From contig JALSKD010000193.1 of NCBI GenBank assembly GCA_026989015.1, forward strand, positions 1 through 37,444: a stretch of DNA of 37,444 nucleotides. Reading direction: 5' to 3'. The DNA is from Gammaproteobacteria bacterium (lineage in GTDB: Bacteria > Pseudomonadota > Gammaproteobacteria > GCA-001735895). The notes under the pieces were generated by a model, which saw only the letters and a list, made by a program, of their open reading frames with translations, was not told where the DNA came from and did not search any database. Positions 1 through 37,444 of this stretch are shown here, one piece after another; the stretch's first letter is position 1; every line of letters begins with the position of its first letter. Both the position numbers and the translations under genes were made by a program.

Positions 1-133
1 CTGTGCAAAACTGGAATCTGACCTTGTCACAACTGGCGATACATTTTGACGGAAGACTGGGGAAACATATCGCTCTGTGAAATCACCTGACACAGAGTTT
101 TGAACACCCTCGTCATTCGGCCAAGCCACTGCA

Positions 134-151
134 TGTTGCAAATCTGCAACA
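134..151. promoter_or_regulatory. Palindrome, possible operator upstream of the porin promoter
   Basis: TGTTGCA (134-140) and TGCAACA (145-151) form a perfect 7-bp inverted repeat with a 4-bp spacer. The same TGTTGCAAA string recurs at 231-240 across the porin -35 element. Two copies, one of them on the promoter, suggest binding of a regulator. That is inference; no regulator is identified. Confidence 0.35.
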
Positions 152-232
152 CTCCGGAAGGCCTGTCGTGACGGGCTTCACGCAGATGTGCGGGGCCTTT
201 GCAGGCGGTTGTTGTTTTTTTGTAAAAAAGTG

Positions 233-260
233 TTGCAAAAAATCCAGCGGGGTGTATTCT
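233..260 (+). promoter_or_regulatory. Candidate sigma-70 promoter of the porin gene
   Basis: TTGCAA (233-238), a 16-bp spacer and TATTCT (255-260) resemble -35 and -10 boxes. Transcription would start near 267, leaving a leader of roughly 75 nt before the ATG at 341. The stretch just upstream is rich in T and A runs, like an UP element. Confidence 0.45.
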
Positions 261-340
261 TCGGCTCAGCGTTCGAAAGACGCGACACTAGTGAAAGTAA
301 ATATATTTATTTTTCGACACAACAAACGAGGGTAACTCAA

Positions 341-1216
341 ATGAAAAAGACTACCGCAATCCTGGCTTCAGCCGTTGCATTGGTCATGGCTGGCTCCGCC
401 ATCGCCGAGACTACCGTTTACGGCCGCGCCCGCATGGGACTGATTGTCTCTTCCGACAATGACAACGCTGTTGGCCTGATCAACGATTCTTCCCGTTTCG
501 GCTTCAAGGGTTCCGAGGATCTCGGCAACGGCATGTCCACCATCTACAAGTTCGAGTTGGGCTACAATGCTGACAACGCTTCTCAGGCTTCAGGCGTTTC
601 CACTCGCATTGGCATGGTGGGCCTGAAAGGCGATTTCGGTACCACTGCAATTGGTAACATGTGGGTACCGACCTACAACCTGGTTCGTGGCAACATCGAT
701 CCCTTCAACCACTTCGGCCTGGATCAGGGTTATGGCTTCCGCGGCCGCGCTGGTGATGCTCTGGCCTACGCCAACAGCTTTGGTGATGTGAAATTCCAAG
801 CCGCGATCGTATCCGTTGACAGCGGAACCGAAAGTGATCTGATGGACGGTTACAGTGTTGCCGTCAGCTTCCCGGCGGGTCCAGTGTCTATCGGTATTGG
901 TGTAGACAGTGATACCGACAACAGTGCAACTGCTCTGACCGTTGGCTACAAAGGCGATGGCTTTGGTGTTACTTTTGGCTATGAAGACGCTGAAGATCTG
1001 GGTGGCGACAAGGTTACCACTCTGGTTGGCACCATGGGTGTTGGCGCCAAGGGCAAGGCTCTGCTGCGCTGGTCCTCTATGGATAACGCCGATGTTGATG
1101 GCGTCACTCTGGGTTACCACCACGCTCTGAGCAAGCGCACCAAGGTTTACGTCGAGAACAGCTCCGGCGACCTGCGCACCGATGCTACCATTATCGGTCT
1201 GCGTCACGACTTCTGA
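341..1216 (+). CDS. Gram-negative porin (general diffusion type)
   Basis: The protein is 291 aa. It starts with a clear signal peptide (MKKTTAILASAVALVMAGSA, cleavage after AIA), followed at once by a first strand of TTVYGRARMG type as in the Neisseria/Burkholderia porin family. Alternating hydrophobic and polar strands run throughout, and it ends in Phe (LRHDF), the usual C-terminal signal for BamA-dependent insertion. It should form a trimeric 16-strand channel for small hydrophilic solutes in the outer membrane. At 291 aa it is somewhat shorter than the 330-390 aa typical of the family. ATG 341 is chosen because the signal peptide begins there and GAGGGT precedes it; the open frame reaches back to 188 without porin-like sequence. 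It is monocistronic, with its own promoter and terminator. Substrate specificity cannot be read. Confidence 0.88.
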   Translation: MKKTTAILASAVALVMAGSAIAETTVYGRARMGLIVSSDNDNAVGLINDSSRFGFKGSEDLGNGMSTIYKFELGYNADNASQASGVSTRIGMVGLKGDFGTTAIGNMWVPTYNLVRGNIDPFNHFGLDQGYGFRGRAGDALAYANSFGDVKFQAAIVSVDSGTESDLMDGYSVAVSFPAGPVSIGIGVDSDTDNSATALTVGYKGDGFGVTFGYEDAEDLGGDKVTTLVGTMGVGAKGKALLRWSSMDNADVDGVTLGYHHALSKRTKVYVENSSGDLRTDATIIGLRHDF

Positions 1217-1242
1217 TCGGTACTCCCGATACGAAGTTCAGG

Positions 1243-1266
1243 AGGGCGCCTTCGGGCGCCCTTTTT
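1243..1266 (+). terminator. Rho-independent terminator of the porin gene
   Basis: AGGGCGCC (1243-1250), a TTCG tetraloop and GGCGCCCT (1255-1262) are followed by a T run. It lies 27 bp after the porin stop codon. Confidence 0.9.
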
Positions 1267-1301
1267 CATTTCTGCACGAAACCCTGTACCACTGATCCAG
1301 T

Positions 1302-1925
1302 ATGGCCCAATACTTCGAAATCCATCCCGACAATCCGCAGAAACGGCTGATCCAGCAGGCGGTGCAGATCATCGACCGGGGTGGCCTGATCATCTACCCG
1401 ACCGATTCCAGCTATGCGCTGGGCTGTCACATCGGGGACAAGCGGGCGATGGAACGCATCCAGCGCCTGCGCAAGGTGGACAGCAAGCACCATTTCACCC
1501 TGGTCTGCAGCGACCTTTCCGAGATCGGTACCTATGCCAAGGTGGACAATTCCGCCTACCGCCTGATGAAGGCCCTGACGCCCGGACCCTATACCTTTCT
1601 GTTGCCGGCCACCTCCGAGGTGCCGCGAAGGCTGATGAACCCGAAACGCAAGACCATTGGTGTCCGTGTGCCGGATCACCGCATCACCCATGCGCTGCTC
1701 GAGGAGCTGGGCCAGCCGATCATGAGCAGCACCCTGATCGAGCCGGGTGCCGACTTGCCGCTGGACGATCCGGAAGAAATCCGCGAGAAATACCAGAAAC
1801 AGGTGGATCTGATCATCGACGGCGGCCACTGTGGTCATGAGCCGACCACGGTCATCAGCCTGATCGACGGCACCCCCGAAATCGTGCGCAAGGGCAAGGG
1901 AGATATTGCCTTTCTGGAAGACTAG
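1302..1925 (+). CDS. yciO: Sua5/YciO/YrdC-family protein, YciO-like
   Basis: The protein is 207 aa and a full-length match to the YrdC/Sua5 fold. The N-terminal block with YPTDSSYALGC is the nucleotide/threonine-binding motif, followed by the lysine-rich KRKTIGVRVPDH block and PIMSSTL, as in E. coli YciO. YrdC/Sua5 enzymes make threonylcarbamoyl-AMP for tRNA t6A37. YciO relatives share the fold, but their physiological role is less settled, so the enzyme name is withheld. The gene sits in front of trpS-scpAB-rluB, a common arrangement in gammaproteobacteria. The ATG at 1302 lacks a strong Shine-Dalgarno sequence; no better start exists upstream because the porin terminator lies there. Confidence 0.85.
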   Translation: MAQYFEIHPDNPQKRLIQQAVQIIDRGGLIIYPTDSSYALGCHIGDKRAMERIQRLRKVDSKHHFTLVCSDLSEIGTYAKVDNSAYRLMKALTPGPYTFLLPATSEVPRRLMNPKRKTIGVRVPDHRITHALLEELGQPIMSSTLIEPGADLPLDDPEEIREKYQKQVDLIIDGGHCGHEPTTVISLIDGTPEIVRKGKGDIAFLED

Positions 1926-1998
1926 AGCCGCTCAGTCCATCCTGGTCGTGTCCGCTCCAGAGACGGCCGATATCAATGGATTCCCCCCGTTGGCCCCG

Positions 1999-2004
1999 TA
2001 TAAT
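1999..2004 (+). promoter_or_regulatory. Candidate -10 box in front of trpS
   Basis: A perfect TATAAT lies between yciO and trpS. The -35 region, around 1976-1982, is a poor match. If used, transcription begins near 2010. This falls downstream of the ATG at 1976 and so favours the TTG start of trpS at 2036. Confidence 0.4.
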
Positions 2005-2035
2005 AGACGGCCGTTTCATCATTCAGGGTCCATCG

Positions 2036-3253
2036 TTGAACACATCCGTCAGTCAGAATTCCCGCGTGCTGTCCGGCATGCGGCCCACCGGCCTGTTGCA
2101 TCTGGGTCATTACCACGGCGTCCTCAAGAACTGGATCGAGCTCCAGCACAGCTACGAGTGCTTTTTCTTCGTGGCCGACTGGCATGCGCTGACCACCCAT
2201 TACGAAAACCCGGCCATCATTGCGCAGAGCAGCATCGATCTGGTCATCGACTGGCTGGCGGCCGGCGTCAACCCCGGATCGTCCACGCTGTTCATCCAGT
2301 CGCGGGTACCGGAGCATGCCGAGTTGTACACGCTGCTGGGCATGATCACGCCGCTGGGATGGCTTGAACGGGTGCCCAGCTACAAGGACCAGCAGGACAA
2401 GTTGAAGGACCGTGATCTCTCCACCATCGGTTTTCTCGGCTACCCTCTGTTGCAAAGCGCCGATATCCTGATCTACAAGGCCGGTCATGTGCCGGTGGGC
2501 GAGGATCAGGTGGCCCATGTGGAACTGACCCGCGAGATCGCCCGCCGCTTCAATCACCTCTACGGCAAGGAGCCGGATTTCGAGGAAAAGGCGCGCGCGG
2601 CAATCCGCAAGATGGGCAAGAAGAACGCGAAGATCTACAACGACCTGCTCAAGCGCTACCAGGAACAGGGCGAGGCGGAGGCGCTGGAGATCGGTTATGC
2701 CCTGCTCGATGCCCAGCAGAACATCAGCCTCGGCGACAAGGAGCGCCTGCGCGGCTATCTGGAGGGCGGCGGCCGCATCATTCTGCCCGAGCCGCAGGCC
2801 CTGCTCACCCGCGCCTCGAAAATGCCGGGCCTGGACGGCCAGAAGATGTCCAAGTCCTACAACAACACCATCGCCCTGCGCGAACCGCCGGATTCCGTGG
2901 AAAAGAAGATCCGCACCATGCCCACCGATCCGGCGCGGGTGCGCCGCAACGACCCGGGCGATCCGCAGAAATGCCCGGTCTGGCAGCTGCATGAAGTCTA
3001 CTCCTCCGACGACATCCGCCAGCAGGTGATCGAAGGCTGCACCACGGCCAGCATCGGCTGCCTCGAATGCAAGCAGTACATCATCGACGCGGTGATCGAG
3101 GAGCTCAAGCCCATACAGCAGCGCGCGCGTGAATACATGGACGATCTTGCCGGGGTGGAAAACATCATCAACGAAGGCTGCGAAGCGGCCCGTGATGTGG
3201 CCCGTGATACGATGGAGGAGGTGCGCAAGGCGATGGGCCTGACGCTGCGATGA
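2036..3253 (+). CDS. trpS: Tryptophanyl-tRNA synthetase
   Basis: This class I aminoacyl-tRNA synthetase charges tRNA-Trp with tryptophan. From a TTG start it is 405 aa. The HIGH-type motif HLGH is at residues 22-25, within SGMRPTGLLHLGHYHG, and KMSKS is at about 270-274. It belongs to the longer bacterial TrpS variant, with an extra segment (about residues 175-260) between the Rossmann halves compared with the roughly 330-aa E. coli enzyme. An in-frame ATG at 1976 would add 20 residues unlike the family. TTG 2036 is preferred because AGGG stands 7 bp before it and a TATAAT box lies between the two. The stop overlaps the scpA start (ATGA), so it is translationally coupled to scpA. Confidence 0.93.
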   Translation: MNTSVSQNSRVLSGMRPTGLLHLGHYHGVLKNWIELQHSYECFFFVADWHALTTHYENPAIIAQSSIDLVIDWLAAGVNPGSSTLFIQSRVPEHAELYTLLGMITPLGWLERVPSYKDQQDKLKDRDLSTIGFLGYPLLQSADILIYKAGHVPVGEDQVAHVELTREIARRFNHLYGKEPDFEEKARAAIRKMGKKNAKIYNDLLKRYQEQGEAEALEIGYALLDAQQNISLGDKERLRGYLEGGGRIILPEPQALLTRASKMPGLDGQKMSKSYNNTIALREPPDSVEKKIRTMPTDPARVRRNDPGDPQKCPVWQLHEVYSSDDIRQQVIEGCTTASIGCLECKQYIIDAVIEELKPIQQRAREYMDDLAGVENIINEGCEAARDVARDTMEEVRKAMGLTLR

Positions 3254-4056
3254 GCGATCTGTTCCAGCAGGCTGCCAACCAGTCGGAGATGCCCTTCGCG
3301 CTGGTCGAGGGCGAACCGCTGACCGTCATCCCGCAGGACCTCTACATCCCGCCGGACGCGCTGCTGGTGTTCCTCGAAGCCTTCGAGGGGCCGCTGGATC
3401 TGCTGCTCTATCTGATCAAGCGCCAGAACCTGGATATTCTCGACATTCCGGTGGCGGTCATCACCCGCCAGTACATGGAATACATCCACATGATGCAGGA
3501 ACTGGAGCTGGAACTGGCCGCCGAATACCTGGTGATGGCGGCGATGCTGGCCGAGATCAAGTCACGCATGCTGCTGCCGCGCCCGGTGGGCGAGGACGAC
3601 GAAGACGACCCGCGCGCCGAGCTGATTCGCCGCCTGCAGGAATACGAACAGTTCAAGCAGGCCACCGAGGATCTGGATGCCCTGCCGCGCATGGAGCGCG
3701 ACATCTTTCCGCCGCAGGCGGAACTGCCGCCGCTGGAGGTCGAGATCCCTCAGCCCGAGGTGTCGATCCGTGATCTGCTGCTGGCCTTTCGCGATGTGGT
3801 CAACCGCGCCGAGCAGTTCGCCAGCCACCATATCGAACTGGAACCGCTGTCGGTGCGCGAACGCATGTCGCTGGTGCTGCAACAACTCAAGCGGGACGGC
3901 TATACTGAGTTTCAGGCCTTCTTCAAGCCGGAAGAAGGCCGCATGGGCGTGGTGGTCAGTTTTCTGGCGATACTCGAACTGGTCAAGGAGTCGATGATCG
4001 AGCTGATGCAGAATGAACCCTATGCGCCCATCTATGTGAAACCCAAAGCCGCCTGA
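3250..4056 (+). CDS. scpA: Segregation and condensation protein A (kleisin)
   Basis: The protein is 268 aa. It is the kleisin subunit that, with ScpB, bridges the SMC ATPase in chromosome condensation and segregation. The diagnostic stretch is the FEGPLDLLLYLIKRQNLDI helix at about residues 39-57, then the AAEYLVMAAMLAEIKSRMLLP helix that contacts SMC. An acidic linker follows, then the C-terminal winged helix (VVVSFLAILELVKESMIELMQ). The start overlaps the trpS stop in ATGA, and scpB follows after 3 bp. In most gammaproteobacteria that have MukBEF this pair is absent, so the lineage appears to use SMC-ScpAB. Confidence 0.92.
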   Translation: MSDLFQQAANQSEMPFALVEGEPLTVIPQDLYIPPDALLVFLEAFEGPLDLLLYLIKRQNLDILDIPVAVITRQYMEYIHMMQELELELAAEYLVMAAMLAEIKSRMLLPRPVGEDDEDDPRAELIRRLQEYEQFKQATEDLDALPRMERDIFPPQAELPPLEVEIPQPEVSIRDLLLAFRDVVNRAEQFASHHIELEPLSVRERMSLVLQQLKRDGYTEFQAFFKPEEGRMGVVVSFLAILELVKESMIELMQNEPYAPIYVKPKAA

Positions 4057-4059
4057 ACC

Positions 4060-4743
4060 ATGGACAGTGACCGCCTCAAATCCCTGATCGAAGCGCTGAT
4101 CGGCGCCGCCGACCGGCCGCTCAGCGTAAACCAGTTGTTCGATCTGTTCGCCGGCGATCTGGAGCAGCCGGGCAAGGACGACATCCGCAAGGCGCTGCAG
4201 GAGCTGGTGGCAGAAACCGCTGATCGCGGCATGCAGATCAAGCAGGTGGCCAGCGGATTCCGCTTGCAGGTCAACCCCGAGCATGCCGCGCATGTCACCC
4301 GCCTGTTCCAGCAGAAGCCGCCCCGTTACTCCCGTGCATTGCTCGAAACCCTGGCACTGATCGCTTATCGCCAGCCGATCACCCGCGGCGAAATCGAGGC
4401 GATACGCGGCGTCAGTGTCAGCTCCAACATCATCAAGACCCTGCAGGAACGCGAATGGGTGCGCACCCTCGGACACAAGGATGTACCGGGCAAACCGAGC
4501 CTCTACGGCACCACCGCGCAGTTTCTCGATTACTTCAACCTCAAGTCCCTCAATGAGTTGCCCACCCTGTCCGAGATCAAGGACCTGGACCGCTTCCATC
4601 CCGAGCTGGCCTTCAGCGATGACCGGCCGCCCGAGGATCCTGCGCCGGCCGACGACGCTCGCGCCGAGGAAGCACTGGATGCACCGGACCGGCGGGAGGC
4701 ATCCGGGCAGGCGGTGGATACCGCCGGCGAGGAACCGGCATGA
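4060..4743 (+). CDS. scpB: Segregation and condensation protein B
   Basis: The protein is 227 aa and is the partner of ScpA in the SMC condensin complex. Two winged-helix domains are visible: an N-terminal one with DRPLSVNQLFDLF, and a second with RYSRALLETLALIAYRQPITRGEIEAIRG, the family hallmark, followed by YGTTAQFLDYFNL. The C-terminal roughly 45 residues are acidic, Ala/Pro-rich and probably disordered. It overlaps the next gene by 4 bp (ATGA), which suggests coupled translation. Confidence 0.92.
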   Translation: MDSDRLKSLIEALIGAADRPLSVNQLFDLFAGDLEQPGKDDIRKALQELVAETADRGMQIKQVASGFRLQVNPEHAAHVTRLFQQKPPRYSRALLETLALIAYRQPITRGEIEAIRGVSVSSNIIKTLQEREWVRTLGHKDVPGKPSLYGTTAQFLDYFNLKSLNELPTLSEIKDLDRFHPELAFSDDRPPEDPAPADDARAEEALDAPDRREASGQAVDTAGEEPA

Positions 4744-5723
4744 GCCGTCGTCATCTGCGCAGTCTGTTGATGCTGTTGCTGGCGACCGTGTTGCTGACTG
4801 CCTGCAGCCCGCGTGGCAAGGAGCTCAAGCGCTGGCTGCATGAAGATACCGGAGCCTACAGCGCGGCCTTCTCCGACGACGGCAGGTACCTGCTCACTGG
4901 CTCCATCGGCGGTTACGGCCGGGTCTGGGATCTGGAAAACAACAAGGTGCTCTACAGTGTGCAGCATGAGGACAGCAGCGAAGGCGGCATCATCGGTGCC
5001 GATTTTTCCGCCGACGGCCGCGTTCTGGTAGTGATCGAGCCGGACTTCGTCTCCCGCTGGCGGGTATCCGACGGCAAGCTGCTTGGCTTCTGGAAATGGC
5101 CCGACCTGCGCGCGGTGGCGGTCTCCGCCAATGGCCGTTATGCCCTGCTCGGCATGAAACAGAACCAGTCGATCTACTTCGACATGCAGGCCGGCAAGAT
5201 GGTCTATGCCTTCCCACACCGCGAAAAGGTCAACAGCGTGGCCCTGTCGAAGGATGGACGCTTTGCCCTCACCGGTTCCGACGACTGGCATGCCAGCCTG
5301 TGGAATCTGTCCACCGGCGAGCATGTCTGGTCGAAGAACATGGGTTACAAGGTGGCTCAGGTGGCGCTTTCCGATGACGGTGAATTCGCCATGGCCAATG
5401 CCTACATCGGCCCGGCGCGGATCTTCGCCACCGACGGCGAAGGCAGCACGGTCAGCGAACTGGCGGTGCCGGTGCGTGGCGTCACCTTCACCTCGGTGGA
5501 TTTCTCCGATGATGGCCGGTTGCTGGCCACCGGACGCGCATCGCGCGGCATCGATGTCTGGGATGTACGCAGCGGCAAGAGCCGGAAATTCTGGGTACCG
5601 CCGTCGAAGCAGTACTTCCAGCCCGATGCGGCAACCATCATCGCCATCAACATCAATCCCGGCAACAGGACCCTGCTCAGTGAAAGCTCGACCGGCATCG
5701 GTCAGCTGTGGTCGCTGGACTGA
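4740..5723 (+). CDS. WD40-repeat outer-membrane lipoprotein, function unknown
   Basis: The protein is 327 aa. It has a lipoprotein signal ending in LLTAC, with the lipidated Cys at residue 22 and Ser at +2, which predicts outer-membrane sorting. The rest is a run of about six WD40-like blades; recurring signatures are FSDDGRYLLTGS...GRVWDLE, LSKDGRFALTGSDDWHASLWNLS and FSDDGRLLATGR...DVWDV. It should fold as a beta-propeller facing the periplasm, but no partner can be named. BamB is also a propeller lipoprotein, but its repeats are PQQ-like, not WD40. The gene is tightly embedded between scpB (4-bp overlap) and rluB (1-bp overlap), so it is co-transcribed with chromosome-segregation and rRNA-modification genes. 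Confidence 0.8.
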   Translation: MSRRHLRSLLMLLLATVLLTACSPRGKELKRWLHEDTGAYSAAFSDDGRYLLTGSIGGYGRVWDLENNKVLYSVQHEDSSEGGIIGADFSADGRVLVVIEPDFVSRWRVSDGKLLGFWKWPDLRAVAVSANGRYALLGMKQNQSIYFDMQAGKMVYAFPHREKVNSVALSKDGRFALTGSDDWHASLWNLSTGEHVWSKNMGYKVAQVALSDDGEFAMANAYIGPARIFATDGEGSTVSELAVPVRGVTFTSVDFSDDGRLLATGRASRGIDVWDVRSGKSRKFWVPPSKQYFQPDAATIIAININPGNRTLLSESSTGIGQLWSLD

Positions 5724-6553
5724 TGGCCCGGCTCGAAATCAAGCGCCCGATGGAACGCATCCAGAAGGTGCTGGCGCGCGAGGGCATCGCCTCGCGGCGG
5801 CAGATCGACCAATACCTGGAAGAAGGCCGCATTCAGGTCAATGGCCGAGTGGCCAAACCCGGCGAGCGCATCAGCGGACAGGAACGCATCAGCCTCGACG
5901 GCAAGCCGCTGCGGATCGCCCGTCACCGTCCAAGGCCCAAATTGCTGATGTACCACAAGCCGGTGGGCGAAGTGAGCACCCGCGAAGATCCGGAAGGCCG
6001 CCCCACCGTCTACCGCAACCTGCCTGGCCTGCAACACGGCCGCTGGATCGGCATCGGCCGTCTCGACATCAACACATCGGGTTTGCTGCTGTTCACCACC
6101 GACGGTGAGCTGGCCAACCGGTTGATGCACCCGTCCTTCGAACTGGAACGGGAATACGCCGTACGCGTACGCGGCGATGTGACGCCGGAAAAACTGGAGC
6201 GCCTGAAGACAGGCATCGAGCTGGAGGACGGCCCGGCCCGTTTCGAGCAGATCGTCGATGTCGGCGGCGAGGGCAGCAACCACTGGTACCATGTCATTCT
6301 GCGCGAAGGCCGTAACCGCGAGGTGCGCCGCCTGTGGGAAGCGGTGGATACCGAGGTCAGCCGCCTGGTGCGGGTGCGTTACCACTGTTTTCAGCTGCCC
6401 AAGTGGCTGAAACCCGGCAAGTGGCGCTTTTTCGAGGACGAAACCGTCAAGCGGCTGTACCAGGATCTGGGCCTCGACTACCCTCAGAAGGAAGGTGTGC
6501 GTGGTGGGCGCGATAGCGGTCGCAAGCGCAAGTCCTCCCGGCGCCGCCGCTGA
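5723..6553 (+). CDS. rluB: 23S rRNA pseudouridine synthase RluB
   Basis: The protein is 276 aa. It converts U2605 (E. coli numbering) of 23S rRNA to pseudouridine. There is an N-terminal S4 RNA-binding domain (ERIQKVLAREGIASRRQIDQ through the IQVNG loop), then the RsuA-family catalytic domain with GRLDINTSGLLLFTTDG carrying the catalytic Asp, and the HVILREGRNREVRRLWEA motif. The C-terminus is an Arg/Lys/Ser-rich tail (RKRKSSRRRR) that may add RNA affinity. ATG 5723 overlaps the preceding stop (TGATG). A second in-frame ATG at 5750 also fits the family's N-terminus. The position after scpB is the usual one. Confidence 0.9.
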   Translation: MARLEIKRPMERIQKVLAREGIASRRQIDQYLEEGRIQVNGRVAKPGERISGQERISLDGKPLRIARHRPRPKLLMYHKPVGEVSTREDPEGRPTVYRNLPGLQHGRWIGIGRLDINTSGLLLFTTDGELANRLMHPSFELEREYAVRVRGDVTPEKLERLKTGIELEDGPARFEQIVDVGGEGSNHWYHVILREGRNREVRRLWEAVDTEVSRLVRVRYHCFQLPKWLKPGKWRFFEDETVKRLYQDLGLDYPQKEGVRGGRDSGRKRKSSRRRR

Positions 6554-6557
6554 AGCG

Positions 6558-7199
6558 ATGGACCTTCAGGCCCTCTACCAAACACTGCTGAGCCATTATG
6601 GCGAGCAGTCCTGGTGGCCGGCGGACGGTCCCTTCGAAGTCACCGTCGGTGCCATCCTCACCCAGAACACGGCCTGGAGCAATGTCGAAAAGGCGCTCGA
6701 CAGCCTTCGCGCCGCCGATGCCCTGAACCCCGAAGCTCTGTCCACGATGGATACCGACCGGCTGGCGGCACTGATCCGGAGCTCCGGCTACTACAACCAG
6801 AAGGCGCGTCGCCTGTCCGGCTTTGCCCGCTGGTACCGGGAGCAGGGTGGCCATGAAGTCCTGCGCCAGCGCCCCACGGAGACATTGAGGGCTCAATTGC
6901 TGGCACTGCACGGCATCGGCCCGGAAACCGCCGACGACATGCTGCTCTATGCCTTCGATCACCCGGTGTTCGTCATCGACAGCTATACCCGCCGCCTGTT
7001 GCAACGGCTGCGCCTGATCGCGGGCGACGAGCCCTATGACCGGCTGCAGGCCGGCTTCCATCAGGCCCTGGCCCCTGAGGTAGCGACCTACCGCCAATAC
7101 CATGCGTTGATCGTCGAACACGCCAAGACACACTGCCGCAAGCGACCGTCCTGCGCCCAGTGCCCGTTGTCGGACAGCTGTGCGGAGGCTTCGGCATGA
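6558..7199 (+). CDS. Endonuclease III-like HhH-GPD protein with Fe-S cluster (MagIII-like)
   Basis: The protein is 213 aa. The HhH-GPD fold of DNA glycosylases is plain: GAILTQNTAWSNVEKAL near the N-terminus, helix-hairpin-helix LLALHGIGPETADDML (about 114-129), the catalytic Asp in VIDSYTRR (D141), and C-terminal cysteines 193, 199, 202 and 208 for a 4Fe-4S cluster. In E. coli Nth the hairpin carries the catalytic Lys (GRKTA); here that place is Glu (GPETA, E123). This predicts a monofunctional glycosylase without lyase activity, as in the Helicobacter 3-methyladenine glycosylase MagIII subgroup. The substrate is inferred, not proven. ATG 6558 begins 5 bp after the rluB stop; the open frame upstream is rluB in another frame. 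Confidence 0.82.
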   Translation: MDLQALYQTLLSHYGEQSWWPADGPFEVTVGAILTQNTAWSNVEKALDSLRAADALNPEALSTMDTDRLAALIRSSGYYNQKARRLSGFARWYREQGGHEVLRQRPTETLRAQLLALHGIGPETADDMLLYAFDHPVFVIDSYTRRLLQRLRLIAGDEPYDRLQAGFHQALAPEVATYRQYHALIVEHAKTHCRKRPSCAQCPLSDSCAEASA

Positions 7200-7666
7200 C
7201 TCGACGCAGGCAAGGTGCGCAACCCGTAGGCAGCCTGTTTGCCGACCTCTTGCCCGAGGATTTCACGCGCCAGCGGGTACTGATCGAGCAGTACCAACAG
7301 TTCTTCAATCAGCTGGAGTCTGATCCGGTGCTGTCTGCGGTGCGGGTACTGCATGTGGGCGAGCCGGTGCTGTCGCTGGCGGTGCCCAGCCCGGCCCAGG
7401 GGGGCTGGCTGCGCCAGCACCGGCGGGAGCTGGAGCAGGCCCTGAGCGAGCAGTTCGGGAAACACCACGAGCTGAATGTCCGGGTCGACCCCGCAATGAT
7501 GACACCGGCAAAACCGGCCCCGCGCATGACAGCGGCGCAGCCGGTCAGTGAGCAGACCGTTGAGCGAATCGAACGCAGCGCCCGATCACTGGGCGACGAT
7601 GCGCTGGGGCAGGCCATGCGCCGGCTGGCCGAAAGCCTGAAAAAACACTGCCGACGAGACGATTGA
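7196..7666 (+). CDS. DciA-like (DUF721) protein
   Basis: The protein is 156 aa. A central block of about residues 25-92 fits the DUF721/DciA pattern: a helix, then VGEPVLSLAVPSPAQGGWLRQHRRELEQAL with the characteristic strand-turn-helix, ending in a strand (ELNVRVDP). DciA is the ancestral loader of the replicative helicase DnaB in bacteria without DnaC. The C-terminal helix (VERIERSARSLGDDALGQAMRRLAESL) is seen in some members. In gammaproteobacteria dciA is more often near lpxC/secA, so this could be a DUF721 paralogue rather than the loader itself. The start overlaps the preceding stop (ATGA). It converges on the minus-strand gene that ends at 7668, with no terminator visible between them. 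Confidence 0.6.
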   Translation: MTRRRQGAQPVGSLFADLLPEDFTRQRVLIEQYQQFFNQLESDPVLSAVRVLHVGEPVLSLAVPSPAQGGWLRQHRRELEQALSEQFGKHHELNVRVDPAMMTPAKPAPRMTAAQPVSEQTVERIERSARSLGDDALGQAMRRLAESLKKHCRRDD

Positions 7667-7667
7667 T

Positions 7668-8723
7668 TCAGCCCTGGCGACTGGCGTTGTAGGCGTGCTG
7701 ATAGAGGTTGTTGAAGATGATCTTGGCCGCCGCCAGCGCCGGGATGGCGAGGATGACTCCGATGGCGCCAAACAGATTGCCGAAGATGAGGATGCCGACG
7801 ATGACCGGCACCGGATGCAGATCAACGGCGTTGGCAATCACCGACGGAATGACGATCACATTGTCCACGACCTGCGCCATCACCACCACGCCGATGGCGT
7901 AGTAGATCAGCTGCGGATCAAAGGGCGTCATCGCCGCCGCCACCAGTACCGCCAGCACCATCGAGATCAGCGGGCCGATGTAGGGAATCAGGTTGAGCAG
8001 GCCGGTCAGCGCGCCCAGCAGCAGCGGAATGTCCAGCCCCACGATCCAGTAGCCGATGCTGGCCACCACCGCCATGATCGCCGACTGTTTCATCACCCCG
8101 CGGGTATAGGCCTCCAGTTGCCGGGTAACGCGGTGGTAGATCAGCCAGCCCAGTTCGAAGCGGTGGTTGGGCAGCCAGCCTAGCAGCCGGTTGCGCAGCG
8201 ACTTGTAGTCGCGAAGGATGAAATAGGTCAGCAGGGGCACCAGGATCATGCTCAGGGTGATGCCCGCCACCGAGGCCGACAGGGTGGCCAGCAAGGCATT
8301 GCCCAGCGAGGTCGATTGCGACAGCAGATTGACCAGGATGTCCGACAGGTTCAGGTCGATGCCCAGCTGCGCGCCGAGGCGCTCCACATAGACGGTAAGA
8401 AAGGCCTCGAACTGGCTGAACAGGGCGGGCAGCTTGCTTTTCAACAGTGCCACCTGCTGAAACAGGGGCGGCAAGGCGAAGCCGATTGCCAGCATGCTTG
8501 CCGTCAGCATCAGTACCAGCAGCAGGGCGATCGCCAGCGAGCGGTTCATGCCGCGGCGCACCAATGTGTTCATCACCGGTTCCAGCAGTGCGTAGAGGGT
8601 GAAGGAAATGATGATCGGCAGCATCACCGAAGACAGCAGGTAAAAGCTGCCCAGTGTGATTGCGATCAGCCAGAAGAACAGCTTGAAGGTCTGCAGGTAG
8701 GCATTGTCGCCGCTGCCGCTCAT
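7668..8723 (-). CDS. AI-2E/PerM family membrane transporter
   Basis: The protein is 351 aa. The pattern is that of the AI-2E family (PerM, TqsA, YdiK): two N-terminal membrane helices, a third hydrophobic segment, an amphipathic extramembrane region (about 85-140), then a cluster of helices including ITLSMILVPLLTYFILRDY and the signature GLLNLIPYIGPLISM. The last helix has the VGILIFGNLFGAIGVILAIP motif. Members export small molecules or act as Na+/H+ antiporters; the substrate cannot be predicted. The start chosen forms ATGA with the stop of the upstream cyclic-nucleotide-binding gene; an ATG three codons earlier (8732) is also possible. The two genes form a coupled minus-strand pair. Confidence 0.85.
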   Translation of the reverse strand: MSGSGDNAYLQTFKLFFWLIAITLGSFYLLSSVMLPIIISFTLYALLEPVMNTLVRRGMNRSLAIALLLVLMLTASMLAIGFALPPLFQQVALLKSKLPALFSQFEAFLTVYVERLGAQLGIDLNLSDILVNLLSQSTSLGNALLATLSASVAGITLSMILVPLLTYFILRDYKSLRNRLLGWLPNHRFELGWLIYHRVTRQLEAYTRGVMKQSAIMAVVASIGYWIVGLDIPLLLGALTGLLNLIPYIGPLISMVLAVLVAAAMTPFDPQLIYYAIGVVVMAQVVDNVIVIPSVIANAVDLHPVPVIVGILIFGNLFGAIGVILAIPALAAAKIIFNNLYQHAYNASRQG

Positions 8724-9208
8724 TCCGGGCAATGCCTCGCCAGCAACAGGTTGGCTTCATGCAGGCGCCGCGCCAGCACCGATGCCAGGTTCATCAGGAA
8801 GCGGTTGCCGAGGCGGGGCGCCACCTCGATCCACTCCTCCAGATCCTGCTTGAGGAAGAACACCAGTCGGGTTTCCTCCCGGCAGCGTGCGGTGGCGGTG
8901 CGCTGGTCGTTCTCAGCCAGCGCGATCTCGCCAAAGAAATCACCACGCTCAAGCAACGCCAGACGCCGGGTATCTGCCAGTATCTCCACCTGACCTTCAA
9001 AGACCAGTATGGCGCCGGCGGCCTGGTCGCCTTCGCGGAACACCACCTCGCCCTCGCCGAAGCGGCGCAGGTGCATGTTGCCCGCCAGTTCGCGCACTTC
9101 CCGTTCCGGAATACCGGCAAACAGCGGCGTGGCCTGCCACAGCTCGGCGATTTGCGCCTGGTTGTCACGGGGCGTGCGGAAGATGTTGGTCCAGATGGTG
9201 TCAGGCAT
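8720..9208 (-). CDS. Cyclic-nucleotide-binding domain protein without DNA-binding domain
   Basis: The protein is 162 aa. It is a single CAP_ED/cNMP-binding beta-barrel: LFAGIPEREVRELAGNMHLRRF at the N-terminus, FREGD, then the phosphate-binding cassette GDFFGEIALAENDQRTATARC. It ends in helices with no helix-turn-helix, so it is not a Crp/Fnr transcription factor. It may sense cAMP, cGMP or another ligand for its overlapping partner, the AI-2E-family transporter. ATG 9208 has GGGAAG about 5 bp upstream; the frame continues to 9319 through a hairpin and non-conserved sequence. Confidence 0.8.
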   Translation of the reverse strand: MPDTIWTNIFRTPRDNQAQIAELWQATPLFAGIPEREVRELAGNMHLRRFGEGEVVFREGDQAAGAILVFEGQVEILADTRRLALLERGDFFGEIALAENDQRTATARCREETRLVFFLKQDLEEWIEVAPRLGNRFLMNLASVLARRLHEANLLLARHCPE

Positions 9209-9245
9209 GGGCGCTTCCCGGCATAGGATGCGGCGCAGGATAGCA

Positions 9246-9272
9246 GAGCGCGTTCCGCATGGGAACGCGCTC
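9246..9272 (-). repeat. Perfect hairpin between tRNA-Asn and the cyclic-nucleotide-binding gene
   Basis: GAGCGCGTTCC (9246-9256) and GGAACGCGCTC (9262-9272) form an 11-bp stem with a 5-nt loop. It lies downstream of tRNA-Asn and upstream of the next minus-strand gene. There is no T run, so it is not a classical terminator. It could aid tRNA 3' processing, pause polymerase, or serve as an operator. Confidence 0.5.
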
Positions 9273-9337
9273 GGTACAGGCTTTCGAGGGTAACGGACGG
9301 GGTACACAGGAAGGTGCAACCACCGTGTTAGAGAATA

Positions 9338-9413
9338 TGGCTCCCCGGGCCGGGCTCGAACCAGCGACCCACGGATTAACAGTCCGTTGCTCTACCAACT
9401 GAGCTACCGGGGA
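9338..9413 (-). tRNA. tRNA-Asn (GUU)
   Basis: The 76-nt cloverleaf reads on the minus strand from 9413. Acceptor arms TCCCCGG / CCGGGGA pair, and the D arm is GCTCAGTTGGTAGAGC. The anticodon stem is ACGGA / TCCGT around loop CTGTTAA with anticodon GTT, and the T arm contains GGTTCGAGCC. The discriminator is G and CCA is encoded. Confidence 0.97.
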
Positions 9414-9427
9414 ATTGAGAAGCGCGC

Positions 9428-9456
9428 ATTCTAATGGAAGGCTTCCGGCTCGGCAA
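9428..9456 (-). promoter_or_regulatory. Promoter of tRNA-Asn
   Basis: On the minus strand TTGCCG (9456-9451), a 17-bp spacer and TAGAAT (9433-9428) precede the tRNA. A GCGCGC discriminator follows the -10 box, a feature of stringently controlled stable-RNA promoters. The start site would be about 8 nt before the mature tRNA. Confidence 0.65.
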
Positions 9457-9493
9457 TAGCCGGGCCGACTATTTTTTCGAAAAGTCCGGCCGG

Positions 9494-10681
9494 TTATTTT
9501 TCACCGAAAATCGACTCGATACGGTCCAGTGCCTGCTCCAGGTTCTCCATCGATGTGGCGAAGGACAAACGCAGATGACCCGGTGCGCCGAAGGCCGATC
9601 CGGGCACCAGCGCGACGCCGCCCTGGTCGAGCAGCAGATTGGCCGTGGCCACATCATCGTCCAGATCGTCACGGGCGTCGATGAAGCCCTGGATCGACGG
9701 GAAACTGTAGAAGGTGCCGTCCGAGGGCGTGACCTGCATGTACGGGATGGCGTTGAGCCGTTCGACCACATAGTCGTGACGCTGATGGAAGGCCTCGAGC
9801 ATGGTGGCGATGCAGCCCTGGTCGCCATTGAGCGCGGCCACGGCTGCCGCCTGGGAAATGGAGGCGGGATTGGAAGTGCTCTGCGACTGGATTTTCTTCA
9901 TCGCCTTGATGATGTCGGCAGGGCCGGCGGCGTAGCCGATGCGCCAGCCGGTCATCGAATAGGCTTTGGACACACCGTTGAGCACCATGCAGCGGTCGCG
10001 CAGTTGCGGACAGGCATTGAGGATGTTGCTGAAGCCTTCGTCCGTCCACAGGATATGTTCGTACATGTCATCGGTCACCACCAGCACCTGCGGATGGCGC
10101 AGCAGGATTTCACCCAGAGCTTCCAGTTCCGCCTTGCGGTAGGCGACGCCGGTGGGATTCGACGGACTGTTGAGCACCAGCATGCGGGTGTTCGGCGTGA
10201 TCGCCTGTTCCAGTTGTTCGGGGCGGAGCTTGAACTGCTGGTCGATGCCGGCGGCAACGATCACCGGCTTGCCGCCGGCCAGCAGCACCATGTCCGGGTA
10301 GGAGACCCAGTAGGGGGCCGGAATGATGACTTCATCACCGGGGTTGATCACCGCCTGGCACAGGTTGTAGAAGCTCTGCTTGCCGCCGCAGGAGACCAGG
10401 ATCTCTTCCAGCGCATAGTCGAAGCCGTTGTCGCGGTTGAACTTGTCGATGATCGCCTGTTTCAGCTCCACCGTGCCGTCCACCGCGGTGTATTTGGTCT
10501 GCCCGGCGCGGATGGCCTCGATGGCCGCCTGCTTGATGTGTTCGGGCGTGTCGAAATCCGGCTCACCGGCGCCGAGGCCGATGACATCCCGCCCGGCGGC
10601 GCGCAGCTGGTTGGCCAGCGCGGTGACGGCCAGGGTGGGGGAGGGCTTGATGGCTTGAACGCGGTCGGAGAGTCGGGTCAT
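9494..10681 (-). CDS. Class I aminotransferase (aspartate aminotransferase, I-alpha/gamma type)
   Basis: The protein is 395 aa. It is a PLP-dependent fold-type I transaminase, most like bacterial aspartate (or aspartate/prephenate) aminotransferases of the Thermus/Rhizobium type. Visible motifs are [19 protein letters not shown] at the N-terminus, [38 protein letters not shown], and the PLP-lysine motif [13 protein letters not shown] with the lysine in SKAYS. It ends with [13 protein letters not shown], holding the carboxylate-binding Arg. It would interconvert aspartate and oxaloacetate with 2-oxoglutarate/glutamate. ATG 10681 is chosen over a TTG at 10714, which adds 11 unconserved residues. 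The gene is transcribed divergently from uvrB. Confidence 0.88.
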
Positions 10682-10713
10682 GTCGGTTACTCGAAGGCGG
10701 AAAACTGTGCTCA

Positions 10714-10741
10714 AGGATACCGGCTGAAGCGGGGCTGTAAA
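10714..10741 (-). promoter_or_regulatory. Candidate promoter of the aminotransferase gene
   Basis: On the minus strand TTTACA (10741-10736), a 16-bp spacer and TATCCT (10719-10714) fit a sigma-70 promoter. It would start transcription about 25 nt ahead of the ATG at 10681, which also argues against the TTG start at 10714. Confidence 0.4.
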
Positions 10742-10752
10742 GGGGTTAGAAT
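10724..10752 (+). promoter_or_regulatory. Weak candidate promoter of uvrB
   Basis: TAGAAT (10747-10752) is a fair -10 box, with CTGAAG at 10724-10729 as a poor -35 at 17 bp. No LexA-type CTGT-N8-ACAG palindrome was found between here and the uvrB start, so SOS control is not apparent. Confidence 0.3.
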
Positions 10753-10789
10753 AGCCGGTCTGACTTTATATGCCGATGAGCCCTGCTTC

Positions 10790-12811
<2,022 letters not shown>

Positions 12812-12919
12812 GCGTCTCCAAAAAAGCATAAGGCAAACTTATATAAGCCTTTTCTGATACGCTTCATGAAGAATAACCCGGTCTTTTTGATCCAGGCTAA
12901 TTTTTACAGCAGGGAATGC

Positions 12920-12942
12920 CGGGTTTGTTCTAGTCAAACCCG
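12920..12942. promoter_or_regulatory. Palindromic operator-like site over the sqr promoter
   Basis: CGGGTTTG (12920-12927) and CAAACCCG (12935-12942) form a perfect 8-bp inverted repeat with a 7-bp spacer, and the right arm covers the candidate -35 element. This geometry is typical of a repressor operator. The regulator is unknown; ArsR-type sulfide-responsive repressors control sqr genes in other bacteria. Confidence 0.5.
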
Positions 12943-12959
12943 CTGCCATCGATTATCAT
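12931..12959 (+). promoter_or_regulatory. Candidate promoter of sqr
   Basis: TAGTCA (12931-12936), a 17-bp spacer and TATCAT (12954-12959) match sigma-70 boxes at 4/6 and 5/6. The start site would lie near 12966, giving a leader of roughly 130 nt before sqr. Confidence 0.45.
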
Positions 12960-12971
12960 GACTCTGCTCTC

Positions 12972-13067
12972 ATGAAAGAAATGTCTGCAAGAATCCTCGC
13001 GCTGTTTTTGGTGTCGTGGCTGATTCATGCAGAGATTTGTTTTGGAGGAGCAAGAAGACTCCCGTAA
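12972..13067 (+). CDS. Possible 31-aa leader peptide upstream of sqr
   Basis: ATG 12972 opens a 31-codon frame beginning MKEMSARILALFLVSWLIHA and ending after a Gly/Arg-rich tail. It has a positively charged start and one hydrophobic stretch with a single Cys, like a signal peptide or single-span microprotein. It begins a few nt after the predicted sqr start site and ends 27 bp before sqr. There is no clear Shine-Dalgarno sequence, so it may not be translated. Confidence 0.25.
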   Translation: MKEMSARILALFLVSWLIHAEICFGGARRLP

Positions 13068-14366
<1,299 letters not shown>

Positions 14367-14387
14367 TCACCGTCCCTGCCTACTGAG

Positions 14388-14416
14388 AAAACGGCCTCCC
14401 ATGGAGGCCGTTTTCC
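14388..14416 (+). terminator. Terminator of sqr
   Basis: AAAACGGCCTCC (14388-14399) and GGAGGCCGTTTT (14403-14414) form a 12-bp stem with a 3-nt loop, ending in a T run. The symmetry would let it work in both directions. Confidence 0.9.
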
Positions 14417-14522
14417 GTTGTGCCGGGCGCTTTCGCCGCCGGCCCTCTGTCGGCGTACAAAAAACGGTCCCGGCCGTTGATTATTCTCTGCCGTCGGGTA
14501 TCATACGCGTCCTGTTTGATGC

Positions 14523-14599
14523 AGGCGCGTAGCTCAGTTGGTTAGAGCACCACCTTGACATGGTGGGGGTCGTTGGTTCGAATCCAATCGCGCCTACCA
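14523..14599 (+). tRNA. tRNA-Val (GAC)
   Basis: The cloverleaf is 77 nt. The acceptor is AGGCGCG / CGCGCCT, and the D arm is GCTCAGTTGGTTAGAGC. The anticodon stem is CCACC / GGTGG with loop TTGACAT (anticodon GAC), and the T arm contains GGTTCGAATCC. The discriminator is A and CCA is encoded. Confidence 0.97.
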
Positions 14600-14611
14600 C
14601 ATTTCAGAGTC

Positions 14612-14636
14612 GGGCCCTTCGGGGCCCTTCCTGTTT
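14612..14636 (+). terminator. Hairpin after tRNA-Val, probable terminator
   Basis: GGGCCC (14612-14617), a TTCG loop and GGGCCC (14622-14627) are followed by TTCCTGTTT. The stem is strong but the T run is broken, so some readthrough into thrS is plausible. Confidence 0.6.
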
Positions 14637-14647
14637 CCGGCACGCGG

Positions 14648-14677
14648 CCTTTGGTAGGGGTCGCCACTGACCAAAGG
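14648..14677 (+). promoter_or_regulatory. thrS leader hairpin that includes the Shine-Dalgarno sequence
   Basis: CCTTTGGT (14648-14655) pairs perfectly with ACCAAAGG (14670-14677) across a 14-nt loop. The 3' arm contains AAAGGA, the ribosome-binding site for the thrS ATG at 14685. When folded, initiation would be blocked. E. coli thrS is translationally autoregulated by the synthetase binding tRNA-like leader hairpins, so a similar operator is plausible; the fold here is simpler. Confidence 0.5.
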
Positions 14678-14684
14678 ATCAGCC

Positions 14685-16598
14685 ATGCCCCGTATTACCC
14701 TTCCCGATGGCTCGCAGCGCGAGTACGATCAACCCGTAACCGTCATGCAGGTGGCCGAGGACATCGGTCCCGGTCTCGCCCGTGCGACCCTGGCCGGCAA
14801 GGTCAACGGACGGCTGGTCGATGCCGCCTACCGCATCGAAGACGACGCCGATCTGGCCATCATCACCGCCCGTGACGACGAGGCGCTGGAGCTGATGCGC
14901 CACGATGCGGCACATGTGATGGCGCAAGCAGTCCAGGAACTCTATCCCGGAACCCAGGTGACCATCGGGCCGGCCATCGAGGACGGCTTTTACTACGACT
15001 TCGCCCGTGAGGAGCCCTTCACCCCGGAGGATCTGGAAAAGATCGAGCAGCGCATGCACGAGATCGTCAAGCGCGATCTGCCGATACAACGCGAGGTGCT
15101 GGACCGCGACGAAGCCAAGCGGGTGTTCGACGAGCTGGGCGAGAAATACAAGGTGGAAATCATCGACGAGATCATCCCCGAAGGGGAAGAAGTGTCGATC
15201 TACCGCCAGGGCGACTGGTTCGATGTCTGCCGGGGGCCGCATCTGCCGTCCACCGGCAAGCTGGGCAAGGGCTTCAAGCTGATGAAGGTGGCCGGGGCCT
15301 ACTGGCGCGGCGATTCGCGCAACGAAATGCTGCAACGCATCTACGGTACTGCCTGGCGCGACAAAAAGGAGCTCAAGGCCTACCTGCACCGCCTCGAAGA
15401 GGCCGAGAAACGCGACCACCGGCGCATCGGCAAGCAGCTCGACCTGTTCCATATCCAGGAAGAAGCGCCTGGCGAGATCTTTTGGCACGACCGTGGCTGG
15501 ACCCTGTACCAGACCGTTCAGCAGTACATGCGCGCGAAGCAGCGCGCCCACGGCTATCAGGAGATCAATACGCCACAGCTGGTGGATTTCTCGCTGTGGG
15601 AGAAGTCCGGGCATGCCGCCAAGTTCGGCGAGGACATGTTCACGCTGGAGGCCGAGGGCCGTCAGTTCGCCATCAAGCCGATGAACTGTCCCTGCCATGT
15701 GCAGGTGTACAACCAGGGGCTGAAGAGCTACCGCGATCTGCCGCTGCGGCTGGCCGAGTTCGGCTCCTGCCACCGCAACGAGATGTCGGGCGCGCTGCAC
15801 GGACTGATGCGGGTGCGTGCCTTCGTACAGGATGACGCCCATATCTTCTGTACCGAAGACCAGATCCAGTCAGAGGTCAGTGCGTTCATCGACTTCCTGC
15901 ACGAGGTCTATGCCGATTTCGGTTTCGACGAAGTGATCTATCGCTTGTCCACACGGCCCGAGAACCGGGTCGGCGACGATGCGGTATGGGACAAGGCGGA
16001 ACAAGCCCTTGCCGACGCCCTCAATGCCAAGGGGCTGGACTGGGAGGAGTTGCCCGGTGAAGGCGCTTTCTATGGCCCCAAGATCGAATTCACGCTGAAG
16101 GACTGCCTCGGCCGTGAATGGCAGTGCGGCACCATCCAGGTCGATTTTTCCATGCCGGGCCGTCTCGATGCCCAGTATGTCGCCGAAGACGGATCGCGCC
16201 AGACTCCGGTCATGCTGCACCGGGCGATACTCGGTTCCTTTGAGCGCTTCATCGGTATCCTGATCGAACATCATGAAGGCCGCATGCCGCTGTGGCTGGC
16301 CCCGGTGCAGGCGGTGGTCATGAATATCACCGATCATCAGGCCGAGTTTGTCGATGAAGTCGAAAAAACCTTGAAACAACAAGGCTTGCGGGTGATTTCC
16401 GACTTGAGAAACGAGAAGATCGGCTTTAAAATCCGCGAGCACACGCTGCAGCGCATCCCCTACCTGCTGGTGGTCGGCGATCGCGAAATGGAGCGTGGCG
16501 AAGTGGCCGTGCGCAGCCGCAGCGGCGAGGATCTGGGCGCAATGTCGATCGACGACTTCGCACAGATGGCCCGCCAGCAGATCGAGCGTCACGACTGA
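14685..16598 (+). CDS. thrS: Threonyl-tRNA synthetase
   Basis: The protein is 637 aa, full length. This class II synthetase charges tRNA-Thr and edits mischarged serine. Domains in order are TGS (1-60), the N2 editing domain with [11 protein letters not shown] and the GFYYDF motif, and the class II catalytic core with zinc-site residues including the Cys of [10 protein letters not shown]. Class II motif 2 is [22 protein letters not shown], and the core also shows [12 protein letters not shown] and [18 protein letters not shown]. The C-terminal anticodon-binding domain ends at [17 protein letters not shown] 14685 has AAAGGA 7 bp upstream, inside a hairpin. infC follows after 27 bp, the usual gammaproteobacterial order. 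Confidence 0.97.
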
Positions 16599-16625
16599 GT
16601 TTTACTGTATACGAGGAACAAACCC

Positions 16626-17147
16626 ATCGCAGCTGACAAGAAACCTCGTCTCAATGACGAGATAACCGCCCCTGAAGTCCGCCTGATCGACGAAAACGGT
16701 GAACAGAAGGGTATCGTGACCCTCGACGAGGCCAAGGAGGCTGCCGCCAGAACCGAACTGGATCTGGTGGAAATCGTACCCAACGCGGAACCGCCGGTGT
16801 GCCGGCTGATGGATTACGGCAAATTCCGTTTCCAGCAGAAGAAGAAACTGCACGACCAGCGCAAGAAACAGCGCCAGGTGCAGATCAAGGAAATCAAGTT
16901 CCGACCGGGTACCGATGAAGGGGATTACCAGGTCAAGCTGAAGAAGCTGCAGAAGTTCCTCGAGGCCGGCGACCGCGCCAAGATCACGGTGCGTTTCCGC
17001 GGCCGCGAGATGGCGCACATGGAACTGGGCCGCGAACTGCTCAAGCGGGTCGAGGACGACCTCAGCGAGATCGCGGTAGTGGAGCAGCATCCGCAATCCC
17101 AGGGACGGCAGATGACCATGCTGATGGTGCCGCGCAAGAACCGCTGA
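16626..17147 (+). CDS. infC: Translation initiation factor IF-3, AUC start
   Basis: The protein is 173 aa. It binds the 30S subunit, prevents subunit joining and proofreads initiator tRNA and start codon. Sequence from ATC 16626 reads [20 protein letters not shown], the conserved IF-3 N-terminus, and continues through [19 protein letters not shown] to the C-terminal domain ([19 protein letters not shown]). No ATG, GTG or TTG is available between the thrS stop and this point; the first ATG-type start in frame, at 16716, would delete 30 conserved residues. GAGGAA lies 8 bp before the ATC. infC genes are known for AUU and other non-AUG starts, which allow IF-3 to repress its own translation. Confidence 0.92.
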
Positions 17148-17183
17148 AGAAGAACAGCCAGGCTCAGACCTGCACCCATGGAT

Positions 17184-17206
17184 GACGGCCCGCAGCGCGG
17201 GCCGTC
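17184..17206 (+). promoter_or_regulatory. GC-rich hairpin between infC and rpmI
   Basis: GACGGCCCGC (17184-17193) and GCGGGCCGTC (17197-17206) form a perfect 10-bp stem with a 3-nt loop and no T run. It directly precedes a second, terminator-like hairpin. In E. coli this region carries the RNA target through which L20 represses rpmI-rplT. Confidence 0.55.
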
Positions 17207-17217
17207 GGCCATAGACC

Positions 17218-17254
17218 GCCCGAAGACGCAGACTCCGGCGTCCAGGGCTTTTTT
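17218..17254 (+). terminator. Terminator or attenuator in front of rpmI
   Basis: GCCC (17218-17221) and GACGC (17225-17229) pair with GCGTC (17238-17242) and GGGC (17245-17248), followed by six T residues. This is a credible intrinsic terminator 31 bp ahead of rpmI. No strong promoter was seen after it, so it probably works as an attenuator with partial readthrough. Confidence 0.65.
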
Positions 17255-17285
17255 ATTGAAATACACTCACAAACGGGAGTTTGAA

Positions 17286-17483
17286 ATGCCAAAGATGAAA
17301 TCCAACCGGGGCGCTGCCAAGCGCTTCAAGCGCAATGCGTCGGGCGCCTACAAGCGCCGTCAGTCGCATCTGCGCCATATCCTCACCAAGAAGAGCAGCA
17401 AGCGCAAGCGCCAGCTCGGCGAAATGCTTGAAGTCCACGAAAACGATGTGCGTCTGGTTCGACGCATGCTGCCCTATTCCTGA
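17286..17483 (+). CDS. rpmI: 50S ribosomal protein L35
   Basis: The protein is 65 aa, the usual length. It is a small, very basic large-subunit protein beginning [20 protein letters not shown] and ending [20 protein letters not shown] stands upstream of ATG 17286; the frame is open further upstream but only through the leader hairpins. It is followed after 11 bp by rplT, the universal pairing, and both are expected to be repressed together by L20. Confidence 0.97.
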
Positions 17484-17494
17484 GGAGGTCGATC

Positions 17495-17857
17495 ATGCCC
17501 CGAGTAAAACGCGGTGTCACCGCACACGCCCGTCACAAGAAGATTCTCGCCAAGGCCAAAGGCTATCGCGGCGCGCGCAGCAAGGTCTTTCGCGTTGCCA
17601 AGCAGGCCGTTACCAAGGCCGGGCAATACGCCTACCGTGACCGCAAGCAGCGCAAGCGCCAGTTCCGCGCGCTGTGGATTGCCCGCATCAACGCCGGCGC
17701 CCGCGAGAACGGCATGTCCTACAGCGTGTTCATGAACGGACTCAAGAAGTCCGGCATCGAGCTGGACCGAAAGGTGCTGGCCGACCTCGCCGTGCATGAC
17801 AAGCCGGCCTTCAGTGCGCTGGTCGAGAAGGCAAAAGCAGGCCTCCAAGCGGCCTGA
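17495..17857 (+). CDS. rplT: 50S ribosomal protein L20
   Basis: The protein is 120 aa and essential for early 50S assembly. It binds 23S rRNA domain I and, in E. coli, its own operon mRNA as a repressor. The basic N-terminal extension ([23 protein letters not shown]) and the globular part with [24 protein letters not shown] are conserved. A strong GAGGAGG precedes ATG 17495. Confidence 0.97.
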
Positions 17858-18934
<1,077 letters not shown>

Positions 18935-18948
18935 GTACGGAACCCGAC

Positions 18949-21321
18949 ATGAAAATCAGTGAAAAATGGTTGAGAGAATGGGCCAATCCGCCGATCGACA
19001 GCGAAGCCCTGGTGCATCAGCTGACGATGGCCGGACTCGAAGTGGACTCGGTGGAATCGGCGCGCCCATCCTTCGATGGCGTGGTCGTGGCAGAGGTGAT
19101 TTCCTGCGAGAAGCATCCGGATGCGGACAAACTCAATCTGTGCCGGGTCGATGACGGCAGCGGCGCGCCGGTGCAGGTCATCTGCGGCGCCAGGAATGTC
19201 CGTGCCGGCCTCAAGGTCGCCTTTGCACGGGTCGGCGCCCAGCTGCCCGGCCTCCGCATCAAGAAGGCGAAGCTGAGGGGCGTCGAATCCTTTGGCATGA
19301 TCTGCTCCGAATCCGAGCTCCAGCTTTCAGAGGACAGCGACGGCATCATGGAGCTGCCCGCCGATGCGCCGATCGGCCGTGATCTTGGCGACTACCTCGA
19401 TCTGGACGACAACCTGATCGAGATCGATCTGACGCCCAATCGCGGGGATTGCCTCAGCATCCAGGGCGTTGCCCGAGAACTGGTGGCCAACAATGACATC
19501 ACGCTGACACCGGTGACCATCGCGCCCCGGGCGGCGGCCATCGACGACCGCTTTGAACTGGAACTGCTGGATCCCGAGGCCTGTCCGCATTACGCCGGGC
19601 GCATCATCCGCAACATCGATGCCACTGCCACCACACCGCTGTGGATGAAGGAGAAACTCCGCCGCAGTGGCCTGCGGCCCATCTCGCCGGTGGTCGATGT
19701 CACCAATTTCGTGATGATGGAGCTGGGTCAGCCGATGCATGGCTTCGACCTCGACCGCATCAATGGCGGCATCCGTGTGCGCGCGGCAGAAGAGGGCGAA
19801 CAACTGACCCTGCTGGACGGCAACACGGTTGAATGCCGTGGTGATACCCTGGTCATCGCCGATCATGACAAGGCGCTGGCACTGGCCGGCATCATGGGCG
19901 GCCTGGATTCGTCGGTTCAGGATGGCACCCGCAACATTCTGCTCGAATCCGCCTTCTTCACGCCCAGCCGCATCGCCGGCAAGGCGCGCAGCTACGGGTT
20001 GCACACCGATTCTTCGCACCGTTTCGAGCGCGGGGTGGATCCGCAGTTGCAGATCCGCGCGCTGGAACGCGCCACCGCACTGCTGCTCGATATCGTCGGT
20101 GGCGAAGCCGGTCCCGTGGTCAGCCGGCGCATCGAGGAGCAGTTGCCGAGCCGACCCACCATCACCCTGCGCCATGCCCGGGTCGAGCGCCTGCTGGGGA
20201 TCGAGATCAACGCCGAGCGCATCGGAAAAATCCTGGAACGCCTGGACATGAAGGTTGAACGGAACGGCGATGACTGGCGGGTGACCGCGCCCTCGTGGCG
20301 TTTCGACATCGCCATCGAGGCAGACCTGATCGAGGAAGTCGGCCGCATTTATGGCTATGACCGCATCCCCGGCACCCGGCAGGCGGCCCATCTGGCGATG
20401 TCCTCCTTCTCGGAGACCGGGGTGAGTGCCAACCGACTGCGCGATGCGCTGACTGCGCGGGGTTACTTCGAGGCGATTACCTATTCCTTCGTCTCACCGG
20501 AACTGCAGCAGCTTCTGCATCCGGGGCAAAAGACCCTGAGTCTGGCCAACCCGATCTCGGCCGACATGTCGGAGATGCGCACCCGCCTGCTGCCCGGGCT
20601 GATCCAGGCCGTGCGCCACAACCTCAATCGCCAGCAGAACCGCGTCCGGCTGTTCGAGACGGGCCTGTGCTTCATTCCCGACACCGGGAACGAATTGCTG
20701 CAGATTCCGCATCTTGCAGGTGTCATCACCGGGCCGGCCGAGCCCGAGGGCTGGACCGGAGAACGCAGATCGGTGGACTTCTATGACATCAAGGGCGACC
20801 TGCAAAGCCTGATGCAGCTGGCGGACGCGGACGCCTTTGCCTTCCGCCCCAGTGAGGAACCCATCCTTCATCCGGGGCAGGGGGCCGATGTCTGGTACCG
20901 CGAGCGCAAGGTCGGCTTCCTAGGCGCCCTGCATCCGGCGCTGCTGGATCAGCTGAACATCGACCAGCCGCTGTTCCTGTTCGAGATCGAACAGCAGGCG
21001 CTGGCCCGGCATCCGCTGCCCAGATTCCAGGAATTGTCGCGCTACCCCTCGATCCGGCGCGATCTGGCACTGCTGGTGGACGCCGCGACCGCGGCCGACA
21101 GCCTGCTCGAAACCATCGCCGACATCGGCGATGAAAAAATTCGCGACGCCTTCGTGTTCGATGTCTATACTGGAGAAGAGTTGACAAACAATCGAAAAAG
21201 CGTCGCTTTGGGCTTGATATTACAGGACTTTTCGCGCACCCTAACCGATCAGGAAGTAGAAGAGAGCGTTTCGGCGGTGCTGAACGCGCTCGAACAGAAG
21301 CACAATGCAGTTTTGAGGTAG
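18949..21321 (+). CDS. pheT: Phenylalanyl-tRNA synthetase beta subunit
   Basis: The protein is 790 aa, full length. It holds the editing site and tRNA-contacting domains of PheRS. It begins with the conserved [20 protein letters not shown], followed by an OB-fold tRNA-binding domain ([25 protein letters not shown]), the B3/B4 editing domain ([39 protein letters not shown]), B5, the catalytic-like core, and a C-terminal ferredoxin-fold anticodon-binding domain ([25 protein letters not shown]). The frame extends upstream inside pheS, but the true start is ATG 18949. ihfA follows after 5 bp. Confidence 0.96.
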
Positions 21322-21326
21322 CAACG

Positions 21327-21629
21327 ATGTCTTTGACCAAGGCGGACATGGCCGAGATGCTTTATGACGAGCTGGGCCTGAACAAGCGCGAGGCCAAGGA
21401 GATCGTTGAGCAGTTTTTCGAAGAGGTCAAGATCGCCCTGGAGACCGGCCATCAGGTCAAGCTGTCGGGCTTCGGCAACTTCATGATTCGCTCCAAGGCC
21501 GAGCGGCCGGGCCGCAACCCGAAAACAGGCGAGGAGATCCCCATCTCCGCGCGCAAGGTGGTGACCTTCCGCCCCGGACAAAAACTAAAAACACGAGTGG
21601 AAGCCTATGCTGGAAGCGAGCAACAATAA
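21327..21629 (+). CDS. ihfA: Integration host factor alpha subunit
   Basis: The protein is 100 aa. It is a sequence-specific DNA-bending protein acting as a heterodimer with IhfB in replication, recombination and sigma-54 promoter control. [34 protein letters not shown], together with [33 protein letters not shown], places it in the alpha rather than HU group; the GRNPKTG arm contains the intercalating proline. Its position right behind pheT is the classic one. It overlaps the following MerR gene by 23 bp. Confidence 0.96.
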
Positions 21630-21963
21630 CGAATTGCCGGTCATTCCGGGCAAGCGCTACTTCACCATTGGCGAAGTGGCGGAACTCTGTGATGTGAAGC
21701 CGCATGTCCTTCGTTATTGGGAGCAGGAATTCCCCCAGCTCAAGCCGGTCAAACGGCGTGGCAACCGCCGTTATTATCAACGGCACGATGTGCTGCTGAT
21801 CCGCCAGATTCGTTCGCTGCTCTACGATGAAGGCTTCACCATCGGCGGCGCCCGGCAGCGGCTCGAAGGCAATGACTCCAGAGATGATGTCAACCAGAGT
21901 CAGCAAATCATCAAACAGACCCTGGCCGAACTTGAAGAATTGCTTCAAATTCTCAAGCGTTAG
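21607..21963 (+). CDS. MerR-family transcriptional regulator
   Basis: The protein is 118 aa. It has an N-terminal winged helix-turn-helix of MerR type: [40 protein letters not shown] at about residues 18-57, then [24 protein letters not shown] and a C-terminal coiled-coil dimerisation helix ([18 protein letters not shown]). There is no effector-binding cysteine pattern. A similar small MerR protein follows ihfA in Pseudomonas and many relatives, but its target is not established. ATG 21607 overlaps the end of ihfA. The gene ends 23 bp before tRNA-Pro, so the tRNA promoter lies partly within it. Confidence 0.88.
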
Positions 21964-21965
21964 GC

Positions 21966-21971
21966 TATAAT
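21966..21971 (+). promoter_or_regulatory. Likely -10 box of tRNA-Pro
   Basis: A perfect TATAAT overlaps the region just after the MerR stop, 15 bp ahead of the mature tRNA. The matching -35 (TTCAAA near 21944-21949, 16-bp spacing) is weak and lies inside the MerR coding region. Confidence 0.5.
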
Positions 21972-21986
21972 CCCGCATCCAAATCT

Positions 21987-22366
<380 letters not shown>

Positions 22367-22453
22367 TGAAGTGACTTTCCCGCACACCAGCCGGTTTCAG
22401 TCGCCGTTTCGACGACATTCCCTTGTCCTCTTCATGTTTAATGCCACCAGATA
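22367..22453. other. Short intergenic stretch between repeats and VanZ-like gene
   Basis: There is no gene, terminator or clear motif. The plus-strand tRNA/repeat unit and the minus-strand VanZ-like gene converge here. A third copy of the tRNA 3' end is absent. Confidence 0.5.
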
Positions 22454-22972
22454 TCAAGGCCCAGGCGCAGAGCGGGATGTTTTCGATGAGGCGACTTTCG
22501 GATCAAAGCGACGAGTGACCAGGATCAACAGCAGGCCCAACAACGCTCCCAGGCCGATGGAGAGCAGGTCGATGGGGTCGAAGCGGCCGTTCCGGAAGTA
22601 GGCTGCGGTGTTTTCCAGTACCGGCACCCGGGCGAACCAATCCGGCAGGGCCCGCACCGCCCAGGGCGCGATAGCTGCGTGCTGCGCGGCTTCGAAGGCA
22701 GCATCGATCAGCAGCCAGGTACTGCAGATCACCAGGGCTCCACGCGTCTTCACCGGCAAAAAAGCAGCGGTGAGCAGGCAGAACGCGAGCACATGCAGAA
22801 AGGTGGGCAGGTGTTGGCCGAGCAGACCGAAACTGCCCTGAAGTTGTTCCGGAACATGCAGGGCATCGGGCAGAAAGTAGACCTGATCCGCGGGACGATC
22901 GAATGCATACACCAGCACCCCGAACCCCAGAGAGGTGAGGCCCAGCAGCAGGCGGACGCGATTGAAAGGCAA
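22454..22972 (-). CDS. VanZ-like integral membrane protein
   Basis: The protein is 172 aa with four hydrophobic helices: RLLLGLTSLGFGVLVYAF, LPTFLHVLAFCLLTAAFLP, GALVICSTWLLIDAAFEAAQ and LLSIGLGALLGLLLILV. A conserved-looking NGRFDPIDLLSIGLG near the end matches the VanZ/DUF family pattern, where GRxxDxxD precedes the last helix. VanZ gives low-level teicoplanin resistance in enterococci, but most proteobacterial relatives have no known role. The start is TTG at 22972, five bp after the preceding stop; no ATG is available. It is the last gene of the phosphatase-kinase operon. Confidence 0.6.
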   Translation of the reverse strand: MPFNRVRLLLGLTSLGFGVLVYAFDRPADQVYFLPDALHVPEQLQGSFGLLGQHLPTFLHVLAFCLLTAAFLPVKTRGALVICSTWLLIDAAFEAAQHAAIAPWAVRALPDWFARVPVLENTAAYFRNGRFDPIDLLSIGLGALLGLLLILVTRRFDPKVASSKTSRSAPGP

Positions 22973-22977
22973 GTTGC

Positions 22978-23250
22978 TCAGTTGTAGAGGATCAGGGCCA
23001 GGCCCAGAGCCGCGCCGAGCCCGAGGAGGATCAGCAGCCAGTCCATGCGGCTGTAGCGATCGCCGGGAGCAGTAGGACCGTCTTCCGGTACCTCTTGTAA
23101 CAGTTTCTTGAGGTCGTTCTCCGTGACCTGTCCCTGGTCTTCGAGCTTCTGCAGCAGCCGCGCGCGAATGCGTACATACTCTTCCCGGTCGATGGCGCCG
23201 CCGGCAAAGGCCTTGACCAGATTGCGCAGGGGGGTGTTGTCGAGTTTCAT
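22978..23250 (-). CDS. Small tail-anchored hypothetical membrane protein
   Basis: The protein is 90 aa. The N-terminal helical part (MKLDNTPLRNLVKAFAGGAIDREEYVRIRARLLQKL) resembles a short SHOCT-like helix with GxIDREEY, often found near membrane or signalling proteins. One C-terminal transmembrane helix (MDWLLILLGLGAALGLALILYN) would anchor it with the rest in the cytoplasm. It begins 13 bp after the kinase stop, with ATG 23250 in good context. No function is recognised. Operon position suggests a substrate or partner of the kinase. Confidence 0.65.
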   Translation of the reverse strand: MKLDNTPLRNLVKAFAGGAIDREEYVRIRARLLQKLEDQGQVTENDLKKLLQEVPEDGPTAPGDRYSRMDWLLILLGLGAALGLALILYN

Positions 23251-23263
23251 GGCGGTCTTCCTG

Positions 23264-25273
23264 CTAGCGGGCCGGCATTCCGGCGTTGATCTGCTTGTCG
23301 AGGGCCTGCAGGCGACCGTTGTCCGGGAACAGTTCCAGTCCGCTGCGGATATAGCTGCGGGCTTCGTCGAACTTGCGTTCCGTGATCCGCTTTTCCGCCT
23401 CGCTGAGGTACAGACCGGCGAGCGATTCGTCACGCAGCAGGTAGTGCCGCGGATCGACGCGGCGCACCAGGGTCAGCACCGAGAACAGGTCTTCACCGTT
23501 GGCTGAAGGTGTCAGCCGTTTTTCTTTCAGGTAGCGCTGGTAGAGCGCCGTCAGCCGTGTCATCAGCCGGTCCTTCTTTTCCTTGAGCTGGTCTTCGATG
23601 ATGGAGAGCAGCACCGAGTCGGGGTAGAGGCGTTTGGCCTGGGCCAGCAGGTTGTTGGCCTGGGGGTAGTCGTAACGCCCTTCGTCGGGCTGGAACACGC
23701 TGTTGATGCGGTCGCGGTAGAAGGTGATGATCTCACGCCGCAGGCCCACCGAAAGTATGCGCTTGTGTTCGGGCGGCAGCTTGTTCAGGCCCCAGATGGT
23801 CTCGATCAGCAGCGCCTTGTCACCCTTTTTGACCTTCTCGATGGTGGTATAGAGGCTTTGCTCTTCCTGGAAGGCCATGAAGGGCTTGTAGCCGGCGGCG
23901 CCAATGATGATGGCGAGGAACAGGGCACCGAGCAGGATCTGCCGGGTGTGCGACTTACGCGGCTTGATGCCTTCGAGGAATTTCTTGACGCTGGGGATGC
24001 GGTCGTCCCGGTTGACCGTCAGTGCCTTGGCCAGCGTGCGTTGCTGGCGCCGGTCCAGGCCCTTGATCGGCTTGGGCTTGATGCCCAGTTCCTTGACCTT
24101 GGGCGCGGCCACCTTGTTGTAGGGGTGCTTGCCACCGGCGAGCAGCTGGTAGGCCACGCAGCCCAGCCCATAGATGTCGTCGCGAGGGTCCGGGTTCATG
24201 CCGGCGAACATTTCAGGGGTGGCGTAGGCCGGGGTGACGGCGCTCAGCTTGCCCGGATCGAACATGGTGTGTTCCTTTTCTTCGCCGGGGGCGGTGCTGG
24301 CGCGGGCGATGCCGAAGTCCAGAAGTTTGACGGTGCCGTCGTTGAGCAGGAAGCAGTTGCCCGGCTTGAAGTCGGAATGGATCAGGTTTTTTTCATGGGC
24401 GTAGGCGAGGCCGTGGCACAGCTGCTCGATGATGTCGAAGGCCTTTTCCTTGCTGATCGGGTGTTCGGGCAACTCCTTGATCAGCCGGTTCAGCGGCTTG
24501 CCCTGCAGGTATTCCATGGTCATGAACACGGTATCGCCGTCGCGGTCGAAATCGTAGACGGTGGCGATGTTCGGGTGGGCGAGTCGCTGAGCCTTGCTGG
24601 CCTCGCGTTGCAGGGCGATGAAGGAGCCCGAGAACTTCTTGAAGGCGTCGGTCAGTACCTTGATGGCGACAAAGGGGTTCTTGTCCTGGGCTTCGACCTT
24701 GAGCAGATCCTTGGCCTTGAATACCACGCCCATGCCGCCCTGGCCCAGCCGCTCGAGCAGAACGAAGCGCCCTTTCAGCGTGACGCCGGGCCCCAGATTT
24801 GCATGGATGGTGCCACCACTGCCACCGCCGGTGGTGTCGTGGCCGCCGCTGGGTTGGCTGTCGCTGGAGCGGACACGCTTCTTCTTCAGGTGCGGGTTGA
24901 AATCGGTGACCGGATCGGCGCTGTCGGTGCGGATGATGACCGTCTTGTCGCCGGTGTTGTCCTGCAGCAGGCTGTCTTCGGTGATGCCGGTGACATGCAG
25001 GGTCTTGTCTTCGTTGAAATAGGAAATGTCGGTCTCGCCCTCGCCCCCGTTCAGCGTGGTCTCGATGTTGAGCTGGGAGATGGTGGCGGAGAGCGTCTTG
25101 AACTGCTCGTCATTGAGCCGGTTGTCGACATAGAGTTTCTTGACATACTCCAGGGCACGCGGGCCGCTGGGCGCGGATGCCTTGAAGATGGAGGTCAACC
25201 CCTGTTCCAGGTCCTGATAGCTCAGGGCACCGGAGAGGAAGTCCTCGATGATGGTTTCACAAATGTCTGCCAT
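23264..25273 (-). CDS. Hanks-type serine/threonine protein kinase with membrane anchor
   Basis: The protein is 669 aa. A roughly 160-residue N-terminal region ends in a Gly/Ser linker, and the kinase domain spans about 165-435. It has the glycine loop GQGGMG (177-182), Lys205 in VAIKVL, catalytic loop HSDFKPGN with D301, DFG with D319, and a TPEM site replacing APE. The catalytic loop has Ser instead of Arg before Asp, making it a non-RD kinase that may not need activation-loop phosphorylation. A transmembrane helix at about 446-465 separates it from a helical, possibly TPR-like C-terminal domain of some 200 residues in the periplasm. It follows a PP2C phosphatase gene by 14 bp, a usual antagonistic pair. 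No type VI secretion gene is nearby. Substrates are unknown. Confidence 0.9.
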   Translation of the reverse strand: MADICETIIEDFLSGALSYQDLEQGLTSIFKASAPSGPRALEYVKKLYVDNRLNDEQFKTLSATISQLNIETTLNGGEGETDISYFNEDKTLHVTGITEDSLLQDNTGDKTVIIRTDSADPVTDFNPHLKKKRVRSSDSQPSGGHDTTGGGSGGTIHANLGPGVTLKGRFVLLERLGQGGMGVVFKAKDLLKVEAQDKNPFVAIKVLTDAFKKFSGSFIALQREASKAQRLAHPNIATVYDFDRDGDTVFMTMEYLQGKPLNRLIKELPEHPISKEKAFDIIEQLCHGLAYAHEKNLIHSDFKPGNCFLLNDGTVKLLDFGIARASTAPGEEKEHTMFDPGKLSAVTPAYATPEMFAGMNPDPRDDIYGLGCVAYQLLAGGKHPYNKVAAPKVKELGIKPKPIKGLDRRQQRTLAKALTVNRDDRIPSVKKFLEGIKPRKSHTRQILLGALFLAIIIGAAGYKPFMAFQEEQSLYTTIEKVKKGDKALLIETIWGLNKLPPEHKRILSVGLRREIITFYRDRINSVFQPDEGRYDYPQANNLLAQAKRLYPDSVLLSIIEDQLKEKKDRLMTRLTALYQRYLKEKRLTPSANGEDLFSVLTLVRRVDPRHYLLRDESLAGLYLSEAEKRITERKFDEARSYIRSGLELFPDNGRLQALDKQINAGMPAR

Positions 25274-25287
25274 GCGCGGTTCCGTTG

Positions 25288-26055
25288 CTATTTCACTTGC
25301 TCTGCCTTGACCAGCAGCACCGTGCAGTTGTCGGTGCCACCGGCGTCCAGTGCGGCTTCCAGCAGCCTGGAGCAGGCCTGCTCGAGGTCATCGGCATGCT
25401 CTTTCAGCAGAGCCTCAATGCTATCATCGCTGAGGTCTTTATACAGCCCGTCGGAGCACAGCAGAAACAGATCCTGATCATGGATGCGTGAGTATTCGAG
25501 GTCGAAATAGAGATTGTCCTCGATGCCGACGGCATTGAGCACGACATTGGATGCCGGGTGCTCCTCGGCCTTGGAGGCTTCCAGCTGCCCCATGCGCACC
25601 AGTTCCTCGACCAGGCTGTGGTCCTCGGTCAGCCGTTGCATGCGCCGGTCACGGAAGCGGTAGGCTCGGCTGTCTCCAGCCCAGATCACGAAGGCCAGGT
25701 CACGCCAGGCAAACAGGCTCACCAATGTGCTGCCAATGGTGGTCGCGGCCGGCCGGCGTGCGGTTTCGTCGAGAATCAGCTGATGGGCCTGGAGGAAGGT
25801 CTCCTCCAGCAGCTGGATGGACTGGTCCAGCCGCTGTTGCCGCTCGAAGCGCTTGGATTGTTCGGCGAGCATGCGACTGGCGAAATCGCCGGAGGCGTGC
25901 CCGCCCATGCCGTCGGCCACCAGCCACAGGTGCTGATCGGGCACGCAGGCGTAAGTGTCCTCGTTATGGTCGCGCACCAGTCCGGTATGAGTCAGTCCGA
26001 AGCAGTCGAAGCGAAAAGTTGCTGACGGGTTTTGGGTGGTTTTGAGAAGCGCCAA
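25288..26055 (-). CDS. PP2C-family serine/threonine phosphatase
   Basis: The protein is 255 aa. It removes phosphate from Ser/Thr with two metal ions. The PPM motifs are in order: GLVRDHNEDTY at the start, LVADGMGGHASG, WAGDSRAYRFRDRRMQRLTEDHS, LFLLCSDGLYKDLSD and GGTDNCTVLLVKA at the end. The metal-binding Asp residues are all present. It most likely reverses the action of the kinase encoded 14 bp downstream. The start is TTG at 26055, preceded by AAAGG; no in-frame ATG lies before the first motif. Confidence 0.9.
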   Translation of the reverse strand: MALLKTTQNPSATFRFDCFGLTHTGLVRDHNEDTYACVPDQHLWLVADGMGGHASGDFASRMLAEQSKRFERQQRLDQSIQLLEETFLQAHQLILDETARRPAATTIGSTLVSLFAWRDLAFVIWAGDSRAYRFRDRRMQRLTEDHSLVEELVRMGQLEASKAEEHPASNVVLNAVGIEDNLYFDLEYSRIHDQDLFLLCSDGLYKDLSDDSIEALLKEHADDLEQACSRLLEAALDAGGTDNCTVLLVKAEQVK

Positions 26056-26102
26056 ATCGAACCTTTGTTATCGTTTTAACTACCACTCCCGATAGTAGCA
26101 TG

Positions 26103-26140
26103 ACCGGCCGAAAAGACGGCAAAAAATGCCGTCGGTCGGT
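26103..26140. promoter_or_regulatory. Long imperfect hairpin in a divergent intergenic region
   Basis: GACGGCA (26115-26121) and TGCCGTC (26127-26133) pair around an AAAAA loop. The outer arms ACCGGCCG (26103-26110) and GGTCGGT (26134-26140) extend the stem past an AAAA bulge. It lies between the divergent phosphatase operon and outer-membrane protein gene, so it could be an operator or a transcript-end structure. Confidence 0.4.
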
Positions 26141-26166
26141 TCAACAGGCAAACGCACCCAGCGGTC

Positions 26167-26172
26167 TATACT
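26167..26172 (+). promoter_or_regulatory. Candidate -10 box of the outer-membrane protein gene
   Basis: TATACT lies 31 bp before the start codon. No good -35 is seen at 16-18 bp, which would fit an activated promoter. Confidence 0.35.
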
Positions 26173-26202
26173 CGTTTTGACTCAACAAAAGTGGTAACGA
26201 CA

Positions 26203-26931
26203 ATGAAAAAAACCGTTTTGGCCAGCAGCCTGCTGCTGTTTACGAGCCTTTCGGCACAGGCACTGGACCTGAATCTGGGTCTGGGCGTCAAGGCCGGCAC
26301 CCTGGGCACGGGGCTGGAGGTCAGCGTCGGGCTGACACAGACCCTCAATGCGCGGCTGGGCATCACCAATGTGGATTTCTCCACCGACGAGACCCTCGAT
26401 CTGGATGACCCGGACACCAATACCAGTGCCAGTATCGATTCCACGCTGGACCTGAACTTTGGCGCCACCATGCTGTTGCTTGACTGGTATGTCTTCGACG
26501 GCACTTTCCACCTGACCGCCGGCATGGTGAAGAACGACAGCAAGGCGAAGCTGAGCGGCGATCTGACCAGCGCTACGGTCACCTTCGACGGCACCACCTA
26601 CGATGTGGCCAATGACTTTATCGACCCCGGTGTCTCCGGCACCATCAAGCTGGGCAGCGGCTATGAACCCTATGTCGGCATCGGCTGGGGGCGCAAGGCC
26701 GGCAACGAGCCGGGTTTTGCGGTCAGTTTCGAACTGGGCGTGCTGCTGCTGTCGCCGAGCGTGGACCTGAAGGCGCCCACGCTTGATCCCAATGGCACCG
26801 CGGCCAGCAATGGCATCACCCAGGCCGACCTGGATGCCGATGTCGATGCCGCCGAGTCGGCGGCCGATGACGAGCTTTCGGCGCTGAAGGCCTGGCCGGT
26901 GGTTTCACTGGGGGTCAATTACGCATTCTGA
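26203..26931 (+). CDS. Outer-membrane beta-barrel protein, YfaZ/OmpW-like
   Basis: The protein is 242 aa. It has a signal peptide (MKKTVLASSLLLFTSLSAQA), then amphipathic strands and a C-terminal Phe (VVSLGVNYAF), typical of an 8- to 10-strand barrel. Blocks such as LGLGVKAGTLGTGLEVSVGLTQ, LLLDWYVFDGTFHLTAGM and EPYVGIGWGRK recur in a family of small acidic outer-membrane proteins in gammaproteobacteria. There is a marked acidic insertion (LDADVDAAESAADDELSA) before the last strand. The role is unknown. ATG 26203 begins the signal peptide; four upstream codons in frame are discounted. It has its own terminator. Confidence 0.75.
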   Translation: MKKTVLASSLLLFTSLSAQALDLNLGLGVKAGTLGTGLEVSVGLTQTLNARLGITNVDFSTDETLDLDDPDTNTSASIDSTLDLNFGATMLLLDWYVFDGTFHLTAGMVKNDSKAKLSGDLTSATVTFDGTTYDVANDFIDPGVSGTIKLGSGYEPYVGIGWGRKAGNEPGFAVSFELGVLLLSPSVDLKAPTLDPNGTAASNGITQADLDADVDAAESAADDELSALKAWPVVSLGVNYAF

Positions 26932-26964
26932 TTGCTGCTTTTTGCCATCAGGCGGTGTTAACAT

Positions 26965-26990
26965 GGCGGCTGTTTTTCAGCCGCCTTTTT
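26965..26990 (+). terminator. Terminator of the outer-membrane protein gene
   Basis: GGCGGCTG (26965-26972), a TTTTT loop and CAGCCGCC (26978-26985) are followed by five T residues. Confidence 0.9.
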
Positions 26991-27018
26991 GTTGGGCCCA
27001 ACCCGTCGAGAGAGAATC

Positions 27019-27297
27019 ATGTCCAGAATGGTAAATTGTGTCGTGCTCAAGCGCGAAGCCCCCGGTCTGACCCGCGTGCCCTATCCGGGCGAGCTGGGCA
27101 AGCGCATCTTCGAGAATGTCTCGGAAGAGGGCTGGAAGCAGTGGATCGAACAGCAGACCATGATCATCAACGAAAACGGCCTGTCGACCATGGACCCGCA
27201 GGCACTGGAGCGCCTGGAGCAGCACATGATCGGTTTCCTGTTCGGCGAGGGCGAACTGGCCGACAAGCCCTTCACCCCGCCCCCGGCGAAGAAGTAA
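27019..27297 (+). CDS. yggX: Fe(2+)-trafficking / oxidative damage protection protein YggX
   Basis: The protein is 92 aa, the family's usual length. MSRMVNCVVLKREAPGL with Cys7, PYPGELGKRIFENVSEEGWKQW and EHMIGFLFGEG are the conserved blocks. YggX protects Fe-S enzymes against oxidative damage and is thought to limit free iron. Its usual neighbour mutY is not present here. ATG 27019 is chosen from the conserved N-terminus; the frame opens 30 bp earlier inside the terminator region. Confidence 0.93.
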   Translation: MSRMVNCVVLKREAPGLTRVPYPGELGKRIFENVSEEGWKQWIEQQTMIINENGLSTMDPQALERLEQHMIGFLFGEGELADKPFTPPPAKK

Positions 27298-27307
27298 GGC
27301 CGCGCGC

Positions 27308-28597
27308 TCAGGCCGGCTCCAGTGACCAGCGTTGCCGGGTCACGAAACGCAGCCGGGCATGGGCCTGCCGCAGGGCCTGCCAGAGCCGGTCGTAATCCTC
27401 CGCCTGGGCGAAGATGAACCCCAGGTAACTCGCTCCCCGGGGCAGGGGCACCAGCTCGTAACCGGGCTGGATGTGGATCTCGATGTCGCTGACATGGGGC
27501 GTCCTGCGGGCTTCCAGCAGTCCTTCGACCCGCTGCAGAATCCCCGAATCCTCGATCGGAATCATCAATACTCCGCTGTAGCCTTCGGTGTCCGGTGGCC
27601 GCCAGGCCTCGCCCTGGCCCAGCTTGAGCACCACATCCTCGAGCGCCGCGCCGAGCACGAATTCGAGGCTGCTGGCGCATTGCCCGCCGATGGTGCGCGA
27701 AGCCATCTCCAACAGCACGATTCCGCGATCGGTGATGCGCGCCTCCGCGTGTACCGGGCCATGACGGAGGCCATAAGCGGCGCAGCAGCGTTCGACCTCC
27801 TCCAGGATGGCCCGTTGCAGCGGTTCTGGATGCCGTGACGGGGTAATGTAAACGCTCTCCTCGAAACAGGGGCCGGTCAGCGGCTCCGGCTTGTCGAACA
27901 GCGCCAGCGGCCGCAGGCGACCGTCCTGCACGAAACCGTCGAAGGCGATTTCCTGGCCATCCAGGTAGGACTCGACCAGACAATGGGTTAACTCGTATGC
28001 GCTGCCGCTTTCGCCGGCCAGTATCTGCTGCAGCGTTGCGGCGGCGTCGGACAGTTGCTGAGGGGTGTCGGCGCGCATCACGCCGCGGCTGCCGGAGAGC
28101 ATCAGCGGCTTGATGACCAGTGGGAAGCCCATATCGATGTCTTGAGGCGCGTCGATGACGGCCTGAACGGGCAGAATGCGGAATTCCGGTGTGTTGCAGC
28201 CCGTCTCGCGCAGCCGCAGGCGCGCCAGATCCTTGCGTCGTGTCAGTTCGGCGGAATCGGGAGCATTGTGGGGCAGGCCCAGTGTTTCCGCGATGCGGCT
28301 GGTGAGGGCCACCACCCGGTCGTCGGTGGCGATCACGCTGCTCACCGGCTGCTGGCCCAGAGCGCCGAGCACGCGTTCCAGCGCGCTGTCCGGGTCGTCA
28401 AAATCGACAGTGATGCCCTGGGCGACGGCCGGTATCACCGAGTGCCGGCTGTCGGAGACGATCATCAGCCGGTAGCCCAGACGGGCGCAGGCCTGCTGGT
28501 AACTGGCGACCCGGTAGCTGCGTGCCGGGGCCACCAACAAAACGAGCCCCGACCGATGGCCGGGGCTCGCAGGGGAGGGAACGCGTGTCGCGGTCAC
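27308..28597 (-). CDS. ATP-grasp domain enzyme, substrate unknown
   Basis: The protein is about 429 aa from GTG 28597. There is a Rossmann-like N-terminal domain (VLLVAPARSYRVASYQQACARLGYRLMIVSDSRH), then an ATP-grasp fold: GFPLVIKPLMLSGSRGVMRA as ATP-binding loop, VESYLDGQEIAFDGFV, and the Mg-binding segment HAEARITDRGIVLLEMASRTIGGQ. This is the layout of carboxylate-amine ligases related to carbamoyl-phosphate synthase, PurK and L-amino-acid ligases. The start is uncertain. A terminator hairpin of the upstream gene lies at 28544-28568; TTG or GTG codons at 28540-28534, right after it, would give a protein starting at VAPARSYR and could be the true start. The substrate cannot be inferred from neighbours. 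Confidence 0.78.
   Translation of the reverse strand: MTATRVPSPASPGHRSGLVLLVAPARSYRVASYQQACARLGYRLMIVSDSRHSVIPAVAQGITVDFDDPDSALERVLGALGQQPVSSVIATDDRVVALTSRIAETLGLPHNAPDSAELTRRKDLARLRLRETGCNTPEFRILPVQAVIDAPQDIDMGFPLVIKPLMLSGSRGVMRADTPQQLSDAAATLQQILAGESGSAYELTHCLVESYLDGQEIAFDGFVQDGRLRPLALFDKPEPLTGPCFEESVYITPSRHPEPLQRAILEEVERCCAAYGLRHGPVHAEARITDRGIVLLEMASRTIGGQCASSLEFVLGAALEDVVLKLGQGEAWRPPDTEGYSGVLMIPIEDSGILQRVEGLLEARRTPHVSDIEIHIQPGYELVPLPRGASYLGFIFAQAEDYDRLWQALRQAHARLRFVTRQRWSLEPA
28538..28568 (-). terminator. Terminator of the HesB/IscA-type gene
   Basis: On the minus strand GAGCCCCG (28568-28561) and CGGGGCTC (28551-28544) pair across a 9-nt loop, followed by GTTTTG. It overlaps the N-terminal extension of the ATP-grasp ORF. 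Confidence 0.7.
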
Positions 28598-28619
28598 GCC
28601 GCGGCGGCGTGTCAGGGTA

Positions 28620-29054
28620 TCAGGCGCAGCCGCCGCCCGCCGCGCCGCAGGCGCCGCAGGTGCCGCTGCCGCCGGTTTCGGCGAACACGTTGTTGAACAC
28701 GAAGCGCTCGCGGCCCACTTCGGAGATGTAGTCGATCTGCGCGCCGCGCAGGTAGTTGAGGGCCACCACATCGACGAGGATCTTGAAATCGTCGAAGTCG
28801 AGCACCGTGTCGTAGTCGGAGACCTGGTCGGTGAAGGTCATGCCGTAGGACATGCCGCCACAGCCGCCGCCACCCACATAGATGCGGATGCCTTCGATGT
28901 CGTCCTCGCTCTGGTTGACGATTTCCGCCAGTTTTTTCTGCGCGGACTCGGTGACATCCAGATCCGCGGAAGTCAGTTGCGGGCTGAAGGTATCGGAGAT
29001 TTCGACTTCGCCCTGGTCTTGCTGGGCGGGAGGGGTATAGGTTCCAAGAGACAT
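28620..29054 (-). CDS. HesB/IscA-family iron-sulfur carrier with CxxC tail
   Basis: The protein is 144 aa. It is an A-type Fe-S scaffold/carrier fold: LTSADLDVTESAQKKLAEIV, then GIRIYVGGGGCGGMSYGMTF with C65 at the position of the first conserved cysteine, and DFDDFKILVDVVALNYLRGAQIDYI. The C-terminus, which in IscA/ErpA ends in CGC, here carries C133 and C136 as CGAC plus C143, in a Gly/Ala tail. About 30 extra N-terminal residues (MSLGTYTPPAQQ...) precede the fold. It would receive or deliver Fe-S clusters in the cytoplasm. ATG 29054 is preferred; the open frame continues upstream without conservation. It is divergent from nrdR. Confidence 0.85.
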   Translation of the reverse strand: MSLGTYTPPAQQDQGEVEISDTFSPQLTSADLDVTESAQKKLAEIVNQSEDDIEGIRIYVGGGGCGGMSYGMTFTDQVSDYDTVLDFDDFKILVDVVALNYLRGAQIDYISEVGRERFVFNNVFAETGGSGTCGACGAAGGGCA

Positions 29055-29221
29055 GATCTGTACCTTTGGTTGCACGAGGAGGATTCGCTCCGAGTCTAGC
29101 ACAGGCGGCCGGGACGCAGAACCGCAGCGCGCATGGGGTTTTGCGGCAGGGGCAGGCAATAGTTCTGCAGCCTTCCCCGCGGTTTTGTACAATCTCCAGC
29201 CCGAACGACAGCAGTCTGCCG

Positions 29222-29731
29222 ATGAAATGTCCCTTCTGTGGCGCCCCGGATACGCGGGTCGTCGATTCCCGACTGGCCAGCGATTCCACCCAAGTACGCC
29301 GGCGGCGTGAATGCGCCTCCTGCGCCGCGCGCTTCACCACCTATGAAACACCGATGCTCAACATGCCGATGGTGATCAAGAACGACGGTAGCCGCGATAC
29401 CTTCGACGAGCAACGGGTGCGCACCGGCATGATGCGTGCGCTGGAGAAGCGGCCGGTACCGGCGGAGCGCATTGAAGATGCAATGGCGCACATCAAGCGC
29501 CAGCTGGCGGCGATGGACGCACGCGAAGTGCCTTCGCGGCAGATTGGCGAGCTGGTGATGCGCGAACTCAAGGCCCTGGACCATGTGGCCTACATCCGTT
29601 TTGCCTCGGTGTACCTGAGCTTCGAAGACATCAAGTCCTTCGAGGAACTGATCCGCCGGCTCGAGGCAGAGCCGACGCCGGAGATGCGCGAGCGTCAGGT
29701 ACCCCTGATCGACGATGAGCCATCACCATGA
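29222..29731 (+). CDS. nrdR: Transcriptional repressor NrdR
   Basis: The protein is 169 aa. It is a zinc-ribbon and ATP-cone repressor of ribonucleotide reductase genes. Zinc cysteines C3, C6, C31 and C34 are in [17 protein letters not shown] and [17 protein letters not shown]. The ATP-cone begins at [21 protein letters not shown] and ends near [20 protein letters not shown] 29222 matches the family N-terminus. A possible -10 box TACAAT lies at 29188-29193. The stop overlaps the ribD start (ATGA); nrdR leading the rib operon is the standard gammaproteobacterial order. Confidence 0.96.
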
Positions 29732-30834
29732 CCCTGGTGGACGAATACTTCATGGCCGAGGCCCTGCGTGAGGCACGCAAGGGCCTTTACTCGACCCATC
29801 CCAATCCGCGTGTCGGTTGCGTGATCGCGCGCGACGGCACGGTCGTGGCCCGTGGCTACCATGCGTTTGCCGGCGGGCCCCATGCCGAGATCAAGGCCCT
29901 GCGTGCGCTGCCCGAAGGCGATGCCCGCGGCGCCACCGTCTATGTCACGCTGGAACCCTGCGCCCATCAGGGGCGCACCCCGCCCTGTGCCGATGCGCTG
30001 GTCCGGGCGCGGCCGCAGCGGGTGGTGGTGGCGATGCAGGATCCGAACCCACAGGTGGCAGGGCGCGGCATCGAGCGCCTGCGTGCCGCCGGCATAGAGG
30101 TATCTGTTGGCGTGCTGGAAGCCGAGGCGCGCCGGCTCAATGCCGGTTTCATCAAGCGCATGGAACAGGGGCTGCCCTGGCTGCGCATCAAGATGGCGAT
30201 GTCGCTGGACGGTCGTACTGCCCTCAAGAACGGGCTCAGCCAGTGGATCACCGGCCCGGACGCGCGGCGCGATGTGCAGTTCCTGCGGGCGCGCAGCTCG
30301 GCGGTGCTGTCCACCGCGCGCACCGTCATCGATGACGACGCGGCGCTGACCGTGCGTCTGGGCGCGGATGCGCTGGACCAGCAGACCCCGCCGCGCCAAC
30401 CGCTGCGGGTGATCCTCGATGCGCACGCGGAGCTGACCGGAAGCGAGCGCTTGTTCGAGCAATCCGGGGATCTGCTGCTGGTGTACGCCGAGGGTCAGAC
30501 GCCCACCGAGGCTCTGCGTGAGCGGGTACGGATTCTGCCACTGCCGGTCGATGCCGAAGGTCGCTTCGACCTGCGCCTGCTGATGCAGGCGCTGGCCGAC
30601 CGCGAGATCAACGAAATCCACAGCGAATGCGGCAAGACCCTGGCCGGTGCGCTGTTGCGCGCGGGCCTGGCCGATGAACTGCAGCTCTACCTGGCCCCCA
30701 GCCTGCTCGGCGATGCCGCCCGCGGCGCCTTCGATCTCGGCGAGATCCGCATCATGTCCGACCGCCTGTCGCTCGATATCCTTGAAATGCGCGTGATCGG
30801 CCAAGATATCCGCATTACCGCACAGCCGAACTGA
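29728..30834 (+). CDS. ribD: Bifunctional riboflavin deaminase/reductase RibD
   Basis: The protein is 368 aa. Its N-terminal zinc deaminase and C-terminal NADPH reductase carry out steps two and three of riboflavin synthesis. Zinc ligands are H52 (PHAEIKAL), C78 and C87 ([12 protein letters not shown]), with E54 catalytic. The reductase domain starts near [25 protein letters not shown] and includes [13 protein letters not shown]. The start overlaps nrdR by 4 bp. The next gene, 9 bp on, is the proteasome-like insert rather than ribE. Confidence 0.96.
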
Positions 30835-30843
30835 CGGAGACCC

Positions 30844-31419
30844 ATGTCCACCATTGTCATTGTCCGCAAGCACCACCGCGCCTGCATCGCCGCCGACAGC
30901 CTGACCAGCTTCGGTGATACCAAGCAATCGGCGGAGTTCGTCGCCAATGCCGACAAGATCCTCGAATACAAGGGCCAGTTTCTCGGCATCGTGGGCTCGG
31001 CGGCGCATCAGCTGGTGATGCAGTCGCTGCTCGCCCGGCATGCCGACGCCATCGACTTCTCCAGCAGCCTGGCCATTTTCGAGACCCTCAACCGCATACA
31101 CCCGATCCTCAAGGAAGAGTATTTCCTCAACGCCAAGGACGAAGATGAGGATGACTACGAAACCTCGCGCATCGACGCGCTGCTGCTGACCCATCGCGGC
31201 ATCTTCGGCCTCTATGCGCTGCGCGAGGTCGATGAGTACACGCGGTTCTGGGCCATCGGTTCCGGTTCGGAATTCGCGCTGGGCGCGATGCACGCGGTCT
31301 ACGACCGGCTCGACGATGCCGAAGCCATCGCCGAGGTGGGCATCCGCGCCGGTGCGGCCTTCGACAACGGTTCGGCCCTGCCGATGCAAGTGCGCAGCCT
31401 CGATCTGGCCATCGACTGA
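30844..31419 (+). CDS. Proteasome-beta/HslV-like Ntn hydrolase with N-terminal Ser
   Basis: The protein is 191 aa. [20 protein letters not shown] aligns with the HslV/proteasome-beta start (TTIVxVRRxGxVxIAGDG): Ser2 falls where the nucleophile Thr1 should be, Asp18 matches the conserved Asp17, and Lys38 (NADKILEY) could be the catalytic Lys33 after a short insertion. [19 protein letters not shown] corresponds to the GFAGGTADAFTLFE region. It may be one of the HslV-like bacterial homologues, such as Anbu or the betaproteobacterial proteasome homologue BPH. No unfoldase partner is nearby. It lies 9 bp after ribD and 14 bp before ribE, so it is co-expressed with riboflavin synthesis. Whether it is an active peptidase is unknown. 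Confidence 0.75.
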
Positions 31420-31433
31420 CGGAGGGGAAGACC

Positions 31434-32093
31434 ATGTTCACCGGCATTATCCAGGCCATAGGCCACATCGACCGCATGGAGCCGCGCGGCGGCGACCTGC
31501 GGCTGACCATCGACAGCGGCAGCTTGGGGCTGGATGAATCCGGCCTCGGCGACAGCATTGCCGTCAATGGCGTGTGCCTGACCGCCGTCAATTACGACGG
31601 CCGCCGCTTCTCCGCCGATGTGTCGCGGGAAACCCTTGACAAGACCAGTCTTGGCGGTCTCGAACCCGGGTCGCCGGTGAATCTGGAAAAGGCCCTGACG
31701 CTGGCCACGCCGCTGGGCGGGCACCTGGTCAGCGGTCATGTGGACGGACTGGCGACCCTGCTGGAGATGCGCAACGACGGCCGCTCGGTGCGCTACCGTT
31801 TTGAGGCGCCGGCGGAACTGGCGCGCTACATCGCGGCAAAGGGCTCGGTCACCCTCGACGGTACCAGTCTCACCGTCAATGGCGTCGAGGGACGGCGCTT
31901 CGATGTCAACATCGTGCCCCATACCCGCGACAACACCCTGTTCAAGACCTATCAAATCGGTACCCGCGTCAACCTCGAAGTTGATATAATCGCCCGTTAC
32001 CTTGAGCGATTGCTGACCGCGGACGCTGACGCCTCCGCCGATGACGGCCACCTGCTGCAGACCCTGGCGCGGTCCGGCTTCCTCAAGACCTGA
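31434..32093 (+). CDS. ribE: Riboflavin synthase alpha subunit
   Basis: The protein is 219 aa. It dismutates two 6,7-dimethyl-8-ribityllumazine molecules to riboflavin. The internal duplication is clear: [17 protein letters not shown]... with NGVCLTAV and a second copy with [33 protein letters not shown] is the signature between them. A GGAGGGGA-type site precedes ATG 31434. It is named ribE in E. coli usage (also called ribC). Confidence 0.95.
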
Positions 32094-32112
32094 TACTGCG
32101 TCCGGAGCATCC

Positions 32113-33207
32113 GTGAACACGACCGAAGAAATCATCGAAGACCTCAAGGCGGGCCGCATGGTCATCATCATGGATGACGAAGACCGCGAGAACGAAGGCG
32201 ACCTGCTGATGGCCGCCGAGGCGGTACAGCCCGAGCACATCAACTTCATGGCCCGCTACGGCCGTGGCCTGATCTGCCTGACGCTGACCCAGCAGCGCTG
32301 CCAGCAGCTGCGCCTGCCGTTGATGGTGGGTGACAACAAGGCCCAGCTGGAAACCAACTTCACCGTATCCATCGAGGCCGCCGAGGGCGTGACCACCGGC
32401 ATTTCGGCCCATGACCGGGCCGTCACCGTGCAGGCGGCGGTCAAGCCGGATGCACGGCCCGACGACATCGTGCAGCCGGGCCACATCTTTCCGCTGATGG
32501 CGCGGCCGGGCGGCGTGTTGGCCCGCGCCGGCCATACCGAGGCCGGCTGCGACCTGGCGCGGCTGGCCGGTTTCGAGCCGGCCGCGGTCATCGTCGAAAT
32601 CCTCAATGAAGACGGCAGCATGGCGCGGCGGCCAGATCTGGAAGTCTTTGCCCGCGAGCATGACCTCAAGATCGGCACCATCGAAGACCTGATTCGCTAC
32701 CGCATCGAAAATGAAAAAACCCTCGAGCGCATCGTCGAAACGCCGTTTCCCACCGATTTTGGTGAATTCCGCCTGATCGCCTACGAGGACGCCATCGACC
32801 AGGAACTGCATCTCGCCGTGGTCAAGGGCGAGATCGACCCGGACAAGCCGATCGCGGTACGCGTGCATGTGCAGAATACCCTGCACGATGCGCTGTTCGG
32901 CACCGTCGGTCGTGGCTGGCCGCTGCGTGATGTGATGAAAAAGATCTCGACGATGGACAGCGGGGTGATCGTGTTTCTGCGTCAGCCTGAATCGCCGCGC
33001 GACATGGTGCAGAAGATCGAGGCCATGCTGCGCGATGAGCACGAGCACAAGGCGCCGGCCCACGACGACGACCTGCGTACCTTCGGCATCGGCGCGCAGA
33101 TCCTCGCCGACCTGGGCGTGCACAAGATGCGGTTGCTCAGCGCGCCCAAGAAATTCCACGCGCTGGCCGGCTTCGGGCTGGAAGTCGTGGATTACATTTC
33201 TGATTGA
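32113..33207 (+). CDS. ribB: 3,4-dihydroxy-2-butanone 4-phosphate synthase with degenerate GTP cyclohydrolase II domain (RibBX)
   Basis: The protein is 364 aa. Its N-terminal domain makes 3,4-dihydroxy-2-butanone 4-phosphate from ribulose 5-phosphate. The acidic loop [10 protein letters not shown] is at residues 21-30, and [16 protein letters not shown] carries the catalytic His/Glu. The C-terminal domain resembles GTP cyclohydrolase II but has no cysteine at all; where the zinc motif and RVHSECLTGD belong it reads [14 protein letters not shown]. It therefore cannot bind the catalytic zinc and is the RibBX type known from other proteobacteria. A working RibA must lie elsewhere in the genome. 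The start is GTG 32113, preceded by GGAG. No FMN riboswitch is seen upstream. Confidence 0.93.
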
Positions 33208-33233
33208 AAACAAAAAGTTGCGAGGATAACCTC

Positions 33234-33707
33234 ATGTCACATGTCAAGACAATCAACGGCGATATCACGGTCGCCGACGCGCGCATCGCCATCGTCGTCG
33301 GTCGGTTCAACGGCTTCATCGTCGACAGCCTGCTCTCCGGCGCCATCGATGCACTGACCCGGGCCGGCATCCCCGCCGGCAACCTCCGCGTCAGCCATGT
33401 GCCGGGCGCCTTCGAGATGCCGCTGGTGGTGCAGAAATATGCCGAGCAGGGGGGTGTCGATGCCATCATCGGGCTCGGCGCGGTGATCCGCGGTTCGACC
33501 CCGCATTTCGATTTCGTCGCCGGCGAAAACGCCAAGGCGCTGGCCAGCCTGTCGCTGAAGTTCGGCATTCCGGTCATCAACGGCGTGCTAACCACCGACA
33601 CCATCGAACAGGCCATCGAGCGCGCCGGCACCAAGGCGGGCAACAAGGGCGCCGAGGCGGCGATGGCGGCGATGGAAATGATCAGCCTGCTGCGCAAGCT
33701 GGATTGA
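33234..33707 (+). CDS. ribH: 6,7-dimethyl-8-ribityllumazine synthase
   Basis: The protein is 157 aa. It condenses the RibB and RibD products to lumazine and forms a 60-mer or pentamer. The motifs are [49 protein letters not shown] with the catalytic His, [22 protein letters not shown] and NKGAEAA. GAGGATAACC precedes ATG 33234. nusB follows after 13 bp. Confidence 0.96.
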
Positions 33708-33720
33708 GGCTGCGCCGTCC

Positions 33721-34209
33721 ATGAGCAAGCGCCCGAACCCGCAGAGCCAGCAGCACGCGCAGGCCATCAGGAAGCGCAAGCACGCCCGTGACAAGGCCCT
33801 GCAGGCGCTCTACCAGTGGCAGCTGTCGGGCGAGGATCTGGACTGGATCCGTGATCATTATGTACAGGAGCAGGGCGTCAACTCCGGAGACCCGGAGTAT
33901 TTTCTCGAATTGCTCTATGGCATTCCCTCGATGGTCGACGAACTGGACGACCGCTTTGGCCGCCATGTCAGCAGTTTCAAGGACCACCTCGACCCCATCG
34001 AGAACAATATCCTGCGCATCGCCACCTACGAGTTGATCAAGCATCTGGAAATCCCCTACCGGGTGGTGCTCAACGAGGCGGTGAAGCTGGCCAAATCCTA
34101 CGGTGCCGACGACAGCCACAAGTTCGTCAATGGCGTGCTGGACCCGCTGGCGCGCGAACTGCGGCCGGCGGAGACACAGCAGGCCGGCGCGGACAAGGCG
34201 GCCGGCTGA
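33721..34209 (+). CDS. nusB: Transcription antitermination factor NusB
   Basis: The protein is 162 aa. With NusE it binds boxA RNA and drives rRNA antitermination. The Arg-rich helix RKRKHARDKALQALYQWQLSG is the RNA-binding N-terminus; DPIENNILRIATYELIKH and PYRVVLNEAVKLAKSYGADDSHKFVNGVLD are the family hallmarks. About 18 extra residues precede the fold, and the Ala/Gly-rich tail is probably disordered. ribH-nusB-thiL is the standard order. Confidence 0.96.
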   Translation: MSKRPNPQSQQHAQAIRKRKHARDKALQALYQWQLSGEDLDWIRDHYVQEQGVNSGDPEYFLELLYGIPSMVDELDDRFGRHVSSFKDHLDPIENNILRIATYELIKHLEIPYRVVLNEAVKLAKSYGADDSHKFVNGVLDPLARELRPAETQQAGADKAAG

Positions 34210-34215
34210 GCGGGC

Positions 34216-35190
34216 ATGGGCGTGAGCGGCTCCGAATTCTCCATCATCCGCCGCCATTTCCAACTTCCCGACCGTTCCGCGCCCGAATGGCTGCGTCTGG
34301 GCATTGGCGACGATGCCGCACTCATCGAACCGCCGCCCGGACGCCTGCTGGTCAGCACGCTGGACACGCTGGTCAGCGGACGGCATTTCCCCGAAGCCAC
34401 CGAGGCCGCCAGCATCGGCTGGAAGGCCTTGGCGGTGAATGCCTCCGATCTGGTGGCGATGGCCGCCGATCCCGCCCATTTTCTGCTTGCCCTGACCCTG
34501 CCGGATGACGACGACGCCTGGCTGGAGCGTTTCGCCGATGGCCTGTTCCGCGCCGCCGATGTCTTCGGCATGATCCTGGTCGGCGGCGACACCACGCGCG
34601 GGCCATTGTCGGTGTCGATCCAGGCCAATGGCTGGGTGGACGCGGGCAGGGCGGTCACGCGCTCCGGCGCCCGCCCGGGTGACCGCATCTGGATCAGCGG
34701 TCGGGTGGGTGACGCCGCGCTGGCGTTGCGCCTGCTGCGGGGCGAGGTGGACGCGGACCGAGTGGACGCGGCCACCACCGCGGCCTGCTTCACCGCGCTC
34801 AATTATCCCAGGCCCCGTATCGAACTGATTCCGCTGCTGCGCCAACAGGCCAGCGCGGCCATCGATGTTTCCGACGGGCTGGCTGCCGACTTGGGCCACC
34901 TGCTGGACGCCAGCGGAGTCGGCGCGGTGATCGAAGGCGAGCGCCTGCCCGTCAACAGGTATCTGCGCGACACTGATGGGTTCGATCTCGCCCTGACCGG
35001 CGGCGACGACTATGAACTCCTCTTCACGGCGCCGCCCGAAGCGGATGCAGCCCTTGACGCCGCGGCGCGCGAACTGCCTTTCGCACTGACCCGCATCGGT
35101 TCGGTCACCGAATCCGGGCGCCATCTGGTGCTCGATGGGCGCCACCGCGATCTGGACGACTACAGGGGGTACGACCATTTCAGGGAATAA
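34216..35190 (+). CDS. thiL: Thiamine-monophosphate kinase
   Basis: The protein is 324 aa. It phosphorylates thiamine monophosphate to the active diphosphate. The motifs are GVSGSEFSIIRRHF, LGIGDDAALIEPPPG with metal-binding Asp residues, KALAVNASDLVAMAADP, LVGGDTTRGPLSVSI and AAIDVSDGLAADLGHLLDASG, ending with GGDDYELLFTAP. It belongs to the PurM/SelD-like ATP-binding fold. The 3' end overlaps the next gene by 56 bp. Confidence 0.95.
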   Translation: MGVSGSEFSIIRRHFQLPDRSAPEWLRLGIGDDAALIEPPPGRLLVSTLDTLVSGRHFPEATEAASIGWKALAVNASDLVAMAADPAHFLLALTLPDDDDAWLERFADGLFRAADVFGMILVGGDTTRGPLSVSIQANGWVDAGRAVTRSGARPGDRIWISGRVGDAALALRLLRGEVDADRVDAATTAACFTALNYPRPRIELIPLLRQQASAAIDVSDGLAADLGHLLDASGVGAVIEGERLPVNRYLRDTDGFDLALTGGDDYELLFTAPPEADAALDAAARELPFALTRIGSVTESGRHLVLDGRHRDLDDYRGYDHFRE

Positions 35191-35662
35191 ACGCATCGAT
35201 CCGAAGCTGCTGCTTAACCCGGCGCATTTTCTGTCGCTGGGTTTCGGCAGCGGGCTGGCGCCGGTGGCGCCGGGCACTTTCGGCACCCTGGCCGGCATTC
35301 CGCTGTGGCTGCTGCTGCAGCCGCTGCCGCTTGCGGAGTATCTGACGGCGACACTGGTACTCGCGCTGCTGGGTGTCTGGCTCTGCGGCTACACGGCGCG
35401 GGCGCTGGGAGTGCACGACCATGGCGGCATCGTCTGGGACGAGATTGTCGGCCTGCTGATCACCCTCATCGCGGTGCCGCTCGACTGGCGCTGGCTGCTC
35501 GCCGGCTTCCTGCTGTTTCGACTGTTCGATATCCTCAAGCCCTGGCCCATTCGCTGGCTCGATCGCCGTGTGGGCGGCGGTTTCGGCATCATGATCGATG
35601 ATGTGCTCGCCGGAGTGTTTGCACTGGCTTGTGTGCATGGGTTAATCTGGTTTCTACGCTGA
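35135..35662 (+). CDS. pgpA: Phosphatidylglycerophosphatase A
   Basis: The protein is 175 aa. It dephosphorylates phosphatidylglycerophosphate to phosphatidylglycerol in the inner membrane. The conserved blocks are FLSLGFGSGLAPVAPGTFGTLAGIP, GVHDHGGIVWDEIVGLLITL, FRLFDILKPWPIRWLDR and GGFGIMIDDVLAGV, with acidic metal-binding residues in each. Several hydrophobic helices are present. ATG 35135 is the only regular start before the conserved part and overlaps thiL by 56 bp. An unusual start nearer 35177 cannot be excluded, because the first 15 residues are not conserved. Confidence 0.93.
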   Translation: MGATAIWTTTGGTTISGNKRIDPKLLLNPAHFLSLGFGSGLAPVAPGTFGTLAGIPLWLLLQPLPLAEYLTATLVLALLGVWLCGYTARALGVHDHGGIVWDEIVGLLITLIAVPLDWRWLLAGFLLFRLFDILKPWPIRWLDRRVGGGFGIMIDDVLAGVFALACVHGLIWFLR

Positions 35663-35674
35663 CGGGTTTTTTTG

Positions 35675-36310
35675 ATGCGCTACGGATTGCTGTTCCTCTG
35701 GCTGTTGGCCGCACCCCTCTGGTCCGCCCCCGACTCGGTACGGGCCGTGGCCCTGTTCACCGGCAAGGCCATGTTGCAGATCGATGGCGAAAATGTGTTG
35801 CTCAGGAAGGGCGAAACCCGCTCCGGCGTCACCCTCATCAACGCCAACGGCCGCGAAGCCGTCATCCGCATTGGCCGCGGCAAACCGCAAACCCTCAAGC
35901 TCAACGGCCGTGTCGCCCACGGCTTCCGCAAGCCCCAGCGGCGCAAACTGACGGTCTATTCCGGGCCGAATGGTATGTTCCAGCTCAAGGGGCGAATCAA
36001 CGGGCGCCCGACCCGCTTCCTGCTCGACACCGGTGCCACCTTCGTTGCCCTCTCCAGTGCCGACGCAGAGCGCCTCAAGCTGCCTTACAAGACCGGTCAG
36101 GCCGATGTCATTCAGACTGCCAATTCCCTGGCTCCGGTGTGGCGCATTCGGCTTTCCAGCGTCCGCGTCGGCGACATTGAAGTACCCAATGTCGAAGCCG
36201 TCGTCCTGCAGGGCAACCGGCCTACGACACCGTTGCTTGGGATGTCCTTCCTCGAGCATGTGCGTCTCCAACGCAATGGCGCGGCCATGGTGCTGGAACA
36301 AAAGTATTGA
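35675..36310 (+). CDS. Periplasmic retropepsin-like aspartic protease (TIGR02281 type)
   Basis: The protein is 211 aa with an N-terminal signal sequence (MRYGLLFLWLLAAPLWSAPD). The C-terminal half is a clan AA aspartic protease: FLLDTGATFVALSSADAERL with D118-T119-G120, then PLLGMSFLEHVRLQRNGAAMVLEQ, the matching LGMxFL block. One Asp per chain means an active enzyme would be a dimer, as in retroviral proteases. Residues 21-95 form a separate region rich in strands. It is located in the periplasm; substrates are unknown. The start is ATG 35675. The stop overlaps the TTG start candidate of the next gene. Confidence 0.82.
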   Translation: MRYGLLFLWLLAAPLWSAPDSVRAVALFTGKAMLQIDGENVLLRKGETRSGVTLINANGREAVIRIGRGKPQTLKLNGRVAHGFRKPQRRKLTVYSGPNGMFQLKGRINGRPTRFLLDTGATFVALSSADAERLKLPYKTGQADVIQTANSLAPVWRIRLSSVRVGDIEVPNVEAVVLQGNRPTTPLLGMSFLEHVRLQRNGAAMVLEQKY

Positions 36311-37323
36311 CCGCATGCGCCCCGTTCAGGCCACAGATCCGCTGGCCTGGTTTCTCAAACTACTGCCCTGACAAGGACTGGATTATTGTGCCACCGGATG
36401 GAATCCCTTCTGCTGAGGAAGACACCCTTCCCGAAGCGCCCTTCTATTTTCTTTTTGCCGACAACCAGGAGCGTGTGAGTGCCGAAGGCTTCGAGTCATA
36501 CCGGCATACGGTAGAACATGTACTCGATGCATCCCGGCTGGAAGACGCTTCATTGATTGTCCATGAGCTGAATGCGCTAAACGAACAGCTGATCATCCAT
36601 CATCTGCGCGTGATTCGTGACGGAACGGCCAGGGATGCACTGGAAACAGGCACTATCGAGGTATTGCAGCGCGAGGCCGAGCTGGAACAGCACATCACCA
36701 ACCGGCGCTATACCATCAGTGTATCGATCGATGATCTGCGGGTGGGTGATGTCATCGATTACGCAGCAACCGAGATCACCCGCAGCGGTGATCACCCGCT
36801 GCAGGGCAAGTATTACCATTCCCGGATTCTCCTGTCCTGGGGCTGCCCGATCCGGGTGCAACGCATACGCATCGTCAACCAGAGCGACACGGCGCTGACG
36901 GTCCAGGAATGCCGGTACCGGGAGCGCCGGTTTTCAACAAGCGAGCGCAGGGTTGCGGCAGGCGACAGCTTCTCCATGACACAGCAGGACCCGCCCTTGC
37001 TGCGTATTGGCGATTCAGCACCGCTTTGGTTCTGGCCGGACCACCTGCTGATCACGACGCGGGCCAGTTGGGCCGAGCTGTCGGCCCATATGTGGTCGGC
37101 CTACCGCGAGCAGGGGGCCCTGAACGATGTCTTGCCCGCCATCGACAGCCTTGTTGGCGATACCGATGACCGGGAACAGGCCTTGCTGGCCGCCATCGAT
37201 TTCGTACAGAACGGGATACGCTACAAGGGAGAACATCACGGCATGTTCACCCACATGCCGCGGCCGGCCGAGGAAGTCCTCAAGCGGCGCTCCGGAGACT
37301 GCAAGGACAAATCGAATCTGTAA
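36307..37323 (+). pseudogene. DUF3857/transglutaminase-family protein, truncated by an insertion
   Basis: The remaining 338 codons encode the DUF3857 domain (FESYRHTVEHV, VLQREAELEQHITNRRYTISVSIDDLRVGDVIDYA) and the beginning of a transglutaminase-like core. The reading frame ends just after RRSGDCKDKSNL, where C332 would be the nucleophile; the catalytic His and Asp that should follow are lost. Intact relatives continue with SLLLxxLLRxLGI and further domains. The foreign-looking sequence starts at about 37319. The start is doubtful: TTG 36307 overlaps the preceding stop, while GTG 36388 has AAGGA 10 bp upstream. The original protein was probably periplasmic or membrane-bound, but no signal peptide is visible from these starts. 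The remnant is unlikely to be active. Confidence 0.78.
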
Positions 37324-37444
37324 AGCCCCTGAATTCCTGGACACATGTTTGTACAAAATTCACGCCGCATCTGGCACAGTCGCATGGGCAGCTCGCACCT
37401 GGGCAGGGGTGGCGTACCCATGCCGCTGGAGCAGCCAGTGGCGG
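37319..37444 (-). mobile_element. Probable end of an insertion sequence, with transposase C-terminus
   Basis: The sequence changes character at about 37319, where TGTAAAGCCCCTGAATTCC begins directly after the broken transglutaminase codons. On the minus strand an open frame enters from the window edge (37443) and stops at 37360; its last 27 residues include WLLQRHGYATPAQVRAAH. The GYATPAQVRAAH end is like the C-terminal tail of IS3/IS481-type transposases (GxxTPAxV). The starting TG agrees with IS3-family ends. The element continues past the window, so its family, length and inverted repeat cannot be checked. Confidence 0.55.

Follow-up and report, generated by a model that had tools for sequence, protein, structure and literature searches.

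The thrS operator, worked out in Escherichia coli, is a classic example of tRNA mimicry. Synthetase genes can also be controlled from the leader by tRNA itself, as in T-box leaders, which bind uncharged tRNA, and an anticodon mimic in mRNA is said to exist for yeast threonyl-tRNA synthetase (ThrRS) as well. According to the accessible parts of PMC11088916 (also PMC9976931 and PMC7373986), the E. coli operator is built of four domains, of which II and IV resemble the anticodon loop of tRNA-Thr, and ThrRS binds these two domains and prevents binding of the 30S subunit.

Here, the thrS leader of a Gammaproteobacteria bacterium was analyzed in a window of 37,444 nucleotides (nt), which is the whole stretch of DNA under study (contig JALSKD010000193.1 of assembly GCA_026989015.1); the features of the thrS region, from the promoter match to thrS itself, lie on its forward (+) strand. 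The leader belongs to the class of domain II-type mimics in a reduced, one-arm layout. It shares domain II and the ribosome site with the four-domain operator (I to IV) of E. coli, without domain IV, and the full four-domain description does not fit. In contrast to a T-box, this leader RNA mimics a tRNA, and its expected ligand is the enzyme. Recognition by a synthetase of an anticodon look-alike in mRNA would be shared with the mimics for yeast HisRS and AspRS, as presented in the accessible part of PMC6542539, but these are eukaryotic, occupy other mRNA positions and carry no claim of sequence relation. A survey of the thrS operator outside E. coli was not found in the mainly open literature searched, and one may exist.

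The anticodon-arm mimic upstream of thrS

The thrS gene (14685 to 16598) encodes a full-length ThrRS of 637 amino acids that aligns from end to end with E. coli ThrRS (58% identity), including the N-terminal domains and a retained anticodon-binding domain. Asn575, Arg589, Glu600, and Arg609, which we take to be the anticodon contacts of ThrRS, are all kept. The conserved element of the leader is a hairpin at 14641 to 14669, ending 3 nt before the Shine-Dalgarno (SD) sequence AAAGGA (14673 to 14678), and it reproduces the anticodon arm of tRNA-Thr. Its 6-bp stem is formed by a 5′ arm GCGGCC (14644 to 14649) and a 3′ arm GGUCGC (14659 to 14664). The nine bases between the arms, UUUGGUAGG (14650 to 14658), were read as position 31 (U), a seven-nt anticodon loop (UU-GGU-AG), and position 39 (G). 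An NGU triplet is found in the anticodon-like loop of a hairpin immediately 5′ of the thrS SD, in this case GGU, a Thr anticodon, at positions 34 to 36 (14653 to 14655). A CACUG tail (14665 to 14669) follows the stem, and its last two bases provide lower pairs, C14641-G14669 and A14642-U14668 (5′ side, 14641 to 14642).

In all 34 thrS leaders read, the window included, the SD was closely preceded by the hairpin, with six or five of the six pairs; in one of them (L025) it was placed by eye, and another (L030) had U at column 30 and no CACUG tail. The form shared by relatives was GTGGCC-UUUGGUAGG-GGTCAC-CACTG, with variants. The model also located the mimic in G004 and G017, two further genomes of the family, and its match in G024 repeats leader L035. 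No model match was obtained in G001, the other genome of the genus, where the contig ends at the equivalent of 14632, or in G016 and G018, where the thrS match begins at a contig end. The leader set does not include a second thrS-like match present in family genome G030 (C404). An alternative in which CACUG pairs with the 5′ flank AGUGG was rejected in favor of the lower pairs C4-G32 and A5-U31, since the GCGG of the window breaks the AGUGG pairing while CACUG stays unchanged.

Covariation, homology, and distribution

Alignment A1 was made up of 24 of the 34 leaders read, with repeats removed, and model R1 was built from these 24 with the E. coli sequence excluded. The stem was paired in 97.2% of A1 cells and three pairs showed double changes (shuffled mean, 0.2); two of the five measures were not distinct from shuffles (87 and 90 of 500). 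Alignment A2 held 101 distinct rows, with 100 sources hand-picked for variety from the loci at hand, and gave model R2. Here 99.2% of cells were paired, all six pairs carried double changes (51 double-change cells against a shuffled mean of 10.0), and none of 500 shuffles equaled A2 on any of the five measures. Sliding the register by one to three columns reduced pairing to 17 to 66%. The second pair changed from U-A to C-G, the type in the window, in 24 rows and the fifth from C-G to U-A in 20, and the fourth was unpaired in five rows. The two lower pairs were formed in 99.0% of A2 cells, and a longer, E. coli-like lower helix (columns 1 to 4 with 32 to 35) was paired in 50.5% of cells, above shuffles.

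For the anticodon tally, nine of 171 matched rows were omitted (five without thrS and four of other length), and from the remaining 162, 156 distinct leaders were obtained, of which 152 are at most 20 nt from the start; the window and E. coli lie outside the 156. The weak matches L077 and L111 were kept out of the table, and L147 was lengthened to 35 columns. Positions 35 and 36 were G-U in all 156 leaders. The triplet at 34 to 36 was CGU in 84, GGU in 51, AGU in 14, and UGU in 7, covering all four Thr anticodons. Position 33 was U in 142, position 37 was A in 143 and G in 13, and the tail read CACTG in 141. The G35-U36 count is partly circular, since leaders were gathered by model similarity and the first set was read with the NGU rule; such sampling favors G-U invariance but not the freedom at position 34.

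The leader of E. coli K-12 reads GTGATC-TTTCGTGTG-GGTCAC-CACTG, and R1 detected this hairpin over all 35 columns (23.6 bits; E value, 4.5e−7 in 801 bases). Judged by sequence and structure, the mimic is homologous to domain II of the E. coli operator, which likewise lies 5′ of the SD and has a 6-bp stem, an NGU anticodon-like loop, and the CACUG tail. The window differs in having GGU rather than CGU, in a stem richer in G-C, and in that bases of the mimic stem and loop are also able to pair with the SD. PDB entry 1kog, listed for the E. coli enzyme, presumably contains this domain II RNA. In scans of the window, its leader, and the E. coli leader with Rfam 15, only tRNA genes reached the gathering score, and neither the T-box nor the threonine operon leader did; Rfam-based annotation would therefore miss the element. 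Exposure of E. coli lines to borrelidin was accompanied by a change at 1,802,589, which the authors supposed to weaken the operator, a suggestion given as unvalidated in the accessible part of PMC13148393. This base corresponds to column 30 of the element, where every one of the 156 leaders in the tally and 23 of the 24 A1 rows have C, a hint that the CACUG tail matters.

R1 matched 126 of 369 Gammaproteobacteria genomes, leaving 243 without a match. Of 124 matched rows fetched, 119 ended 4 to 53 nt before a thrS start and five had no adjoining thrS. R2 matched 127 of the 369, losing one genome and gaining two, both gains being at thrS. In a sample of 299 genomes from the phylum, 46 were matched; four of these were outside Gammaproteobacteria, none beside thrS, and were set aside (three, from one family, lay by eye in an apparent glutamate synthase gene, and the fourth lacked thrS within the 835 bases retrieved). 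Among 80 named ThrRS loci, 48 had an R1 match (E ≤ 0.1) 5′ of thrS on the same strand, with Pseudomonas, Marinobacter, Marinomonas, Halomonas, Zooshikella, Chromatocurvus, and Thiohalobacter among the matched genera; in the others, the element was absent or diverged. The mimic is thus far from universal in the class, being present next to thrS in roughly one-third of the genomes sampled. The 35-nt signature allows the thrS operator to be traced across Gammaproteobacteria and separates the parts that are held (G35-U36, the C-A/U-G lower pairs, and the CACUG tail) from those that vary (position 34 freely and the stem bases pairwise).

Some thrS leaders missed by R1 carried what by eye was a diverged mimic. 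Four of them, from Methylophaga and similar bacteria (L085, L108, L120, and L144), read GGCC-CTTTGTATC-GGCC, or GGTC/GGTCG variants, with AACC downstream and a different lower stem; L094 was a further diverged case. One genome held a near copy of its own thrS operator (L231; G343:C18:33392-33426) with no thrS in the fetched stretch, and this second copy may be a stray duplicate or a decoy.

From these comparisons, it is highly probable that the thrS leader of the window carries a translational operator bound by ThrRS, namely the anticodon-arm mimic at 14641 to 14669. ThrRS binding, ribosome exclusion, and feedback would follow by homology with E. coli. When in excess over tRNA-Thr, ThrRS would grip the mimic through its C-terminal anticodon-binding domain, and the bulky dimer would keep the 30S subunit from the adjacent SD and AUG. 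tRNA-Thr would compete for the enzyme and so relieve repression. The original prediction had also proposed that ThrRS controls its own mRNA as in E. coli; that function is strongly supported by the covarying domain II-type mimic, but the route it proposed, a stem hiding the ribosome-binding site, is not supported.

The stem over the Shine-Dalgarno sequence and alternative readings

The predicted stem is present as a perfect 8-bp helix, with CCTTTGGT (14648 to 14655) complementary to ACCAAAGG (14670 to 14677) across a 14-nt loop. The SD lies in and just beyond its 3′ arm, and the thrS ATG (14685) comes 7 nt past the stem. Its 5′ arm is made of the end of the mimic 5′ arm and most of the mimic anticodon loop, and the two hairpins therefore overlap and are mutually exclusive. 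This was the one perfect 8-bp stem (loop, 3 to 20 nt) in 14600 to 14710, and at least one arose in 2.65% of 2,000 dinucleotide shuffles of that 111-nt leader. The 37-kb window holds 50 such stems, so the SD stem is mildly unusual locally, yet not rare.

The stem is not conserved. When the 5′ side was compared with the sequence running to the start codon in 29 family leaders, Watson-Crick complementarity extended to at most 3 bp in 20, 4 bp in 6, 5 bp in 2, and 8 bp in the window alone, and none of the 28 other leaders contained the ACCAAAGG arm. No sign of selection for SD-stem complementarity was seen across 152 distinct gammaproteobacterial thrS leaders, where the mean match was 3.70 bp against 3.64 (standard deviation, 0.06) for permuted arm/tail pairs, or 5.16 against 5.31 with G-U allowed. 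An 8-bp match was reached in one of the 152 (L199) and also in 18 of 9,120 mismatched arm/tail pairs. Since the stem pairs are not kept in orthologous leaders, the structural claim made for this stem is unsupported. The SD-covering stem is an alternative fold common to no examined relative and has most probably arisen by accident or as a local refinement or switch, and the case illustrates that a perfect hairpin covering an SD can be misleading if a conserved fold overlaps it.

Folded in isolation, the SD stem was more stable than the mimic (−13.8 versus −10.4 kcal/mol). It dominated the predicted ensemble in four of five stretches, and the mimic was favored in 14620 to 14700 (probability, 0.66). 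Single-sequence folding was not decisive, since the minimum-energy fold of 14600 to 14720 contained neither hairpin (z, −0.45). In a growing RNA, the mimic had a probability of 0.90 to 0.99 up to 14668 and of at most 0.17 once 14678 was reached; at 14678, the SD stem stood at 0.91 to 0.93 for three start points and further on at 0.07 to 0.94, all hairpin probabilities being equilibrium values for naked RNA. In the window, the SD stem is therefore predicted mostly to outcompete the mimic once transcribed. Among the 152 leaders, the predicted mimic probability was at least 0.5 in 92 and below 0.1 in 28. The mimics of relatives are thus often predicted to be weak, yet covariation indicates that they matter.

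These folds could be taken to indicate a two-state switch particular to this lineage, in which both the mimic and the SD-burying stem contribute and each precludes the other, the mimic forming first and the SD stem taking over at 14678. If so, thrS would be translated mainly in a short co-transcriptional interval and would have two exclusive off states, one with ThrRS bound and one with the SD buried by the later, more stable helix. Two states that are both off would make for odd regulation, the arrangement was seen in one genome only, and the frequency of 8-bp matches in mismatched pairs also speaks against it; we regard such a switch as unlikely. Fainter still is the prospect that the hairpin serves some other factor, as a docking site for ribosomal protein S1, an RNase site, or a standby site, with the NGU loop incidental. 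Conservation of the CACUG tail and of the C-A/U-G lower pairs equals that of the loop, and in E. coli S1 docks on thrS mRNA beside the domain II-type hairpin (accessible part of PMC3858243). An invariant G-U beside a free position 34 is, however, what a Thr anticodon would lead one to expect, and binding of ThrRS is established for the E. coli homologue (accessible part of PMC11088916). Least probable of all is that the SD-sequestering stem at 14648 to 14677 is itself the regulatory element, held closed or opened by ThrRS or another factor, since its perfect pairing, isolated stability, and predicted dominance at 14678 are set against matches of 3 to 5 bp in the other family leaders and a class-wide mean close to that of permuted pairs.

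The locus around the probable operator

Upstream of the mimic, a tRNA-Val(GAC) gene (14523 to 14599) was identified by ARAGORN and Rfam (RF00005), preceded by a match to a σ70-like promoter (TTGATT-16-TATCAT, 14477 to 14504; 9 of 12 positions in a consensus scan only). The description of thrS as lying directly behind tRNA-Val needs amending, as the tRNA gene is indeed upstream but a terminator-like hairpin (GGGCCC-UUCG-GGGCCC, 14612 to 14627, followed by UUCCUGUUUC; pattern scan) stands in between. This UUCG hairpin falls within the 44 nt that separate the tRNA end at 14599 from the mimic stem. A second anticodon-like arm, corresponding to domain IV, was not found in 14600 to 14643 by a rule that also misses E. 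coli domain IV, and the lack of room behind tRNA-Val is therefore the stronger argument against such an arm.

E. coli domain IV lies by eye about 75 to 115 nt before the thrS start. Among 157 leaders for which 280 nt or more could be inspected, tRNA-Val(GAC) was upstream on the same strand in 73, and less than 75 nt from the stem in 46, counts in which some genomes enter twice via two collections. In many leaders, the tRNA gene is too close for a domain IV, and since it is often nearer than the E. coli spacing, one-arm thrS leaders are probably common. That the upstream tRNA-Val stands in for the missing domain IV is a reading weaker still than the two-state switch. A strict rule identified a second mimic in 6 of 152 leaders, where mononucleotide shuffles would give 0.55, and this rule undercounts, since E. 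coli domain IV escapes it.

A terminator with a UGU loop in one family leader (L002) was considered as a second mimic and dropped, being absent by eye from the other family leaders read. Tandem mimics before thrS were plain in L075 (915 to 986) and L198 (37 nt apart) and probable in L111 (∼920 to 975), and L186, L192, L205, and L215 may be further cases. These are short arms side by side, unlike the spaced domains II and IV of E. coli. Linkage of tRNA-Val(GAC) to thrS was widespread in the class, and the gap from the tRNA end to the operator stem was sometimes less than 20 nt, which suggests co-transcription.

Two further features of the window were recorded. An 87-nt tRNA-Gly(ACC) called by ARAGORN at 32504 to 32590 fell below the Rfam tRNA gathering score and is probably a false call. 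The gene next after thrS, infC (encoding IF-3), has an apparent AUC start at 16626 to 16628 (GAGGAACAAACCC-AUC-GCAGCUGAC), which is comparable to the AUU start through which E. coli IF-3 controls its own synthesis.
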